From Lachnospiraceae bacterium (GTDB taxonomy: Bacteria; Bacillota; Clostridia; Lachnospirales; Lachnospiraceae), in contig JAFSYI010000023.1 of the NCBI GenBank assembly GCA_017450065.1, forward strand, positions 29,794-93,793: a stretch of 64,000 nucleotides of DNA. Direction: 5' to 3'. This document shows, in pieces, positions 1 to 64,000 of this stretch. The notes beneath the pieces were generated by a model. The model did no database searches. It was not told where the DNA came from and saw nothing but the letters and a program-made list of their open reading frames with translations. Position 1 is the stretch's first letter. Each line of letters begins with the position of its first letter. A program made the translations under genes and the position numbers.

Positions 1-1
1 T

Positions 2-283
2 AACGCCTTATATACTACGGAACTGGCTCTGATATCTTCCTCCGGTGAATGCAGGATATTCGACACATTTAAGCGCAGCCGTGAGGATGTGGCTGTAGTG
101 TTTGTGAATGAAAAGAACCTGTTCCTGACCGGGTTTGTCTGCAAGATACCTGTAAGTCTTCTGGACAAAGAGGATACATACAGGATCGCCGTGATAAAGA
201 GATCCGGTCTTACCGGACGTAAATATATAGGATTGGGAGACTATTATGAACCTGCAAGGGGATACAGAGCTAAAGAAGGGTGA
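2..283 (+). CDS. C-terminal fragment of an unrecognised protein (5' end outside window)
   Basis: An open frame enters the window at base 2 and ends at TGA 281-283, giving 93 residues with no internal stop. The fragment looks like beta-rich soluble sequence (for example FVNEKNLFLTGFVCKIPVSL) and ends in a basic tail. I do not recognise a family. It overlaps the first 38 bases of the downstream glycosyltransferase gene on the same strand, so the two are probably translationally coupled in one surface-polysaccharide operon. A C-terminal accessory domain of a glycosyltransferase is a guess from context only. Confidence 0.6.
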   Translation, partial: NALYTTELALISSSGECRIFDTFKRSREDVAVVFVNEKNLFLTGFVCKIPVSLLDKEDTYRIAVIKRSGLTGRKYIGLGDYYEPARGYRAKEG

Positions 284-2315
284 GTATTATAAAGAGCTGT
301 ATGAGAAGGAGCTTAAGAAGAACGGGGAACTGACCGCAAGGCTCGTGGATATTGAAGCAGAGAATGCAGACCTTAATTATAAGCTTGACAAGATCAGAAA
401 GAGTAAGCTGTGGAGAAGCATATATCCCTTCAGACTTGCATATTCACATTTGAGGAATCTTATAACCAGGATACGGCGATACGGGAACATCAGGAATCTG
501 ACAGCCAAGATAAGATCAAAAAGGATCGAACGGGCGGCATATAAAAGCTACGGTACACTCAGCATGCCGGATGAAGAAACACGTAAAAAGCAGAGTGAGA
601 CCGTATTTGAAACAAAGATCACATTCAGCATTCTTGTGCCTCTATACAATACACCGAAGAATTTCCTGACACAGATGATAGATTCGGTCGTAGCCCAGAC
701 CTACAAAGGATGGGAGCTGTGCCTTGCAGACGGTTCCGATGACGGGCATAAGGAAGTGGGCGATATCTGCCGTGAGTATGCCGAAAAAGATAAGCGGATC
801 AAATATAAGAAGCTTGAAAAAAATCTCGGAATATCGGGAAATACAAATAAATGTCTTGAAATGGCGACAGGCGAATATATAGCGCTGTTTGATCATGATG
901 ATCTGCTGCATCCGTGTGCGCTTTACGAATATATGAAGGTGATCGATTCCCACGGGGAAGGCTCTGTGGGCCGGGCAGATTACATTTATTGTGATGAGAC
1001 TACGTTTCAGGGCGACAGTATTGACAATATGATCACGCTGCACTTTAAACCGGATTTCGCGATAGATAATCTGAGGGCAAATAATTATATCTGTCATTTC
1101 TCGGCTTTTTCACGTGAGCTTATTGACAGTACAGGTTTATTCCGTTCCGAGTTTGACGGTTCACAGGATCATGACCTTATTCTGAGGCTGACACATAATG
1201 CAAAGAATATAGTCCATGTTCCCAGGATACTGTATTACTGGAGATCGCATGCGGGTTCAGTGGCATCGGACATTAACGCAAAAACCTACGCGATCGACGC
1301 GGCAAAGGGTGCGGTGGCGGCTCATCTTACCCAGTGCGGATTTAAGGATTTTAAGATCGAGAGCTCAAGAGCTTTTGAGACAATATTCAGGATAAGATAC
1401 AGTCTGACGGCGAGGCCTCCTGTTTCGATACTCATTCCCAACAGGGATCATGTACCGGATCTCAGGAGATGTATCGATTCGATTACGGGAAAAACCTCAT
1501 ATGAGAATTATGAGATTATTGTAATAGAGAATAACAGTACCGATAGTGGGACATTTGATTATTATGAGACAATAAAGAAGCATCCGCAGATCAGGGTAGT
1601 TGACTATACATCCGCGCAGAAGGCCGGTGGAGAACAGGGTGCCGGTACCGGTTTTAATTATTCGCGTATCAATAATTTCGGAGAGAAGTATGCCGAAGGT
1701 GAGTACCTTATCCTCCTTAACAATGATACGGAGGTCGTGACAAGAACCTGGATCGAGGAGATGCTCATGTATGCGCAGCGCCCGGATGTCGGAGCCGTGG
1801 GCTGTATGCTTTATTATGATGACTATTCAATACAGCATGCAGGTATTGTATTGGGGCTCGGGGCACACAGGACAGCCGGTCATTCCCATTACCGGATGAG
1901 CAAGGATAATCTGGGATATATGGGCCGCCTGTGTTATGCGCAGAATGTTTCGGCTGTAACCGGAGCATGTCTTATGACCTCGAAGGCTGATTATGAATCG
2001 GTCGGAGGACTTAATGAGGATCTTGCAGTTGCGCTGAATGACGTGGATTACTGTCTTAAGCTCCGGAGGAAGGGGTTGCTTAATGTATTTACCCCTTATG
2101 CCGAGCTGTTTCATTATGAATCGAAATCAAGGGGGATGGATGTCACGGATGCTGCGGATAAGGAGCATGCGGAACGCTACAACAGGGAATGTGAGCTGTT
2201 TAAAAGTATCTGGAAGGAAGAGCTTGAAAAGGGCGACCCTTATTTCAATCCCAACTTCTCTCTTGACTACAGTAATTTTGTGTTAAAGGGAGATCCCAAG
2301 TCAATGGTTGATTAA
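246..2315 (+). CDS. Two-domain family 2 glycosyltransferase
   Basis: A 689-residue cytoplasmic protein likely to build a cell-surface polysaccharide by transferring sugars from nucleotide donors. Residues about 8-50 are a charged coiled-coil-like segment. The first GT-A domain starts near residue 127 (FSILVPLYNT) and has a DHDD metal-binding motif near residue 216. The second starts near residue 391 (VSILIPNRD) and has LLNND near residue 491, followed by the typical NDVDYCLKLR acceptor-region motif. Two GT2 domains in one chain are typical of enzymes that make a disaccharide repeat or two successive linkages. The ATG at 246 is preceded by GGGAG and overlaps the upstream gene. The donor sugar cannot be read from the sequence. 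A shorter paralogue with a degenerate second half lies at 11401-12885. Confidence 0.9.
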   Translation: MNLQGDTELKKGEYYKELYEKELKKNGELTARLVDIEAENADLNYKLDKIRKSKLWRSIYPFRLAYSHLRNLITRIRRYGNIRNLTAKIRSKRIERAAYKSYGTLSMPDEETRKKQSETVFETKITFSILVPLYNTPKNFLTQMIDSVVAQTYKGWELCLADGSDDGHKEVGDICREYAEKDKRIKYKKLEKNLGISGNTNKCLEMATGEYIALFDHDDLLHPCALYEYMKVIDSHGEGSVGRADYIYCDETTFQGDSIDNMITLHFKPDFAIDNLRANNYICHFSAFSRELIDSTGLFRSEFDGSQDHDLILRLTHNAKNIVHVPRILYYWRSHAGSVASDINAKTYAIDAAKGAVAAHLTQCGFKDFKIESSRAFETIFRIRYSLTARPPVSILIPNRDHVPDLRRCIDSITGKTSYENYEIIVIENNSTDSGTFDYYETIKKHPQIRVVDYTSAQKAGGEQGAGTGFNYSRINNFGEKYAEGEYLILLNNDTEVVTRTWIEEMLMYAQRPDVGAVGCMLYYDDYSIQHAGIVLGLGAHRTAGHSHYRMSKDNLGYMGRLCYAQNVSAVTGACLMTSKADYESVGGLNEDLAVALNDVDYCLKLRRKGLLNVFTPYAELFHYESKSRGMDVTDAADKEHAERYNRECELFKSIWKEELEKGDPYFNPNFSLDYSNFVLKGDPKSMVD

Positions 2316-2361
2316 ATACCTGAAAAGGGATAAAAGGAAACATAAAAAAGGAGGTATGAAC

Positions 2362-4092
2362 ATGGGTTACAAGGAGCAGTACAAATACTGGAAAGAGGAT
2401 GCATACTTTGATGATGCCACCAAAGCGGAGCTTGCTGCGATCGAGGGCAACGATGCGGAGATCGAAGACAGGTTCTATAAGGATCTTGAATTCGGTACCG
2501 GCGGATTAAGGGGTGTTATCGGTGCCGGAACGAACAGGATGAACATTTATACCGTAAGAAGGGCTACCCAGGGTCTTGCCAACTATATCATTAAGCAGGG
2601 TGATCAGGCAAAGGCGAAGGGTGTTGCCATTTCATATGATTCAAGGCGGATGTCACCGGAGTTCGCGGATGAAGCGGCTCTGTGTCTTAATGCCAACGGC
2701 ATAAAGGCATATGTTTTTACATCGCTGCGTCCCACACCTGTTCTTTCTTATGCTGTCAGGAAGCTTGGCTGCACGGCGGGAATCATGGTAACGGCCAGCC
2801 ATAATCCTCCGGAGTATAACGGATATAAGGCTTACTGGGAGGATGGTGCTCAGATAACATCTCCCAGAGACGTAGATATCATTAATGAGGTTAAGGCAGT
2901 TACCAATTATAATGACTGCAGGACAATGGATAAGGATGAGGCTGTAAAGCAGGGTCTGTATAATCCCATTGATAAGGATATTGACGATCCGTACATGGAG
3001 GAGCTTAAGAAGCAGATAATCCATCCCGATGTTATAAAGGCAATGGCGGATGATATCAAGATCGTTTACACTCCTTTCCACGGAACCGGAAACATACCCG
3101 TAAGACGTATTCTGTCTGAGCTTGGCTTTAAGCAGGTATACGTAGTTCCCGAGCAGGAGCTTCCCGATCCTGACTTTACCACTCTTGAATATCCCAATCC
3201 GGAGGATCCGAAGGCATTTGAGCTTGCTCTTAAGCTTGCGAAGGAGAAGGATGCGGATATCGTACTCGCAACGGATCCCGATGCGGACAGACTGGGAATA
3301 TATGCCAAGGATACGGCATCGGGTGAGTATATTCCGTTCACCGGAAATATGTCGGGAATGCTTATAGCGGAATATATCTTAAGGGAACGAAGCGCAAACG
3401 GAACAATGCCTGAAAATCCTGCTCTTGTTAAGACCATTGTTACGACCAACCTTGCAGATCCTATGTGTGAGGCTTACAAGGTTAAGCTGATCGAGGTACT
3501 TACAGGCTTTAAGTATATCGGTGAGCAGATCAAGTGGTTTGAAGAGAACAATACATATAATTACGTATTTGGTCTTGAAGAAAGTTATGGCTGTCTTGCC
3601 GGAACCCATGCAAGGGATAAGGATGCCATTGTTGCGGTCATGTGCCTGTGTGAGGTTGCCGCATACTGCAAGAGCAAGGGAATAACCGTTTGGGATCAGA
3701 TGATCAATATTTATAAGCAGTACGGTTTCTTTAAAGAGGGCATTCATACACTTACGATGAAGGGTATAGAGGGCGCTCAGGAAATACAGAACATAATGGA
3801 CAGACTGCGTAATGATCCGCCTAAGGAATTTGCTTCGCTTAAGGTACTTAAGTTCAGGGATTATAAGAAGAACGTTATTATAGATATGGCTTCGGGAGAG
3901 AAGAGCGAGACCGGACTGCCGGAGTCCAACGTACTCTACTTTGAGCTTGAGAATAACTCATGGTGCTGCGCAAGACCGTCAGGTACCGAGCCCAAGATCA
4001 AGTTCTACATGGGTATTAAGGGTGACAGTCTTGAGGATGCGGATAAGAAGCTCGAGGAATTAAAAGAAGCCGTGATCGCAAGGATAAAATAA
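2362..4092 (+). CDS. pgcA: Phosphoglucomutase / phosphomannomutase (alpha-D-phosphohexomutase)
   Basis: A 576-residue phosphohexomutase interconverting hexose-6-phosphate and hexose-1-phosphate, which feeds nucleotide-sugar synthesis. Visible signatures are the phosphoserine loop TASHNPPEYNG (Ser146), the Mg2+ loop DPDADR (305-310), the sugar-binding GLEESYG motif and the phosphate-binding RPSGTEPK motif near residue 538. Length matches the long PgcA/PMM2-like class of Firmicutes. I chose ATG 2362 because AAAAGGAGG (2346-2354) sits 7 bases upstream; ATG 2356 is too close to the Shine-Dalgarno and the frame upstream of it overlaps the previous gene. It lies inside the polysaccharide operon and supplies glucose- or mannose-1-phosphate. 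Glucose versus mannose preference is not resolved here. Confidence 0.93.
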   Translation: MGYKEQYKYWKEDAYFDDATKAELAAIEGNDAEIEDRFYKDLEFGTGGLRGVIGAGTNRMNIYTVRRATQGLANYIIKQGDQAKAKGVAISYDSRRMSPEFADEAALCLNANGIKAYVFTSLRPTPVLSYAVRKLGCTAGIMVTASHNPPEYNGYKAYWEDGAQITSPRDVDIINEVKAVTNYNDCRTMDKDEAVKQGLYNPIDKDIDDPYMEELKKQIIHPDVIKAMADDIKIVYTPFHGTGNIPVRRILSELGFKQVYVVPEQELPDPDFTTLEYPNPEDPKAFELALKLAKEKDADIVLATDPDADRLGIYAKDTASGEYIPFTGNMSGMLIAEYILRERSANGTMPENPALVKTIVTTNLADPMCEAYKVKLIEVLTGFKYIGEQIKWFEENNTYNYVFGLEESYGCLAGTHARDKDAIVAVMCLCEVAAYCKSKGITVWDQMINIYKQYGFFKEGIHTLTMKGIEGAQEIQNIMDRLRNDPPKEFASLKVLKFRDYKKNVIIDMASGEKSETGLPESNVLYFELENNSWCCARPSGTEPKIKFYMGIKGDSLEDADKKLEELKEAVIARIK

Positions 4093-4147
4093 GGCTGGGG
4101 TCAGCGTACCGTAAAGCCTGAAAGAAACAGACGGAAATGACCGGATA

Positions 4148-5317
4148 ATGAAAGATTTTATGAGTAGCCTGTGGGGCAATAAGGGTGTAAGGATCACCGT
4201 TATTGCTCTGCTGGCGGCTATGGCTGCAGTCTCGCTGATACAGGGTATAAGAAACGCTGCGGAGTTTTCACAGGATTTTCAGTGGGATGCGGTCAAAGCA
4301 TTTACAATGCGAATAAATCCATATGACGAATCACTGCATCCAAGCGGTATTCTGGATGCATACGGATTCGAGGATGTTTACCTTCAGATGGAAGCCAACC
4401 AGTTTCCATCCCTTTTGATGCTCTTAATTCCTTATACATTTTTCGCGCCGCTTACTGCGAGATATGGATGGATAGCATCTAACCTTGTTTTTACGGCAGG
4501 TATAGTTATTTTACTCGGAAAGACATTCCTTAAGACGGCCCGGAAAGATGTTTTTGCGGCGTTTATGCTGCTTATGATCGCGGGAACCCCGTACAGGAAC
4601 CAGCTCGGTGTCGGACAGCATTCGCTTTTTGCGTTCTTCTTCTTTCTGCTGGCTGTATGGTTTGATGAAAGGGAGGACAGAAGGATTTCATTTACCGGAA
4701 CTGTTGTATGTCTCTTCATCTGTTACTTTAAGTATACGCTTACCGTTCCGTTATGTCTGTATTTTATCTACAGAAGGAGATATGCAAAGATAGCGGTATC
4801 CGTTATCCTGCATGTGATACTGACAGTGTTTTCCGCATGGTGGCTGGGTGACAGCCTGATCAACATGATCGTCAAACCTCTTAAGGTCTCGGGAGCTCTG
4901 GCAGGTGAAGGATGTCTTGACTTTGGTGTGATTTTTAACGGGTCCAAAGCAGCTTACGCAGCGGCTTTTGCCGTTATGGCCGTGCTGTTTGTACTGGCTC
5001 TGAGACTTGAAGAGAACAGGGGATCCGATTATATAAGTGTATTGACGCTGTGGTCGCTTATAATAACCTATCACAGGATATATGATTTTTTCATTATCGT
5101 TATTGTACTTGCTTTCTTTCTTGCAAAGGAAAGGAGTATATATTATAAGGCAGGCTACGGAGCCGTGCTGGCCGCAGTGTTCTTCATACTCAGGATATTT
5201 TCCGAATCTCCGGGTTCAAAGCTGGTGACGGGTATCCTGTATTATGCATTTACCCTGGCGGTCACGGTGACGGTTTTCAGGGAAGATATAAAAAAGACTG
5301 AACAGTTACGTAAATAA
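4148..5317 (+). CDS. GT87-like (DUF2029) polytopic membrane glycosyltransferase
   Basis: A 389-residue protein with about nine to ten hydrophobic segments spread over its length, consistent with a GT-C-fold integral membrane enzyme that uses polyprenyl-phosphate sugars outside the membrane. After the first membrane segment there is an extracytoplasmic loop with QDFQWD and later an EANQFPSLLML stretch, resembling the acidic loop and the Pro-containing motif of GT87/DUF2029 proteins. Two polyprenyl-phosphate glycosyltransferase genes (5327 and 7879) and a GtrA gene (6074) follow, which fits a lipid-linked sugar side-branching module. The ATG at 4148 has only a weak ribosome binding site. Family assignment is by pattern, not by search. 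Confidence 0.65.
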   Translation: MKDFMSSLWGNKGVRITVIALLAAMAAVSLIQGIRNAAEFSQDFQWDAVKAFTMRINPYDESLHPSGILDAYGFEDVYLQMEANQFPSLLMLLIPYTFFAPLTARYGWIASNLVFTAGIVILLGKTFLKTARKDVFAAFMLLMIAGTPYRNQLGVGQHSLFAFFFFLLAVWFDEREDRRISFTGTVVCLFICYFKYTLTVPLCLYFIYRRRYAKIAVSVILHVILTVFSAWWLGDSLINMIVKPLKVSGALAGEGCLDFGVIFNGSKAAYAAAFAVMAVLFVLALRLEENRGSDYISVLTLWSLIITYHRIYDFFIIVIVLAFFLAKERSIYYKAGYGAVLAAVFFILRIFSESPGSKLVTGILYYAFTLAVTVTVFREDIKKTEQLRK

Positions 5318-5326
5318 AGGTGTGGT

Positions 5327-6046
5327 ATGAATGATAACGGAGGGGACAGGCTCTACATAGTCATCCCGGCATACAATGAAGAAGAAAACATAAGACAGGT
5401 TATAGCCGACTGGTATCCTGTTGTTGACAATAAAAGCGGAGACAGCAGGCTTGTTGTGGTAAATGACGGAAGTAAGGACAATACCCTGAAGGTGCTTAAG
5501 GATCTTCAGGCGAATCACCCGAAGCTTGTCGTACTTGATAAGGAGAACGGGGGACATGGCTCGACGATCCTTTTCGGATACAGATATGCCCTTGAACAGG
5601 GAGCCGATTATGTGTTCCAGACCGATTCGGACGGTCAGACCTTCGCTTCCGAGTTTGGTGCCTTCTGGGATGAAAGAAACCGTTATGACATGCTTATAGG
5701 ATTCCGCAGTCACAGGGAAGACGGACTGTCACGCATAATAGTGACCAAGATACTTAAGATTGTCATAAGACTGTGTTTCCACGTCAGTGTTACCGACGCA
5801 AATACTCCGTACAGGCTGATGAGAGCATCGGTACTGAATGAAGAAATAGAGATGGTACCAAAGGACTTTTTCTTATCAAATGTCCTTATCACGGTACTCT
5901 TTACCAAGCATCTTCGCAGGATAAAGTATATCCCGATAACCTTCAGACCCAGACAGGGCGGGGTTAATTCCATAAATCTCAAGAGGATATTCAGGATAGG
6001 GAAGCAGTCACTGAGGGATTTCAGGGAGTTAAACAGAAGGATATGA
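5327..6046 (+). CDS. DPM1-like polyprenyl-phosphate glycosyltransferase (GT2)
   Basis: A 239-residue single-domain GT2 enzyme. It carries LYIVIPAYNEEENI at the N-terminus, VVNDGSKDNT, the acceptor motif ENGGHGSTILFGY and the metal motif QTDSDGQ, all typical of dolichol- or undecaprenyl-phosphate mannose/glucose synthases. Such enzymes charge undecaprenyl phosphate with one sugar on the cytoplasmic face. No C-terminal membrane hairpin is obvious, so it resembles the soluble DPM1 form and the following GtrA protein may provide the membrane function. ATG 5327 is preceded by AAAGG 6 bases upstream. The gene begins 9 bases after the GT87-like gene and is clearly in the same operon. Confidence 0.87.
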   Translation: MNDNGGDRLYIVIPAYNEEENIRQVIADWYPVVDNKSGDSRLVVVNDGSKDNTLKVLKDLQANHPKLVVLDKENGGHGSTILFGYRYALEQGADYVFQTDSDGQTFASEFGAFWDERNRYDMLIGFRSHREDGLSRIIVTKILKIVIRLCFHVSVTDANTPYRLMRASVLNEEIEMVPKDFFLSNVLITVLFTKHLRRIKYIPITFRPRQGGVNSINLKRIFRIGKQSLRDFRELNRRI

Positions 6047-6073
6047 TTTACGGGGAAAAAGGGGACCGGGTAA

Positions 6074-6631
6074 TTGAAGATGATGGGAAATAAAATGGAA
6101 AATACTGAAAATAAAACAGGTAGCGGTAATGATACCTCCGGAGGCAGGAATAAGCTCCTTTCACAGATACTTAAGTTCGGTGTCGTGGGAGGAACAGCAT
6201 TCCTTATTGACTTTGCCATATACACGATTTCGAATAAGCTTCTGCCATTTGAAAAGGGATACATCATAGCGGGTGTACTGGGATTCTCGATATCGCTGAT
6301 ATTCAATTATCTTGCCAGTATGAAATTCGTTTTTGAGCGGAGAGAGGATACCAGCAGAAAGAAGGAATTCACGATTTTTCTTGTTTTAAGCCTGATAGGA
6401 CTTGTATTGAATGAGCTGTTTCTGATGCTTTATGTAGAGGGGATGGATAAGCATGTCGCATGGATCCACTCGATCCATTCGGCAATATACGGTTTCCTTG
6501 ATTCGAAGGGCTTTAAGGCTGTCGGAAGCGTAGAGGAGCTGGTGGAGTTCTTTGCCAAGATTTTTGCGACGGCTCTTGTCATGGTATATAATTTTATCAG
6601 CAGGAAAATGACGCTTGAGAAAAAAGGATAA
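6074..6631 (+). CDS. GtrA family membrane protein (putative lipid-linked sugar flippase)
   Basis: A 185-residue protein with four hydrophobic helices and the GtrA-family opening LKFGVVGGTAFLIDFAIY, followed by SLIFNYLASMKFVF. GtrA proteins are associated with translocation of undecaprenyl-phosphate sugars across the membrane, which fits its position right after a polyprenyl-phosphate glycosyltransferase. The insertion between helices 3 and 4 is longer than in minimal GtrA proteins. The start is uncertain: TTG 6074 has AGGGG 9 bases upstream, while ATG codons at 6080, 6083 and 6095 are in frame and would remove only a few residues. Its last bases overlap the alternative TTG start of the next gene. 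Confidence 0.85.
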   Translation: MKMMGNKMENTENKTGSGNDTSGGRNKLLSQILKFGVVGGTAFLIDFAIYTISNKLLPFEKGYIIAGVLGFSISLIFNYLASMKFVFERREDTSRKKEFTIFLVLSLIGLVLNELFLMLYVEGMDKHVAWIHSIHSAIYGFLDSKGFKAVGSVEELVEFFAKIFATALVMVYNFISRKMTLEKKG

Positions 6632-7877
6632 CCGATACGCGGGGAGAGAAACGGATGAGAACAAAGAGAGATTTTTTTTAATTACCCGGTTGCTGGGGAT
6701 ACTGATGTTAAGCCTTATGCTTCAGGGCTGTGATGCAGCAAAAAACCGGGAGACCAATGTGATTGAGCCTGCAGCGGAAACGCAGGAAAATAAAATAATA
6801 GTGGCAGATGAGCCGGATAAAGCATCCGATTCCGGAAACGGTATGGAAGATAATGATACCGGTGAAGATAATACAATGCTTAACGTAGAGACGGAGGATG
6901 CAATATCATACTCGTCAATTCCTGTGGAAGAAGCTCCTCAGGATGATGAGGTAGAAGAAGTACAGAGCGAAGAGGATAAGGTATTACGTACCGAGGACGG
7001 TAAGGTGATCGTCGATCTTATAATGTTCATGGGACAGAGTAATATGTCCGGAACAGGCGGGAATGCCCAGTATGCGCCCAAGGTCCCGGGCGGGTACGGA
7101 TATGAATTCCGGGCGATATCGGATCCTACAAGACTGTACCCTATAGAAGAGCCATTCGGAATAAACGAGAATGTCCGCGGAGCAATAGAAGATCTTCCGA
7201 TAGCCAAGAGAGGATCAATGGTTTCGGCCTTTGTCAACAGATATTATGAGCTGACAGGTGTTCCCGTAGTCGCGGTATCGGCATCATCCGGCGGAAGGGA
7301 TACCGGTTTCTGGATGAGGAGAGAGGTGGAAGACGATTTCGCGGAGAGACAGAAACGGGCTCAGGTATGGCTGGAGAGTAACGATTATTATATCAGGAAG
7401 CAGTATGTGATCTGGCTTCAGGGTGAATCGGATGCGGAGGATGGCCTGACGCCGGAGCTCTACAACCAGAACATGGACAATATTATAAGAATGCTGTTTA
7501 TCGGTGGCCTTCAGAAGGTGTTCATAGTGACTCCGGGAAGGACGCTTACGGGTAAGTATTATTTTGACAATATAGTCTATTCGCAGATAAACATGTGCAA
7601 GACCAGCGGTTATTATGCGCTGGCAACGACAGTGCTTAATTCGGTGAGCACGGAGTATATGGTCGATGAGTACCACTATAACCAGTCTGTGCTTAATGTC
7701 GTCGGCAAGGAGGCGGCCGAAAGCGCCGCCTACTATACACTAAACCGTAAGGAAAAGCCTCTGTATAATTACAGGGATAATGATATATACGTACCCGAGG
7801 GCTTTGATTATACAGCAGATGAGCTGAAGGTGGAGCCCATTGATTATAATAATAACGGTGAACTTGTGAGGTATTGA
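6615..7877 (+). CDS. Putative lipoprotein carbohydrate esterase, SASA/CE6-like (possibly frameshifted start)
   Basis: The frame encodes an SGNH-type esterase of the sialate O-acetylesterase-like (SASA) group: the nucleophile block MFMGQSNMSG (Ser142), the QGESDA block and a C-terminal DEYHYN block with the likely catalytic His. A lipobox, LMLQGC (Cys39), and an acidic linker of about 90 residues indicate export and membrane anchoring. It probably removes O-acetyl groups from a polysaccharide and so may counteract the MBOAT acyltransferases nearby. The contiguous frame can start only at TTG 6615, inside gtrA, giving an unusually long charged n-region. The better start, ATG 6655 with GGGGAGAG upstream, is out of frame and meets a stop right after a run of eight T; see the slippery-site entry. 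Confidence 0.8.
   Translation: MRKKDNRYAGRETDENKERFFLITRLLGILMLSLMLQGCDAAKNRETNVIEPAAETQENKIIVADEPDKASDSGNGMEDNDTGEDNTMLNVETEDAISYSSIPVEEAPQDDEVEEVQSEEDKVLRTEDGKVIVDLIMFMGQSNMSGTGGNAQYAPKVPGGYGYEFRAISDPTRLYPIEEPFGINENVRGAIEDLPIAKRGSMVSAFVNRYYELTGVPVVAVSASSGGRDTGFWMRREVEDDFAERQKRAQVWLESNDYYIRKQYVIWLQGESDAEDGLTPELYNQNMDNIIRMLFIGGLQKVFIVTPGRTLTGKYYFDNIVYSQINMCKTSGYYALATTVLNSVSTEYMVDEYHYNQSVLNVVGKEAAESAAYYTLNRKEKPLYNYRDNDIYVPEGFDYTADELKVEPIDYNNNGELVRY
6655..6681 (+). other. Slippery T8 run at an out-of-frame lipoprotein start
   Basis: ATG 6655 has a good ribosome binding site (GGGGAGAG, 6640-6647) and encodes MRTKRDFF before TAA at 6679-6681. The T run at 6672-6679 contains the heptamer T TTT TTT directly before that stop. 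A -1 slip (or a ninth T) would continue into LITRLLGILMLSLMLQGC, producing a textbook lipoprotein signal peptide with the lipobox Cys at residue 26. This may be programmed slippage, phase variation by run length, or a homopolymer sequencing error; the sequence alone cannot decide. Confidence 0.5.
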
Positions 7878-7878
7878 T

Positions 7879-8658
7879 ATGGAGAGGATCCTTGTATTCA
7901 TTCCGGCATATAACTGTGAAAACCAGATAATCAGAGTGCTGGCCCAGTTTGATGAAGAGGTTCTTAAATACATTACCGAGATCATAGTGGTAAATAACAG
8001 GAGCACAGACAATACCGAAATGCTTGCTGCCGCCTTTATCGCGCAGCACAGGGATATGCCCATACGGCTTCTCAGAAACAGATCCAATTACGGGCTGGGA
8101 GGTTCACACAAGGTGGCCTTTGATTATGCCATGAATAACGGGTTTGATCATGTAATAGTGCTTCATGGGGACGATCAGGGTTCAATAAAGGATTTTCTTC
8201 CCGTATTAAGAAGCAGGTATTACAAAAAACATGACTGTGTTCTCGGCGCGAGGTTTATGAAGGGATCGAAGCTGCAGGGTTATTCTGCGTTCAGGACGTT
8301 CGGAAATATCGTATATGATTTTCTCTTTGCTTTTGTGGTCAGGAAGAAAATATATGATCTTGGTTCCGGTCTTAATATGTACAGCGTTTCGATGCTTAGA
8401 AACCGGTTTTATGAGAAGTTTCCGGATAATCTCATGTTTAATTACTGCATGATACTGGCATCCGATTATTATGACCATGATATACGGTTTGTTCCGGTAT
8501 CCTGGAGAGAGGATGACCAGGTAAGCAATGTAAAGATGATGAACCAGGCGTTCAGGGTTCTTAAGATGCTTAAGGATTACTACAGAGACCCCGGAGTAAT
8601 AAAAGAGGATTACAGGGAATTGGCTGTGGAAGCGTATGAGGCGGATGTGATAGCATGA
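7879..8658 (+). CDS. Polyprenyl-phosphate glycosyltransferase-like GT2 enzyme
   Basis: A 259-residue GT2 protein: ILVFIPAYNCENQI at the N-terminus, VVNNRSTDNT, the RNRSNYGLGGSHKVAF acceptor-region block and the metal motif LHGDDQG. The arrangement matches the DPM/DPG-synthase-like subgroup, so it probably makes a second lipid-linked monosaccharide. ATG 7879 overlaps the previous gene region by operon-style spacing (stop at 7875-7877) and has GTGAGG 7 bases upstream. The next gene overlaps its stop by 4 bases. With 5327 it gives the locus two charged lipid-sugar synthases, suggesting two different side-branch sugars. Confidence 0.85.
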   Translation: MERILVFIPAYNCENQIIRVLAQFDEEVLKYITEIIVVNNRSTDNTEMLAAAFIAQHRDMPIRLLRNRSNYGLGGSHKVAFDYAMNNGFDHVIVLHGDDQGSIKDFLPVLRSRYYKKHDCVLGARFMKGSKLQGYSAFRTFGNIVYDFLFAFVVRKKIYDLGSGLNMYSVSMLRNRFYEKFPDNLMFNYCMILASDYYDHDIRFVPVSWREDDQVSNVKMMNQAFRVLKMLKDYYRDPGVIKEDYRELAVEAYEADVIA

Positions 8659-9449
8659 TGATCGTTAAGTTCCTGCCGGCAGTCTTGTTATGCCTGATAT
8701 GGTTTTTCCTGATACATGCCGTTAAGATGTTCCGCATGTATCTGGTTCTGCTTGAGAGCAGGATAGAATTTAAAAGATTTATATTTGCATACTGCAGGAC
8801 AACGCTGCTTAATCTTATAATCCCGTTTAAGCTCGGGGAGATATACAGGATGGCAGTGTTTTCGAGGATCACAAAAAACGCGGCTGTCGGAATAGCATCG
8901 GTTGCGGTGGACCGTTTTTTCGACACGCTTGCCCTGGTGCTCATCCTGCTGCCGCTGCACGTACTGAATCCTTCGAAGATATCGGTCGTATCCGTGTTCC
9001 TTATGGTATTTGTGACCGTTGTTATCTTCATATACATGATGTTTCCTTCGGCATACGGATACCTGAATAAATACCTCATCATTAACCGTACGTCATTAAG
9101 ATCAATGACGGTATTGAGATGGCTCGAGGCACTTAATTCGGGGTACGAGTATATAAAGAAGCTTGTGACCGGAAGATATGCGCTCCTGACGCTTATGTCC
9201 TTCGGAGCATGGGTGCTGGAGGGCGGTCTGCTGTTTGCAATATCGGCGCTTTTGGATATACAGTTTAATATGTCTGATTTTTCGGACTATATAACATCGA
9301 TACTGTCAAGCGTGCACAGTGAACTGCAGAGTAAGTATACGTTATTCTCTATCGCTGTTATGTTTGTCTTCAGCATAATATCGGGAGTTATAAGCTTTGC
9401 CTTATCCGGGAAGAAGGCACGGGAATACTATAGTAAACGAAATAAATAA
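8655..9449 (+). CDS. LPG-synthase-TM / UPF0104 family membrane protein (AglD-like)
   Basis: A 264-residue polytopic protein with the family block LLNLIIPFKLGEIYRM followed by SVAVDRFFDTLALV, which matches the lysylphosphatidylglycerol-synthase transmembrane-domain family (UPF0104). Members act with lipid-linked sugars or as putative flippases, which suits its overlap (8655-8658) with a polyprenyl-phosphate glycosyltransferase. Starts at ATG 8655 or 8658. The final residues YYSKRNK and the TAA stop are encoded by the left half of a dispersed palindromic repeat (9429-9463), so the natural C-terminus has apparently been replaced or extended by the repeat. Some family members are longer, so C-terminal trimming is possible. 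Confidence 0.8.
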   Translation: MMIVKFLPAVLLCLIWFFLIHAVKMFRMYLVLLESRIEFKRFIFAYCRTTLLNLIIPFKLGEIYRMAVFSRITKNAAVGIASVAVDRFFDTLALVLILLPLHVLNPSKISVVSVFLMVFVTVVIFIYMMFPSAYGYLNKYLIINRTSLRSMTVLRWLEALNSGYEYIKKLVTGRYALLTLMSFGAWVLEGGLLFAISALLDIQFNMSDFSDYITSILSSVHSELQSKYTLFSIAVMFVFSIISGVISFALSGKKAREYYSKRNK

Positions 9450-9463
9450 TTTCGTTTACTATA
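9429..9463. repeat. Dispersed palindromic repeat, copy A1
   Basis: Perfect inverted repeat with 15-base arms (TATAGTAAACGAAAT at 9429-9443 and its complement at 9449-9463) around a 5-base A/T loop. The left arm and loop form the last codons and stop of the upstream membrane-protein gene. Near-identical or related copies lie at 9525, 26108, 32567 and 63054. It could act as a bidirectional hairpin at the end of the transcript, but it has no following T tract. Confidence 0.8.
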
Positions 9464-9478
9464 CCAAATTGATGCACA

Positions 9479-9518
9479 CGATTGCGATAGGATGGGCATC
9501 TTCGATGCCTCGCAATCG
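9479..9518. repeat. Bipartite hairpin between repeat copies A1 and A2
   Basis: CGATTGCGA (9479-9487) pairs with TCGCAATCG (9510-9518). An inner stem, GGCATC (9495-9500) with GATGCC (9504-9509), closes on a TTC loop, with TAGGATG bulged on one side. It sits between two members of the palindromic repeat family, so the whole 9429-9551 block may be one composite element. The inner GCATC/GATGC stem resembles the hairpins in the ftsH leader. Confidence 0.6.
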
Positions 9519-9524
9519 GCGCAA

Positions 9525-9551
9525 AGTGAACGAATTAAATCCGTTCACTAT
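9525..9551. repeat. Dispersed palindromic repeat, copy A2 (degenerate)
   Basis: AGTGAACG (9525-9532) and CGTTCACT (9542-9549) form an inverted repeat across AATTAAATC and continue as ATA at the right edge. The right arm matches the copies at 26108 and 63054. It lies 56 bases upstream of the kinase-like gene and could be part of its 5' region. Confidence 0.6.
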
Positions 9552-9606
9552 AAATATGTACTGTCCCGGATAATTGCGATAAATCTTACAGAGGATGTTC
9601 CGGAAG

Positions 9607-11007
9607 ATGAAAGAAGTTATTATCTTATATGATGATTCAAGAAAGCCCGCGCCTGAGATCGGTGCAATAACGGGGCGTAAGAGTTACGGAAACATAATAT
9701 TTAAGAGACAGTCTCTTATGCAGAGGACCAAAGAAAAGCTTTCGGGACTTAAGAATGCGGGAGTATTTATTTCCGATCCCGGAGAGCTTACGGCGGTAGT
9801 CACAGATTCCCCCGTTTTTAAGCTTTATTCCGATCACGAGCCTGTAGATACGGATGCGATAGAGATCCTGTTTGAAAAGGCGAAATATATAAAAGAGAAT
9901 TATTCTGTCGAATGCAACGGAAGTATAGCCGCTGTCATGTATCCTTCTCTCAGCGCCTGTTATGAGCAGGGTGAGACATCTAAGGAGGATGATTACGAAA
10001 GGATCAGATCCGATGCGTTTATTCCGCTTGCCGATGTAAATAATTTCAGAACCTTTATTACCAGCGGTTTTGATGCAAGGTTTTTTAATGCGTTATCCGG
10101 TGATGAATATGTGGTTGTTAAGAGCTCCGACAATGTGGAGAAGCTGAGAAGAGAGTATAAGTATTTTACTCTGCTTCCTCCTTCGATGAAACAGTGGTAC
10201 GGTACGGTTTTTGATTATAAGGAAGAAGGCGGCCATGCATCCTATTCGATAGAACGGTATCACATGACGGATCTTGCGCTCAGATATGTGCACGGAGCCA
10301 TCAGCGAAGATGAATTCAGGGATATATGCAGAGTGCTGTTCCATTTTATCCGTATACGCAGGATAAAACAGGTCAGTGACGGGGAATATGATGAAAATGC
10401 GAAGGCACTGTATATAGACAAGGTTGATGAAAGGATACGGCAGTTAAAAGAGCTTAAGAGTTATGAAAGGATACGGGATTATATCGCGATAGGGACGCAG
10501 TATGATGATATTGACGATATTGTCTCAAGATATAAGGACCTGTACCGGAAAATAACAGCCGGAAGGAGATTTGAGAAGGTCCTGACGGTTGCTCACGGGG
10601 ATCTGTGCTTCTCAAATATACTGTATAATCATGATGTGAACCTGTTAAAGCTGATAGATCCCAAGGGTGCTGAGACAGAGGATGAGCTGTATATGAACCC
10701 GTATTACGATATAGCCAAACTGTCTCATTCAATCTGCGGTTCATATGATTATTTCAACAGCGATCAGTATGAGATATCAATGGATGCGGACATGCGGCTT
10801 AAGCTTACGGTGGACAGTGATAATGACAGATACGTTAAGATCTTTTATGAATACCTTAACGAAAACAGCATCGATCCGCTGCTGATAAGGATTTATGAGA
10901 CATCACTCTTTTTGTCGATGCTCCCTCTTCATATGGACAGGGAAAAGAAGGTTCTCGGATTTATATTAAATGCAATAAGGATCATGGATGAACTGGAGAA
11001 ATATTAA
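9607..11007 (+). CDS. Kinase-like (APH/choline-kinase fold) protein of the polysaccharide locus
   Basis: A 466-residue protein. The C-terminal two thirds look like the aminoglycoside-phosphotransferase/eukaryote-like kinase fold: VVVKSS (Lys172), a helix with REYKYF, the catalytic loop VAHGDLCFSN (His330) and the metal motif LIDPKG. The N-terminal 140 residues are not recognised. Such proteins occur in capsule loci, where they may phosphorylate a sugar or another small metabolite. The next gene, 2 bases downstream, is a small HAD protein, so the two probably work together. I prefer ATG 9607, as the alternative ATG 9595 abuts AGAGG with no spacing; 9595 would add four residues. Confidence 0.65.
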   Translation: MKEVIILYDDSRKPAPEIGAITGRKSYGNIIFKRQSLMQRTKEKLSGLKNAGVFISDPGELTAVVTDSPVFKLYSDHEPVDTDAIEILFEKAKYIKENYSVECNGSIAAVMYPSLSACYEQGETSKEDDYERIRSDAFIPLADVNNFRTFITSGFDARFFNALSGDEYVVVKSSDNVEKLRREYKYFTLLPPSMKQWYGTVFDYKEEGGHASYSIERYHMTDLALRYVHGAISEDEFRDICRVLFHFIRIRRIKQVSDGEYDENAKALYIDKVDERIRQLKELKSYERIRDYIAIGTQYDDIDDIVSRYKDLYRKITAGRRFEKVLTVAHGDLCFSNILYNHDVNLLKLIDPKGAETEDELYMNPYYDIAKLSHSICGSYDYFNSDQYEISMDADMRLKLTVDSDNDRYVKIFYEYLNENSIDPLLIRIYETSLFLSMLPLHMDREKKVLGFILNAIRIMDELEKY

Positions 11008-11009
11008 AA

Positions 11010-11414
11010 ATGGAAAGCAATGATTTAACTTTTATATTTGACATAGACGGAACCCTGTGTCCCATAAAAGGGAAGGATGAACGTTATGAGGACATTGTTC
11101 CGTATCCGGAGATGGTTGAGAAGATCAGGTATTATAAGAAGCAGGGAGCAAAGATAATCCTTTATACTTCGAGAAATATGAATACCTACAAGGGCAATAT
11201 AGGACTGATCAATGCCAATACCGCAGGAGTGATCCTTGAGTGGCTTAAGAAATGGGACATTCCGTATGATGAAATAATATACGGAAAACCGTGGCCCGGT
11301 CATAACGGTTTCTATGTGGATGACAGAACGGTAAGACCGGATGAATTCCTGAACAGAACAGTGGATGAGCTAAAGGAAATATGTGTAAAGAGCAGATGCG
11401 ATGGGAATAAATGA
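11010..11414 (+). CDS. Small HAD-superfamily protein of capsule-biosynthesis type
   Basis: A 134-residue protein with HAD motif I, FDIDGTLCP, then LYTSRN (motif II Thr/Ser position) and a late FYVDDRTV acidic motif. There is no cap domain. This matches the short HAD proteins annotated as capsular biosynthesis proteins and the BT0820-like group. A phosphatase on a sugar phosphate or a nucleotide-handling role is plausible but not proven. It begins 2 bases after the kinase-like gene and overlaps the next glycosyltransferase gene by 14 bases, so all three are translationally linked. Confidence 0.75.
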   Translation: MESNDLTFIFDIDGTLCPIKGKDERYEDIVPYPEMVEKIRYYKKQGAKIILYTSRNMNTYKGNIGLINANTAGVILEWLKKWDIPYDEIIYGKPWPGHNGFYVDDRTVRPDEFLNRTVDELKEICVKSRCDGNK

Positions 11415-12885
11415 CAGATTAAACCAACTCAATTTAAAACGTGCCCTGAGCTATTTAAAAAGAAACGGAGTCGGAAAAACCTACTATAAGGTAATGGAAA
11501 GGCTTGACAGGGATAATGATGAGGCTGATTATACCGAAAAGGTCATAAGCGGCAGACTCTCCGGGGAGGAGCTTCAAAGACAGAGACGGAAGAGCTTTTT
11601 CCACAATTACAGGTTTTCTCTTCTCGTTCCTGCCTATAATACGGATCCGCGGCTTTTAAGACAGATGATGGATTCGGTCATGGCACAGACCTATCCCTTT
11701 TGGGAGCTGTGCATCGCCGACGGCAGCGATACGGATGATGTTAAGGAGACGGTGGCAGAATACTGCGCGGGACTTAAGGAGGAGATAAGGTCCAAAATAA
11801 GATATCAGAGACTTAACCGGAACAGGGGGATAGCCGGTAATTCAAACGGCGCGCTTGTCATGGCGACAGGTGATTATGTCGGGCTGCTTGATCATGATGA
11901 TATTCTGACGCCGGATGCTCTTTTCAGTATAATGGAAGTGCTTGACACAGGTATGGAAAGGGACGGGAATATCTATTCCAACAGATATAAAGCCGTATAT
12001 TCCGATGAGGATAAGACAGATCTTGAGTGTACCCGTTTTTTTGATCATCACGTTAAGCCGGATTTTGATATTGATCTTTTGAGGAGCAATAATTATATCT
12101 GTCATTTCTTTGTGGTAAGGACACAGATTGCCAGGCGTGCGGGAGGCTTCCGCAGTGAATACAACGGAGCTCAGGATCATGATTTTATATTCAGATGCGT
12201 GGAACAGCTTGAGCCGCCGGAGATATACCATATTCCGAGAGTACTGTATCACTGGAGATCGACTCCGCAGTCGACTGCCGAGAATCCCGACAATAAGCTG
12301 TACGCCTATGAAGCGGGTAAGAGAGCGGTAAGGGCTCATCTGGAGCGCATAAAGCTTAAGGCTTCCGTTACGGATACTTCGCACCTTGGATTCTTCAGGG
12401 TAAGATATGAGACTGACGATCAGGGCGTTAAGATCATGACAAAGGATGAATGGGATTATCTCACGAAAGAGACCTTTGACAGTATTGAAGAGGATTATAT
12501 AATGATACTCGGCAGGGATATAGAACCGTTGACCGGGGATTATATTTCAGAGCTGGCCGGAATGCTTTCCCGCACCGAGGTGGGCGCTGTGGGAGGCAAG
12601 GTATTTGACAGGCACGGACGTATAGACAGCGCGGGATATATGTATGATGAAGAGGGAAAGCTTAAGCCGCTGTACCGGGGAATGAACGGTCATTATTCGG
12701 GATATCTGCACAGGGCTTCCATACAGCATCGGGTTGACGGACTTCCCGGTGACTGTATGATGGTTAAGAAGGAAGCCGTGGATTTTATTGATAAGCCGGT
12801 GCTGTCGGACAAATATATTACGGTTTATGATCCCTTTGCGAAGTTTAAGAGAAAGGGCAGAAGAAAACCGGAGAACAGGGCATGA
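11401..12885 (+). CDS. Family 2 glycosyltransferase with degenerate second domain
   Basis: A 494-residue paralogue of the 246-2315 protein. The first GT-A domain is intact: FSLLVPAYNTD near residue 75, ADGSDTDD, and the metal motif LDHDD near residue 163, followed by VKPDFDIDLLRSNNYICHFF, which is also close to the paralogue. From about residue 335 it keeps only the second half of a GT2 domain (TEVGAVGGKVFD, DSAGYMYD, LPGDCMMVKKEAV) and lacks the nucleotide-binding first half. The missing part suggests the second domain is no longer catalytic. ATG 11401 lies inside the end of the HAD gene; its stop overlaps the next gene. Confidence 0.87.
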   Translation: MGINDRLNQLNLKRALSYLKRNGVGKTYYKVMERLDRDNDEADYTEKVISGRLSGEELQRQRRKSFFHNYRFSLLVPAYNTDPRLLRQMMDSVMAQTYPFWELCIADGSDTDDVKETVAEYCAGLKEEIRSKIRYQRLNRNRGIAGNSNGALVMATGDYVGLLDHDDILTPDALFSIMEVLDTGMERDGNIYSNRYKAVYSDEDKTDLECTRFFDHHVKPDFDIDLLRSNNYICHFFVVRTQIARRAGGFRSEYNGAQDHDFIFRCVEQLEPPEIYHIPRVLYHWRSTPQSTAENPDNKLYAYEAGKRAVRAHLERIKLKASVTDTSHLGFFRVRYETDDQGVKIMTKDEWDYLTKETFDSIEEDYIMILGRDIEPLTGDYISELAGMLSRTEVGAVGGKVFDRHGRIDSAGYMYDEEGKLKPLYRGMNGHYSGYLHRASIQHRVDGLPGDCMMVKKEAVDFIDKPVLSDKYITVYDPFAKFKRKGRRKPENRA

Positions 12886-13925
12886 GTGCCGCGAAGTTAT
12901 ACGGAAGGGCTGATATGGCTAAGGTAACGGTCGTCATACCTAATTACAACGGAGAAGGATTCCTCAATGACTGTCTGGCTTCCCTTATGGAAAACCTTAC
13001 GGGAAGGGATGGGGCTTTAGGTGCCGCGGACTTTGACATAACGGTTGTTGACAACGGATCCACGGACGGAAGCATCGATATCATAGAGAAAGCCGGGGCC
13101 GCCATGGCAGACAGGAGCGGAGGAAGGTGCAGGCTTGAACTTATAAGGCTTGATAAAAATTACGGATTTCCAAGGGCTGTCAATGAGGGTTTAAAGGCAT
13201 CGGATTCCGAGTATGTTATACTGCTGAATAACGATACCAGGGTTTATCCGGATTTCGTGAGTAAGCTTACCGAAGCGATAGAAAAGGATAGAAACATCTT
13301 TTCCGTAAGTGCCGGAATGCTTAAAATGTATGAGCCCGACAGGATGGATAATGCAGGAGATCTGTACTGTGCGCTTGGATGGGCCTTTGCACGTGGAAAG
13401 GATAAACCGGCATCGGTGTATGACCGGAAATGTGATATTTTTTCAGCATGCGGCGGAGCAGCCATTTACAGAAAAGCGGTTTTTGACCGGATCGGATATT
13501 TTGATGAAGACCACTTTGCCTATCTGGAGGATGTGGATGTAGGCTACAGGGCAAGGATCAACGGCTACAGGAATGTATATGAACCTGAGGCAGTTGTTTT
13601 ACATGCGGGAAGCGGCAGCAGCGGATCAAGATACAATAAGTTCAAGATAGACTTGTCATCACGGAACAATGTCTATGTGGTATACAAGAATATGCCTCTT
13701 CTTCAGCTTATTATCAACCTGCCGTTTCTTATGGCGGGTACCGTCATAAAGACACTGTTTTTTATAAAAAAGGGAGAAGGCATTACCTATATCAAAGGAT
13801 TTTGCAAGGGTGTTTTGATGTGCTTTAAAGGGAAAAAATATCCTTATAAAAATGCCAATCTGGGTAATTACCTGAGGATACAGCTTGAATTGTGGGGAAA
13901 TATTTTCATCCGTTTTTTTGGGTGA
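12882..13925 (+). CDS. Rhamnosyltransferase-like family 2 glycosyltransferase
   Basis: A 347-residue GT2 of the WbbL/rhamnosyltransferase-like group: VTVVIPNYNGEGFL, VVDNGSTDGS, DKNYGFPRAVN, LLNNDTRV, FSACGGAAIYRK, DEDHFAYLEDVDVGYRA and HAGSGSSGS appear in the canonical order. The C-terminus has one or two hydrophobic segments (near residues 270-300), consistent with membrane association. It likely adds one sugar, possibly rhamnose, to a lipid-linked intermediate. ATG 12882 gives the usual ATGA overlap with the upstream gene; ATG 12915 (MAKVTVVIPNYN), preceded by GAAGGG, is an equally credible start. Confidence 0.87.
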   Translation: MSAAKLYGRADMAKVTVVIPNYNGEGFLNDCLASLMENLTGRDGALGAADFDITVVDNGSTDGSIDIIEKAGAAMADRSGGRCRLELIRLDKNYGFPRAVNEGLKASDSEYVILLNNDTRVYPDFVSKLTEAIEKDRNIFSVSAGMLKMYEPDRMDNAGDLYCALGWAFARGKDKPASVYDRKCDIFSACGGAAIYRKAVFDRIGYFDEDHFAYLEDVDVGYRARINGYRNVYEPEAVVLHAGSGSSGSRYNKFKIDLSSRNNVYVVYKNMPLLQLIINLPFLMAGTVIKTLFFIKKGEGITYIKGFCKGVLMCFKGKKYPYKNANLGNYLRIQLELWGNIFIRFFG

Positions 13926-13930
13926 TCGTA

Positions 13931-13951
13931 CGGATCGTCCGGAACGATCCG
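13931..13951. repeat. Intercistronic hairpin
   Basis: CGGATCGT (13931-13938) and ACGATCCG (13944-13951) form a perfect 8-bp stem with loop CCGGA, between two operon genes. There is no T tract, so it is more likely a processing or stability element than a terminator. Confidence 0.4.
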
Positions 13952-13965
13952 GCTGGTAAAGGATA

Positions 13966-15369
13966 ATGATAAAGGATAATCAGACATTATTTAACAGAAT
14001 ACATGTGTTTATAGATGCAGGTATAGTTGCGGGAACCTACTGGCTGGCCTGGTGGCTTAAGTTCAAGAGCGGACTCATCGATTATTCCATGAGCCTTCCG
14101 GTGAGCTATTTCCGCAGAGTTATGTATTTTGTCGTGCCGGGCTATGTATTGCTGTACTATTTCTTCAACCTGTATAACAGCAAACGGGCTTCGGGACGTA
14201 AGAGGGAATTCTACAATATAGTTAAGGCCAATACCGTGGGAGCACTTGCTCTTATCATTGCCATGTATATGATGAGACAGGTTCATTTCTCCCGCGAGAT
14301 GATAATGATCTTCTGGGCGCTGGATATATTTTTCGAGACCTTTGTACGTAACATTATAAGATATATCTTAAGGTTCTTCAGGAAAAAAGGGTACAATCTT
14401 AAGTATGTCCTCCTGGTGGGTTATTCGAAATCGGCCGAATCATATATAAACAGGATCCGCTTAAATCCACAGTGGGGTTATGTTGTAAGGGGTATCCTTG
14501 ATGATCATGTTGAACGCGGTACCATGTACAAGGGTGTCAAGGTTATGGGAGTTATAGATAACCTTGAGATGATCCTTGAAGAAAACAAGCTCGATGAGAT
14601 CGCGATAACCCTGAGCCTTAAGGAATACGGGCGTCTCGAAGAGATCGTAAACATGTGTGAGAAATCCGGTGTACATACAAAGTTCATTCCGGATTATATG
14701 GGGATCATTCCCAATAAGCCATACACGGAAGACCTGCAGGGTCTGCCTGTTATCAATATAAGACATGTGCCGCTTACGAATACCGTAAATATCGTTATGA
14801 AGCGTATAGTGGATATAATAGGCTCTTTCTTCGGCATAATAATTTCTTCGCCGTTAATGCTTTTCTGTGCCATTGCGATCAAAGTAAGCAGCCCGGGCAG
14901 GATCATCTTCATCCAGGAGAGAGTGGGACTTCACAATAAGCCGTTTAAAATGTATAAGTTCAGGACCATGAGAGAACAGCAGGACAGGGAAGAGGATGAC
15001 AAGGGCTGGACGGTTAAGGATGATCCGCGTGTGACCGGTATAGGAAAGTTCCTTCGAAGGACGAGTATCGATGAGCTGCCCCAGCTGTTTAACGTATTTG
15101 CCGGAAAGATGAGTCTTGTGGGACCGCGTCCCGAGCGCCCCATGTTTGTGGAACAGTTCAGGGAAACCATCCCGAGGTATATGATCAAGCATCAGGTTCG
15201 TCCGGGAATGACCGGATGGGCGCAGATAAACGGACTGCGCGGTGATACCTCGATACAGAAAAGAATAGAGTATGACCTTTATTACCTTGAAAACTGGACG
15301 ATGGGATTCGATATCAAGATCCTTTTCCTTACATTTTTCAGGGGATTTATAAACGAGAATGCTTATTAA
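13966..15369 (+). CDS. Undecaprenyl-phosphate sugar-1-phosphate transferase (WbaP/WcaJ type)
   Basis: A 467-residue polyisoprenyl-phosphate hexose-1-phosphate transferase that should start repeat-unit synthesis on undecaprenyl phosphate. Four N-terminal membrane segments (about residues 10-125) are followed by a CoA-binding-like domain (LLVGYSKSAESYI), a re-entrant helix near 275-300, and the catalytic bacterial sugar-transferase domain: FKMYKFRTM, RRTSIDELPQLFNV, MSLVGPRPERP, RPGMTGWAQ and LYYLENW. ATG 13966 has AAAGGA just upstream. Length and order match WcaJ/WbaP-like enzymes; donor (UDP-Glc or UDP-Gal) is not determined. Being the only initiating transferase visible, it marks the locus as a polyprenol-linked polysaccharide cluster. 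Confidence 0.92.
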   Translation: MIKDNQTLFNRIHVFIDAGIVAGTYWLAWWLKFKSGLIDYSMSLPVSYFRRVMYFVVPGYVLLYYFFNLYNSKRASGRKREFYNIVKANTVGALALIIAMYMMRQVHFSREMIMIFWALDIFFETFVRNIIRYILRFFRKKGYNLKYVLLVGYSKSAESYINRIRLNPQWGYVVRGILDDHVERGTMYKGVKVMGVIDNLEMILEENKLDEIAITLSLKEYGRLEEIVNMCEKSGVHTKFIPDYMGIIPNKPYTEDLQGLPVINIRHVPLTNTVNIVMKRIVDIIGSFFGIIISSPLMLFCAIAIKVSSPGRIIFIQERVGLHNKPFKMYKFRTMREQQDREEDDKGWTVKDDPRVTGIGKFLRRTSIDELPQLFNVFAGKMSLVGPRPERPMFVEQFRETIPRYMIKHQVRPGMTGWAQINGLRGDTSIQKRIEYDLYYLENWTMGFDIKILFLTFFRGFINENAY

Positions 15370-15386
15370 AGCATAAGAGTGCTTAT

Positions 15387-16340
15387 ATGACACTGGATCT
15401 GATAATTCCGGTATACAGACCGGATGAAAAGCTGCTCCGTCTGTTTAAGGGTATTTCGGTACAGACGGTCAGACCTGACAATATCATAGTGATGTATACA
15501 AGGTCGTCGGCAGATGACAGTCTCGCACAGGAATATATCGAAGCCGGAACGGAGGCTGCGGCGGGAAATCTCAGGGTATATGAGATAGACAGGAAGGAAT
15601 TCGACCACGGTGGAACAAGGGCAGCCGCTGTCAGGCATTCAAAGGCCGGGATTTTTGTTATGATGACCATGGATGCGGTTCCGGCCGATGAACATCTTAT
15701 AGAGAAGCTTACCGGGATTTTTGAGAAGGATATCAATGCTGCTGCGGCTTACGGCAGACAGCTTCCCGATGCCGGTTCAAGCCTTGCAGAGAGATTCACG
15801 CGTGGATTTAATTATCCGGGTACACCGCTTTTAAAGAGCAGGGAGGATCTTGGACGTCTGGGTATCAAGACTTTCTTCTGTTCCAACGTATGTGCGGCGT
15901 ACAGGAGAGATATATATGATAAGCTCGGCGGCTTTGTTGAAAAGACGATATTCAATGAAGATATGATATATGCCCACAGGATCGTCATGAACGGGTACAG
16001 GATATATTATGCGGCTGACGCCGGAGTGATCCATACACATGATTACACACCCATGCAGCAGTTCCACCGTAATTTCGATCTGGCGGTTTCGCAGGCTATG
16101 CATCCGGAAGTGTTTAAAGGAGTATCATCGGAATCGGAAGGCGTGAAGTATATTAAGTCTGCATACGCATATTTCAGAAAAGCCGGAAAGGGATATCTGA
16201 TCATTCCTTTTATTTGGGGATGCTGTTTTAAATACGCAGGCTATCTTTTGGGGAAAAAATATGATAAGCTTCCTAAGAAGCTTGTGAAAGCCTGTGCAAT
16301 GAACAAAGCTTTTTTTTCGACCGGAGAAATGGAGAGGTAA
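15387..16340 (+). CDS. Rhamnosyltransferase-like GT2 (DHGGTR type)
   Basis: A 317-residue GT2 enzyme of the rhamnosyltransferase group: LDLIIPVYRPDEKL, the diagnostic EFDHGGTRAAAV block, the MTMDAVPAD metal motif, FFCSNVCAAYRRD and GFVEKTIFNEDMIYAHR. These blocks are those of RfbF/WbbK-like enzymes that add dTDP-rhamnose-derived residues, although no dTDP-rhamnose genes are in this window. ATG 15387 is 17 bases after the initiating transferase gene. Only 4 bases separate its stop from the ClpX-like gene, so the two are almost certainly cotranscribed. Confidence 0.87.
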   Translation: MTLDLIIPVYRPDEKLLRLFKGISVQTVRPDNIIVMYTRSSADDSLAQEYIEAGTEAAAGNLRVYEIDRKEFDHGGTRAAAVRHSKAGIFVMMTMDAVPADEHLIEKLTGIFEKDINAAAAYGRQLPDAGSSLAERFTRGFNYPGTPLLKSREDLGRLGIKTFFCSNVCAAYRRDIYDKLGGFVEKTIFNEDMIYAHRIVMNGYRIYYAADAGVIHTHDYTPMQQFHRNFDLAVSQAMHPEVFKGVSSESEGVKYIKSAYAYFRKAGKGYLIIPFIWGCCFKYAGYLLGKKYDKLPKKLVKACAMNKAFFSTGEMER

Positions 16341-16344
16341 GGAA

Positions 16345-18093
16345 ATGCCGGAACAGAATAATAATAATAAAAACAATAATGATGATTACGAAGTGTTCTG
16401 CCAGATGTGCCGTCGCCCAAAGAGCCAGGTCAGTGATATGTTCAAGCTCTTTGACGGAATGTATGTATGCTCTGACTGCATGCACAGGACGATGGATACA
16501 ATGGGGCAGTTCGGATTTTCACCGCTTAATCTTACGCCGTTTAACATAAACGGATTCAATACCAACCCGGGCGCGGATACTTCCGAAGGCAGCGGCAGTA
16601 AATCGGGCACTCCTCTCGGAAGCATATTCGGAGATCTGAATAAATATTCTGAGGAAGCGCTTAAAGAACATCAGGCTAAGACAGCCGGGAAGAGTTCTTC
16701 GGATAATACCCCGGAGAGTGATGCGGATAAAAACGATGACGGCGCATCTTCCGGTAAAGTGACGGAGAACGGTGACATAGTGGAAACGGAAAGCGGTGAT
16801 GATACGCAGGAGTATGATGATAAGGATAAATCCGGAGGTATGCCGGGATTATTCCAGGGCATTCCCGGCATAAGCTTTCTCAATATGTCCGATATTCCGG
16901 GCTTATTTGGCCAGAAGACCGTTGTGAAGAAAAAGGGAAAGAGAACGACGCCGGTAATAGATCTTGGCAAGATACCGCAGCCCCATAAGATCAAACAGAT
17001 GCTCGACGAGTATGTGATAGGACAGGAGACTGCCAAGAAGAAAATATCCGTTGCCGTCTATAATCATTATAAGAGGATAGCCGCCGAGGAATTCCGTGAG
17101 GACCGTTTCGGAGAGGAATTCAGCGGAGTGGACATAGAGAAATCAAATATGCTTCTCATAGGGCCAACAGGCTGTGGCAAGACCTATCTTGTCAAGACAC
17201 TTGCCAGACTTCTGGACGTGCCTCTCGCGATAGCGGATGCCACTTCCCTTACGGAGGCAGGTTACATAGGCGATGATATCGAGAGCGTGGTAAGCAAGCT
17301 TCTTACGGCAGCAGGTAATGATGTCGAGAAGGCGGAAACAGGTATTATCTTTATAGATGAGATAGACAAGATCGCGAAGAAGCAGAATACACATTCAAGA
17401 GATGTTTCCGGAGAATCGGTACAGCAGGGAATGCTTAAGCTCCTTGAAGGAAGTGAGATAGAGGTTCCCGTAGGTTCCAATTCAAAAAATGCAATGGTTC
17501 CGCTTACAACAGTCAATACCAAGAATATCCTGTTTATCTGCGGCGGCGCATTTCCGGACCTGGACGAGATAATAAAACAGAGACTCCGCAAACAGACATC
17601 CATAGGCTTTAATGCGGAGCTTAAGGATGCGCTTGATAAGAGAAAGGACATCCTTAAGGACGTTACGGTGGAGGACATCAAGAAATTCGGGATGATCCCG
17701 GAATTTGTCGGAAGACTTCCCATAATAGCTCCCATGGAGGGACTCACGGAAGATATGCTCGTGGATGTATTAAAGGAGCCTAAGAATGCGATCATAAAGC
17801 AGTACCGCAAGCTTCTTGCGATGGATGAGGTGGAGCTTGAGTTCGATGAGGATGCTCTTCATGAAATTGCAAAAAAGGCTATGGAAAAGGATACGGGCGC
17901 CAGAGCACTGAGGTCGATCATTGAGGATCTTATGCTGGATATAATGTATGAGATACCCAAGGATGACAATATCGGAAGAGTAGTCATAACGAAGGATTAT
18001 ATTCTGGGGACCGGAGGTCCCATAATAGATTTAAGAGGCGGCGGAATGAGCTTTGCGGAAAGAGAAAGGCTGAAATCCGTAGCTGCCGTTTAG
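16345..18093 (+). CDS. clpX: ClpX, ATP-dependent unfoldase, with long linker insertion
   Basis: A 582-residue ClpX. The N-terminal zinc-binding domain has Cys19, Cys22, Cys42 and Cys45 (CQMC...CSDC). The AAA+ module starts near residue 209 (IPQPHKIKQML, DEYVIGQETAKK) with Walker A GPTGCGKT (273-280), pore loop GYIGDD, Walker [10 protein letters not shown], the ClpP-docking IGF tripeptide (420-422) and the arginine sensor GTGARALRSI. ClpX proteins are usually about 420 residues; here about 160 residues of acidic, Gly/Ser/Asp-rich linker separate the zinc domain from the motor. It should unfold substrates for ClpP. Its place between a glycosyltransferase and an MBOAT gene, without clpP or tig, is unusual. 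ATG 16345 follows GAGAGGTAAGGA. Confidence 0.9.
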   Translation: MPEQNNNNKNNNDDYEVFCQMCRRPKSQVSDMFKLFDGMYVCSDCMHRTMDTMGQFGFSPLNLTPFNINGFNTNPGADTSEGSGSKSGTPLGSIFGDLNKYSEEALKEHQAKTAGKSSSDNTPESDADKNDDGASSGKVTENGDIVETESGDDTQEYDDKDKSGGMPGLFQGIPGISFLNMSDIPGLFGQKTVVKKKGKRTTPVIDLGKIPQPHKIKQMLDEYVIGQETAKKKISVAVYNHYKRIAAEEFREDRFGEEFSGVDIEKSNMLLIGPTGCGKTYLVKTLARLLDVPLAIADATSLTEAGYIGDDIESVVSKLLTAAGNDVEKAETGIIFIDEIDKIAKKQNTHSRDVSGESVQQGMLKLLEGSEIEVPVGSNSKNAMVPLTTVNTKNILFICGGAFPDLDEIIKQRLRKQTSIGFNAELKDALDKRKDILKDVTVEDIKKFGMIPEFVGRLPIIAPMEGLTEDMLVDVLKEPKNAIIKQYRKLLAMDEVELEFDEDALHEIAKKAMEKDTGARALRSIIEDLMLDIMYEIPKDDNIGRVVITKDYILGTGGPIIDLRGGGMSFAERERLKSVAAV

Positions 18094-18107
18094 TACGGAG
18101 GCCTGAT

Positions 18108-19556
18108 ATGTTATTCAGCACGGCAGCCTTTGCGGTATTTATGACGGCGGTCTTCTTTGCTTACTGGCTTATGCCGCATAAGTACAGATGGATAGTCATA
18201 CTTGCCGCAAATGCATGGTTTTACATAAGCTATGATATAAAGTATCTGGCTGTGATACTCGTGACGATGCTTGCTTCCTATCTGTGTGCGATCCTCATAG
18301 AGAAGCAGGATAATGAGGTTAAAAAGAAAAAGACTGTAATGGCAACAGGGGTAGTGGTAACATTATCCCTGTTACTTGTGTTTAAATATCTTAATTTTGC
18401 CCTGTATACGGTTGCGAAGGTATTAAACAGGTTCAGTATCCCGATGCAGGAAACAACGCTTAAGCTGATAATGCCTGTGGGAATATCCTTCTACACCTTT
18501 ATGGCGGTAGGCTACATAGTGGATGTGTACAGGGGAAAGACGAGGGCTGTGAGGCATTTTGGAAAATATGCGATCTTTGTATCTTTTTTCCCCAATATAT
18601 CATCAGGCCCCATAGAAAGAGCGGAACATTTTATCCCGCAGATAGATAAGGAAAAAATATTTGATTACGATTCGGTTGTCTATGGAGCAAGGCTGCTGTT
18701 TCTGGGTCTTATCAAGAAGATCGTCATAGCGGACATGATGACAAAATATGTTGACGAAGTGTTCAATAAGGTGCCGGAACATTATGGTATCTGTTTTGCA
18801 TGGGCTACTCTTCTATATACCTTCCAGATATACTGTGATTTTTCCGGATACTCGGATATGGCGGTCGGAGCGGCAAGAATGCTCGGCTTTGATCTTATAC
18901 AGAATTTCAGGCAGCCTTATTTTGCAGGCAGCATTAAGGAATTCTGGGCACGCTGGCATATTTCGCTTTCGACGTGGTTCAGAGATTATGTATATATTCC
19001 GCTTGGAGGTAACAGGTGCTCAAAGGCCAGACGAGATATGAACCTTCTGATAACCTTCCTGTGCAGTGGACTGTGGCATGGGGCCAGCTGGACCTTTGTG
19101 CTTTGGGGCGGTATCCACGGGGTATGCCAGATCATCGAAAACCGGATTAAGGAGAGAATAGGGCTGACCAGAGAGAAGGAGAAGGCGCTTTCCGGACCGG
19201 TTAAGCTTCTTCTAACGCTTATAACCTTCTGTATTGTCAGTTATGCTTGGATGTTCTTCCGCGCGAATTCAATTTCGGAGGCTCTTTATATAGTCAGAAG
19301 CATGTTCACCGACTGGTCACTTAAGGGTGCAATGGCTCAGATGACAATGAGCGGCAAGTCTGTTGTAAAGACAAGCCTTGCCATAGTGCTGCTTATCATA
19401 TATGACTGTCTGAACGAAAAGAAGGATATGTTAAAAGAGCTTAACAGACTGCCTTCAGCCGTACGCTTTGCAGGCTATGTTCTGGCGGCAATAACGGTGA
19501 TAGCACTTAAGGTGAATAATTCATATGCCCAGGAATTCATATATTTCAAGTTTTAA
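18108..19556 (+). CDS. MBOAT O-acyltransferase (AlgI/DltB-like)
   Basis: A 482-residue polytopic membrane-bound O-acyltransferase with about ten hydrophobic segments. Family blocks include LIMPVGISFYTF, FFPNISSGPIERAEHF, YCDFSGYSDMAVG, the EFWARWHISLSTWFRDYVY block, IPLGGNR and the active-site SGLWHGASWTF with its conserved His. It likely passes acetyl or another acyl group across the membrane to the polysaccharide built by the surrounding enzymes. TACGGAGG precedes ATG 18108. The SGNH-like partner follows immediately, the standard AlgI-AlgJ/X arrangement. A second such pair lies at 32619-35259. Confidence 0.93.
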   Translation: MLFSTAAFAVFMTAVFFAYWLMPHKYRWIVILAANAWFYISYDIKYLAVILVTMLASYLCAILIEKQDNEVKKKKTVMATGVVVTLSLLLVFKYLNFALYTVAKVLNRFSIPMQETTLKLIMPVGISFYTFMAVGYIVDVYRGKTRAVRHFGKYAIFVSFFPNISSGPIERAEHFIPQIDKEKIFDYDSVVYGARLLFLGLIKKIVIADMMTKYVDEVFNKVPEHYGICFAWATLLYTFQIYCDFSGYSDMAVGAARMLGFDLIQNFRQPYFAGSIKEFWARWHISLSTWFRDYVYIPLGGNRCSKARRDMNLLITFLCSGLWHGASWTFVLWGGIHGVCQIIENRIKERIGLTREKEKALSGPVKLLLTLITFCIVSYAWMFFRANSISEALYIVRSMFTDWSLKGAMAQMTMSGKSVVKTSLAIVLLIIYDCLNEKKDMLKELNRLPSAVRFAGYVLAAITVIALKVNNSYAQEFIYFKF

Positions 19557-19582
19557 TGTCTGCTTTGGGAACAGGAAAGAGT

Positions 19583-20635
19583 ATGAAAAAGTTTGTTTTG
19601 AAATTTGCGGCTTTTGCCGTTATAGTGGTTGGATTCTTTCTGACGGTCAGTATAGGGATCGACCCGTATAACATCTTTCACTATAACTATCCGCGGAATA
19701 ACGGCATAGAAGCGAACAAGAACTTTATAAAGACAAGGTATATGATCGCTGAGCCTGGGAAATTTGATTCGTTTCTTTTCGGCTCATCACGTGCGGGATT
19801 TACCGATGTGGAGGCACTGCCTGACGGAAAATACTATAATATGTGCTCATCCGAAGCACTTCCGGCAGAACACGTACGGCTTCTTAAAGAGCTTATAAGA
19901 CACGGTATCGTACCGGAGAATGTAACCGTTATGGTAGATGATATATCCTGCTTTGTGGATCCGGACGGGCTGCATAAGACAATGCTGTTCCGTATTCCGT
20001 ATCCCGATGATAATATAAGCTCATGGTTTGCCTTTTATGTAAAATACTGTGACATACTCACAACCTGGCAGGCTTACAGGGAGGTGCGGGATTACGTTCC
20101 CACGGATCAGGATTACACCGACAGATACAGACGAAGCGGATCGGAGCGCCTTGACAATGACCGTCCGTTCCAGGATGAGAGTCATGTCGGGTACTGGGCT
20201 GATTACTACGAACTAAGAGTCGATGCTGTTATGGCAGATATAAGAGAGCTTAAATCCATTTGTGAACAGAACGGTATTAATCTGCGTATAATGACCAATC
20301 CGCTGTATCATCTCACATATCAGAGAGATATAGAGAACGGATATCTTGATTTCCTTTATGCACTGGCCGGCGAGGTGGACTATTGGAATTTCAGTTCTTT
20401 TTCCGATATCACTCTTAATGACAATAATTATTATGAGACCAGCCATTTCAGACCATCGGTGTCAGATAAGATGATGGACACCGTGTATAACGGTACACAG
20501 GACGATGCTCTGTGGAAACAGGGCTTTGGAGTAAAGGTTACAAAGGAAAACAGGGACGAATTTATTTACTTTCTGAAATATCAGGCTGAAGAGAGAGGAG
20601 TGGTTCTTCCGGCAAGTACCGTGGGAGCCTACTGA
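19583..20635 (+). CDS. SGNH-like (AlgJ/AlgX-type) partner of the MBOAT acyltransferase
   Basis: A 350-residue protein with an N-terminal membrane anchor (MKKFVLKFAAFAVIVVGFFL) and an extracytoplasmic domain containing FLFGSSRAGF, the block I Ser of SGNH-like acyltransferase partners, and a C-terminal SHFRPSV block that may hold the catalytic His. It probably accepts acyl groups from the MBOAT protein and places them on the glycan. I chose ATG 19583 because AGGAAAG lies 6 bases upstream and MKK opens the signal anchor; ATG 19556, overlapping the MBOAT stop, has no ribosome binding site. Confidence 0.75.
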   Translation: MKKFVLKFAAFAVIVVGFFLTVSIGIDPYNIFHYNYPRNNGIEANKNFIKTRYMIAEPGKFDSFLFGSSRAGFTDVEALPDGKYYNMCSSEALPAEHVRLLKELIRHGIVPENVTVMVDDISCFVDPDGLHKTMLFRIPYPDDNISSWFAFYVKYCDILTTWQAYREVRDYVPTDQDYTDRYRRSGSERLDNDRPFQDESHVGYWADYYELRVDAVMADIRELKSICEQNGINLRIMTNPLYHLTYQRDIENGYLDFLYALAGEVDYWNFSSFSDITLNDNNYYETSHFRPSVSDKMMDTVYNGTQDDALWKQGFGVKVTKENRDEFIYFLKYQAEERGVVLPASTVGAY

Positions 20636-20638
20636 TAT

Positions 20639-21202
20639 ATGACCGGTGAAACAGTGAAAAGGGTGCGGAGTATTTGTCTGTGTGCGGTATTTGGGTGCAC
20701 GATGGAGCTGGCGGCGGCGCTGCTCCTCGGAAGCATATTAGCTTTTTTCCCGGAGACTGCGGCCGGCTATCAGGGACAGATGGATTCGAAACTTGCGGGC
20801 GGAATGATAAGTCTTTTTATTGTAGCCTTTTTTTCTCCTCTGTTTGAAGAAGCTGTTTTCAGGTTCCTTTTGCTGGGGGTATTGGAAAGAAAGACAGGCT
20901 TTGCGGCAGCAAATGTGATCCAGGCACTCATCTTCGGAATATATCATATGAGTGTTATACAGGGAATATATGCATTTCTGCTCGGAATGCTGATAGGACT
21001 TCTTAAGCATTATACGGGGACGTTAATAAGCTGCATATGCTTCCATGTTTTTTTCAATATAACCGGAATACTTGTCAACATATACATGCCGGCAGAAATA
21101 GGTACCATTAACAGGACTGCTGCAATGATCGCCGGTATTTCTGTTTCCTGTGTACTTTTTATCCTGATACGACGGAACCGATGTGATGTGCAAAAAGGCT
21201 GA
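20639..21202 (+). CDS. CPBP family intramembrane metalloprotease (Abi/CaaX-like)
   Basis: A 187-residue polytopic protein with the three CPBP motifs: FEEAVFR (Glu-Glu and Arg), FGIYHM (His) and CICFHVFFN (His and Asn). CPBP proteins are glutamic intramembrane proteases; in Firmicutes they are linked to bacteriocin self-immunity, prenyl-peptide processing or unknown tasks. It starts 3 bases after the SGNH-like gene, so it belongs to the acyltransferase operon. Its last 44 bases overlap, on the opposite strand, the end of the convergent ATP-grasp gene at 21159, with no room for an intergenic terminator. Confidence 0.85.
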   Translation: MTGETVKRVRSICLCAVFGCTMELAAALLLGSILAFFPETAAGYQGQMDSKLAGGMISLFIVAFFSPLFEEAVFRFLLLGVLERKTGFAAANVIQALIFGIYHMSVIQGIYAFLLGMLIGLLKHYTGTLISCICFHVFFNITGILVNIYMPAEIGTINRTAAMIAGISVSCVLFILIRRNRCDVQKG

Positions 21203-22151
21203 CCATGTCTATATCTGTATTGGCATAAACCATACGCGCTCCCACGACATCCTCAAATTCATTAAAGACGGGTTCCCCGTCTTTATCGAAGACGAAATCA
21301 ACACCCATATAATCTCCGGGGAGAGCCTCAGCCAGTTTTTCCGCAACGGAGCGTTCCCTTTGACCCGGATCATAAAGCGAAGCGTTTCCACCCAGGGAAA
21401 AGTTGGCACAAAGATCTCCGGAGTTCTTTGCGGTCCTCATCATTCCGGCAACGATCTTACCGCCTATAAAATAGACACGGAGATCCCTTCCGCGAACCGA
21501 TGCAAGACGCTGGATGATAAGCTTACGGTACGGATATCTGTTATGATCGACAATGATCCCCTTTATCGCCTGAAGGAGCTCTGCTTCGCTGTTTATAAGG
21601 GAAACATGTTTTCCGCCGTGTCCCTCTGCGGGTTTTAGTACGAATGGATAACCGAAGGCTTCGGCTTTAAGTCTGACGGAATTATATCCTTCGGTATCGG
21701 TAAGCGATCTTATACCGGCATACAGAATTGTCAGGTCATCACTGCCGTTTCCGGAATCGGGCAGCATTGAAAGTATCTCTTCTTCATTGACAGTAACGAA
21801 CGGCATATAGGGAACACCGAGCTTATCGGCAACCTTATATGAAAGCTCCTTATCATTGGCTACTTTTGTTACCTCTGCAGGATTAAAGACCCGTATCCCC
21901 TGCTTCTCAAAATCATAAGCTATATCTGCATTACGTGAACGATTCACAATGAAAGCGGGCGTTTCCTTACGGCTTAGCAGTTCATCAGCCAGAGAACTTA
22001 AATTCATGGCATAAGCATCTGAAACATAATCTGTATATATGAGCTTAAGAGTGAGTCCATAGGGTTCGCACTCTTTCTGCAGCTTCTCTATGAACCATTT
22101 GTTAACGGAAGCACTTTCCGATTCATACAGCAGCCAACCTGTTTTATTCAT
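21159..22151 (-). CDS. RimK-like ATP-grasp ligase (second of tandem pair)
   Basis: A 330-residue ATP-grasp protein. Visible elements are VANDKELSYKVADKLGVPYMPF (the pre-ATP-grasp helix; only its start is needed for recognition), the nucleotide-binding FGYPFVLKPAEGHGGKHV loop, LIIQRLASVRGRDLRV, and the metal-binding end GVDFVFDKDGEPVFNEFED. It should join a carboxylate, activated as acyl phosphate, to an amine. I prefer ATG 22151, with AAAGGTGG about 8 bases upstream and MNKTGWLLYESES as the natural N-terminus; ATG 22214 overlaps the upstream gene's stop (ATGA) but has a weak site. The usual Asn of the C-terminal metal motif is present (FNEFED). Substrate unknown. Confidence 0.82.
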   Translation of the reverse strand: MNKTGWLLYESESASVNKWFIEKLQKECEPYGLTLKLIYTDYVSDAYAMNLSSLADELLSRKETPAFIVNRSRNADIAYDFEKQGIRVFNPAEVTKVANDKELSYKVADKLGVPYMPFVTVNEEEILSMLPDSGNGSDDLTILYAGIRSLTDTEGYNSVRLKAEAFGYPFVLKPAEGHGGKHVSLINSEAELLQAIKGIIVDHNRYPYRKLIIQRLASVRGRDLRVYFIGGKIVAGMMRTAKNSGDLCANFSLGGNASLYDPGQRERSVAEKLAEALPGDYMGVDFVFDKDGEPVFNEFEDVVGARMVYANTDIDMVSLFAHHIGSVVSG

Positions 22152-22210
22152 TCCTGTCACCACCTTTAACTGTTTAAATTCAGGAATCCGTTGTGAACAT
22201 TCCATAAATA

Positions 22211-23155
22211 TCATAATTTCTTTATTTTGGGTCGTCCGATGCTGTTCAGTATATGTGCAACAATGGCGTCTGCAGCATTAATACCTGTACATTCGAATAT
22301 TCCTTTGAAATGTGCATTGGAATTGACTTCGCATAGTAAGGGTTCTCCGTCGCTGTCTGTAAGTATGTCAACTCCGGCATAATCAAGCTTCAGTATACTG
22401 CACGCCTTAAGAGCCATGGCAGCTTCCCGGTCTGTAGGAGTGTATGCCTTCGCGTGTCCGCCGAGAGCTATGTTTGCCCTGAAATCGCTTTCGTTATATC
22501 TGAGCATTGAAGCAATGCATTTCCCGCCTACTACTATGATACGTTTGTCTTTACCGGATATCTGATGGTCGTTTGTCTGTTGTCCGTGAGTATTGGAATG
22601 TTCGGGTTTTATATATTCCTGGATCATACACGGACGTCCTTTAACAGTTCTTAAGATATCAACACACTGTTCATGCGTGCTTATCAGATGGACCTGCTCA
22701 CCGAAGGAGCCGAAGCATTCCTTGAGCACAAACGGAAAGCCCATGCGTTCTTCAATCTGTATAAGAAAATCCGTATTGCAGTAACCCGGTCCTTCGTATG
22801 TAAAGGGTACGCTGTAGGTTACCGGCATCCTTACCGATCCTGCAAGCCTTGCACAGGTTAACGATTTGTCATCACAGGCTTCTATCGCATCCGCACAGTT
22901 AAAGAGTGTAAGTCCCGCCGCCTCAAGCACCCGTGCCAGCCGGATATCCTTGTCCCAGAAAATGACATAATCAGGCCGGCCGGTGTAAAGATCGGGATAT
23001 ACAATACTGTTTATATCCGTTCTCACCGTGATATCTGCATTGGTCTTGAGCGTAAGTTCGCTTCCGGCTTTTCCTGCTGCCGTTATAAGCCAGTCATATA
23101 ATTCACTGAATTTTCCGTTGTTAAGAAATCTGTTAACGATAAGCCAGCCCTTCAT
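22211..23155 (-). CDS. RimK-like ATP-grasp ligase (first of tandem pair)
   Basis: A 314-residue ATP-grasp protein, distant paralogue of its downstream neighbour. It has ACDDKSLTCARLAG, the nucleotide-binding MGFPFVLKECFGSFGEQV loop, CMIQEYIKPEH, IIVVGGKCIASMLRY and the metal-binding GVDILTDSDGEPLLCEVNSN, in RimK order. Start ATG 23155 follows AAAGGAG by 5 bases. Two such ligases in one transcription unit, without a recognisable peptide precursor or transporter, suggest two sequential amide or ester ligations on one small molecule or surface component. A role in modifying a wall component is possible but unsupported beyond location. Confidence 0.82.
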   Translation of the reverse strand: MKGWLIVNRFLNNGKFSELYDWLITAAGKAGSELTLKTNADITVRTDINSIVYPDLYTGRPDYVIFWDKDIRLARVLEAAGLTLFNCADAIEACDDKSLTCARLAGSVRMPVTYSVPFTYEGPGYCNTDFLIQIEERMGFPFVLKECFGSFGEQVHLISTHEQCVDILRTVKGRPCMIQEYIKPEHSNTHGQQTNDHQISGKDKRIIVVGGKCIASMLRYNESDFRANIALGGHAKAYTPTDREAAMALKACSILKLDYAGVDILTDSDGEPLLCEVNSNAHFKGIFECTGINAADAIVAHILNSIGRPKIKKL

Positions 23156-23379
23156 ACATTCTCCTTTATGCTTTACGATCCTTCTTGTATTTTACACTTA
23201 AAACGGACAGAATGCCATATGTATCGGATGAATGCAAAACAGTGAAAAATACGCAGTACTTTGAGGATTCCTTATGATACTACCTGTTCTGAACAGTTAC
23301 GTGATTGTATTATATCTGAGCGGATGATAGAATTAAGCGGACAGGACAGGCTGAAAAATAATCTTGGAGAAGGTTTGAT
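23156..23379. promoter_or_regulatory. Divergent intergenic region between ATP-grasp pair and GTPase-nuclease fusion
   Basis: This 224-base stretch must hold divergent promoters. On the plus strand TTCTGA (23291-23296) and TTATAT (23314-23319) are spaced 17 bases, a weak sigma-A match. A small dyad, CTGTTCTGAACAG (about 23284-23296), overlaps that -35 and could be an operator. GGAGAAGG precedes ATG 23380. No leader ORF or terminator hairpin was seen. Confidence 0.35.
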
Positions 23380-26103
23380 ATGAAGCATATAAATCTCGGT
23401 ATAGTTGCCCATGTTGATGCGGGTAAAACGACTCTGACGGAAGCAATGCTGTATAAGGCAGGAAATATAAGGAAGCCCGGACGTGTAGACTCAGGGGATA
23501 CATTTCTGGACACAGGTGAACAGGAACGGGAACGGGGGATCACGATCTATTCCAAACAGGCAGAGCTTCTGTTTGGAGAGTTCGGGATAACGCTTCTTGA
23601 TACGCCGGGACATGTGGATTTCTCGGCCGAAGCTGAGAGTGTTCTCCAGGTACTTGATTACTGTATCCTTGTGATAAGTGCGGATGACGGAGTCAAGGGA
23701 CATACCATGACTCTGTGGTCACTGCTTAAGGAGTATGGTATACCTGTTTTTATTTTTATCAATAAGCTTGACCGGCCGGGGATGGACAGAGACGCCGTAC
23801 TTAGGGAGATCAGGGGAAGGCTCGACGATAACTGTATCGATTTTTCGCATCTGTATACCGATGACAGCGCAATTGAAGGTGAAGGACCGGGATTTACGGA
23901 TGAGGATTACGAGTCGATCGCCATGTGTGACGAAGAGCTCATGGATGAATATCTTGCATCGGGCAGTCCTGTAAATGACGTGCAGATCGCTGAGCTTATA
24001 GCGCAGCGTAAGCTGTTTCCGGTGCTGTCCGGATCGGCGCTTAAGCTTGACGGGGTTGATGGCCTTATTGATTCGATGGGTAGATTTACGTTGATTAAGG
24101 AATACCCGCAGCAGTTCGCGGCAAGGGTTTATAAAATTACAAGGGATCCGCAGGGTAACAGGCTTACTCATCTTAAGATAGAAGGCGGAGTATTGCACGG
24201 ACGGGATGTGGTCGGTGAAGAAAAGATCAACCAGATAAGGATATATTCGGGAGACAGATATGAGACCGTTCCCGAGCTCGGAGCGGGAAGGATATGTACG
24301 GTTACCGGACTTAACGCAACCGGACAGGGCATGGGCCTGGGAACACTTAAGGGAACCAATCTTCCGATACTTGAACCGGTACTCTGCTACAGGGTGAGTG
24401 CGGATGACGGAACGGATGATTCCGTGCTTCTTGGAAGGCTTCGGACTCTCGAGGAGGAGGATCCCCAGCTTAAGGTTGAATTTGATGAGAATAACAGACA
24501 GATCCTTCTTCGTGTCATGGGTACGGTTCAGCTTGAAGTGATCACGGAGACCATGAAAAAGAGGTTTGGAACAGGTATCAGATTCGATACAGGATCGGTT
24601 GTATATAAAGAGACAATAGCATCAGCTGTGGAAGGCGTGGGACATTATGAGCCGTTAAGGCATTATGCGGAAGCACATATCCTGCTGGAGCCCCAGCCAA
24701 GGGGAAGCGGACTAAGCTTTGATACCGCCTGCAGCGAGGACGTTCTTGACAGGAACTGGCAGCGTCTTATCCTTACTCATCTTAAGGAGAAGGTTCACAG
24801 AGGTGTGCTCACGGGTGCACCGGTAACCGATATGAAGATGACCCTGCTTACGGGGAAAGCACATCTTAAGCATACCGAGGGGGGTGACTTCAGGCAGGCT
24901 ACCTACCGTGCTGTAAGGCAGGGGCTTATGTATGCAGAGAGTATTCTTCTGGAACCATACTATTATTACAGGATAGAAGTCCCTGTAGACTGTGTGGGAC
25001 GGGTGATGACGGATATAGAGAACATGAAGGGAAGGGTTGAAGCACCGCAGATAGAAGGGGATTCGGCCGTGCTTACAGGCACGGCTCCCGTTGTGTGCAT
25101 CGGTAATTATGCAAAGGAGCTTGCGGCATATACAAGGGGAACGGGATCGGTCTCACTGAGCATTGCGGGATACGGTCTGTGCCATAATCCCGAAGAGGTT
25201 ATCGAAGAGGCAGGCTACTTACCGGAATCGGATATAAGGAATTCACCGGATTCTGTATTCTGCGCACACGGGGCAGGTTACGTGGTCCCATGGAATGAGG
25301 TATATGACAATATGCATCTTCCGCATGCGTACGATCCCGGAAAGAATAATTACGGAGCTTCAGGCGCCGGTGACGGGGTGATACAGAATGCGGAGGACGC
25401 TGACGGATACGGTACCGGACAGGGAGCATCCGGATTCCGGGCAAGACTTAATGAGAACGGGAAAAGCAGCGGACAGAGCGCATCCGGATCCATAGGAACT
25501 GATGAGATAGATTCGATCCTCAATAAGACCTTTTACGCCAACAGCGATTCGACCGTAAAGGCCGAGGCCGAGAAACGTAAGGGAGTGGGAAAGGTGTCCG
25601 GTGCCAATGTTGTGTCCACAGGCGGAAAGATAAATGACCCATATGATGATTTTAAGTATAATCCGGTTAAGAAAAAACAGAAGTACCTGCTCGTCGACGG
25701 ATATAACGTTATATATGCATGGCAGGAGTTAAGAACTCTTGCCGAAACAAATATTGATGGCGCAAGAGACAGACTTACCGATATCATGCATAATTACTGC
25801 GGAGCGGTTGACAGTATCGTGGTCGTTGTCTTTGATGCATATAGGGTTAAGGGAAGAAAGGCATCAGCGATCTCGGACGGACGGTTCAGGGTAGTCTATA
25901 CCGGTGAAGACGAGACGGCGGATCAGTACATTGAGAGATTTGCCAACCGGAACGGACGTAAATATGAGATCACGGTCGCCACATCGGACAGGCTTGAACA
26001 GATCATCACAAGAGGAAATAACTGTTATCTGATCTCTTCCCGTGAACTGGAAGCCGTGGTCAGGGATGAACTGAACAGACTGATGAAGGGTTATTCCACA
26101 TGA
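23380..26103 (+). CDS. Tet(M)/EF-G-like ribosomal GTPase fused to YacP/Rae1-type NYN nuclease domain
   Basis: A 907-residue protein. Residues 1 to about 640 form a translation GTPase of the Tet(M)/EF-G class: G1 AHVDAGKTT (10-18), switch I ERERGIT, G3 DTPGHVD (74-80), G4 NKLD (128-131), then EF-G-like domains II-V ending near CAHGAGYVVPWNEV. A low-complexity Gly/Ser/Asp-rich linker (about 640-765) leads to a C-terminal NYN domain (768-907) with VDGYNVI (Asp773), VFDAYRVKG (Asp819), DETADQYIE (Asp848) and ATSDRLEQ (Asp870), matching YacP/Rae1. Rae1 cleaves mRNA in the ribosomal A site and Tet(M) works in the same site, so the fusion suggests ribosome clearance or mRNA surveillance rather than classic tetracycline resistance. 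GGAGAAGG precedes the ATG. Confidence 0.88.
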   Translation: MKHINLGIVAHVDAGKTTLTEAMLYKAGNIRKPGRVDSGDTFLDTGEQERERGITIYSKQAELLFGEFGITLLDTPGHVDFSAEAESVLQVLDYCILVISADDGVKGHTMTLWSLLKEYGIPVFIFINKLDRPGMDRDAVLREIRGRLDDNCIDFSHLYTDDSAIEGEGPGFTDEDYESIAMCDEELMDEYLASGSPVNDVQIAELIAQRKLFPVLSGSALKLDGVDGLIDSMGRFTLIKEYPQQFAARVYKITRDPQGNRLTHLKIEGGVLHGRDVVGEEKINQIRIYSGDRYETVPELGAGRICTVTGLNATGQGMGLGTLKGTNLPILEPVLCYRVSADDGTDDSVLLGRLRTLEEEDPQLKVEFDENNRQILLRVMGTVQLEVITETMKKRFGTGIRFDTGSVVYKETIASAVEGVGHYEPLRHYAEAHILLEPQPRGSGLSFDTACSEDVLDRNWQRLILTHLKEKVHRGVLTGAPVTDMKMTLLTGKAHLKHTEGGDFRQATYRAVRQGLMYAESILLEPYYYYRIEVPVDCVGRVMTDIENMKGRVEAPQIEGDSAVLTGTAPVVCIGNYAKELAAYTRGTGSVSLSIAGYGLCHNPEEVIEEAGYLPESDIRNSPDSVFCAHGAGYVVPWNEVYDNMHLPHAYDPGKNNYGASGAGDGVIQNAEDADGYGTGQGASGFRARLNENGKSSGQSASGSIGTDEIDSILNKTFYANSDSTVKAEAEKRKGVGKVSGANVVSTGGKINDPYDDFKYNPVKKKQKYLLVDGYNVIYAWQELRTLAETNIDGARDRLTDIMHNYCGAVDSIVVVVFDAYRVKGRKASAISDGRFRVVYTGEDETADQYIERFANRNGRKYEITVATSDRLEQIITRGNNCYLISSRELEAVVRDELNRLMKGYST

Positions 26104-26107
26104 TATC

Positions 26108-26141
26108 TACAGTGAACAGATTATTTGTTCCGTTCACTGTA
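26108..26141. repeat. Dispersed palindromic repeat, copy B
   Basis: TACAGTGAAC (26108-26117) and GTTCACTGTA (26132-26141) are perfect 10-base arms around an A/T-rich centre. It lies between two convergent genes, 5 bases after the fusion gene's stop and 11 bases before the aroA end, where it may serve as a shared hairpin for both transcripts. Confidence 0.75.
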
Positions 26142-26151
26142 AGTGGTGCAT

Positions 26152-27573
26152 TTATTGTACTGTTATGGAATCCAGCACATCAAAATAATCCTCAAAGGTT
26201 TTACGGCAGCACATAGGATTGAGAATTGTTACCCCCTGAACACGCAGTCCGGCAAGGGCAAATGCCATTGCGATCCGGTGATCGTCGTAGGTCTCTATTT
26301 CTGCTCCGTGCATGGACTGTGGTTTTATATGGATACCGGTATTGCCGTCAATGGCCGTACATTCACAGCCAAGACGGTTAAGCTCGTTTGTTATGGCATT
26401 CAGCCTGTCGGATTCCTGGAAGCGTATATGTCCGATATCATGTATGGCAGAAGGAGATGATGCAAATGCCGCCACAACTGCCATCGTCATTGTCTGGTCT
26501 GAATAATCCTTCATATTGATGTCGATTCCGGGATAGATTCCGTTAACGGGAGGGTTCAGTATAACTCCGTCCGGATCATCCTCCGTACTGCATCCAAGCT
26601 TTTCCATAGTCCTGATAAACTGAAAATCTCCCTGCATGGAATAAGGATGTACTCCACGTACCTGCATGATCCTGCCGCATATGGGAGCCATTGCATAGAA
26701 ATAACAGGCCGCCGACATATCCGGTTCGATATCATAGACAGAGGGGTTGTTTATCTGCCATACGGGTGTGTGAACAGTATTTTGGTCCTGCACGTCATTA
26801 CCGCAGATGGGATCTGCCTGTGTATGATTTTGTCCATATCCGGTGAGGATCTCTACCGTATTGCCCTTTCTTGTGTATCCCAGTCCAAACTGAGACATCA
26901 TGTTAAGAGTTATGCCGATATACGACCCTGTTGTCCTCGAACCCTCAAGCTTTAGGGTAAGACCGTTCTTAAGAAGAGGAGCAGCCATGATGATCGCGCT
27001 TGCGAACTGGGAACTGACATCGGTATTGCTGCTCATTTCAGATACATTGACCCCGGAGGATCTTATAATGAACGGAAAATGGCCGTCCTCCTCCGTGCAG
27101 GTTATTTCCACGCCCGCACGTCTTAAGTCACTTATCAGAGGCTCCATGGGACGTTTGCGCATCTGTTTGGATGAGTCAAGATGATATTCCCCGCCTGCAA
27201 ATGCAAGAAAGACGGTAAGGAACCTTGCGGCCGTTCCTGCGCTTCCTACATTTAGCGAAGGGATGCGGCGCTCTGTATCTTCCCGGCTGACATTTTCGCC
27301 GGGTATGGCCGGTAAAATACCCGGTATGGTCCCGGCACCGCCTTCTATGGTGACGGTCTTTGCTTCTTCATTGATATCAAGCCTGTATCCCAGGGTATTT
27401 AAGCAGGATAAAAAAGCCCGGGAATCATCACTGAAGAGTACGCCGGTAAGCGTACACTTTCCCCTGCACATTGCGGCAAGCAGGAGTGCCCGGTTGGTTA
27501 TGCTCTTGGAACCGGGAACCGTGACCGTGAATTTTTTTCCGTTTCTGAGAGGCCTTACAGAGTATTTATCCAT
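26152..27573 (-). CDS. aroA: 3-phosphoshikimate 1-carboxyvinyltransferase (EPSP synthase)
   Basis: A 473-residue shikimate-pathway enzyme that transfers enolpyruvyl from PEP to shikimate-3-phosphate. Signatures are PGSKSITNRALLLAA, LNVGSAGTAARFLT, the SSQFASAI block, DIEPDMSAACYF, HIRFQESDRL and DDHRIAMAFALAG, in order. It is somewhat longer than the usual 430 residues because of loops near residues 80-95 and 245-265. I prefer ATG 27573 (MDKYSVRPLR), with AAAGGA about 11 bases upstream; ATG 27594 would add seven residues and has a poorer site. It lies downstream of the HD-domain gene on the same strand and no other aro gene is nearby. Confidence 0.93.
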   Translation of the reverse strand: MDKYSVRPLRNGKKFTVTVPGSKSITNRALLLAAMCRGKCTLTGVLFSDDSRAFLSCLNTLGYRLDINEEAKTVTIEGGAGTIPGILPAIPGENVSREDTERRIPSLNVGSAGTAARFLTVFLAFAGGEYHLDSSKQMRKRPMEPLISDLRRAGVEITCTEEDGHFPFIIRSSGVNVSEMSSNTDVSSQFASAIIMAAPLLKNGLTLKLEGSRTTGSYIGITLNMMSQFGLGYTRKGNTVEILTGYGQNHTQADPICGNDVQDQNTVHTPVWQINNPSVYDIEPDMSAACYFYAMAPICGRIMQVRGVHPYSMQGDFQFIRTMEKLGCSTEDDPDGVILNPPVNGIYPGIDINMKDYSDQTMTMAVVAAFASSPSAIHDIGHIRFQESDRLNAITNELNRLGCECTAIDGNTGIHIKPQSMHGAEIETYDDHRIAMAFALAGLRVQGVTILNPMCCRKTFEDYFDVLDSITVQ

Positions 27574-27622
27574 AATGTACAGCGGTCCTTTCATAAAACA
27601 TATTTTTTTCCGATGAAATTCG

Positions 27623-28210
27623 CTATTCTATAAGATTTCCCCTGCCGATGTGGTCTTTTATGATCGCGTCGGTGACTTCATACAGCTTCTCCGATCCGGG
27701 CCTGGTTTCACTCTGACGTCTGTATACCTGTGAGGCATGAACGCCGTGCTCTCTCCAGTCACTTCCTCCGTTGCTGTTGTTAAGGATAAGAGGCTGCAGA
27801 TTATCCATGGCGCGCGCAAACCTTGCCTCTGAGGTTTCCTGAGCCTCGAATTCGTCAAACAATGCGGAAAGTTCATCCTTCTGATCCTCAGGCAGCAGGG
27901 AGAATATCCTGTCCCTGGCGGCTGACTCGCGTGCTTTCTGTGTTTTTTTTGCATCCGGATCGTAGGCATAGGTATCACCTGCGTCAATCTCAACTATATC
28001 ATGTATCAGGCACATGAGCATGACTTTTCCTATGTCAACGGGTTCGTTGGAATACTCCTTCAACAGATATGCCATTATTGCCATATGCCATGCATGCTCC
28101 GCATCATTTTCATTTCTGCCGTGACCGGACAGATGGGTCTGCCTGAAGACATTTTTTTCTTTATCTATTTCAAGCGCAAAATCAAGCTGGTGTTTTAATC
28201 TGTCATCCAT
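27623..28210 (-). CDS. HD-domain phosphohydrolase (YfbR/HDDC2-like nucleotidase)
   Basis: A 195-residue HD-superfamily protein. The metal ligands are visible as NENDAEHAWHMA (His), LIHDIVEIDAGD (HD pair and following acidic helix) and the late ARAMDNLQPL Asp. The arrangement matches the HD_3/5'-deoxynucleotidase-like group, so hydrolysis of a nucleoside monophosphate is the likely reaction. Start ATG 28210 has GGGAGG about 10 bases upstream; the reading frame extends to 28255 but that ATG lacks a site and overlaps a palindrome. It is followed by aroA 49 bases downstream, probably cotranscribed. Confidence 0.82.
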   Translation of the reverse strand: MDDRLKHQLDFALEIDKEKNVFRQTHLSGHGRNENDAEHAWHMAIMAYLLKEYSNEPVDIGKVMLMCLIHDIVEIDAGDTYAYDPDAKKTQKARESAARDRIFSLLPEDQKDELSALFDEFEAQETSEARFARAMDNLQPLILNNSNGGSDWREHGVHASQVYRRQSETRPGSEKLYEVTDAIIKDHIGRGNLIE

Positions 28211-28235
28211 TGCTGCGTTTTCCTCCCGGATTTTT

Positions 28236-28263
28236 CCTGAATCATAATATATCATGATTCAGG
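28236..28263. promoter_or_regulatory. Palindrome upstream of the HD-domain gene
   Basis: CCTGAATCAT (28236-28245) and ATGATTCAGG (28254-28263) are perfect inverted arms separated by 8 A/T bases, located 26-53 bases upstream of the HD gene start in the divergent region with the CYTH gene. It may be an operator for a dimeric regulator or an mRNA hairpin just before the ribosome binding site. Confidence 0.45.
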
Positions 28264-28450
28264 GGTCAAAACTATACTTTTTTATGATTGCAAAACCAAA
28301 ACCACATTTACAGGTGATGAAATATGCCGGTCTGTATTCACAAAAACAGGATTTTACTTGTTACATGAACCTAATATTGATACAATGGATATGTCTGCGG
28401 CAGAGGCAGTGCTGATCATAAAACAGAATTGGGACTTAAGGGGCGGATCT

Positions 28451-29011
28451 ATGGGTGTTGAGATTGAGAAAAAATTTCTGGTTAAGGAACTTCCGGCCGG
28501 ACTTTCGGAATACCCTTTTCATGTGATAGAACAGGGGTATCTTAACGTTTATCCGGCAATAAGGGTAAGGCGTGAGGATGATGTATACTACATGACCTAT
28601 AAGGGTGATACGAATGGCCCGGGAATAGGGAAAACAGAATACAATATGCCTCTTGACCGGGAATCGTATGAGCATATGGTTACAAAGGCAGACGGAAACA
28701 TGATCCGTAAGAAGAGATATCTGATCCCTCTGAACGGTGATGCGTTTTCCGGAGAATATAAAGACACACATCCCGGACTCGTTAAGATGATGGAAGAGGG
28801 AGAGATCAGGATAGAGCTTGATGTTTTTGATGACCCTTTTAAGGGATTTGTAATGGCGGAGGTTGAGTTTCCCGATGAGGAAGCGGCGGCTGCCTACGTA
28901 CCTGCCGGGTGGTTCGGTGAGGAGGTAACCGGTGACTGCAGATACAGTAACGCACATATGTCAATGAAGAATGCAAAGCTTTCCGGGACGGCTACGGATC
29001 ATGAAGCATAA
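28451..29011 (+). CDS. CYTH-domain protein (triphosphate-tunnel metalloenzyme family)
   Basis: A 186-residue CYTH domain protein. The hallmark EIEKKFLV is at residues 4-11, and alternating charged strands follow (IRVRREDDVYYMTYKG, IRKKRYLIP, GEIRIELDVF, MAEVEFPDEE), consistent with the tunnel of triphosphate-binding residues. Small bacterial CYTH proteins are tripolyphosphatases or related phosphohydrolases; adenylate cyclase activity is less likely. ATG 28451 is preceded by AAGGGG and opens MGVEIEKKF, the usual family N-terminus, so I reject the in-frame extension to 28358. Confidence 0.88.
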   Translation: MGVEIEKKFLVKELPAGLSEYPFHVIEQGYLNVYPAIRVRREDDVYYMTYKGDTNGPGIGKTEYNMPLDRESYEHMVTKADGNMIRKKRYLIPLNGDAFSGEYKDTHPGLVKMMEEGEIRIELDVFDDPFKGFVMAEVEFPDEEAAAAYVPAGWFGEEVTGDCRYSNAHMSMKNAKLSGTATDHEA

Positions 29012-29061
29012 AATATATGTGCTGTTTTGAATAGTTCGTATACATATGAGAGGAACAGGAT

Positions 29062-29814
29062 ATGAAAGCGGTATCATGGAATGTAAACGGGCTGAGAGCC
29101 TGTGTGGACAAGAATTTTATGGAGGAATTCAATAAGCTGGATGCGGATATCTTCTGCCTGCAGGAGACGAAGCTACAGGAAGGTCAGATAACTCTCGAGC
29201 TTCCGGGTTATTACCAGTACTGGAATTACGCCGATAAAAAGGGATACAGCGGAACGGCGGTCTTTACGAGGCAGAAGCCTGAGAACGTTACCTACGGCAT
29301 GGGGATAGACGAGCATGATCATGAGGGCAGGATCATAACGCTTGAATTCGAAGAGTATTTCTTTATCACGGTTTATACGCCGAACAGTAAGCAGGAGCTT
29401 GAACGGCTCGGGTACAGACAGCACTGGGAGGATGATTTCAGAGAATACCTGTGTGCCTTAAAGGAGAAAAAGCCGGTAATATTCTGCGGAGACCTGAATG
29501 TTGCGCATAAGGAAATCGATCTTAAGAATCCCAAGACAAATCACCGCAATGCAGGCTTTACGGATGAAGAGAGGGGTAAGATGACCGAGCTGCTGAATGC
29601 CGGCTTCGTTGATACATTCAGATATTTCTATCCTGATATGAAGGATATTTATTCGTGGTGGTCTTACCGCTTTAAGGCAAGGGAGAAGAATGCCGGCTGG
29701 CGTATTGATTACTTCATTGTATCCGATGATTTCAGCGACAGGATAAAGGATGCGAAGATACATACGGATATCTTCGGTTCGGATCACTGTCCGGTCGAGC
29801 TTGATTTTGTATAA
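29062..29814 (+). CDS. exoA: Exodeoxyribonuclease III / AP endonuclease
   Basis: A 250-residue Mg2+-dependent DNA-repair nuclease. All key blocks are present: SWNVNGLRAC, CLQETK (Glu metal ligand), GYSGTAVFT, YTPNSKQ, FCGDLNVAHKEIDL (Asp/Asn pair), WSYRFKAREKNAGWRIDYFIVS and GSDHCPVEL with the catalytic Asp-His. Length is exactly that of the ExoA/XthA family. ATG 29062 lies behind AGAGGAACAGG. It acts in base-excision repair; neighbours show no functional link. Confidence 0.95.
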   Translation: MKAVSWNVNGLRACVDKNFMEEFNKLDADIFCLQETKLQEGQITLELPGYYQYWNYADKKGYSGTAVFTRQKPENVTYGMGIDEHDHEGRIITLEFEEYFFITVYTPNSKQELERLGYRQHWEDDFREYLCALKEKKPVIFCGDLNVAHKEIDLKNPKTNHRNAGFTDEERGKMTELLNAGFVDTFRYFYPDMKDIYSWWSYRFKAREKNAGWRIDYFIVSDDFSDRIKDAKIHTDIFGSDHCPVELDFV

Positions 29815-29976
29815 CTGTCTTAAAAACGTGAGACATTTAAACCTGTTCCGGACAGCTGAAAATGATACTCAAGCTTGCCTGAACGGGATGAATGTTATAG
29901 AATATTATGGTGTTTAAAAAAGTATTTATACCGGATAAAAGAAGGAATGTTAAGCAGGCAGGATGGGGAGAGTAAG

Positions 29977-31452
29977 ATGAGGATCGGATTCGATAATGAA
30001 AAATATTTAAAAATGCAGTCAGAGCACATAATGGAGAGGATAGACAAATTCGGTGACAAGCTGTATCTCGAATTTGGCGGCAAGCTGTTTGATGACTATC
30101 ATGCTTCGCGTGTCCTGCCCGGATTTGAGCCCGACAGTAAGCTGAGAATGTTAATGAAGCTTAGCGACAGGGTTGAGATCGTCGTTGTTATCAATTCGGG
30201 CGATATTGAGAAAAATAAGATCCGGGGGGATCTGGGCATTACCTATGATGAGGATGTTATACGTCTGATAAAGGAGTTCGAGAGCCGCGGTCTTTATGTC
30301 GGAAGCGTAGTACTTACCCAGTTCAGCGGACAGGGCGCTGCAGAAGCGTTTCAGGCACGGATGGAAAAGAAGGGATACAGGGTATATCATCACTACAGGA
30401 TAGAAGGATATCCTTCCAATGTTGCCCTTATAGCGAGCGATGAAGGCTTCGGAAAGAATGATTATATCGAAACCTCAAGACCGCTTGTGGTTGTTACCGC
30501 TCCGGGTCCCGGAAGCGGCAAAATGGCTACCTGTCTTTCACAGCTGTATCATGAGAATAAGAGAGGCGTCAAGGCCGGGTATGCAAAGTATGAGACCTTT
30601 CCTATCTGGAACATTCCGCTGAAGCACCCGGTGAACCTTGCATATGAAGCGGCAACGGCAGATCTTAATGATATAAACATGATAGACCCGTTCCATCTTG
30701 AGGCATACGGGAAGACAACTGTAAATTATAACAGGGATATAGAGATATTTCCCGTACTGGATGCGATATTTGAAGGGATATACGGAAGCAACCCGTACAA
30801 ATCACCGACGGATATGGGCGTGAATATGGCCGGGAACTGTATTGTGGATGATGATGCCTGCTGCGAAGCGTCCAGGATGGAGATAATACGCAGGTATTAT
30901 GCAACCCTTAATGCTGTTGTCAAAGAAAAGGCCATAGACAGTGAAGTTCTTAAGCTTGAGCTTATCATGAAGCAGGCGGGGATAACGCCGGAAGACCGTA
31001 AGGTTACCGTTGCAGCCAATAAAAGAGCCGAAGACCTGCAGGTTCCCTGTGCCGCGATCGAGCTTGATGACGGCCGCATCATAACCTCGAAGACTTCGGA
31101 CCTTTTGGGAGCATCCGCTGCACTTCTTCTTAATGCCCTTAAGGAACTGGCAGGGATCGATCATGATCTTCATGTAGTTTCGAGGGAAGCCATCGAACCT
31201 ATACAGACGCTTAAGACCAAGTATCTGGGCGGTCATAATCCAAGGCTTCATACGGATGAGATACTGATAGCGCTTGCCACTTCGGCCGTGAGCGATAAGA
31301 ATGCAAGGGAAGCAATGGAGCAGCTCCCGAAGCTGAAGGGATGCCAGGTGCATACATCGGTAATGCTTTCTGCGGTTGACATCAATACCTTTAAGAGACT
31401 GGGAGTGGATCTGACCAGTGAACCGGTGACCAAGCCCAAAACGAAGGAATAA
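29977..31452 (+). CDS. DUF1846 family protein
   Basis: A 491-residue cytosolic protein matching the DUF1846 family by its start MRIGFDNEKYLKMQSEHI, by VVINSGDIEKNKIRGDLGI, the P-loop-like TAPGPGSGKMATCLSQLY (residues about 178-195) and the YLGGHNPRLHTDEILIALA block near the end. The family is common in Firmicutes and Fusobacteria; its biochemical role is not established to my knowledge. The Gly-rich loop suggests nucleotide binding. ATG 29977 has GGGGAG 6 bases upstream; an earlier in-frame TTG at 29875 is not credible. A weak promoter (TTGCCT 29875, TATAGA 29896, spacing 15) may drive it. Confidence 0.9.
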   Translation: MRIGFDNEKYLKMQSEHIMERIDKFGDKLYLEFGGKLFDDYHASRVLPGFEPDSKLRMLMKLSDRVEIVVVINSGDIEKNKIRGDLGITYDEDVIRLIKEFESRGLYVGSVVLTQFSGQGAAEAFQARMEKKGYRVYHHYRIEGYPSNVALIASDEGFGKNDYIETSRPLVVVTAPGPGSGKMATCLSQLYHENKRGVKAGYAKYETFPIWNIPLKHPVNLAYEAATADLNDINMIDPFHLEAYGKTTVNYNRDIEIFPVLDAIFEGIYGSNPYKSPTDMGVNMAGNCIVDDDACCEASRMEIIRRYYATLNAVVKEKAIDSEVLKLELIMKQAGITPEDRKVTVAANKRAEDLQVPCAAIELDDGRIITSKTSDLLGASAALLLNALKELAGIDHDLHVVSREAIEPIQTLKTKYLGGHNPRLHTDEILIALATSAVSDKNAREAMEQLPKLKGCQVHTSVMLSAVDINTFKRLGVDLTSEPVTKPKTKE

Positions 31453-31464
31453 ACAGACCGGACA

Positions 31465-31528
31465 TTTAATCCGGAAGCAGCCCCGGTTTTGGAGATCCCG
31501 AGCTTAAGATACCCAAATCCGGATTAAA
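31465..31528 (+). repeat. Long-range dyad ahead of the nucleotidyltransferase gene
   Basis: TTTAATCCGG (31465-31474) and CCGGATTAAA (31519-31528) are perfect 10-base complements flanking 44 bases with some internal pairing. The right arm ends a few bases before the AAGGAG of the 31545 gene, so folding could influence its translation or the intercistronic mRNA stability. No T tract follows. Confidence 0.4.
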
Positions 31529-31544
31529 GAATAAGGAGATAAAA

Positions 31545-32528
31545 ATGGACAAACCTGTACTTGTTATCATGGCAGCCGGAATGGGTTCAAGATACGGTGG
31601 CCTTAAGCAGATAGACCCTGTTGACGGACAGGGAAACAAGATAATCGACTTTTCAATCTATGATGCGATCCGCGCAGGATTTAAGAAGGTCATATTCATA
31701 ATAAAAAAGGAGAACGAACAGGATTTCCGTTCCTGCATAGGAGATGTGGTAAAGGACTATATCGATGTTGAATATGTATTCCAGGAACTGTCCGATATAC
31801 CGGACGGAATGACAATACCTGAGGGCAGGGTCAAGCCATGGGGTACGGCGCACGCCGTTCTTAGCTGCCGTAATGTAATAAACGGTCCCTTTGCTGTTAT
31901 TAACGCGGATGATTTCTACGGAAAGGAAGCCTTCAGGATAATATATGATTTTCTTGAAGGCTGTACCAGGGATAAGACTTCCGGAGTTGAGAACGCCGGT
32001 GCGGAGGGATGCAGTTCCTGCGGAAAGGATAAGGATGCTGCGGATAAATATGCCATGGTAGGATACAGGCTTAAGAATACACTGACCGATAACGGATATG
32101 TATCAAGGGGTGTATGCAGCATTGACAGTGACGGTTACCTTGTCGATATCGTTGAGAGAACCCGTATCGAGAAGAATGGTGAGGGAGCGAAATTCACCGA
32201 GGATGACGGAGTGACTTATACGGATATAGATCCCGAAAGTATTGTTTCAATGAATATGTGGGGATTTTCAAAGAGCTTTATAGATGAGATCAAAAAGAGC
32301 TTCGTCGAATTCTTCGAAACGATCGTACCGGGCAATCCGCTGAAGGCAGAGTGCTATCTTCCGGGAGTTGTGGATGAACTGCTTAAGTCCGGTAAGGCGA
32401 CGGTCAGGGTACTTAAATCATCGGACAGGTGGTTCGGCGTAACCTATAAGGAAGATAAGCCCTTCGTAATGGATTCCGTCAGGGCACTTAAGGATAAAGG
32501 TGAGTATCCGGAAAACCTGTGGACCTGA
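31545..32528 (+). CDS. NTP-transferase family nucleotidyltransferase
   Basis: A 327-residue nucleotidyltransferase with the Gly-rich signature VIMAAGMGSRYGGLKQIDPV, the uridyl/adenylyl-pocket GTAHAVL and the metal motif INADDFYGKEAF. This matches the broad sugar-phosphate nucleotidyltransferase fold, in a subgroup often annotated only as nucleotidyltransferase. The C-terminal part contains SMNMWGFSKSF and PLKAECYLPGVVD, which are also seen in that subgroup. It likely makes an NDP-sugar or a related activated metabolite, but the substrate is not predictable. AAGGAG precedes ATG 31545. Confidence 0.85.
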   Translation: MDKPVLVIMAAGMGSRYGGLKQIDPVDGQGNKIIDFSIYDAIRAGFKKVIFIIKKENEQDFRSCIGDVVKDYIDVEYVFQELSDIPDGMTIPEGRVKPWGTAHAVLSCRNVINGPFAVINADDFYGKEAFRIIYDFLEGCTRDKTSGVENAGAEGCSSCGKDKDAADKYAMVGYRLKNTLTDNGYVSRGVCSIDSDGYLVDIVERTRIEKNGEGAKFTEDDGVTYTDIDPESIVSMNMWGFSKSFIDEIKKSFVEFFETIVPGNPLKAECYLPGVVDELLKSGKATVRVLKSSDRWFGVTYKEDKPFVMDSVRALKDKGEYPENLWT

Positions 32529-32566
32529 TCTGTGAAAAGATGAGCCGGACAGAGACAACATTTACT

Positions 32567-32601
32567 TATAGTAAACGAAATAAATAATTTCGTTCACTAT
32601 A
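32567..32601. repeat. Dispersed palindromic repeat, copy C
   Basis: TATAGTAAACGAAAT (32567-32581) and ATTTCGTTCACTATA (32587-32601) pair with one mismatch around the same 5-base loop as copy A1. It lies between the convergent nucleotidyltransferase and SGNH-like genes. Confidence 0.8.
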
Positions 32602-32609
32602 AATACAGT

Positions 32610-32636
32610 GAGCAGTGCTTAGTGAAAGCACTGCTC
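32610..32636. terminator. Hairpin at the end of the SGNH/MBOAT operon
   Basis: GAGCAGTGCTT (32610-32620) and AAGCACTGCTC (32626-32636) form a perfect 11-bp stem with a 5-base loop. It includes the last codons and stop of the minus-strand gene ending at 32619. With copy C next to it, this is the likely transcript end for both convergent units, although no long T run follows. Confidence 0.5.
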
Positions 32637-33755
32637 ATAATAATATGTGCTTATATATTCGTACATGGCAAGCAGTATATCATAATAGTTATCGGAGTTA
32701 AGCTCGTGAGTGCCGTCATGCATTGCTTCATACATATAACGGTTCACGTCTATCTTATAATGCGAATAGTCCCTGTAATTGGACAGATCCGTTACTATCT
32801 CCTCATCATCCTGAAAATAAAAGAGCCGTACATTATCGCATTCGAGCAGCTTCCTGAATTCCCGTTCCTGCACGCAGATGGTGGCTGTGGCGTAACCGCG
32901 CAGGACCACATCGTCCCAGAACAGGATGCTGTAGGGGGGTACATAAAGCCAGAAGGTTACTTCGGGGTGTGAACGGATCTGTTCGATGAACGGATCGGTG
33001 AAAGCATCCGCGGTTTCAAAGAACAGGTCATATTCACTTTCGGGGTTCCTCGCAAGCAGACGTTTCGACATATAGGCAAGCCTTGCCGCATACTTCGAGT
33101 ATTCGTAATCATCACTCCATAAATAAGCGTTTTCCGCACTGAATCCGCTCCGGAAATTGTTGACTATGAATTTGGGCATGTAATCAAAGAGAACCGATTT
33201 GTTGAACAGGTAATGTACATCGCCGGGTCCGATACCTGAAACATAATAGTCTTCAATGGTCTGGGGATACGCGGACGGAAGATCCGTAAAAAGGTAGGTA
33301 TCCAGGCAGAATACGACATTTTTTGTTCCTTTATGCCGGAGAACTTCATCAATGATTAGGCGGTAATCGCCGTAATGTGCTCCCTGAAGAGCTATCTTGA
33401 CGCATTTATCACCGAATACATCATCTTCAAACCAGGTATTTTTGAAATTCTCGCTCATGGACGAACCGATGAGTACGGTATCGTAATCAAGATTACGTGC
33501 AAGACCGATGGCGGATGTTCTTTCGTCGGTCTCAACCGGTGCCAGTCCGAACCAGGGTGCATGGTAGCGCGTAAAGGGATCTATGATGATAACAAGAGCT
33601 GCGATCGCGATCAGGGTCAGCACAATAAATGTTAACGTGAACCCGATAAACCTCTGTGCACTCATAGTGGATTTAACGGCATTATCCTGCGTACCGAGGT
33701 CCCTGTTATTGTCCTGTATTGTATTTTCCGTGACTGTTTTGTCTGAATTCATCAT
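32619..33755 (-). CDS. SGNH-like membrane-anchored partner of second MBOAT
   Basis: A 378-residue protein with a cytoplasmic N-terminus of about 35 residues, one membrane anchor (RFIGFTLTFIVLTLIAIAAL) and an extracytoplasmic domain containing TVLIGSSMSENF, the block I Ser motif shared with the 19583 protein, then FCLDTYLF and a C-terminal SHYKID block with the candidate His. It follows the MBOAT gene on the same strand by 34 bases, so it probably delivers the acyl group to an extracellular glycan or teichoic-type polymer. Start ATG 33755 (or 33752) has GGGAAG 8 bases upstream. Confidence 0.75.
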   Translation of the reverse strand: MMNSDKTVTENTIQDNNRDLGTQDNAVKSTMSAQRFIGFTLTFIVLTLIAIAALVIIIDPFTRYHAPWFGLAPVETDERTSAIGLARNLDYDTVLIGSSMSENFKNTWFEDDVFGDKCVKIALQGAHYGDYRLIIDEVLRHKGTKNVVFCLDTYLFTDLPSAYPQTIEDYYVSGIGPGDVHYLFNKSVLFDYMPKFIVNNFRSGFSAENAYLWSDDYEYSKYAARLAYMSKRLLARNPESEYDLFFETADAFTDPFIEQIRSHPEVTFWLYVPPYSILFWDDVVLRGYATATICVQEREFRKLLECDNVRLFYFQDDEEIVTDLSNYRDYSHYKIDVNRYMYEAMHDGTHELNSDNYYDILLAMYEYISTYYYEQCFH

Positions 33756-33789
33756 CTGTTTTCTTCCCGGTACTTCGGGGCTTCACTGA

Positions 33790-35259
33790 TCAGAAATTGG
33801 TGTATATATATTCCGTCACTCCCGACAGAGACAGGATTGACAGGACCATAAGGACAGCTGTGGTGGCGACAGCCCTTTTATTAAGCTTAAGCGCTGCCAG
33901 ACGTTCCGTTGCATTTCTGCAGTACATGGATATGAATATGCAAATGAGCAGAAATCCTGTCGCTATCACACATCCGCTGTAATACGGTGTCCTGTCAAGA
34001 CCGGTTAGGATCAGCCACTGAAGGAACTGCATTTCATCGGGAGTGGCCTCGGCGACCAATACGATGTTAACAGGAACGAAATTAAGAGAAAACAGCTGTC
34101 TGTAGAAAGCGGCGGCGCACGTCATATCGGGTGCCCTGAACAGTATCCATGACAGGTTGATAAAGAGGAAAGTACCTGTACGCCTTAAGAAAACGGGAAC
34201 CCGTGCCATCTTATCCTTAAGCAGCTTGCTGAGTGTAATGCCGGTACCGTGAACAAGTCCCCATACTATGAATGTATAGGCTGCTCCGTGCCACAGTCCG
34301 CTCAAAAAGAATACGATAAACATATTTACACAGGTTCTTATCTTACCTTTCCGGTTTCCGCCGAGAGGTATATAGACATACCTTGTAAAGAAGGAAGTCA
34401 GGGTTATGTGCCATCTTTTCCAGAAATCGTCTACCGATACTGCCCTGTAGGGAGAAAGAAAGTTATCCGGAAGATCAAGGTTCAGCATAAGGCATACGGC
34501 CCCGGCCATATCGCAGTAGCCGCTGAAATCGAAATATATCTGCATTGTGTAGGCAAGCATGACCAGTAATGCGTTGGTTGTCCCGAGCACATCGATATTG
34601 GAATATCCCCAGGTCACGTAGGGAGCCAGGTTATCTGCGAGCAGTACTTTTTTGGAAAGCCCCACCGCAAAGATCACCATGCCGGACGCGATATTATCGG
34701 GGCTGGCTTTTTTCCTTACAGAATCGTTAAACTGTGGGATCATATCCTTTGCAAAGGCGATCGGACCTACCGAAATCTTGGGGAAAAAGCTTATAAACAG
34801 TGCATAATCCGTAAAACTGTATACAGTACCGGGATCTTTGTAACTGTCTGCCAGAAAGGCGATCTGGGAAAAGGTGAAATAACTTATACCGAGCGGAAGG
34901 ACCGCCTCTTTTACCGTGAATCCCGTATTAAACAGCGAGTTCAGGATACCTTCGAAAAAGCCCAGGTATTTGAAATATATAAGGGCTCCGAGATTGAATA
35001 TGATGCCGGCGCAGAGTATAAGCCTGCGTGTATTGACGGAATGGATTCCGCAGGACAGTACAGACAGCAGATAATTAACCGCTATCATGGTCAGAAGAAC
35101 AGGTAATGCGGAGACATCATTCAGACAATAAAAAACCAGTGACGCGGCAAGAAGGAACAGCTTACCCGCCATGAAAAAGCCTTTGCCGTTGATAAAATGG
35201 TACAGGATGACCACCGCCGGCAGATATAATAATACAAATGAATAGGAGTTAAAAATCAT
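33790..35259 (-). CDS. MBOAT O-acyltransferase, second copy
   Basis: A 489-residue polytopic MBOAT protein with LPLGISYFTFSQIAFLAD, FFPKISVGPIAFAKDMIPQF, IYFDFSGYCDMAGAV, DFWKRWHITLTSFFTRYVY, IPLGGNR and the active-site block LSGLWHGAAYTFIVWG. The order and spacing match the AlgI/DltB/PatA type. It is clearly distinct from the copy at 18108 (for example FTRYVY for FRDYVY), so the two systems probably decorate different polymers. ATG 35259 has AAAGGT about 8 bases upstream. Its promoter must lie in the divergent region shared with ftsH. Confidence 0.93.
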   Translation of the reverse strand: MIFNSYSFVLLYLPAVVILYHFINGKGFFMAGKLFLLAASLVFYCLNDVSALPVLLTMIAVNYLLSVLSCGIHSVNTRRLILCAGIIFNLGALIYFKYLGFFEGILNSLFNTGFTVKEAVLPLGISYFTFSQIAFLADSYKDPGTVYSFTDYALFISFFPKISVGPIAFAKDMIPQFNDSVRKKASPDNIASGMVIFAVGLSKKVLLADNLAPYVTWGYSNIDVLGTTNALLVMLAYTMQIYFDFSGYCDMAGAVCLMLNLDLPDNFLSPYRAVSVDDFWKRWHITLTSFFTRYVYIPLGGNRKGKIRTCVNMFIVFFLSGLWHGAAYTFIVWGLVHGTGITLSKLLKDKMARVPVFLRRTGTFLFINLSWILFRAPDMTCAAAFYRQLFSLNFVPVNIVLVAEATPDEMQFLQWLILTGLDRTPYYSGCVIATGFLLICIFISMYCRNATERLAALKLNKRAVATTAVLMVLSILSLSGVTEYIYTNF

Positions 35260-35363
35260 TATCTGACCTTTATTGGAGTATAGTTGTTACAATTATATGT
35301 TAATTTATAAGAATATGCTATAAAAATCGTATTTTTACGACACAGAATATTCAAAAAAGCTCG

Positions 35364-35392
35364 TTGATTTATTAAATGAGTATAATTATAAT
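35364..35392 (+). promoter_or_regulatory. Sigma-A promoter of ftsH
   Basis: TTGATT (35364-35369) and a perfect TATAAT (35387-35392) are separated by exactly 17 bases. The predicted start near 35399 would give a leader of about 190 bases carrying the three repeated hairpins. Confidence 0.75.
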
Positions 35393-35400
35393 GTATTTTA

Positions 35401-35555
35401 TGAGCATCGGTATTTCACGATGCCATAAAATAACGAGTAAACCAACGAAGTGTTTACGAGTCTGTATATAAATATTACAGGTAATGACATGAGCATCGGT
35501 ATTTCACGATGCCATAAAATAACGAGTCTTATAAGCATTGGTATTTCACGATGCC
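35401..35555 (+). repeat. Three near-identical hairpins in the ftsH leader
   Basis: The unit TGAGCATCGG TATTTCACGATGCC (read as consecutive bases from 35401) occurs at 35401-35438 and, identically over 38 bases, at 35490-35527; a shorter variant is at 35533-35555. Each folds GCATCG against CGATGC with an 8-base loop. Copies 2 and 3 are separated by only 5 bases, whereas 51 bases separate 1 and 2, so this is not a CRISPR array. The rest of 35260-35592 is A/T-rich promoter DNA, with AAGGAG (35575-35580) before ftsH. Confidence 0.75.
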
Positions 35556-35592
35556 TGTTATGTAAGCAATGTTCAAGGAGAGACATTCTTAG

Positions 35593-37662
35593 ATGGAAAA
35601 CAACAACAATCAGGGGAACAACGGCAACAACGGCAACAACACGCCCCCGAAGAACAAACAGACCCTTCTTATTCTTGTGATAGCTTCGCTGATCACGTTG
35701 CTGATGCTGTCATATATGCGTTCCGCGACCGGTGCGGCCGGTAGTAAGAAGATAACCTATGATGAGTTTATAGAGAAGATAGAAAAGGGTGAAGTTGAGA
35801 AGGTTGTGATCGATTCGGATAAGATTGAGATCACGCCCAAAGGTCAGGAAGACAAATATGCGAAGAGTACCTTTTATACAACACCGGTAGCGGATAACGG
35901 ACTTGCCGACAGGCTTCTTAAATCGGGCGTCAAGTTTGAGCAGAAGGAGACCTCTTCATCTGATTATATAATTTATGTGATCGTATCCTATGTGCTTCCG
36001 ATAGTCCTTGTATGGGTATTCCTGAGCTTCCTTATGCGCAGGATGACCAAAGGCGGCGTGATGGGAGTCGGCAGAAGTAATGCCAAGGTGTATGTCCAGA
36101 AGGAAACGGGCATAACCTTTAAGGATGTTGCAGGCCAGGATGAAGCCAAGGAATCGCTTCAGGAGGTTGTAGACTTTCTCCATAACCCGGGTAAATATGT
36201 GAAGATCGGAGCGAAGCTTCCCAAGGGAGCTCTGCTTGTGGGTCCTCCCGGAACCGGTAAAACACTGCTTGCAAAGGCTGTTGCCGGTGAAGCGCATGTC
36301 CCCTTCTTTTCCCTTGCGGGTTCAGACTTTGTTGAGATGTATGTGGGTGTCGGTGCTTCGAGAGTAAGAGACCTGTTCAAGGATGCGACGAAAAATGCAC
36401 CGTGTATAATTTTTATTGACGAGATAGATGCGATAGGTAAGAGCCGTGACTCAAGGTTTGGCGGCGGAAACGATGAACGTGAACAGACCCTTAACCAGCT
36501 TCTGTCGGAAATGGACGGATTTGACACAAGCAAGGGTATCCTTATCCTGGCGGCAACCAACAGACCCGAGATCCTTGATAAGGCTCTCCTTCGTCCCGGA
36601 CGTTTCGACAGACGTATCATAGTTGACAAACCGGATCTTAAGGGACGTATTGATACGCTTAAGGTCCACAGCAAGGATGTTCTGCTTGATGATACCGTGG
36701 ATATGGAGGAAATAGGTCTCGCAACCGCGGGCGCAGTCGGTTCGGATCTTGCCAACATGGTAAACGAAGCTGCAATAAATGCGGTTAAGAGCGGAAGAGA
36801 AGCGGTCAACCAGAAGGATCTTCTCGAAGCCATCGAGGTGGTAATGATGGGTAAGGAGAAGAAGGACCGCGTCATGAGTGCCGAAGAGAAGAAAATAGTA
36901 TCATATCACGAGATCGGACATGCGCTGGCCAGCGCTTTGCAGAAGAACACGGATCCCATCCAGAAGATCACCATTGTTCCCCGTACCATGGGTGCGCTGG
37001 GATATGCATGGTATGTTCCCGATGAAGAGAAGCACCTGCGGAGCAAGGTTGAGCTGGAAGAGCGCATAATAACCGCACTTGCGGGACGTGCCGCGGAGGA
37101 AATGGTATTCGACTCGGTTACGACCGGAGCGGCCAATGATATTGAGCAGGCGACGGGGATTGCAAGAAACATGGTTACCCAGTACGGTATGTCCGAGAAG
37201 TTCGGCCTCATCCAGCTCGAATCTGTACAGGACCGTTACCTGAGCGGAGGCAAGGTCATGGAATGCGCGGATGTTACGGCTGCCGATGTTGACAGGGAGG
37301 TCATGAGGATAATCTCCGAATCATATGAAGCCGCCAAGAGACTGCTTGGTGAGAACCGTGAGCTTATGGATGAACTTGCCGCTTATCTTCTTGAGAAGGA
37401 AAGCATTACAGGCAAGGAATTCATGAAGATATTCAACCGTCATAAGGGAATTGCCGATGATGAAACGGAAGAAGCGGCGGATGAGGAAGCAGACGGTACG
37501 AAGCCTGAGACAGTGGACGAGGCAGACAGACAGGCTGTGTCTCTGGAGATTTCGCCGCAGGGCTTATACGCTACCAATGTTGTAAACGGAACCGCCAATG
37601 AGATAATAGAAGAAAAGAAAAGAAATGCCGGCACAGGACAGAAGAGCGAAGATGCGGAATGA
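35593..37662 (+). CDS. ftsH: ATP-dependent zinc metalloprotease FtsH
   Basis: A 689-residue membrane AAA+ protease that degrades misfolded and regulatory membrane and cytosolic proteins. Residues 1-20 are an Asn/Gly-rich low-complexity stretch; two membrane segments (about 26-45 and 118-142) flank the extracytoplasmic domain. The AAA module has Walker A GPPGTGKT (217-224), Walker [12 protein letters not shown] and the second-region-of-homology block RPGRFDRRI; the peptidase has HEIGH (439-443). An acidic tail of about 60 residues is longer than usual. AAGGAG lies 12 bases from ATG 35593, a slightly long spacing. It is a single-gene unit between a strong promoter and a hairpin. Confidence 0.96.
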
Positions 37663-37677
37663 GTAAGATGATCTGTT

Positions 37678-37723
37678 ATACCCCATATGTTGAAAAGGCA
37701 TCAGGCCCCAACATATGGGGTAT
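37678..37723 (+). terminator. Hairpin after ftsH
   Basis: ATACCCCATATGTTG (37678-37692) and CAACATATGGGGTAT (37709-37723) are perfect 15-base complements with a 16-base loop. It starts 15 bases after the ftsH stop. Only weak T content follows, so termination strength is uncertain. Confidence 0.55.
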
Positions 37724-37808
37724 TCCCTATTATGAGGGGTTATAAGCTTATGACGGCGGTACCGGGCGGAGAATGAATACAGAGATTGTATATAAGGAAG
37801 ATCGTGGA

Positions 37809-38945
37809 ATGAACACGGACGAAAAGGACAACAGAATATCCCCCCAAAATGCGGGGAGCGGGGAAGAGAGTGATAAGCGGTACACACTTGTCACGGTTCT
37901 TCTTGTCACACTCACGGCGATCTCGGTTATGGTGATGATCGTGAGCATGATATATTTCAAGAAAAGGATCACCGGTGACATCGAGGAGGCACTTACCGGC
38001 AACAGGGAATATGACAGACATTATGCGCTCGTTGTGAGGGGAGGTGACGAAACCTACTGGCAGACAGCCTATGAAAGTATGAAAAACGAGGGCGAGCTTA
38101 CCGGTGTGTATGTGGACAGGACAGGTGACAACCTTCCCAATGATTACTCGGAATACGATCTTATGGAAATAGCCATTGCATCAAGAGTTGACGGTATAAT
38201 CTATGAGGCGGATGATACGGTTGATTCCGTTGTCCAGATCAATAAGGCTACCGCTGCAGGCATTCCGGTTGTTACCGTACGCTCCGATGCTCCGGCAAGC
38301 GCAAGAAGAAGCTTCATAGGTGTAAGCTATTACAATCTCGGGAATGAATACGGAAGGCTTATCATAAAAGCATGCAGAGAGACGGCCGGCGGGTCTTTTA
38401 AGAAAGAGAGTGAAGAATCTGACGGGGATGAAGGCTTTTCGGTTCTTGTACTTACGGATTCCACCATGCAGGATACATCGCAGAACGTTGTTCTGACAGC
38501 ACTTAAGGAAACGCTCCAGAAGAAGCCGGAGGATATACCTGAGATTACGGTGAAGACTGCCGAAGTAGACAACAGCGGTGAATTTACGGCAGAGGAGTCG
38601 ATCCGTGATCTGTTCCTTGGCAACCGTCTTCCCGATATAATCGTCTGTCTCAATGAAACCAATACAGTCATAGTATATCAGACTATGGTCGAGATGAATA
38701 AGGTGGGGGAATCCATCATACTCGGTTACGACGATTCCGAACCTATATTAAATGAGATAGAGAAAGAGGTCATATATGCGACCATAACCGTGGATAACCA
38801 GCAGCTGGGGCAGGACTGCGTGGACGCCCTGAACGAATATATAGAGTATAAGCGTGTCAGTGATTATTACGGGGTTGACTATAAGATAATCGACAAAGAG
38901 AATCTGAGAGACGACCCGGAAAGCGGGGCAGGATATGAAGAGTAG
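37809..38945 (+). CDS. Membrane-anchored periplasmic-binding-protein-like sugar sensor
   Basis: A 378-residue protein with a cytoplasmic N-terminus of about 24 residues, one membrane helix (about 25-50) and a type I periplasmic-binding domain (Peripla_BP_4): HYALVVRGGDETYWQTAYES, VDGIIYEADDTVDSV, AGIPVVTVRSDAP, and VILGYDDSEPI. It keeps the fold of sugar-binding proteins but is tethered, not a lipoprotein, and overlaps the sensor-kinase gene by 11 bases. It is probably the ligand-sensing partner of that kinase. ATG 37809 has AGGAAG about 8 bases upstream and is preferred over ATG 37773. Confidence 0.82.
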   Translation: MNTDEKDNRISPQNAGSGEESDKRYTLVTVLLVTLTAISVMVMIVSMIYFKKRITGDIEEALTGNREYDRHYALVVRGGDETYWQTAYESMKNEGELTGVYVDRTGDNLPNDYSEYDLMEIAIASRVDGIIYEADDTVDSVVQINKATAAGIPVVTVRSDAPASARRSFIGVSYYNLGNEYGRLIIKACRETAGGSFKKESEESDGDEGFSVLVLTDSTMQDTSQNVVLTALKETLQKKPEDIPEITVKTAEVDNSGEFTAEESIRDLFLGNRLPDIIVCLNETNTVIVYQTMVEMNKVGESIILGYDDSEPILNEIEKEVIYATITVDNQQLGQDCVDALNEYIEYKRVSDYYGVDYKIIDKENLRDDPESGAGYEE

Positions 38946-40428
38946 AAGGTTTATGTCCGGTACGTCCATACAAAGCCGTCTGATCGTACTGTTCCTTATA
39001 ACTACGGCGCTCATATTTTTTGTAAATGTGTTTGTGTATGTGAATATAAATCGTATAATTGAGAGGATAGAAGCGCTCTATTCCAGCAATGTCAGTCTGA
39101 ATGAGCTGTCTGACAGGCTTTCGGATGTTCAGGAGGACATGACCCGTTATCTTAAGACAAAGAGTACGGAATCACTTGAAGAGTATTATAAATACGAGCA
39201 GGATTATATCGAACAGCTGGAGCGTCTGGAGATAAGTTCGGTCAGCAGTGAGCTGATCTATATGAAGAAATATATAGTCGATATGTCCTACACCTATCTC
39301 GAGTGGGCGGATGAAGCGGTAAACGCCAAGAGGGGGCGGAATATATCGAAATATGTGGATGCATATGAGGAATGCAGCCGTATATACGATTATCTCAACA
39401 GTTATATCTACAGCCTTAACAATGAGCAGTTTAAGGAAAGCTCCGGCAATTATGCAGGTCTTATAAGTACGCTGAGATACGCGGAGCTGTTCTGCCTTAC
39501 AATCCTTGTTGTAGTGGCTGTATGCAACATACTTCTTATAATACTGGCGACTCAGACGATAACAGGACCGCTCAGTTCTCTTGCCAAAAGAGCCAATGAG
39601 GTATCGGAGGGCAATCTTTTGGGGGAACCGCTCCGGGTGGAATCCAGTGATGAGGTAGGAGTCGTTACCGGAGCCTTTAACCAGATGGTCATAAGTCTGC
39701 GCGATTATATTGACAAAGTCCGGGACAATATGGAGAAGGAAAGTGCGATGAAGGAGCGGGAGCTTCGTATGAACGCATCCTTAAAGGAAGCCCAGCTTAA
39801 ATATCTTCAGGCACAGATAAATCCGCATTTTCTGTTCAATACCCTGAATGCGGGAGCGCAGCTTGCGATGATGGAGGGAGCTGACAGGACCAATACATAT
39901 ATCCAGAAGATGGCTGATTTTTTCAGATACAATATCAAGAAGGATCATGAGCTTACCACCATAGCAGACGAGATAGAGCTTATAGATAATTATATTTATA
40001 TATTAAATGTACGTTTTTCGGGTGATATTAATTTTGAAAAGAATATTGACACATCACTTATGAATATCGAGATTCCCAGTATGACCCTGCAGCCGATAGT
40101 TGAAAATGCGGTTAATTACGGCATAAGGAATATTGACTGGGAAGGCCTTATTACCCTGTCGCTTTACAGGGAAGAAGACAGGGTCTGCATTTCCGTAAAG
40201 GATAACGGAGTGGGTATACCACAGGATAAGATTGACAGGATACTTGCCGATGAGCTGCAGACATCGGGTCTGTCGGATGATTCCAACGGAATAGGCCTGA
40301 CTAATGTTATTTCAAGACTTGATCTTCACTTTAATGCGGATAACGTTTTTAACATTTACTCGGAGGGTGAGAACATGGGTACCGAGGTAGTGATCCGGAT
40401 ACCTATGGAGCGAAGGGAACAGACATGA
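38935..40428 (+). CDS. Sensor histidine kinase, YesM/LytS type
   Basis: A 497-residue membrane kinase. One membrane segment lies at about residues 14-36 and a second at about 184-206; the helical extracytoplasmic domain between them has no obvious ligand fold, consistent with sensing through the tethered binding protein encoded just upstream. A HAMP region (ITGPLSSLAKRANEVSEGNLL) leads to the His_kinase domain QAQINPHFLFNTLN (His298) and an ATPase with NAVNYGI and KDNGVGIP. It should phosphorylate the AraC-type regulator encoded next. Start ATG 38935 overlaps the previous gene. Confidence 0.92.
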   Translation: MKSRRFMSGTSIQSRLIVLFLITTALIFFVNVFVYVNINRIIERIEALYSSNVSLNELSDRLSDVQEDMTRYLKTKSTESLEEYYKYEQDYIEQLERLEISSVSSELIYMKKYIVDMSYTYLEWADEAVNAKRGRNISKYVDAYEECSRIYDYLNSYIYSLNNEQFKESSGNYAGLISTLRYAELFCLTILVVVAVCNILLIILATQTITGPLSSLAKRANEVSEGNLLGEPLRVESSDEVGVVTGAFNQMVISLRDYIDKVRDNMEKESAMKERELRMNASLKEAQLKYLQAQINPHFLFNTLNAGAQLAMMEGADRTNTYIQKMADFFRYNIKKDHELTTIADEIELIDNYIYILNVRFSGDINFEKNIDTSLMNIEIPSMTLQPIVENAVNYGIRNIDWEGLITLSLYREEDRVCISVKDNGVGIPQDKIDRILADELQTSGLSDDSNGIGLTNVISRLDLHFNADNVFNIYSEGENMGTEVVIRIPMERREQT

Positions 40429-40493
40429 GGCTATGCCCGGGTCCGAAGTATGCCGGGGGCAATGAGACAGACTAAGTGCCGGAAGGAGAGAAT

Positions 40494-42086
40494 ATGTATA
40501 AGATACTGCTTGCTGATGATGAAGGAATAGTGATCGATTCGCTTAAGTTCATAATAGAAAAGAACTTCCCCGACAGCTGTATCATAGAATCGGCCAAGAC
40601 CGGCAGGAAGGTCATCGAGCTGGCGGAGAATTTCAGGCCGGATATTGCCTTTATGGATATTCAGATGCCCGGTATCAACGGAATTGACGCAATGAAGGAA
40701 ATAAGGGAAGCCAATAAGACCACGATCTTTATTGTCATGTCTGCGTATGATAAGTTCGATTATGCCAAGGAAGCCATTAACCTTGGCGTGCTTGATTATC
40801 TTAACAAGCCGGTTGAACAGCCTAAGATCGTTGAAGTACTGAAACGGGCAATGAAGCAGGTGGATGATGAGAAGGAAAGACGCAGCCAGGATCTTCTTAT
40901 CAAAGAGAAGCTTGAGACCGTTGTTCCGATCATTGAGAACAATATGATCTACACGGCGCTGTTTCAGGACAATTACGACTCGGAGGTGGAGAACTTCAGA
41001 AATCTTCTTTCCATAGAAAAGGATTACGGGTATATCATAGTTCTTGAGTGGGGAGACAATCAGAACGACCATCATCTTACGAATGTGGTTGGAACAGGGA
41101 TTAAAATGCAGTCCTATTATAAAGAAATGCGCGAGGTGATCAAGGGCTTCTTCGAATGCGTGATCGGTTCCATGATGGCTAACCGTATTATCATTTATGT
41201 ACCGTATGAAAAGGATGCGATTGAATATAATGAAAGGATAGAAATAATCGAAAAGACAAGGACCATGATCCGAAAGCTGAAGCAGTATATCGATGTAAGG
41301 TTCAGGGCCGGAATAGGTTCTGTTGTAAAGCTTGAGGACTGCATCCGCTCCTATCAGGAGGGGCAGAGGGCACTCAGGAAGAGTGACGGAACCGTTGCAC
41401 ACGTCGACGACCTTCCGATAACGGTAAGCTATGAGGCGAACTATCCGATAGATCAGGAAAGGCGACTTTTCGAAATGACCGAGAAGGGAAATGAAAATGA
41501 AGCCCTTATAGCCGCCAACCGTTTCTTTGGATGGATGGTCGAGAACTACAGCGACCATATCTATGATATCAAGTTAAAGGCACTTGAATTTGTGCTGAGA
41601 GTGGAGCATCTTGCGATAAGAGAGGGTGGAATGGAGTATCATTTTCTGTCAAGACAGGATTATCTGCCGTCTCTGCTTGCCCTTAATTCACTGGATGAGA
41701 TCCAGCAGTGGTTTGTAAGCAAGATAAGCGCGGCCTGCCGTGATGTTGTGCAGAGTAAGGAAAAACAGTCTTCGTCAAGCGTTGAGAGGGCCAAAGCTTA
41801 TATAGCCGAAAGATATAATAAAGATATTTCACTCGATGATGTGTCCAAGGAAGTGGATATAAGCCCGTATTATTTCAGTAAGCTGTTTAAGGAGGAGACG
41901 GGGGAGAACTTTATCGAGTATCTGACGGCAGTCAGGATAAACAGGGCCAAGCAGCTGATAGCCGGCTCAGACATGTCGATGAAAGAAATATGTACAGAGG
42001 TCGGATATTCGGACCCAAATTACTTCAGCAGGATATTCAAAAAGAATGTGGGAGTGACGCCGACGGAATATAAGGAGAAGGTGTAA
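40494..42086 (+). CDS. AraC-family response regulator, YesN type
   Basis: A 530-residue regulator. The receiver domain at 1-125 has LLADDEG, the phospho-acceptor AFMDIQMPG (Asp55), MSAYDKF and LNKPVEQP (Lys). A middle region of about 280 residues contains a degenerate cyclase-like segment, and the C-terminal AraC double helix-turn-helix (about 430-530) includes DISLDDVSKEVDISPYYFSK and DPNYFSRIFKKNVGVTPTEY. It likely activates the sugar-binding and ABC genes downstream. GGAAGGAGAG is directly before ATG 40494, which I prefer over the in-frame GTG at 40476. Confidence 0.93.
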   Translation: MYKILLADDEGIVIDSLKFIIEKNFPDSCIIESAKTGRKVIELAENFRPDIAFMDIQMPGINGIDAMKEIREANKTTIFIVMSAYDKFDYAKEAINLGVLDYLNKPVEQPKIVEVLKRAMKQVDDEKERRSQDLLIKEKLETVVPIIENNMIYTALFQDNYDSEVENFRNLLSIEKDYGYIIVLEWGDNQNDHHLTNVVGTGIKMQSYYKEMREVIKGFFECVIGSMMANRIIIYVPYEKDAIEYNERIEIIEKTRTMIRKLKQYIDVRFRAGIGSVVKLEDCIRSYQEGQRALRKSDGTVAHVDDLPITVSYEANYPIDQERRLFEMTEKGNENEALIAANRFFGWMVENYSDHIYDIKLKALEFVLRVEHLAIREGGMEYHFLSRQDYLPSLLALNSLDEIQQWFVSKISAACRDVVQSKEKQSSSSVERAKAYIAERYNKDISLDDVSKEVDISPYYFSKLFKEETGENFIEYLTAVRINRAKQLIAGSDMSMKEICTEVGYSDPNYFSRIFKKNVGVTPTEYKEKV

Positions 42087-42147
42087 GAAGAGCAGGGAAT
42101 AAGAGGGACCGTATTTCTTTTGGATGTTTTGAAAGGCGATTGATATT

Positions 42148-43212
42148 ATGATGCATACAGATAATTATCTTAATAAGATCATCCGTATATTTCTGACGGC
42201 CGTATTACTGGCTCTGTCTTTGTCCGGCTGTAATAATAATGAAAGCGGAAAGCCGGAGATAAAGGATAAGGATTTGGGAAGCGATAAGATCCGGATAGGG
42301 ATGAGCTTTGATTCGTTTGTTATTGAACGGTGGCAGAGAGACAGGGATGTTTTCGTGGCAACAGCGAGGGAGCTGGGTGCGGAGGTCAACGTCCAGTCAG
42401 CGAACGGAGAGGTGGCCGAGCAGATCTCGCAGATACAGTATTTTATTGACAGGGGAATGGACGCCATAGTGGTGGTTCCCATAGATGCGGACGCGCTTAC
42501 GGACGTGGTGAAGAAAGCGCGTAAGGCCGGGATACCGGTAATGTGCTATGACCGTCTCGTGAGAAATGCGGATTCGGATCTGTATATTTCGTTCGATAAT
42601 GAAATGGTCGGTGACCTGATGGGGCGTTCCCTTTATGCCGCCATAGGCAAGGGCAAGGATGTGATAACCATATGCGGTCCGGAGTCCGATTATAATGTCG
42701 AGCAGGTGGGAAACGGTTTTTCATCACAGACACATAAGAATACCGGACATATTATAGGAAGCTGCAACTGCGATGGCTGGAAGTCGGAGATAGCCTATGA
42801 TTACATAAACGATAATAAGGAGCTTGTTAAGAAGGCTGATGGCATAATGTGCGGTAATGATGCTCTGGCCGGAGTTGTGATAAGGGCCCTGTCGGAGCTC
42901 CGTCTTGCCGGAAAGGTGGTGGTAGTCGGCCAGGATGCAGACCTCGATGCCTGCCAGAGGATAGTGGAGGGAACGCAGGAAATGACGGTATACAAGCCTG
43001 TGGAAAAGCTGGCCAGGAATGCGGCAACCTATGCGGTCAGTCTTGCGCAGGGAGAAAGCGTAAAGACAGCAACCCATTATAATGACGGAACCTATGATAT
43101 TCCGTTCATAAAGCTTCAGCCCGTTGCGGTAAACAGGGATAATATGGATGAGGTGATCATAGGAGGTGGTTACCATCTGAAAGAAGATGTATATATAAAT
43201 GTCACAAAATAG
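42148..43212 (+). CDS. Sugar-binding lipoprotein, XylF/RbsB-like
   Basis: A 354-residue exported lipoprotein: signal peptide with lipobox LSLSGC (Cys28), then a type I periplasmic-binding domain with IRIGMSFDSFVIERWQRD, DAIVVVPIDADALTDVV, AGIPVMCYDRLV, ADGIMCGNDALA and VVVGQDADLDAC. The order matches xylose/multiple-sugar binding proteins. It is encoded between the two-component system and the main ABC operon and has average codon use, unlike the very biased binding protein that follows. It may feed the sensor or the same transporter. AAAGGCG precedes ATG 42148. Confidence 0.87.
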   Translation: MMHTDNYLNKIIRIFLTAVLLALSLSGCNNNESGKPEIKDKDLGSDKIRIGMSFDSFVIERWQRDRDVFVATARELGAEVNVQSANGEVAEQISQIQYFIDRGMDAIVVVPIDADALTDVVKKARKAGIPVMCYDRLVRNADSDLYISFDNEMVGDLMGRSLYAAIGKGKDVITICGPESDYNVEQVGNGFSSQTHKNTGHIIGSCNCDGWKSEIAYDYINDNKELVKKADGIMCGNDALAGVVIRALSELRLAGKVVVVGQDADLDACQRIVEGTQEMTVYKPVEKLARNAATYAVSLAQGESVKTATHYNDGTYDIPFIKLQPVAVNRDNMDEVIIGGGYHLKEDVYINVTK

Positions 43213-43416
43213 TACCAGGGTAGCATTTTTTTGGTAAGTGCTGGAATGTGAACAAAATTATGCTATTATGTTAAAAAAATGAACGAATTGTGAACAAAAA
43301 AATTAAGCAGTTAACAATTTTTTACTATTTGATACATGATATATTACCAACTGTAACAAGTAGCGGTTCGCGTGATGCGAAATCGTGTGACAATTTCAAA
43401 GGGAGGAAATCAAGAA
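43213..43416 (+). promoter_or_regulatory. Control region of the major sugar-binding protein, with direct repeats
   Basis: TGTGAACAAAA occurs at 43247-43257 and again at 43289-43299, 42 bases apart start to start, which is about four helical turns and places them on one DNA face. This is a plausible site for the AraC-type regulator encoded upstream. The region is very A/T-rich; several -10-like hexamers exist but no single promoter is clear. GGGAGG precedes ATG 43417. Confidence 0.45.
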
Positions 43417-44604
43417 ATGAAGAAAAAATTACTTGGTGCAGTTCTCAGCGTAGCAATGGTTGCTACATTACTTGCCGGTTGTGGTGGCGGAGCAGCAGAA
43501 ACAGCAGCTCCTGCAGCTCCTGCAGCTCCTGCAGCAGAAGCTAAGACAGAGGAAGCAGCTCCTGCAGCAGCAGAAGAAGAAGAGAAGACTGATGATGCAG
43601 CAGCAGCTGATACAGCTACTTCAGAAGGCGGCGGACTTGTTGGTGTGGCAATGCCTACAAAGGATCTTCAGAGATGGAATCAGGATGGTTCCAACATGGA
43701 AGCAGAGCTTAAGGCAGCAGGCTACGATGTAGACCTTCAGTTTGCATCAAACGATGTATCAACTCAGGTTTCACAGATTGAGAACATGATCAATGGCGGA
43801 TGCCAGTGTCTGGTTATCGCAGCTATTGACTCTGAGTCACTCGGTGATGTTCTTGCTAAGGCTAAGGATGCTAATATCCCGGTTATCTCTTATGACCGTC
43901 TTATCATGAACACAGACGCTATCACCTACTATGCAACCTTCGATAACTACAAGGTTGGTACAGTTCAGGGCGAGTACGTAAGAGATACTCTTGACCTTGA
44001 CAACGCTGATGGACCTTTCAACATTGAGTTCACAGCAGGTGATCCCGGTGACAACAATGCAGGCTTCTTCTTCAATGGTGCTTATGATGTTCTTAAGAAG
44101 TACATCGACGAAGGAAAGCTTGTTGTTAAGTCAGGACAGAAGACTTTCGAAGAAGTTGCTACAGCTTCATGGGCAACTGAGACAGCTCAGTCAAGAGCAG
44201 AGAACATCCTTTCATCTTACTACACAAGTGAGAAGCTTGATGCTTGGCTTTGCTCAAATGACTCTACAGCACTTGGTGTTGAGAACGCTCTTGCAGCTAA
44301 CTACACAGGCGAGTATCCTATCGTAACAGGTCAGGACTGTGACGTAGCTAACGTAAAGAACATGATCGCCGGAAAGCAGGCTATGTCAGTATTCAAGGAT
44401 ACACGTACTCTTGCTTCAAAGACTGTTGAGATGGTTGATGCGGTTATGAAGGGCGGCGAGGCTCCTATCAACGATACAGAGACATATGACAACGGAACAG
44501 GCGTTATACCTTCATTCCTTTGCGATCCTGTATTTGCAGATGTAAACAACTACAAGGAGCTGCTTATCGATTCAGGTTACTATGCTGAGGGCGACCTTCA
44601 GTAA
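43417..44604 (+). CDS. Multiple-sugar-binding lipoprotein (ChvE/GguC-associated type)
   Basis: A 395-residue binding protein. The signal peptide ends in the lipobox ATLLAGC (Cys22); residues 23-70 are an Ala/Pro/Glu-rich spacer; the type I binding domain follows, with LVGVAMPTKDLQRWNQDG, CLVIAAIDSESLGDVL, IPVISYDRLIM, AWLCSNDSTALGVE and VTGQDCDVANV. These blocks are those of ChvE-type monosaccharide-binding proteins. Codon use is strongly biased to a few codons (GCT/GCA, CTT, AAG), unlike its neighbours, so it is probably very highly expressed. A stable hairpin follows its stop. ATG 43417 (MKKKLLG) is behind GGGAGG; the upstream extension is not coding. Confidence 0.93.
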   Translation: MKKKLLGAVLSVAMVATLLAGCGGGAAETAAPAAPAAPAAEAKTEEAAPAAAEEEEKTDDAAAADTATSEGGGLVGVAMPTKDLQRWNQDGSNMEAELKAAGYDVDLQFASNDVSTQVSQIENMINGGCQCLVIAAIDSESLGDVLAKAKDANIPVISYDRLIMNTDAITYYATFDNYKVGTVQGEYVRDTLDLDNADGPFNIEFTAGDPGDNNAGFFFNGAYDVLKKYIDEGKLVVKSGQKTFEEVATASWATETAQSRAENILSSYYTSEKLDAWLCSNDSTALGVENALAANYTGEYPIVTGQDCDVANVKNMIAGKQAMSVFKDTRTLASKTVEMVDAVMKGGEAPINDTETYDNGTGVIPSFLCDPVFADVNNYKELLIDSGYYAEGDLQ

Positions 44605-44635
44605 TAGCTGAATTAAAACAGAATCAAGACTTAAT

Positions 44636-44664
44636 CATACAGGCGGGCAAGTCCCGCCTGTATG
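44636..44664 (+). terminator. Hairpin after the binding-protein gene
   Basis: CATACAGGCGGG (44636-44647) and CCCGCCTGTATG (44653-44664) form a perfect 12-bp GC-rich stem with loop CAAGT. No T run follows, so it may protect the abundant binding-protein mRNA or only partly terminate before the ABC genes. Confidence 0.65.
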
Positions 44665-44739
44665 TGTAAGTAAATATCCGGTACTACACGGAATCATGAA
44701 ATTTCCCCAAATTCTTTATAAAAAATATACATATCACAC

Positions 44740-44768
44740 TTGCTTAAACAGGATATCTTTAGTATATT
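44740..44768 (+). promoter_or_regulatory. Sigma-A promoter of the ABC ATPase-permease genes
   Basis: TTGCTT (44740-44745) and TATATT (44763-44768) are spaced by 17 bases. The predicted start near 44775 gives an 87-base leader to TTG 44862, allowing the transporter genes to be expressed separately from the binding protein. Confidence 0.55.
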
Positions 44769-44861
44769 TATATATAGATTGACTCCGCTATACTCGAAGC
44801 ATTGTGCAAATTGAGCTGTAGTAACGGATGCATCAAAAATAATGATTGGGAGGGATCGACT

Positions 44862-46400
44862 TTGGCAAATTTAATACTGGAAATGAAAAACATTACCAAA
44901 ACCTTTCCGGGTGTAAAAGCTCTTGACAATGTCAATCTCAAGGTGGAAGAAGGCGAGATCCACGCTCTCGTTGGAGAGAATGGTGCAGGTAAATCCACCC
45001 TGATGAATGTTCTTTCGGGAATCTATCCTTACGGAACATATGAGGGCGACATAGTCTACAAAGGCGAAGTATGTAAGTTCAACAAGATCAAGGATTCCGA
45101 ATCAAGGGGTATCGTTATTATCCATCAGGAACTTGCTCTTATTCCTTACATGACGATCGGCGAGAACATGTACCTCGGAAATGAGCGCGGTAAGAGTGCG
45201 GCGATCGATTGGAACGAGACATACGGTGAGGCTGACAAATACCTTAAGATGGTGGGACTTGAGGACAGCTCAAGAACAATGGTTAAGGACATCGGTACAG
45301 GTAAGCAGCAGATGGTTGAGATTGCCAAGGCTTTGGCAAAGCATGCAAAGCTGCTGATACTTGACGAGCCGACATCTTCACTTAATGAATCGGATTCAAA
45401 GGCACTTCTTGATCTGCTTCTCGACTTTAAGAAGCAGGGTATGACTTCAATCATCATATCTCATAAGCTGAATGAGGTTGCATACGTATCTGATAAGATC
45501 ACGGTTATCCGTGACGGCTCCACTATTGAAACAATAGACTGCAAGGCTGAAGAGATTTCGGAAGACAGGATCATCAAGGGTATGGTTGGCCGTGAGCTGA
45601 CAGACCGTTTCCCGAAGAGGAAGGATGTCAGGATCGGTGAGATCAGTCTTGAGGTTAAGAACTGGACGGTACATCATCCGCAGTATGTTGAAAGAAAAGT
45701 TGTTAATGACGTTAATTTCAATGTTCGTAAGGGTGAGGTTGTCGGTATATACGGACTTATGGGTGCCGGACGTACAGAGCTTGCCATGAGTATCTTCGGT
45801 AAGTCGTACGGAACAAACATTACGGGTACAATGACCATTGACGGTCGTGAAGTACATATCAACACCATCAAGGATGCGATCGAGCATAAGATAGCATACG
45901 TTACAGAGGATCGTAAGGGTAACGGACTTGTCCTGACCAATCCCATTAAGATCAATACTACACTGGCTAACCTGAAGGCAGTCAGCAACAACGGTATCAT
46001 TGATAAGGATAAAGAATATCAGGTTGCCGTTGAGTATAAGGACAAGCTCAGGACCAAGACACCTTCGGTTGAACAGAACGTGGGTAATCTGTCAGGTGGT
46101 AACCAGCAGAAGGTTCTCCTTGCAAAGTGGATGTTTGCAGATCCCGATATCCTGATACTTGATGAGCCTACAAGAGGTATCGACGTAGGTGCCAAGTATG
46201 AGATTTACTGTATCATCAATGATCTTGTTGCAGCCGGGAAGTCGGTAATAATGATCTCGTCAGAGCTTCCCGAGGTGCTCGGTATGAGCGACAGGATTTA
46301 TATAATGAACGCAAGCCGTATGGTAGGTGAGCTTAGTAGTGAAGAAGCTACTCAGGAGATCATCATGAGCAGCATTCTTAAATCAGGAAGGGGTGACTAA
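44862..46400 (+). CDS. Sugar ABC transporter ATPase (MglA/GguA/XylG type)
   Basis: A 512-residue double ATPase. Domain 1 has Walker [10 protein letters not shown], the signature region [14 protein letters not shown] and Walker [12 protein letters not shown]. Domain 2 has a degenerate Walker [10 protein letters not shown], the signature LSGGNQQKV and Walker [13 protein letters not shown]. This asymmetry is characteristic of monosaccharide importers of the ribose/galactose/xylose class. Translation most likely starts at TTG 44862 ([15 protein letters not shown]), 8 bases after GGGAGG; an upstream in-frame ATG at 44802 has no site. Two permease genes follow within 22 bases each. Confidence 0.94.
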
Positions 46401-46402
46401 TA

Positions 46403-47602
46403 ATGGATAAAACTAATATAACTATGACATTAAAGAAATATACCATGACTATCGCCCTTGTTGTTATTATTATCTTTTTCAGCATTACGACAAAGGGTTC
46501 GATCCTTTTGCCTCAGAACATCAATAACCTGTTCTCACAGAATGCATACGTATTCGTTCTTGCGGTTGGCATGCTTCTCTGTATCCTGACAGGTGGTAAC
46601 ATCGACCTTGCCGTAGGTTCGGTAGTCTGCTTCTGCGGTGCTGTAGGCGGTAAGCTTATGGATAACAATGTATCCGTAGGTATTTCGGTTATAGTAATGC
46701 TTCTTGTTGGTATCCTCATTGGTGTTTGGCAGGGATTCTGGATCGCATATATCAAGGTTCCTCCTTTTATCGCAACACTGTCGGGCATGTACGCATTCCG
46801 TGGTCTCTCGAATGTAGTACTTAACGGTATGGTTGTTACGCTGGATGACCCGAAGTTCATCGATGTATTCGGTGGTGGTGCAAATTGCTACGTTAAGGAT
46901 TTCTTAAGAGGAGCAAGTGAAATAACCGATGCCGGACAGACCGGAGTTATTAATCTGACCTGTATGGTTGCGGGCATAATCGCAGTTGTAATATTTATAG
47001 CTTCCGTTGTCAAGGGACGTATGAATGCAACAAAGAGAGGCTATGAGACCACTCCTATCGTTTCAGAGGTGATCAAGGATTCTATCATAAGCATAGTTGT
47101 TCTGTGGGTTACATATAAGCTTGCCAATTACAAGGGGATCCCTACATCATTTATCTGGATCCTTCTGGTGGTGCTTATATACGGTTATGTTACGACCAAG
47201 ACAAGGATCGGACGTCATCTGTACGCAGTAGGCGGTAATGCCAAGGCGGCAGGACTTTCAGGTATCAATACAAAGTATATTTACTTCTTTGCATATATCA
47301 ATATGGGCTTCCTTGCAGGACTGGCAGGTATCCTGACAGTTGCAAGAGCAACATCTGCTCAGCCTACATACGGCCAGGGCTATGAAATGGATGCAATCGG
47401 TGCCTGCTTCATCGGTGGTGCTTCTGCATACGGTGGAATCGGTACGGTTCCCGGAGTTATAATCGGTGCGCTTCTTACCGGTGTTATCAACCAGGGTATG
47501 TCTATCATGGGTATCAATGCCAACTACCAGAAGGTAGTTAAGGGTCTCGTGCTCCTGATAGCCGTTATCTTCGACGTTGTATCCAAGAATGAGAAGAAAT
47601 AA
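46403..47602 (+). CDS. Sugar ABC transporter permease 1 (GguB/XylH type)
   Basis: A 399-residue polytopic permease with about ten hydrophobic segments and the family blocks VLAVGMLLCILTGGNIDLAVGS, YIKVPPFIATLSGMYAFRG, RIGRHLYAVGGNAKAAGLSG and GGASAYGGIGTVPGVIIGALL. It forms the membrane channel with the ATPase encoded 2 bases upstream. A long cytoplasmic loop at about residues 170-240 is typical of the XylH/GguB subgroup. It is paralogous to the next gene, suggesting a heterodimer. Confidence 0.93.
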   Translation: MDKTNITMTLKKYTMTIALVVIIIFFSITTKGSILLPQNINNLFSQNAYVFVLAVGMLLCILTGGNIDLAVGSVVCFCGAVGGKLMDNNVSVGISVIVMLLVGILIGVWQGFWIAYIKVPPFIATLSGMYAFRGLSNVVLNGMVVTLDDPKFIDVFGGGANCYVKDFLRGASEITDAGQTGVINLTCMVAGIIAVVIFIASVVKGRMNATKRGYETTPIVSEVIKDSIISIVVLWVTYKLANYKGIPTSFIWILLVVLIYGYVTTKTRIGRHLYAVGGNAKAAGLSGINTKYIYFFAYINMGFLAGLAGILTVARATSAQPTYGQGYEMDAIGACFIGGASAYGGIGTVPGVIIGALLTGVINQGMSIMGINANYQKVVKGLVLLIAVIFDVVSKNEKK

Positions 47603-47623
47603 TTAAGGAGGAAGGGTGATAAT

Positions 47624-48787
47624 ATGAACAAAGTAGGAAAAGTATTAAAAGAACATACAATGCAGATTATCCTGGTCCTCGTAGTTATCTTCTTTAACAT
47701 TATGACCAAGGGTAAGATGATGATGCCGGCTAACTTTTCGGCACTTATTAATCAGAATGCTTATGTGTACATACTTGCAACCGGTATGCTGATGTGTATG
47801 CTCATAAAGGGTAACATCGACCTGTCGGTAGGTTCGGTAGTATGTTTTGCGGATGCCGTTGGTGCAGTTCTTATGGTTAAGAAGGGCGTTCCGGTATTTC
47901 TGGCTATGCTTATCATGCTGATCGTAGGACTTGCAATCGGATGCTTAATGGGTTGGATAATAGCTTATATCAATATTCCCCCATGGATCGCAACATTGGG
48001 TGGTTTCCTGGCATTCCGTGGACTCGGTACTGCAGTTCTTGGTGGTAACTCGGTCAGCGTAGACAAGAACTATACCAATCTTTTCAATAACTCCATACCG
48101 GCACTGTTCAATATTCCTATGGGCAAGAATACAATGAACGGTATGTGCCTTCTGGTAGGGATCATTGCCTGTGTAATATTGGTTTATACACAGGTAAGAT
48201 CAAGGGCAACCAAGATCAAGAAGGGTTATGAGGCTGAGACACAGACAGCTCTTATCGTAAGATGCGTTATCCTCTGTGCAGTTATCCTGCTCTTCACATA
48301 CAAGCTCGGTATTGACAAGGGTATTCCTCTTACTCTTGTATGGGTTGCAGTGGTAGCTCTTATTTATGACTTTATAACATCCAAGACTGTTATAGGACGT
48401 TACTTCTATACAATGGGTGGTAACGTTGAGGCAACAAGACTTTCAGGTATCGATACCAAGAAGATCCTCTTCCTTGCATACCTCAACATGCAGTTCCTTA
48501 CCATCATCGCAGCATGGATGACAATGGCAAGACTTACATCGGCTAACCCGAATGCAGGTCTTAACTTCGAGATGGATGCCATCTCAGCATGTATCGTCGG
48601 TGGTGTCTCCGCATATGGCGGATCGGGTTCGGTATTCGGTATGGTCGTAGGTGCTACGCTTATCGGTGTTATCAACCTGGGCATGAGCCTTATGGGTATC
48701 GATCCCAACTGGCAGAAGGTAATTAAGGGTGTCGTTCTTCTTGCAGCCGTAGTATTTGAGATCTTCAACAACAGGAAGAAGGCTTAA
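47624..48787 (+). CDS. Sugar ABC transporter permease 2 (GguB/XylH type)
   Basis: A 387-residue permease, paralogue of the preceding one along its entire length: ILATGMLMCMLIKGNIDLSVGS, YINIPPWIATLGGFLAFRG, VIGRYFYTMGGNVEATRLSG and GGVSAYGGSGSVFGMVVGATL align block by block. Transporters of this class often use one permease gene as a homodimer; two adjacent divergent copies point to a heterodimer or to alternative substrate channels. AAGGAGGAAGGGTG precedes ATG 47624. A strong hairpin at 48856 closes the operon. Confidence 0.93.
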   Translation: MNKVGKVLKEHTMQIILVLVVIFFNIMTKGKMMMPANFSALINQNAYVYILATGMLMCMLIKGNIDLSVGSVVCFADAVGAVLMVKKGVPVFLAMLIMLIVGLAIGCLMGWIIAYINIPPWIATLGGFLAFRGLGTAVLGGNSVSVDKNYTNLFNNSIPALFNIPMGKNTMNGMCLLVGIIACVILVYTQVRSRATKIKKGYEAETQTALIVRCVILCAVILLFTYKLGIDKGIPLTLVWVAVVALIYDFITSKTVIGRYFYTMGGNVEATRLSGIDTKKILFLAYLNMQFLTIIAAWMTMARLTSANPNAGLNFEMDAISACIVGGVSAYGGSGSVFGMVVGATLIGVINLGMSLMGIDPNWQKVIKGVVLLAAVVFEIFNNRKKA

Positions 48788-48855
48788 ATCTTATTTTGAA
48801 ACAGCGGCAGATTATATTTGCCAGTTAAAAACGGGTATTAATTTGCCAATAGATG

Positions 48856-48896
48856 GGGACGGCTATTTGATCCGGAGACGGATCGGTAGCCGTCCC
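48856..48896 (+). terminator. Terminator of the sugar ABC operon
   Basis: GGGACGGCTA (48856-48865) pairs with TAGCCGTCCC (48887-48896), and an inner stem GATCCG (48869-48874) with CGGATC (48879-48884) closes the loop. A short T-rich stretch (TTGTTT) follows. The remainder of 48788-48969 holds only this hairpin and the AAGGAG of the next gene. Confidence 0.75.
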
Positions 48897-48969
48897 TTGT
48901 TTAAAGGTTGTCAATATGACGTATTTATAATAAAATGGTAACTATTCAGAAACAATAAGGAGAACCAAC

Positions 48970-49287
48970 ATGGAAATATACGGATTGTCCGACATGACGT
49001 GGATAAGCATTATCGCATGCCTGGCCTGTTTCGGGTTCGGTCTTTATATGGTAAAGACCGGAAAGCCCGGATTTGTCAGGAGTATCAATGATACAGCCAG
49101 ATACAGGGACAAGGAGCAGTATGCGATAAGAGGCGGGAAGCTTCTGTTATATCTGTCGGCAGTATGCCTGATCATGACCGGTCTGTCCTTTGTAAATGCG
49201 ATGATCTCCAACATAATCGGAATTGTCGCAATATGTGTGTTCGGTTATTTTTGGAAGAAGATGAGCGATGAATTCGGCCCTGTTTGA
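48970..49287 (+). CDS. Small membrane protein (DUF3784-like)
   Basis: A 105-residue protein with an N-terminal hydrophobic helix (about 10-27), a short charged loop ([15 protein letters not shown]) and two more hydrophobic helices (about 57-75 and 78-95). The pattern resembles DUF3784 membrane proteins of Firmicutes, but I am not certain of the family and no function is known. AAGGAG precedes ATG 48970. Its end overlaps the uvrC start by 20 bases, so the two are coupled. Confidence 0.7.
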
Positions 49288-51304
49288 TATTGAAGAAGAA
49301 CTAAAAAAACTGCCCGCCAAGCCGGGCGTTTATATTATGCATGACAAGGATGATACGATCATTTATGTCGGAAAGGCGGTCATCCTTAAGAATCGTGTCA
49401 GATCATATTTCCGGGAGAGCACCACCAAGACACTCAAGATAAGCACAATGGTCAGTAAGATCGCGTGGTTTGAGTATGTCGTCACGGATTCCGAACTGGA
49501 AGCCCTGGTGCTTGAGAATAATCTAATCAAGGAAAATCAGCCAAAGTACAATACTCTGCTCAAGGATGACAAAACCTATCCATATATAAAGGTGACTACA
49601 GGTGAAGATTATCCGCGGGTGTTCATGACGAGAAAGGTGCGGAAGGATAACGCGAAATACTACGGTCCTTATACCTCGGCAGGAGCGGTTAAGGATACCA
49701 TCGAGCTGTTATGCAAGCTGTATAAGATAAGAACATGCAGTCATAAATATACGGAAGATGAGGTGTATGGAAATTCAGATGAAGTAACCCCGGATGCAGG
49801 TATAAATACGGATACCGGAAGAAATGTACATACGGATCCCGGGGATGCGGATGCAGATAAAACAAAAACCTCCGGGATGAGCGTAACCGGAACCGGACGG
49901 GCCTGTCTGTATTATCACATAGATCAGTGCCAGGCCCCCTGTCTGGGACTTGTGAGCAGGGATGAATACAGAAAGTCAATTCAGGGTGCCCTTGATTTCC
50001 TTAACGGAAATTACAGACCGCTTATAAACGAGCTGACTGCCAGAATGAACGAACAGGCGGAGGCCCTTGAGTTCGAGGAAGCTGCGGTCACAAGGGATCT
50101 TATAGAAAGTGTAAGTGCGGTCGCGCAGAAACAGAAGATAACCGATACGGGCGGTGAGGATAAGGATATAATAGCGATGGCAAGAGAGGGTGACTCGGTT
50201 ATCATCCAGGTATTCTTTGTCCGTGACGGAAAGATCATAGGTCGGGAGCACTATTATATGAAGCATACCGAACAGACGGAGAACGAAGAGATAATCAGGA
50301 ATTTTGTTATGCAGTTCTACGCCGGTACGCCATATATACCCAGGGAACTTATCATTCCGGTTGAAACAGAGGATATGGATCTGTGCGCAGAGTGGCTGAG
50401 TGAGAAAAGAGGAGGCAGAGTAAGGCTTACAGTTCCCGTTAAAGGGAAAAAAGAGAAGCTTGTGGAGCTGGCTGAAAAGAACGCGCAGATCGTCCTGAGA
50501 CAGGATATAGAAAAACTGAAAAGGGAGAAGGAAAGAACCGAGGGTGCAATGAACGAGCTTATGGATCTTCTTGACTTAGAAGGAATAAGCCGGATGGAAG
50601 CATATGATATATCAAATATAAGCGGTTATGATTCGGTTGGTTCGATGGTGGTCTACGAAGAGGGAAGGCCCAAGAAAAATGATTACCGTAAGTTCAGGAT
50701 CAGGTCGGTTGACGGACCGAATGATTATGCAAGTATGAACGAGGTGCTTACAAGAAGGTTCATGCATGGCCTGACTGAACGGACTGATATGGCGGAAGCG
50801 GATGAAAACAACGGGGAAAGTAAGGATATCCAGCAGGTGGCAGAGCAGTCGGGTTACGGCAGATTTTCAAGATTCCCCGATCTTATCCTGATGGACGGTG
50901 GAAGAGGACAGGTGAACATAGCCGAACAGGTGCTGGATGATCTTGGCCTGTCTATTCCGGTCTGCGGTATGGTGAAGGATGACAATCACAGGACAAGAGG
51001 GCTTTATTACAACAATGTCGAGATTCCCATATCACGCAATTCGGAAGCCTTTAAGCTTATTACAAGAGTACAGGATGAAGCGCACCGCTTTGCGATAGAA
51101 TTCCACAGATCGCTCCGGAGCAAAGGACAGGTGCATTCGGTGCTGGACGATATAGAAGGTATAGGAGAGAAAAGAAGGCGTGCGCTGATGAAAAGCTTTG
51201 CTTCCATTGAAGAAATAAAGGCTGCCGGTGTTGAAAGGCTGATGGAAGTGCCGTCGATGGACAGAAAATCGGCGCAGAGCGTTTACGATTTTTTCAGGAA
51301 GTGA
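49268..51304 (+). CDS. uvrC: Excinuclease ABC subunit C
   Basis: A 678-residue nucleotide-excision-repair nuclease. The GIY-YIG domain opens with [19 protein letters not shown]; the [17 protein letters not shown] cysteine block, a UVR motif (around [13 protein letters not shown]), the RNase H-like domain with [17 protein letters not shown] and [13 protein letters not shown], and a C-terminal helix-hairpin-helix ([13 protein letters not shown]) follow. Residues about 159-209 are an Asp/Gly/Thr-rich insertion between RTCSHK and RACLYYH not usual in the family, and a second acidic loop precedes [11 protein letters not shown] 49268 lies in the end of the membrane-protein gene. Confidence 0.95.
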
Positions 51305-51357
51305 AATCAGAGGGGTATCCGTTCTGAACAGACAGCGCTTTTTTGGGAAAGTATAAG

Positions 51358-51386
51358 TGGAATGCTTAAAAGACATGTGGTATACT
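51358..51386 (+). promoter_or_regulatory. Promoter upstream of hprK
   Basis: TGGAAT (51358-51363) and TATACT (51381-51386) are spaced by 17 bases, with TG at the extended -10 position. A near-identical arrangement occurs upstream of the GGDEF-like gene (57285-57313). Confidence 0.5.
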
Positions 51387-51451
51387 ATATCATGGTATGC
51401 GGCACACTGGAAAAATGAGTTACTATCATATAAGATGAAAGGCGGACGTAT

Positions 51452-52390
51452 ATGTCAACAGTAGCGGTAAGCAGATTGATTGAAAAAATGGAACTGGTGA
51501 ACCTCACACCGGATATTGATGTCAAGGGAAGAAAGATAACCATCCCCGATATCAACAGACCGGCGCTTCAGCTGGCAGGATACCTTCAGCACTATGAAGC
51601 TTCCCGTGTACAGATCATAGGATTTGTTGAGGCAACCTATATGGAAGGGCTTGACCCGAATGATAAGAAGGAAAGATACGAGCATGTGCTTTCACACAGC
51701 ACACCGTGTTTTGTGTTCTGCAGAGAGATACAGCCGGATCCGACCTTTGTTGATGTTGCGAGGGAGAAGGGAGTCCCGATCCTCGTGACTAAACGGGCGA
51801 CCTCCGATTTTATGGCTGAAATAATCAGGTGGCTTAATGTTGAACTGGCTCCCTGTATTTCCGTTCACGGCGTTCTGGTGGATGTATACGGCGAGGGTGT
51901 TCTGATAACGGGTGAGAGCGGAATAGGAAAATCCGAAGCTGCACTTGAGCTTATTAAAAGGGGACACCGTCTTGTGACCGATGATGTCGTTGAGATAAGA
52001 AAGGTTTCGGAAGAGACCCTTATAGGTTCTGCGCCTGATATAACCAAGCATCTTATAGAGCTCAGAGGTATTGGAATAGTGGATGTTAAGATGCTCTTCG
52101 GTGTTTCCTGTGTTAAGGATACTCAGTCGATAGATCTTGTTATAAGACTCGAGGAGTGGGATAAGGATAAGGATTATGACAGGATAGGCCTTGAGGAGAA
52201 TTATATCGAATATCTGGGGAACAGGGTAGTATGCCATAATATTCCGATAAGACCCGGAAGAAATCTTGCGATAATATGCGAATCGGCGGCCGTTAATTAC
52301 CGTCAGAAGAAGATGGGATACAATGCGGCACAGGAGCTGTATTCAAGACTTCAGAATCAGTTTAAGAAGAAGTCTGAGGATGATGAATAA
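51452..52390 (+). CDS. hprK: HPr kinase/phosphorylase
   Basis: A 312-residue bifunctional enzyme that phosphorylates and dephosphorylates Ser46 of HPr-type proteins in response to metabolites, the basis of carbon catabolite repression in Firmicutes. The C-terminal domain shows HGVLVDVYGEGVLITGESG with Walker A GESGIGKS, the LVTDDVVEI block, and the family signature IGIVDVKMLFG, followed by VVCHNIPIRPGRNLA. Length is standard. Its likely substrate, an HPr-like protein lacking His15, is encoded 3.8 kb downstream. AAAGGCGG precedes ATG 51452. Confidence 0.96.
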   Translation: MSTVAVSRLIEKMELVNLTPDIDVKGRKITIPDINRPALQLAGYLQHYEASRVQIIGFVEATYMEGLDPNDKKERYEHVLSHSTPCFVFCREIQPDPTFVDVAREKGVPILVTKRATSDFMAEIIRWLNVELAPCISVHGVLVDVYGEGVLITGESGIGKSEAALELIKRGHRLVTDDVVEIRKVSEETLIGSAPDITKHLIELRGIGIVDVKMLFGVSCVKDTQSIDLVIRLEEWDKDKDYDRIGLEENYIEYLGNRVVCHNIPIRPGRNLAIICESAAVNYRQKKMGYNAAQELYSRLQNQFKKKSEDDE

Positions 52391-52430
52391 ATCTGCAGTC
52401 AAAATATGATTAATCTATAAGGAGATAAGT

Positions 52431-53378
52431 ATGAGCAAAGTGATAGACAGATACTGTTTCGGAGCGGATATCGGAGGAACTACAATCAAGCTTGGAATGT
52501 TTACTCCCGGTGGGGACATCGTGAATAAATGGGAGATCCCCACGAGAACGGAAGACAGGGGAGAACATATCCTTGAAGATATAGCGGACAGTATCAAGTC
52601 CGAAATGGAAGAAAGAAAGCTTACAAGGGATAATATAATAGGTGTTGGGGCAGGCGCTCCCGGACCGGTTGACAAAGACGGAGTTATTTACAGGGCCGTT
52701 AATCTCGGATGGGGTGTTATGAACATGCAGCAGGAGCTGTTCCGTCTGCTTAAGCTTCCTGTAAGGGCTGCCAATGATGCCAATGTAGCTGCTCTTGGAG
52801 AAATGTGGAAGGGCGGTGGAGAAGGCTTCAAGGATCTTGTCGTAGTAACTCTCGGAACAGGCGTGGGCGGAGGTGTTATCATTGACGGTAAGGTCATCAC
52901 CGGAAGTCTTGGCGGTGGTGGAGAAATCGGCCATATCCATATAAATGATAATGAAACAGAGATATGCGGATGCGGAAACAGGGGCTGTCTTGAACAGTAC
53001 ACTTCGGCAACCGGTATAGTACGTCTGGCTGGCAGAAGGCTTAAGGCCGATAATATGGCAAGCAGGATAAGGGAAGGAGAGCTGACCGCGAAGACAGTGT
53101 TTGACGCTGTTAAAGAGGGCGATCTGCTGGCAATGGAGATCGCGGAGCAGTTTGGTGAATTTCTCGGGAAGGGTCTTGCTACCGTGGCAGCGGTAACCAA
53201 TCCGGAAGTATTTGTTATCGGTGGAGGAGTTTCCAAGGCCGGTCCCATCCTTCTTGAATATATACAGAAATATTATAAGGAATATGTATTCCATGCAAGC
53301 CGCGATGCGAGATTCAAGCTTGCGACACTTGGAAATGATGCCGGAATATACGGCGCTGCAAAGCTTGTTTTGGAATAA
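52431..53378 (+). CDS. ROK-family glucokinase
   Basis: A 315-residue sugar kinase: ADIGGTTIKLGMF (phosphate loop), GVGAGAPGPVDKDG, NDANVAALGEMW (catalytic Asp region), TLGTGVGGGVIIDG, the GGGEIGHIHI substrate His, and the zinc-binding CGCGNRGCLEQY. These are ROK-family features and the spacing matches bacterial glucokinases. It probably makes glucose-6-phosphate from glucose released by non-PTS uptake, consistent with the ABC-type sugar import in this window. AAGGAG precedes ATG 52431. The gene follows hprK by 40 bases. Confidence 0.93.
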   Translation: MSKVIDRYCFGADIGGTTIKLGMFTPGGDIVNKWEIPTRTEDRGEHILEDIADSIKSEMEERKLTRDNIIGVGAGAPGPVDKDGVIYRAVNLGWGVMNMQQELFRLLKLPVRAANDANVAALGEMWKGGGEGFKDLVVVTLGTGVGGGVIIDGKVITGSLGGGGEIGHIHINDNETEICGCGNRGCLEQYTSATGIVRLAGRRLKADNMASRIREGELTAKTVFDAVKEGDLLAMEIAEQFGEFLGKGLATVAAVTNPEVFVIGGGVSKAGPILLEYIQKYYKEYVFHASRDARFKLATLGNDAGIYGAAKLVLE

Positions 53379-53415
53379 GAACTTACAGTTTTATGATAAA
53401 AGCGGGAGATCAGCT

Positions 53416-54330
53416 ATGAAAGAGAGTACGATTTCAACCCTCAAGGGGATTTTACCGGCAGAAGATATCAAGGTGAATGAACCCATGAAAAGCCATACAT
53501 CATTTAAGGTAGGAGGACCTGCGGATGTTTTTATAACGCCGCAGACGGATGCGCAGCTTATAGACTGCATAAAAGCACTGAGGGCTGAAAAAGAGAAATA
53601 CTTCATAATGGGTAACGGAACCAACCTGCTGGTTTCGGATGCAGGTTACAGGGGCTGTGTTATCCAGCTGTATCATAATTACAGTGAGATATCGGTGTTC
53701 GGAAACAATATGACTGCAAAGGCAGGCGCTTTGGTGATAAGGGCTGCAAATGAGGCCTGCAGGCAGGGCCTTTCGGGTCTCGAGTTTGCCAGCGGGATCC
53801 CCGGGACAATGGGGGGTGCGGTCACCATGAACGCGGGAGCATACGGAGCCGAAATAGTAAAGGTTGTACGCCTCGTGAGGATGCTTGACCTTAAATATAT
53901 GATGAAGTGTGAATATGCTTCTTCGGAGATGAATTTCTCATACAGACACAGTCTGGTTAAGGAGCATCCGTTTGTAGTCCTCGAAGTGGAAATGGAGCTT
54001 ATGAAGGGTAATGAGGAGATCATCAGGAAAAGGATGGATGATTACAAGGAGCAGCGTGACGCCAAACAGCCGCTTGATTATCCCAGTGCGGGATCTACCT
54101 TCAAAAGGCCTGCAAAGCATTATGCCGGTAAGCTTATCGAGGATGCCGGCCTGAGAGGTCATCAGATAGGCGGTGCGAGAGTATCGGACAAGCATTGCGG
54201 ATTCATTATCAACACCGGTAATGCAACTGCATCCGATATACTCAAGCTGATGATAGAGGTTCAGAAGAGAGTGTTTGACCGATTCCATGTTAAACTGGAA
54301 CCGGAAATCTGTTTCCTGGGGTGGAAGTAG
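53416..54330 (+). CDS. murB: UDP-N-acetylenolpyruvoylglucosamine reductase
   Basis: A 304-residue FAD enzyme that reduces UDP-GlcNAc-enolpyruvate to UDP-MurNAc. The FAD-binding blocks HTSFKVGGPADVF, MGNGTNLLVSDAGYRG, ASGIPGTMGGAVTMNAGAYG and the active-site region YPSAGSTFKRP (catalytic Ser) are all present, with RVSDKHCGFIINTG near the end. It is of the short type IIb length. I chose ATG 53416, 7 bases after GGGAG; the frame is open further upstream but runs into the glucokinase gene. Confidence 0.95.
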   Translation: MKESTISTLKGILPAEDIKVNEPMKSHTSFKVGGPADVFITPQTDAQLIDCIKALRAEKEKYFIMGNGTNLLVSDAGYRGCVIQLYHNYSEISVFGNNMTAKAGALVIRAANEACRQGLSGLEFASGIPGTMGGAVTMNAGAYGAEIVKVVRLVRMLDLKYMMKCEYASSEMNFSYRHSLVKEHPFVVLEVEMELMKGNEEIIRKRMDDYKEQRDAKQPLDYPSAGSTFKRPAKHYAGKLIEDAGLRGHQIGGARVSDKHCGFIINTGNATASDILKLMIEVQKRVFDRFHVKLEPEICFLGWK

Positions 54331-54333
54331 GTC

Positions 54334-55209
54334 ATGAGACTGGTAATAGTAACGGGAATGTCGGGAGCGGGCAAGAGTACTGCGCTTAAATTTCTGGAAG
54401 ACAGCGGATACTATTGTGTGGATAATCTTCCGGTGCCGCTGATAGGTAAATTTACCGAACTGCTGGCTCTTCCTGACAGCGAGGTGGAAAAGGCGGCACT
54501 GGGAGTGGACGTAAGAGCAGCTCATACTTTTGATGAGCTGCTTGTAAATCTTGAAGAGCTTAAGGAACACAACGTAAGCTACAGTATACTCTTTCTCGAA
54601 GCCGGCGATGATATCCTGATAAAAAGATATAAGGAAACAAGAAGAGCACATCCGCTTGCCGGCGATGGAAGAGTGGATGTAGGCATAAAAAGGGAACGTG
54701 AAGCCCTTAAGATAATTAAGCAGCGGTCCGATTATATAATAGACACCAGCCGTATGCTGACAAGAGAGCTTAAGGCGGAGCTTGATAAAATTTTTATAGA
54801 GAATAAAGCATATAAGAACCTGTATGTTACCATAGTTTCCTTTGGATTCAAATATGGAATTCCGATAGACGCAGATCTGGTATTTGATGTAAGATTCTTA
54901 CCTAATCCGTATTATTTTGAAGAATTAAAGTACAAGAACGGTAACGACAGAGAGGTCAGAGACTATGTCATGTCGTTCGAAGACGCCGACATCTTCCTTG
55001 ACAAGCTTAAGGATATGCTGCTTTTTCTCCTTCCCAATTATATAATAGAAGGAAAGAACCAGCTGGTTGTGGCGATAGGATGTACAGGCGGCAAGCACAG
55101 AAGTGTCACACTGGCCAATGCCCTGTTTGATCGTATGAACAGTTACGAGGACTACGGTTTTAAGATAGAGCACAGGGATATAGATAAGGATGCCAAGAGA
55201 AAGATGTAG
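54334..55209 (+). CDS. rapZ: RapZ/YvcJ nucleotide-binding RNase adapter-type protein
   Basis: A 291-residue P-loop protein: Walker A GMSGAGKSTAL (8-18), YYCVDNLPVPL, RAAHTFDELL, RRAHPLAG, VVSFGFKYGIPIDADLVFDVRFLPNPY and the C-terminal AIGCTGGKHRSVTLA. These blocks define the RapZ/YvcJ family, which links amino-sugar metabolism and regulatory RNA in enterics and has a broader, less clear role in Firmicutes. It starts 3 bases after murB. In many Firmicutes yvcK lies between rapZ and whiA; here whiA follows directly. Confidence 0.95.
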   Translation: MRLVIVTGMSGAGKSTALKFLEDSGYYCVDNLPVPLIGKFTELLALPDSEVEKAALGVDVRAAHTFDELLVNLEELKEHNVSYSILFLEAGDDILIKRYKETRRAHPLAGDGRVDVGIKREREALKIIKQRSDYIIDTSRMLTRELKAELDKIFIENKAYKNLYVTIVSFGFKYGIPIDADLVFDVRFLPNPYYFEELKYKNGNDREVRDYVMSFEDADIFLDKLKDMLLFLLPNYIIEGKNQLVVAIGCTGGKHRSVTLANALFDRMNSYEDYGFKIEHRDIDKDAKRKM

Positions 55210-55218
55210 GGTTGTTTG

Positions 55219-56124
55219 ATGTCATTTGCGGGAACGGTTAAGGAAGAGCTGTTTAGGCATATCGGGACTTCAAGGCATTGCCGTCTTGCAGAGCTGTCGG
55301 CGCTTATATCTTTTGGAGGGATAGATATTTTCAAGGATGACGGGGATTCGGTTTTCCTTGGTTCCGATAACAGATATGTGGCCGAAAAGTGCTTTACATT
55401 ACTGAAAAAAACATTTAATATATGTAAGAATGAAAGTCAGAGCGGAGGAAATGGTTCCGTCCCCGGTTTCACGGTTAATGATAAGGAAGAGATAAGGAAG
55501 CTCAGGCAGGCAGTTTCGGGAGAGCTGCTTCTTCAGAGATCCTGCTGTATGCGAGCATATTTAAGGGGTGCATTCCTGGCATCCGGTTCTGTTTCGGATC
55601 CTAACAAGTCATACCATTTTGAGATAGTATGCAGGGATCGTAAACAGGCGGAATGCATAACGGAGATAATGAGGCACTTTGATATTTCCGCAAGGGAAGT
55701 GGAGCGCAAGAACCGTCCGGTAGTGTATCTTAAGGAAGGCTCGTCCATAGTTGATGTGCTTAATATTATGGAAGCCCATGTGGCGCTCATGGAGTTCGAG
55801 AATTCCAGGATACTGAAGGATATGCGTAATTCACTTAACCGGCGGGTGAACTGTGAAACGGCCAATATAGACAAGACGGTTACCGCAGCAGTGAAGCAGG
55901 CGGAAGATATAAGAACGGTCATGGGGATGCCTGAGTACAAAAAACTGCCGCAGGGTTTAAGGGAGCTGGCGCAGTTAAGACTGGATAATCCGGATGCATC
56001 TCTTAAAGAACTGGGACAGATGTGTGATCCTCCGTTGGGGAAATCCGGAGTAAATCACAGACTGCGTAAAATATCGGAGCTGGCAGGGAGCTTTTATAAA
56101 AAGGCAGATGATCACGAAGGATGA
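55219..56124 (+). CDS. whiA: WhiA family DNA-binding protein
   Basis: A 301-residue WhiA: the N-terminal LAGLIDADG-like domain (CMRAYLRGAFLASGSVSDP, YHFEIVCRD) and the C-terminal helix-turn-helix (LRELAQLRLDNPDASLKELG, then PPLGKSGVNHRLRKI) are both recognisable. WhiA influences cell division and chromosome segregation in Firmicutes. ATG 55219 is preferred; a TTG at 55216 is adjacent and in frame. The gene lies 9 bases downstream of rapZ, the standard order. Confidence 0.95.
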   Translation: MSFAGTVKEELFRHIGTSRHCRLAELSALISFGGIDIFKDDGDSVFLGSDNRYVAEKCFTLLKKTFNICKNESQSGGNGSVPGFTVNDKEEIRKLRQAVSGELLLQRSCCMRAYLRGAFLASGSVSDPNKSYHFEIVCRDRKQAECITEIMRHFDISAREVERKNRPVVYLKEGSSIVDVLNIMEAHVALMEFENSRILKDMRNSLNRRVNCETANIDKTVTAAVKQAEDIRTVMGMPEYKKLPQGLRELAQLRLDNPDASLKELGQMCDPPLGKSGVNHRLRKISELAGSFYKKADDHEG

Positions 56125-56231
56125 GTCGTGTTAATACATATTATTATGGGAATAATGTAAGGCGGATTATGAAAACAGAGAACGGTCATAATGGATCCGC
56201 AGCATTATGACAAAGGAGGAAGGAGAATATT

Positions 56232-56486
56232 ATGAAGAAAAAAAGCATTACCATTCAGCTTGAGAACGGACTTGAGGCCAGACCTATCGCGATGCTCGTG
56301 CAGGTTGCCAGCAGATATGAGAGTTCGATCTACATCGAGACGGGTGAGAAGAAGGTTAACGCAAAAAGCATAATGGGTATGATGTCCCTTATCCTTAAGA
56401 CAGGCGATACGATTACGGTATCGGCAGACGGTAAGGATGAGGATGAGGCGATCAAGGCAATAGATGAATATTTGAGCAGCAAATAG
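56232..56486 (+). CDS. HPr-like regulatory protein lacking His15 (Crh-like)
   Basis: An 84-residue HPr-fold protein. The canonical GLHARPA loop reads GLEARPI, so the PTS phosphorylation site His15 is Glu15. The regulatory Ser46 is intact in NAKSIMGMMSL. It therefore cannot carry phosphate from enzyme I to sugar-specific PTS proteins but can be a substrate of the HPr kinase encoded at 51452, like B. subtilis Crh, where residue 15 is Gln. Phospho-Ser46 forms of such proteins act as corepressors with CcpA. A negative charge at 15 may mimic phospho-His. The start is behind AAAGGAGGAAGGAG. A true HPr may exist elsewhere in the genome. Confidence 0.93.
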   Translation: MKKKSITIQLENGLEARPIAMLVQVASRYESSIYIETGEKKVNAKSIMGMMSLILKTGDTITVSADGKDEDEAIKAIDEYLSSK

Positions 56487-56500
56487 ACAGGAGGAAAATA

Positions 56501-57019
56501 ATGGCTAATCCGGTAGTTACCATAACAATGAATTCGGGGGGAGTGATCAAGGCAGAACTTTATCCGGATATTGCCCCCAATACGGTAAATAACTTTGTCA
56601 GTCTTGTAAAGAAGGGCTATTATGACGGGCTTTCCTTTCACAGGGTAATAAATGGCTTTATGATCCAGGGCGGATGTCCGGAAGGAACGGGAACCGGCGG
56701 TCCGGGTTACAGCATTAAAGGGGAGTTTGCCCAGAACGGGTTTAAAAACGATCTTAAGCATGACGAGGGCGTACTCTCAATGGCAAGAACGATGATGCCG
56801 GATTCGGCAGGTTCACAGTTCTTTATCATGCATAAGAATTCACCGCATCTTGACGGAGCATATGCCGCTTTCGGGAAGGTGACCGAGGGTATGGATGTAG
56901 TCAATGCCATAGCTGAATGCAGGACCGACTATTCGGATATGCCTCTGGAACCTCAGATCATGACAAGCGTTACGGTTGAAACATTCGGTGAGGAGTACCC
57001 TGAACCGGTGAAATGTTAG
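56501..57019 (+). CDS. Cyclophilin-type peptidyl-prolyl isomerase
   Basis: A 172-residue cytosolic cyclophilin: IAPNTVNNFVSLVKKGYYDG, LSFHRVINGFMIQGGCPEG (catalytic Arg region), GTGGPGYSIKGEF, LSMARTMMPDSAGSQFFIM and HLDGAYAAFGKVTEGMDVV. No signal peptide is seen. It catalyses proline cis-trans isomerisation in protein folding. GGAGGAAAATA precedes ATG 56501, 14 bases after the HPr-like gene, so both may be cotranscribed. Confidence 0.95.
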   Translation: MANPVVTITMNSGGVIKAELYPDIAPNTVNNFVSLVKKGYYDGLSFHRVINGFMIQGGCPEGTGTGGPGYSIKGEFAQNGFKNDLKHDEGVLSMARTMMPDSAGSQFFIMHKNSPHLDGAYAAFGKVTEGMDVVNAIAECRTDYSDMPLEPQIMTSVTVETFGEEYPEPVKC

Positions 57020-57342
57020 TGGTTACAGAATGTTCATATTTATTTAAAAGAATCTTAATTACTGAATCATTTTTTATACATTTATGGGGATTATACTCTT
57101 ATCATAAGCTGATGAGAGACAGAGTAAACAGATAATACTTTTTCATAATAAATGCCGGAGGACATTGTCCGCCGGCATCCTCCCGTTTCAGGGGGGTTTA
57201 TTATCATGTAAGATCCTTCCGGCGCGGAATCACGGACCGCTTGAAGCGTGTGGTTTCCCCGATACATGAACGGGTCAGACATACTGGAAATATGCGGAAA
57301 ACTGTGATATACTTTCTTTACGGCATTTTTCCGGAGGGTTAT
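57020..57342. promoter_or_regulatory. Intergenic region with hairpin before the GGDEF-like gene
   Basis: A 323-base A/T-rich gap. ATGCCGG (57152-57158) pairs with CCGGCAT (57172-57178) and GGAC (57160-57163) with GTCC (57167-57170), forming a stem with one A-G mismatch and loop ATT; it may end the cyclophilin transcript, but lacks a T tract. No known riboswitch pattern was recognised. No credible ORF was found. Confidence 0.4.
57285..57313 (+). promoter_or_regulatory. Promoter of the GGDEF-like gene
   Basis: TGGAAA (57285-57290) and TATACT (57308-57313) are spaced by 17 bases with a TG extended -10. It closely resembles the promoter proposed upstream of hprK. The GGAGGG ribosome binding site at 57333 follows about 13 bases after the predicted start. 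Confidence 0.5.
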
Positions 57343-58389
57343 ATGTTAAAAATAGGTAAGGACAAAGAGGCGGTTAAGGAAGCTGCCGGGACTGTTAATG
57401 GTAAGACAGGGAATACGGCCGGTGATGACGGGAGAAACGGTAAGGATTCCGGAGGAAAAGTTTTCTCCGGCGTAAAGCGGACGGACAGGTTAAAGAGAGG
57501 GACGGCCGTATCGGGAGATCCGGATAACGGTAAGGATAAAAAGAAGGATCGTTATACCGACAAAATGCTGTATGATATGGGAACCGTAATAGTTTTCTGT
57601 GCATTTATAATTGCTTCGATCGTCATGGCAAATTCCGGCAGCGAGATATATAAGCTGAATCTGACGATGGTCGGAGTGACTTTTGGCGTAGCAGTTCTTG
57701 CTGCTTTTCGTGTGATAAACGGTGCGATGATCCTGGCAGCACTGCAGACAGTCATATTCATCGGATACAGGGTTATGTCTTCCCAGGGTTCCGGTAACAG
57801 GGCGGCGCTTGGATGGATCCTGGTTCCCGGACTGACGGTTCTGGGATATTCTCTTATAGACAGATCAAAGAAGGAGCTGGAACGTACAAGGGAGGTTATG
57901 CTCGAGCAGATAAATGAGCTGGTCATGACCGATCCCGTCACAGGTCTTTATAACCTTCGAAGCATGTATATGGATATACAGACTCAGATCTCATATGCTG
58001 AAAGAAACAATAAGAACATATGCCTTATGATATTAAGACCAAAATATCTGAACGAGCTTAAGGCCGTGCTTGTCAAGAAGGAGTTCAATGATGTTGTAAT
58101 AAGGCTTTCCAAGGCAGTATGCGATACAGTACGTCTTGAAGACAGGGTATATGCGATAGATTCGGAAGGCAGCTTCGGTGTGATCCTTACCTGTGATCTT
58201 GCGGGTGCCAGACTCGTTGAGGAACGTCTTGCCGATAAGCTGAATGATAATGACCTGTATGAAGGCGTAAAAGAAGACAACGAGATACGCGTGGAAATGA
58301 TGATGGGCTGTGTACAGTATGATGAAGCGATCGACAGAGACGCGATCCTGCTAAAGAAGATGGCAGAGGAAGCCATGAAGGATCTGTGA
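57343..58389 (+). CDS. Membrane protein with degenerate GGDEF domain
   Basis: A 348-residue protein. A charged, Lys/Gly/Asp-rich cytoplasmic N-terminus of about 75 residues is followed by about four hydrophobic segments (roughly 82-170) and a GGDEF-like domain beginning TDPVTGLYNLRSM (near residue 195). The active-site signature is replaced by SEGSF (274-278), so diguanylate cyclase activity is unlikely; a nucleotide-binding or purely structural role is possible. Strands around it, DRVYAIDSEGSFGVIL, keep the fold. GGAGGG lies 5 bases before ATG 57343; the frame upstream is not coding. No c-di-GMP partner is visible nearby. Confidence 0.8.
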   Translation: MLKIGKDKEAVKEAAGTVNGKTGNTAGDDGRNGKDSGGKVFSGVKRTDRLKRGTAVSGDPDNGKDKKKDRYTDKMLYDMGTVIVFCAFIIASIVMANSGSEIYKLNLTMVGVTFGVAVLAAFRVINGAMILAALQTVIFIGYRVMSSQGSGNRAALGWILVPGLTVLGYSLIDRSKKELERTREVMLEQINELVMTDPVTGLYNLRSMYMDIQTQISYAERNNKNICLMILRPKYLNELKAVLVKKEFNDVVIRLSKAVCDTVRLEDRVYAIDSEGSFGVILTCDLAGARLVEERLADKLNDNDLYEGVKEDNEIRVEMMMGCVQYDEAIDRDAILLKKMAEEAMKDL

Positions 58390-58471
58390 TACGATATGGA
58401 AACCGGTGTGGGCACAGGCGTACGGCTTCAGCCGGCAAAAATGATCAAAAAAAAATAAAAGGAAGAAAAGC

Positions 58472-59431
58472 ATGAAATACTTTGTAACAGGGGGAGCAGG
58501 ATTTATAGGTTCCAATATGGTTGACAGGCTGTTAAGCGAGCCTGATAACGAAGTGGTCGCGTATGATAATTTTTCGACGGGAAGAAGAGAATTTCTTGAG
58601 GATGCTCTTAAAAATGAAAGATTTACACTGATTGAAGGAGACACACTTGATGCTGATGCTCTTACCGGCGCGATGAAGGGGTGCGAATTTGTATTTCATT
58701 TTGCTGCCAACGCGGATGTGCGTATGGGATGCGAACATCCGAGGAAGGATCTTGAGCAGAATACGATAGCTACTTTCAACGTGCTTGAAGCGATGAGAGC
58801 AAACGGTATTAAGAGGATAGGCTTTTCATCGACCGGCTCTGTATATGGTGAGGCAGAGGTTATCCCCACACCCGAGGATGCACCGTTCCCCATACAGACA
58901 TCCCTGTACGGGGCCAGCAAGCTTGCATGCGAGGGGCTGCTTGCCGCCTATGCGGAGGGCTTTGGCTATACGGCATATATTTTCCGCTTTGTTTCCATTC
59001 TGGGTGAGCGTTACACGCATGGTCATGTTTTTGATTTCTGTAAGAGGCTTAAGGACGATCCGGATCATCTTCATATTCTCGGAGACGGACACCAGAAGAA
59101 ATCATACCTTTACGTTAAGGATTGTATGGAAGCAATACTTACGGTTGTCAGGAATGCAAAGGAGAAGGTTAACATCTATAATCTCGGAACGGATGAATAT
59201 GTCGAGGTCAATGATTCGGTACGCTTCATCTGCAATAAGCTTTCGGTAACACCTGAGTTCACCTATGCAGGAGGTGAGAGAGGCTGGATCGGAGACAACC
59301 CGTTCATCTACCTTGACACTAAGAAGGTCCGTTCGCTCGGATGGGAGCCTAAGGCTACGATCGAGGACGGAGTGGTTAAAACGGTTGAATACCTTATGGC
59401 CAACCCGTGGGTGTTTGATGCAAGGGAATAA
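58472..59431 (+). CDS. NAD-dependent nucleotide-sugar epimerase/dehydratase (extended SDR)
   Basis: A 319-residue extended short-chain dehydrogenase. The NAD-binding YFVTGGAGFIGSNMVDRLL is at the start, FHFAANADV and SSTGSVYGE follow, and the catalytic YGASK lies near residue 148. The C-terminal half carries YLYVKDCMEAIL and NIYNLGTDEYVEV, as in GalE/WbpP/RmlB relatives. Being first in a heptose-type cluster, it may epimerise or dehydrate the NDP-heptose rather than NDP-glucose; this is inference. GGAAG precedes ATG 58472. It is separated from the other heptose genes by a 371-base regulatory gap. Confidence 0.85.
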   Translation: MKYFVTGGAGFIGSNMVDRLLSEPDNEVVAYDNFSTGRREFLEDALKNERFTLIEGDTLDADALTGAMKGCEFVFHFAANADVRMGCEHPRKDLEQNTIATFNVLEAMRANGIKRIGFSSTGSVYGEAEVIPTPEDAPFPIQTSLYGASKLACEGLLAAYAEGFGYTAYIFRFVSILGERYTHGHVFDFCKRLKDDPDHLHILGDGHQKKSYLYVKDCMEAILTVVRNAKEKVNIYNLGTDEYVEVNDSVRFICNKLSVTPEFTYAGGERGWIGDNPFIYLDTKKVRSLGWEPKATIEDGVVKTVEYLMANPWVFDARE

Positions 59432-59456
59432 GCCCTTAAATACGTTTGCTGATTTT

Positions 59457-59540
59457 ATAGAATCCTGAATGCATTTCCTTGTTTGCATTCAGAAAGTCAT
59501 AGAATCCTGAATGCATTTCCTTGTTTGCATTCAGAAAGTC
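59457..59540. repeat. Tandem duplication of a 42-bp hairpin unit
   Basis: Bases 59457-59498 are repeated exactly at 59499-59540, and the first three bases of a third unit follow. Each unit contains CTGAATGCA and TGCATTCAG as perfect arms around a 10-base T-rich loop. The block follows the epimerase stop by 25 bases. Only two units and no spacers exclude CRISPR. Confidence 0.85.
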
Positions 59541-59544
59541 ATAC

Positions 59545-59573
59545 TTGAAAAAATGAATATGTTATGTTAACAT
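59545..59573 (+). promoter_or_regulatory. Promoter of the heptose-kinase leader
   Basis: TTGAAA (59545-59550) and TAACAT (59568-59573) are spaced by 17 bases. The predicted start near 59580 gives a leader of about 220 bases to ATG 59803, containing a mini-ORF and a terminator. Confidence 0.45.
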
Positions 59574-59579
59574 CAATAT

Positions 59580-59799
59580 ATCGGTAAAGACGGTTTTCTA
59601 AATACATTATCTTGGTGGGAAAAGGATAGGATGATGTGAAAGCCGGCGGACCGTATAAAAGCATGAAAATGTAATGAGTATTTGCGCGAGGAGAAAAGGA
59701 TGGGCAAATAAATCTTTACAGATTGTTAGTATTGTCCTCATCTGATTCCGCGTATGCGCTGATCGGATGAGGGCTTTTTAATTACAAAAGGAGAAGAGC
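59580..59799 (+). ncRNA. Structured leader or small RNA upstream of heptose-kinase gene (family unrecognised)
   Basis: The 220-base segment has a mini-ORF, ATG GGC AAA TAA at 59700-59711, with GAGGAG 6 bases upstream, followed by a strong terminator (59736-59779) only 23 bases before the kinase gene. That order is typical of an attenuated leader or of an independent small RNA. I tested cobalamin, TPP, purine, SAM and c-di-GMP riboswitch landmarks by eye and did not find a match. Confidence 0.4.
59736..59779 (+). terminator. Rho-independent terminator or attenuator
   Basis: CCTCATC (59736-59742) pairs with GATGAGG (59766-59772); inner bases continue the stem (GAT with ATC). The stem is followed by GCTTTTT (59773-59779). 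It lies ahead of the kinase gene, not behind a gene, which suggests attenuation or the end of a short RNA. Confidence 0.75.
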
Positions 59800-59802
59800 A
59801 AA

Positions 59803-60777
59803 ATGATTGTTGCACGCAGTCCGTTAAGGATTTCACTGGGAGGCGGAGGGACTGATCTCCCCTCGTATTATCAGCAGAGAGAAGGCTTTCTTATTTCGGC
59901 GGCGATCGATAAATATGTATATATAACTTTACACGAGACCTTTGACAAGGGATATTACCTGAAATATTCAAAGTTTGAACATGTTCAGGAAATAGATGAG
60001 ATACAGCATCCGATCATCCGTGAAGCACTGAAAATGCTCGACTGGAGGAAGAATCATATTGAGATCTGTTCCATGGCCGATATTCCGGCAGGTACGGGAC
60101 TCGGATCTTCGAGCAGCTTCACAACAGCACTGCTGAGGGCGCTGCATACGATGCAGGGAAATATAGTAAGTACGAGAACGCTGGCCGAAGAAGCATGTGA
60201 AATAGAGATGAACCGCCTTAAGGAGCCTATCGGAAAACAGGATCAGTATATAGCCGCATACGGCGGCATAACCTGCATGAACTTTCATAAGGATGGATAT
60301 GTATGGGTTGATCCGCTCAATATATCAAAGGAGACCTTATACAATCTCGAGGATAACCTTATCCTGTATTTTACCGGATTCTCACGCTCAGCCGGCAGCA
60401 TTCTCAAGGAACAGGATGACAAGAGCAGGGACAGGAATTCGGATATGCTTAAGAACCTTGATTTCGTAAAGGATCTGGGATATCAGAGCAAAAAGGCATT
60501 TGAGAACGGTGATCTGGATGCGTTTGCGGATATAATGAACGTGCACTGGGAATATAAGAAGAAACGCTCGGGAGGAATGAGTAATCCTCAGATCGACGAA
60601 TGGTATGATCTGGCACTTAAGAACGGCGCCAAGGGCGGCAAGATGATAGGTGCCGGCGGAGGCGGTTTCCTTATGTTCTACTGTGAAGACAAGAGAAGGC
60701 TGCGTAAAGCAATGGAAGCAACCGGGATGGAAGAGGTAAGATTCCGCTTCGAGATGGAAGGGGCAAGGATACTCTGA
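59803..60777 (+). CDS. hddA: GHMP kinase, D-glycero-D-manno-heptose-7-phosphate kinase-like
   Basis: A 324-residue GHMP kinase. It opens with IVARSPLRISLGGGGTDLPSY (only part of this is needed: RISLGGGGTD), has the ATP loop AGTGLGSSSSF (near residues 95-105), and the late GGKMIGAGGGGFLMFYCE block. This combination is typical of HddA, which makes D-glycero-alpha-D-manno-heptose-1,7-bisphosphate. The two downstream genes (guanylyltransferase-phosphatase fusion and sedoheptulose-phosphate isomerase) strongly support the assignment. AAAAGGAG precedes ATG 59803. Confidence 0.87.
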   Translation: MIVARSPLRISLGGGGTDLPSYYQQREGFLISAAIDKYVYITLHETFDKGYYLKYSKFEHVQEIDEIQHPIIREALKMLDWRKNHIEICSMADIPAGTGLGSSSSFTTALLRALHTMQGNIVSTRTLAEEACEIEMNRLKEPIGKQDQYIAAYGGITCMNFHKDGYVWVDPLNISKETLYNLEDNLILYFTGFSRSAGSILKEQDDKSRDRNSDMLKNLDFVKDLGYQSKKAFENGDLDAFADIMNVHWEYKKKRSGGMSNPQIDEWYDLALKNGAKGGKMIGAGGGGFLMFYCEDKRRLRKAMEATGMEEVRFRFEMEGARIL

Positions 60778-60840
60778 TACACGGTATAACAGATACCGTT
60801 GCGGTGAAGCGTTTACGCTTTCTTATGGACGGGTAGCGAT

Positions 60841-62316
60841 ATGACAGACTATTTAAATACACAAGACATACAGGTAGTTGTTCTCATGGGAGGGCTCGGT
60901 ACAAGGCTTAAGGAGTATACGAAGGAATGTCCTAAGCCTCTTGTGGATGTTGGGGGAAGGCCTTTCTTCGATTATTCGCTCAGGCTGCTCATGCATCACG
61001 GATTCCGCAAGTTCCTCTTCCTTATAGGATACCGGGCAGAGATGATAGAGGAGTACTACGGTGACGGCAGCAGGCTTGGTATATCCATAACCTACTGCTA
61101 TGACGGCAAGGAGCTTCTCGGTACGGGAGGTGCGGTAAGGCGGGCATACGATCTGCTGGAGGATGATTTTCTCCTTATGTACGGTGATTCTTTTATGGAT
61201 ATAGATTATGAAGAGACCGTATACCGCTACTTTGAGGGAAAGCAGCGGGGGATGAAGGCCCTCATGACTGTCCTTAAGAACGGTGACAGATTTGACAGAT
61301 CCAATGTCATCATGAACGGCAGAGAGATAGAACTGTACGATAAGAAGGACATTAAACCGGAGATGGATTATATCGATTACGGTGTCTGCATGTATGAGAA
61401 GGAGCTGTTCACGGATGAGTACCTGAGGGATATTCCGGATATACCGGTCAGTGCCGTAGATGATACTGCTTCGGGAGAAACAGATACGGGAAAGAAGGAT
61501 CACGCAAAGGGAAGTGATAACGGCCCGGCGGCAGATGCCTGCCCGCATATGGCAGACATAAGGTTCGATATAGCCCTTATACAGAAACAGTTAAGCTTGG
61601 ACAGGAAGATCACGGCACATATAGTTACGAAGCGTTTCTATGAAATAGGAAGTCCGGAATCCCTTAATGAGTTCAGGGAGTATGTGAAGCACAGGTTCAA
61701 TGAGAGCCACCCGGCTGTATTTATTGACAGGGACGGAGTGCTTAACGAAATAGTGTTTAATGATGATACGGAACAGATGGATTCTCCTCAGAAGCTTTCC
61801 GAGTTCAGGCCGTTCCCGGAGGCGGCGGAGGCATTGAGGCATATAAAAGAGAAGGGATATTATGTATTCCTTGCCACCAACCAGCCGGGAGCAGCCAAGG
61901 GTAAGAGCAGTCTTAAGACAATGTATGATATAAACACACTTTTTGCCGAACAGCTTTCCGATAAGGGGGTTGATATAGACGGTATCTTTATGTGCCCCCA
62001 CTATCCGAGGATGAGTGAGTATACCAGGGAAAAATTCCTTATAAGGAACTGTGACTGCAGGAAGCCCAAGCCCGGCCTTATATTGAAGCCAAAGGATATC
62101 TACAATATAGATTATGATAATTCATATATGATAGGCGATTCCTTTACGGATATTGTTGCAGGTCAGGCTGCGGGAGTAAAGACAGTCTACATCGGTGAGC
62201 TTAAATGTGACGCATGCAAGAAGCTGTGTGATATCGATCCGGATCACATAGTACATAACGTATCTGAGGCAGCGGAAATTATACCGGATCGAAATCAGAC
62301 TGCAGTTGCGGGCTGA
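60841..62316 (+). CDS. hddC: HddC-like nucleotidyltransferase fused to GmhB-like HAD phosphatase
   Basis: A 491-residue bifunctional protein. Residues 1 to about 270 are a sugar-1-phosphate nucleotidyltransferase: VVVLMGGLGTRLKEYTKECP, GGRPFFDYSL, LLGTGGAVRRA and the metal motif MYGDSFMDIDY. A Gly/Asp/Lys-rich insertion lies near residues 200-235. Residues 290-491 are a HAD phosphatase of the GmhB type: FIDRDGVLNEIVF, LATNQPG, the CPHYP...CDCRKPKPG zinc-type Cys/His cluster and IGDSFTDIVAGQAAG. GmhB removes the 7-phosphate of heptose bisphosphate and HddC then forms GDP-heptose, so consecutive steps are fused. GGACGGG precedes ATG 60841. Confidence 0.87.
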   Translation: MTDYLNTQDIQVVVLMGGLGTRLKEYTKECPKPLVDVGGRPFFDYSLRLLMHHGFRKFLFLIGYRAEMIEEYYGDGSRLGISITYCYDGKELLGTGGAVRRAYDLLEDDFLLMYGDSFMDIDYEETVYRYFEGKQRGMKALMTVLKNGDRFDRSNVIMNGREIELYDKKDIKPEMDYIDYGVCMYEKELFTDEYLRDIPDIPVSAVDDTASGETDTGKKDHAKGSDNGPAADACPHMADIRFDIALIQKQLSLDRKITAHIVTKRFYEIGSPESLNEFREYVKHRFNESHPAVFIDRDGVLNEIVFNDDTEQMDSPQKLSEFRPFPEAAEALRHIKEKGYYVFLATNQPGAAKGKSSLKTMYDINTLFAEQLSDKGVDIDGIFMCPHYPRMSEYTREKFLIRNCDCRKPKPGLILKPKDIYNIDYDNSYMIGDSFTDIVAGQAAGVKTVYIGELKCDACKKLCDIDPDHIVHNVSEAAEIIPDRNQTAVAG

Positions 62317-62466
62317 GCAGAGGCATTCACCTGTGTGCATCCGGGAGGATAAGCAGATTGTAATCAGATGGTAATCGGAAAAATATATGACCGGACAGGC
62401 CGGAAACGTAACATGAAAGAGTGACCGGCGATAATGAGTATAAATATAAACAGGAGGTTACAGATT

Positions 62467-63030
62467 ATGAGTACAGACTATATTGACAGGTATATGGAGG
62501 AGACCGTCCGGATCGTCAATACGATACCAAGGGATGAGATCGCAAAGGGGATCGAAATCCTCAGGGAAGTGAGAGATAACGGAGGACGTCTTTTCATTCT
62601 CGGCGTAGGCGGAAGCGCGGCCAATGCCTCACATGCCGTAAACGATTTCAGAAAGATAGGAAAGATAGAGACCTATGCTCCGACAGATAATGTATCGGAA
62701 CTGACGGCGCGTACCAATGATGAGGGATGGGAGACAACCTTTAGCGAGTGGCTTAAGACATCCAGAGTAAATGATAAGGACTGCATCATGGTATTTTCCG
62801 TGGGAGGCGGTTCCGAGACAACGAGCCTTAATATTGTGAATGCGCTCAGGCTTTCAAAGGAAAGGGGAGCAAAGGTTATTTCAATAGTATCAAGGACCGG
62901 AGGGTATTCGAAGCAGGTCAGTGATGCATGTGTGCTTATCCCCGTCGTGAGCGACGAGAGGATCACACCTCATGCCGAAGGGTGGCAGGGAGTTATATGG
63001 CACCTCATGGTCAACGCAATAAATGCTTAA
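62467..63030 (+). CDS. gmhA: SIS-domain sedoheptulose-7-phosphate isomerase (GmhA-like)
   Basis: A 187-residue sugar isomerase with the SIS signatures FILGVGGSAANASHAVNDF, FSVGGGSETTSLNIV and ISIVSRTGGYSKQVSDACV, and a C-terminal ITPHAEGWQGVIWHLMVNA helix. This matches GmhA, which converts sedoheptulose-7-phosphate to D-glycero-D-manno-heptose-7-phosphate, the first step of NDP-heptose synthesis. AGGAGGTT is about 8 bases before ATG 62467; an upstream in-frame ATG at 62434 overlaps that site and is rejected. It completes the GDP-heptose gene set with the two genes before it. Confidence 0.88.
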   Translation: MSTDYIDRYMEETVRIVNTIPRDEIAKGIEILREVRDNGGRLFILGVGGSAANASHAVNDFRKIGKIETYAPTDNVSELTARTNDEGWETTFSEWLKTSRVNDKDCIMVFSVGGGSETTSLNIVNALRLSKERGAKVISIVSRTGGYSKQVSDACVLIPVVSDERITPHAEGWQGVIWHLMVNAINA

Positions 63031-63053
63031 GCGGCGGGCGTGTTTATAGGAAG

Positions 63054-63086
63054 TTACAGTAAATGAAATAAATCCGTTCACTGTAA
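63054..63086. repeat. Dispersed palindromic repeat, copy D (imperfect)
   Basis: TTACAGT (63054-63060) and ACTGTAA (63080-63086) are perfect outer arms; the interior AAATGAAATAAATCCGTTC keeps the family core with mismatches. It sits between the gmhA-like and transaldolase genes. Confidence 0.65.
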
Positions 63087-63132
63087 TTGGTAATAAGGGG
63101 TTAATAAAGCAGTAGCAGAAGGGAGTATGAGT

Positions 63133-63852
63133 ATGAAGTTTGAAGATCTTAGAGTAACGGTTTATGCAGACGGCGCTGACATAGAAGCGATGAAGGAAGA
63201 ATACAGGAAAGGATATGTGAAGGGATTCACTACAAATCCTACACTCATGAAAAAGGCAGGTGTTAAGGATTACGTGACCTTTGCCAAAGAAGCGATAAAG
63301 GAGATACCCGATCTGCCGCTTTCTCTTGAGGTGTTCGCAGATGATTTTGATACAATGGAAAAGGAAGCTGAATTCATATCCGGCCTCGGAGATAATGTGT
63401 ACGTTAAAATACCCATTACCAATTCAGACGGAGAGTCGAGCGTGCCTCTTATAAGGAGACTGTCCGAAAAAGGCATAAGGATAAACGCGACGGCGATCCT
63501 CACACTTGAACAGGTACGCTCTGTAGTTGATGCATTTGCCGAAGGAACACAGAATATAGTATCGGTGTTTGCGGGAAGGATACTTGATACGGGAGTGGAT
63601 GCCGTTCCGGTAATGAAGGAGGTAACGGAAATCTGCAGGACAAAACCCGGAACCTTATCGCTGTGGGCAAGCTGCCGTGAACTGTACAATATCATTCAGG
63701 CCGATCAGTGCGGGACGGATATCATTACCGTTACAAACAACATACTTGCCAAGCTTCCGAATCTCGGAAAAGATCTTACACAGCTTTCGCTTGAAACTGT
63801 CCGGATGTTTGTTAATGATGGAAAGAGTCTCGGGTATTCAATACTCGGATGA
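63133..63852 (+). CDS. Transaldolase / fructose-6-phosphate aldolase-like enzyme
   Basis: A 239-residue class I aldolase of the short transaldolase/TalC group. GFTTNPTLMKK, LEVFADDFDTM, the Schiff-base VYVKIPI (Lys92), GIRINATAILTLEQV and FAGRILDTGVD are present. Transaldolase produces sedoheptulose-7-phosphate, exactly the substrate of the GmhA-like enzyme encoded 100 bases upstream, so it may supply the heptose pathway. I prefer ATG 63133, 7 bases after GGGAG; ATG 63127 is only 1 base from that site. A strong terminator follows the stop. Confidence 0.88.
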   Translation: MKFEDLRVTVYADGADIEAMKEEYRKGYVKGFTTNPTLMKKAGVKDYVTFAKEAIKEIPDLPLSLEVFADDFDTMEKEAEFISGLGDNVYVKIPITNSDGESSVPLIRRLSEKGIRINATAILTLEQVRSVVDAFAEGTQNIVSVFAGRILDTGVDAVPVMKEVTEICRTKPGTLSLWASCRELYNIIQADQCGTDIITVTNNILAKLPNLGKDLTQLSLETVRMFVNDGKSLGYSILG

Positions 63853-63870
63853 AAAATAAAAAATCATTGG

Positions 63871-63911
63871 AAAACAGGTTCAAAACAGCCATGTGATGAA
63901 CCTGTTTTTTT
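63871..63911 (+). terminator. Rho-independent terminator after transaldolase
   Basis: AAAACAGGTTC (63871-63881) pairs with GAACCTGTTTT (63898-63908) and a run of seven T (63905-63911) overlaps and follows the right arm. It ends the heptose cluster. Confidence 0.9.
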
Positions 63912-63960
63912 GTGGGTTTTAATGAAATTTTGTTTTTTAAGCTTTTTTACTAATTTAAAT

Positions 63961-63988
63961 TTGACATTTCATGAAAATACGATATAAT
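63961..63988 (+). promoter_or_regulatory. Consensus sigma-A promoter at the window edge
   Basis: A perfect TTGACA (63961-63966) and a perfect TATAAT (63983-63988) are spaced by 16 bases. It drives a gene beyond the window. Bases 63912-63960 are A/T-rich without other features. Confidence 0.8.
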
Positions 63989-64000
63989 ACCTATTGTTAT

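Follow-up and report, generated by a model that had tools for sequence, protein, structure and literature searches.

Background

In portions of PMC6613710 and of other sources, Rae1 (YacP) of Bacillus subtilis is described as a nuclease of the ribosomal A site with mRNA as its substrate and stalled ribosomes as its proposed target, and excerpts of papers later than Atkinson 2015 report that this cleavage depends on translation. According to the same portions, B. subtilis cells without EF-P are suppressed when either rae1 or its neighbour yacO, a homologue of rlmB, is lost (PMC6613710). Excerpts of Atkinson 2015 (PMC4342817) describe, for ten Clostridiales species, Tet proteins that carry a YacP-like NYN RNAse domain and suggest a role for them in antibiotic resistance via RNase action. 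The protein studied here has an identical architecture, so the fusion itself, going by these excerpts, is not new and was published in 2015 (PMC4342817). In a literature search whose scope left the main Rae1 papers outside, no other paper on the fusion was found. Beyond the excerpted text of Atkinson 2015, our analysis adds the apparent replacement of Rae1, empty slots at the locus of the separate gene, apparent gene remnants in some of these slots, a conserved linker element and the breadth of the distribution.

Architecture of the fused gene

The window, a stretch of 64,000 nucleotides, comes from a Lachnospiraceae bacterium whose draft genome is MAG-like, with 100 contigs, a completeness of 88% and a contamination of 3.4%. 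An earlier note, made from the letters alone, had placed at positions 23380-26103 a fusion of an EF-G/Tet-like GTPase with an NYN nuclease, and both Pfam and the single ORF bear this out for one protein of 907 aa (Table 1). Its G domain carries a P-loop (AHVDAGKTT, residues 10-18), DTPGH (74-78) and NKLD (128-131); with G1, G3 and G4 and domains II-V all present (domain II under the cut-off), the protein has the sequence features of a translational GTPase of the EF2 family (EF-G/Tet). Among fused ORFs of at least 840 aa, the P-loop and DTPGH were found in 118 of 118 and NKxD in 109 of 118.

Table 1. Coordinates of the fused gene and its features, counted from the first letter of the window
Feature	Positions	Strand	Basis or remark
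Fused GTPase-Rae1 gene, 907 aa	23380..26103	+	Single uninterrupted ORF, ATG start; architecture same in relatives
Ribosome-binding site GGAGAAGG	23366..23373	+	6 nt upstream of ATG; good site
GTPase (G) domain, residues 2-233	23383..24078	+	Pfam GTP_EFTU, 6e-50
Domain II, residues 246-313	24115..24318	+	Pfam EF-G_D2 under cut-off, 24.0 vs 27 bits
Domain III, residues 332-400	24373..24579	+	Pfam EFG_III
Domain IV, residues 406-519	24595..24936	+	Pfam EFG_IV
Domain IV tip KHTEGGDF, residues 497-504	24868..24891	+	Tet tip is YSPVSTPADF instead
Domain V, residues 523-602	24946..25185	+	Pfam EFG_C
C-terminal extension, residues 601-648 (CHN..., SVFCxHGAGF)	25180..25323	+	Missing from compared Tet/EF-G rows
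Variable linker, residues 649-766	25324..25677	+	18% mean pairwise identity, 73 sequences
Conserved linker element DEIDSILNKTFY, residues 708-719	25501..25536	+	Pattern count vs shuffled linkers
NYN_YacP (Rae1) nuclease domain, residues 770-898	25687..26073	+	Pfam 4.3e-40; 5mq8/5mq9 match
D773, aligned with D7 of B. subtilis Rae1	25696..25698	+	Asp in 124/124 fused NYN domains
D819, candidate metal-binding acid	25834..25836	+	Asp in 124/124 fused NYN domains
D848, candidate metal-binding acid	25921..25923	+	Asp in 123/124 fused NYN domains
D870, candidate metal-binding acid	25987..25989	+	Asp in 122/124 fused NYN domains

At the other end of the protein, the NYN_YacP model scores 137.9 bits against a curated Pfam cut-off of 24.6, and the region aligns with the solved B. 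subtilis YacP/Rae1 (5mq8, 5mq9) at 3e-19. The Rae1/YacP identity proposed in the earlier note is thereby upheld, and similarity to these structures predicts an NYN fold for the C-terminal domain. The four candidate catalytic Asp residues picked out from the sequence, Asp773 among them, are conserved throughout the fused set (Table 1). We take D773, D819, D848 and D870 to be the NYN catalytic acids. The domain thus shares with Rae1 of B. subtilis the NYN_YacP profile, four conserved Asp and a usual single copy per genome; it differs in forming the C-terminal part of a 907-aa GTPase, whose loci have no neighbourhood in common. The window copy also lacks the final part of the model, covering only positions 1-139 of 166, whereas the NYN domains of many relatives extend to position 164-166.

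Distribution of the fusion

We searched for NYN_YacP in 150 Lachnospiraceae genomes, one per genus, and found it in 135; for 119 of these, the open frame that holds the match is 848 aa or longer. Among the other 16 NYN-bearing genomes, eight have a clean stand-alone gene of 172-173 aa and one (G068) a frame of 249 aa, while the remaining seven (G006, G042, G095, G098, G128, G135 and G140) seem to be split, interrupted or shortened, or to run into a contig end. A second sample of 196 Clostridia genomes (completeness at least 90%, the window's own genome excluded) comprised 74 fused, 59 with stand-alone rae1, 5 that had the GTPase but no NYN match and 58 that had none of these. A fusion call in this class sample means that the open frame exceeds 300 aa and that the genome also matches the GTPase profile, so 7 of the 74 were counted as fused with frames of 313-789 aa; one weak match (G279, 7.9e-27) was removed from the GTPase set. 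No NYN_YacP match was found in 63 of the 196 Clostridia and 15 of the 150 Lachnospiraceae genomes, which indicates that Rae1 function is dispensable.

The GTPase profile matched at 1e-40 in 21 of 299 genomes of a phylum-wide sample, 18 times in frames of at least 857 aa, and a scan of contigs from GTDB species yielded at least 594 confirmed stretches. Within the best 80 of these at least 594 loci, 78 have an ORF with both parts (counting L122 and L147, where the GTPase front lies in another frame), L182 consists of two adjacent ORFs (672 and 197 aa) and L191 runs into a contig end. Titles among the same best 80 include Hungatella hathewayi, Butyrivibrio, Ruminococcus flavefaciens, Intestinimonas butyriciproducens and Christensenella sp. 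Overall, 124 loci gave an ORF with both parts, and the 118 ORFs that reach at least 840 aa were used for linker and GTPase-motif counts, shorter ones being excluded. The fusion occurs in many families of Clostridia, gut species among them, and the class and GTDB scans correct the earlier framing of it as a matter special to Lachnospiraceae.

These counts also bear on the reading that assembly or a frame artefact joined two separate genes. The MAG-like state of the draft genome could raise that suspicion, and nothing in the sequence does; with both parts in one ORF at all 124 loci read, some of them in single-contig genomes, and the same architecture on the complete Hungatella hathewayi chromosome CP102274.1 (L157), its probability is negligible. 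A frame error, considered in advance as a possible undoing of the fusion, was rejected on the same ground that homologues carry both parts in one ORF.

Two further assignments were discarded. The PADLOC models returned 0 families at E 0.01 or better for the window protein, and an anti-phage defence system was rejected for lack of such a match. Mobile-element cargo was rejected because few plasmid or phage records span the protein: coverage of at least 80% is reached by just two plasmids, of 252 and 518 kb, among 1012 matching records, and by 2 of 101 matching phage records, one of these being a faecal scaffold that is neither verified nor annotated. Among viral contigs, 84 pattern matches led to 3 loci, and no NYN match was found in the stretch examined at any of them. 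In the stretches examined around the fused gene, no conserved neighbourhood was found, the commonest neighbour family occurring at 15 of 118 loci.

Relationship of the GTPase half to Tet resistance proteins

The closest solved structures to the N-terminal 600 residues are TetO and TetM, and the protein shares with Tet(M), Tet(O) and Tet(W) the domain order G, II-V. It differs from them in clade, in its domain IV tip, in its C-terminal extension and in its score with the resistance model NF012153, which at 421 bits is far under the curated cut-off of 775. In the alignment, the YSPVSTPADF tip of Tet(O)/Tet(W) is not present and KHTEGGDF stands at the same place. Among fused ORFs of at least 840 aa, a KHT[EQ]xxDF tip occurs in 112 of 118 and the S[VI]FCxxG of the C-terminal extension in 116 of 118. 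As a separate observation, the extension holds a candidate zinc site: C601, C628 and H646 show no variation among the 73 nearer sequences, and in a wider set C601 is kept in 44/45, C628 in 43/45, H646 in 43/45 and H630 in 34/45.

We placed these proteins in a 49-row GTPase tree built with 26 hand-picked members of the 120 fused GTPases, leaving out L050, L103, L182 and L191 as split or contig-cut. A starred branch (98) separates the fused GTPases and their unfused sisters from Tet(O)/Tet(W). The fused GTPases form a clade (starred, 97) that includes an unfused copy from Ligilactobacillus salivarius; the 16 unfused clostridial copies fall outside it, 15 of them in one clade (starred, 97). The unfused sisters, of about 650 aa, have an identical tip and C-terminal extension and differ in having no nuclease; one of them lies on megaplasmid pMP118 of L. 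salivarius. By the tests made, all of them on sequence, the GTPase half is best classed as a sister clade of Tet(O)/Tet(W) and not as a Tet resistance protein. The earlier description of a Tet(M)/EF-G-like GTPase holds for the EF-G/Tet likeness and fails for Tet(M) itself, this being a sister subfamily without the Tet tip.

A role in resistance to tetracycline or another antibiotic is what the annotation and Atkinson 2015 suggest, and it would fit the nearest solved relatives, TetO and TetM, as well as part of the public product names, which are mixed and read either 'TetM/TetW/TetO/TetS family' or 'translation factor GTPase family protein'. The score below the cut-off, the missing Tet tip, the starred branch (98) and the near-universal presence of the long open frame in Lachnospiraceae (119 of 150 genomes, one per genus) nevertheless make it very improbable, and tetracycline resistance as the main role was rejected on these points. 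This agrees with the preference of the earlier note for translation control over plain tetracycline resistance.

Apparent replacement of stand-alone rae1

An intact stand-alone rae1 and the fusion were found together in 0 of the 196 Clostridia genomes, and among the 150 Lachnospiraceae genomes no intact separate rae1 was found beside a fused copy, a contig-cut piece in G039 being not judgeable. Second NYN matches turned up in five genomes of the two samples (G130, G076, G269, G323 and G039); that of G130 consists of two pieces of one frame, and those of G076, G269 and G323 are under the cut-off. In the window genome, the single NYN_YacP match is the fusion itself; this, with the rlmB-sigH locus described below, is evidence from beyond the window, and it proved decisive for the interpretation.

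Where rae1 stands alone, its operon has the order cysS-mrnC-rlmB-rae1-sigH, with genes named by sequence clusters and rlmB by TIGR00186; cysS, mrnC and sigH are the names we presume for these neighbours. We found rlmB in 27 of 31 stand-alone rae1 loci, including 7 of the 9 in Lachnospiraceae, and rae1 lies between rlmB and sigH in all 22 loci having both (21 by the coordinate rule, because rae1 of L087 shares 50 nt with the end of rlmB). This slot was then inspected in 26 fused genomes, hand-picked for good assemblies out of the Lachnospiraceae and Clostridia samples: no intact rae1 was found within 1.5 kb of rlmB in any of the 26, and sigH was found in 18, at 21 to 595 nt from rlmB. The window genome has the rlmB-sigH operon twice (contigs C100 and C28), with the two genes at most 3 nt apart in both and an intact rae1 absent from both loci. 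The fused copy thus occurs where the rlmB-linked rae1 is missing.

In 4 of the 26 slots, tblastn detected what appear to be remnants of rae1, interrupted by stops in each of the three forward frames and scoring 70 bits (L236, with a second piece at 61), 40 (L238), 35 (L237) and 34 (L241), while 200 letter-shuffled slots gave 0 matches to stand-alone rae1. The remnants of L236, L237 and L238 best match a stand-alone rae1 from another genome of the same family, and in the case of L236 even of the same genus; that of L241 is weak. These remnants seem to show the replacement still in progress. Together, the lack of co-occurrence, the empty rlmB-sigH slots and the remnants suggest that the fusion has replaced Rae1. 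Many Clostridia seem to have lost the separate gene and to carry Rae1 as the tail of a GTPase instead, and the fusion in the window is probably its organism's only Rae1.

The fusion may also have spread between families, displacing the resident gene; the fused proteins of seven families (f8, f20, f21, f25, f48, f57 and f65) form one tight group in the 49-row tree (starred, 100), which fits such a spread. AU tests leave a single origin unrejected (GTPase, p 0.32; NYN domain, p 0.77), and both trees, which are quick ones with many open forks, require two changes for the history of the fusion. The stand-alone NYN domains of Lachnospiraceae fall inside the fused group with FastTree versus in a group of their own (starred, 95) with IQ-TREE, the latter using 36 hand-picked rows of 122 fused ones and excluding L049, L050 and L182.

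Constraint on the two halves and the linker

The GTPase and NYN halves are under similar constraint, with mean pairwise identities among 73 fused proteins of 53% over residues 1-402 and 56% over the NYN core. The domain IV tip region (478-520), at 81%, is the most conserved segment measured in this set, and the C-terminal extension reaches 58%. Linker length ranges from 62 to 206 aa (median 82) in the 106 of 118 linkers that were measured, the other 12 being undelimitable and left out of the count.

The linker had been noted as flexible; it is indeed present and variable, but it holds a conserved element at residues 708-719. We described this element by the pattern [DE]-[EILVM]-x-x-[IVL]-[FLM]-x-[RKN]-[TS]-[YF], often followed by basic residues, which occurs in 60 of the 106 linkers compared with 0.02 per set after shuffling; the pattern was spotted by eye in the alignment and is thus fitted to the same data. 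Two of its residues, E709 and I713, are kept in at least 90% of the 73 sequences. By eye, many of the 46 linkers without the pattern look like variants of it.

Proposed mechanism

Our best explanation of the whole, which we favour with somewhat better than even confidence, is an only Rae1 carried on a translational GTPase, cutting the mRNA of paused ribosomes in a housekeeping and not a resistance role. Domain IV of EF-G and of Tet proteins reaches the A site. Since domain IV and the nuclease would compete for that site, the two would act in turn, which the long linker may permit. The GTP-bound GTPase half would dock at the factor-binding site of a paused ribosome, where its domain IV would probe or clear the A site, and after GTP hydrolysis it would leave that site. 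The NYN domain, on its linker of ~118 residues, would then enter and cut the mRNA, allowing the ribosome to be rescued and the message to be degraded. Recruitment, the order of events and the coupling to GTP hydrolysis are what we infer here, with the fusion serving as a putative housekeeping factor of translation surveillance or mRNA decay.

The GTPase without an NYN_YacP match in 5 of the 196 Clostridia genomes implies that the GTPase has a job of its own, and for that reason the strongest rival is one of two independent functions on one chain, with the nuclease merely kept near ribosomes and its cleavage uncoupled from hydrolysis. Such independence would also suit the 6 genomes with the GTPase beside an unlinked rae1, the split adjacent ORFs of G042 (711 and 190 aa) and L182, and the long, variable linker. 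We consider it unlikely, however, because the fused form is kept in 74 of the 133 NYN-bearing Clostridia genomes and the conserved linker element would be needless for a mere tether.

The genomes in which the parts are separate give differing counts. In Lachnospiraceae, the unfused GTPase accompanies stand-alone rae1 in 5 of 9 genomes, and none of the 15 genomes without NYN has it (E 1e-45, Fisher p 0.003), with a sixth match (G068, 34% identity) not counted because it lies in the Tet-like branch; alternative counts are 6/9 (p 0.0006) and 5/8 (p 0.0017). In the 196-genome class sample, the unfused GTPase occurs in 6 of 59 genomes with stand-alone rae1 versus 5 of 63 without NYN (p 0.76), so an obligate partnership of the two outside the fusion is unsupported across Clostridia.

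The substrate could also be other than mRNA. A nuclease that matures or cuts rRNA or tRNA, following a proposal for NYN domains cited in Atkinson 2015, would fit the position of stand-alone rae1 next to the rRNA methylase gene rlmB. Set against this are the account of B. subtilis Rae1 as a translation-dependent mRNA cutter in the source portions cited above and the finding that the fusion appears to replace exactly rae1, and we regard this substrate as quite improbable.

Cleavage of mRNA at paused ribosomes by a GTPase-borne Rae1 remains the reading we prefer, and a fuller form of it can be put forward tentatively, as possible rather than probable. The fusion would be a one-chain, GTP-clocked ribosome-surveillance machine, in which the GTPase tests if the A site remains empty or blocked and GTP hydrolysis hands over to the Rae1 domain, so that only ribosomes still paused are cut; the linker element would serve as the dock by which the nuclease at rest is held to the ribosome or the GTPase. 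Eukaryotic no-go decay combines Hbs1-Dom34 with a nuclease, and such a machine would be its bacterial counterpart in many families of Clostridia.

Implications

The gene is partly annotated as tetracycline resistance and could therefore inflate resistance-gene counts in microbiome surveys. If our reading of the mechanism holds, a GTPase that probes the ribosome and a nuclease that acts in the A site are joined in one chain, and the way in which Rae1 finds ribosomes would become addressable by point mutants of a single protein. For the organisms themselves, this near-universal gene of Lachnospiraceae, common in other Clostridia as well, is probably their only Rae1.

Genomic setting and relatives of the fusion

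Two RimK-like ligases are transcribed divergently from the fusion gene in the window (see table); the 314-aa protein scored above the RimK-family cut-off (168 versus 143 bits) and the 351-aa protein under it. Elsewhere in the same genome, the cysS-mrnC-rlmB-sigH operon occurs in two copies (contigs C100 and C28; loci L228 and L229), and rae1 is absent from both; the doubling points to either a duplication or a contaminating relative.

At two of the loci compared, L050 and L182, the GTPase and NYN nuclease are encoded separately, reflecting either genuine gene fission or a sequencing frameshift. The unfused type was also found on a viral contig from IMG/VR, near an ORF that by eye resembles a DNA methylase. 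A further Tet-like GTPase branch (L102, L211 and L212; 636–733 aa) groups with Tet(O)/Tet(W) and is missing the C-terminal extension.

Coordinates of the fusion's neighbours, C-terminal extension and relatives
Feature	Position	Strand	Details
RimK-like ATP-grasp ligases, adjacent	21159-23155	-	351 aa and 314 aa, 4-nt overlap
C-terminal extension	25180-25323		Conserved C601, C628, H646; possible metal site
Split GTPase/NYN	L050:5513-8198		Two overlapping ORFs
Split GTPase/NYN	L182:4660-7216		Two overlapping ORFs
Unfused-type GTPase, 651 aa	L221:395-2350		IMG/VR viral contig, 67.8 kb
Unfused GTPase copy	L224:5529-7920		Ligilactobacillus salivarius megaplasmid pMP118

Possible link to metal

The three conserved residues of the C-terminal extension possibly form a metal site. 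Among the 16 unfused copies from Clostridia, 13 have a cysteine immediately after the position equivalent to H646. The pMP118 copy, annotated as tetracycline resistance, adjoins rpsN (S14) and a putative metal homeostasis gene. Together, these neighbours and the Cys/His-rich extension hint at a connection with metal.
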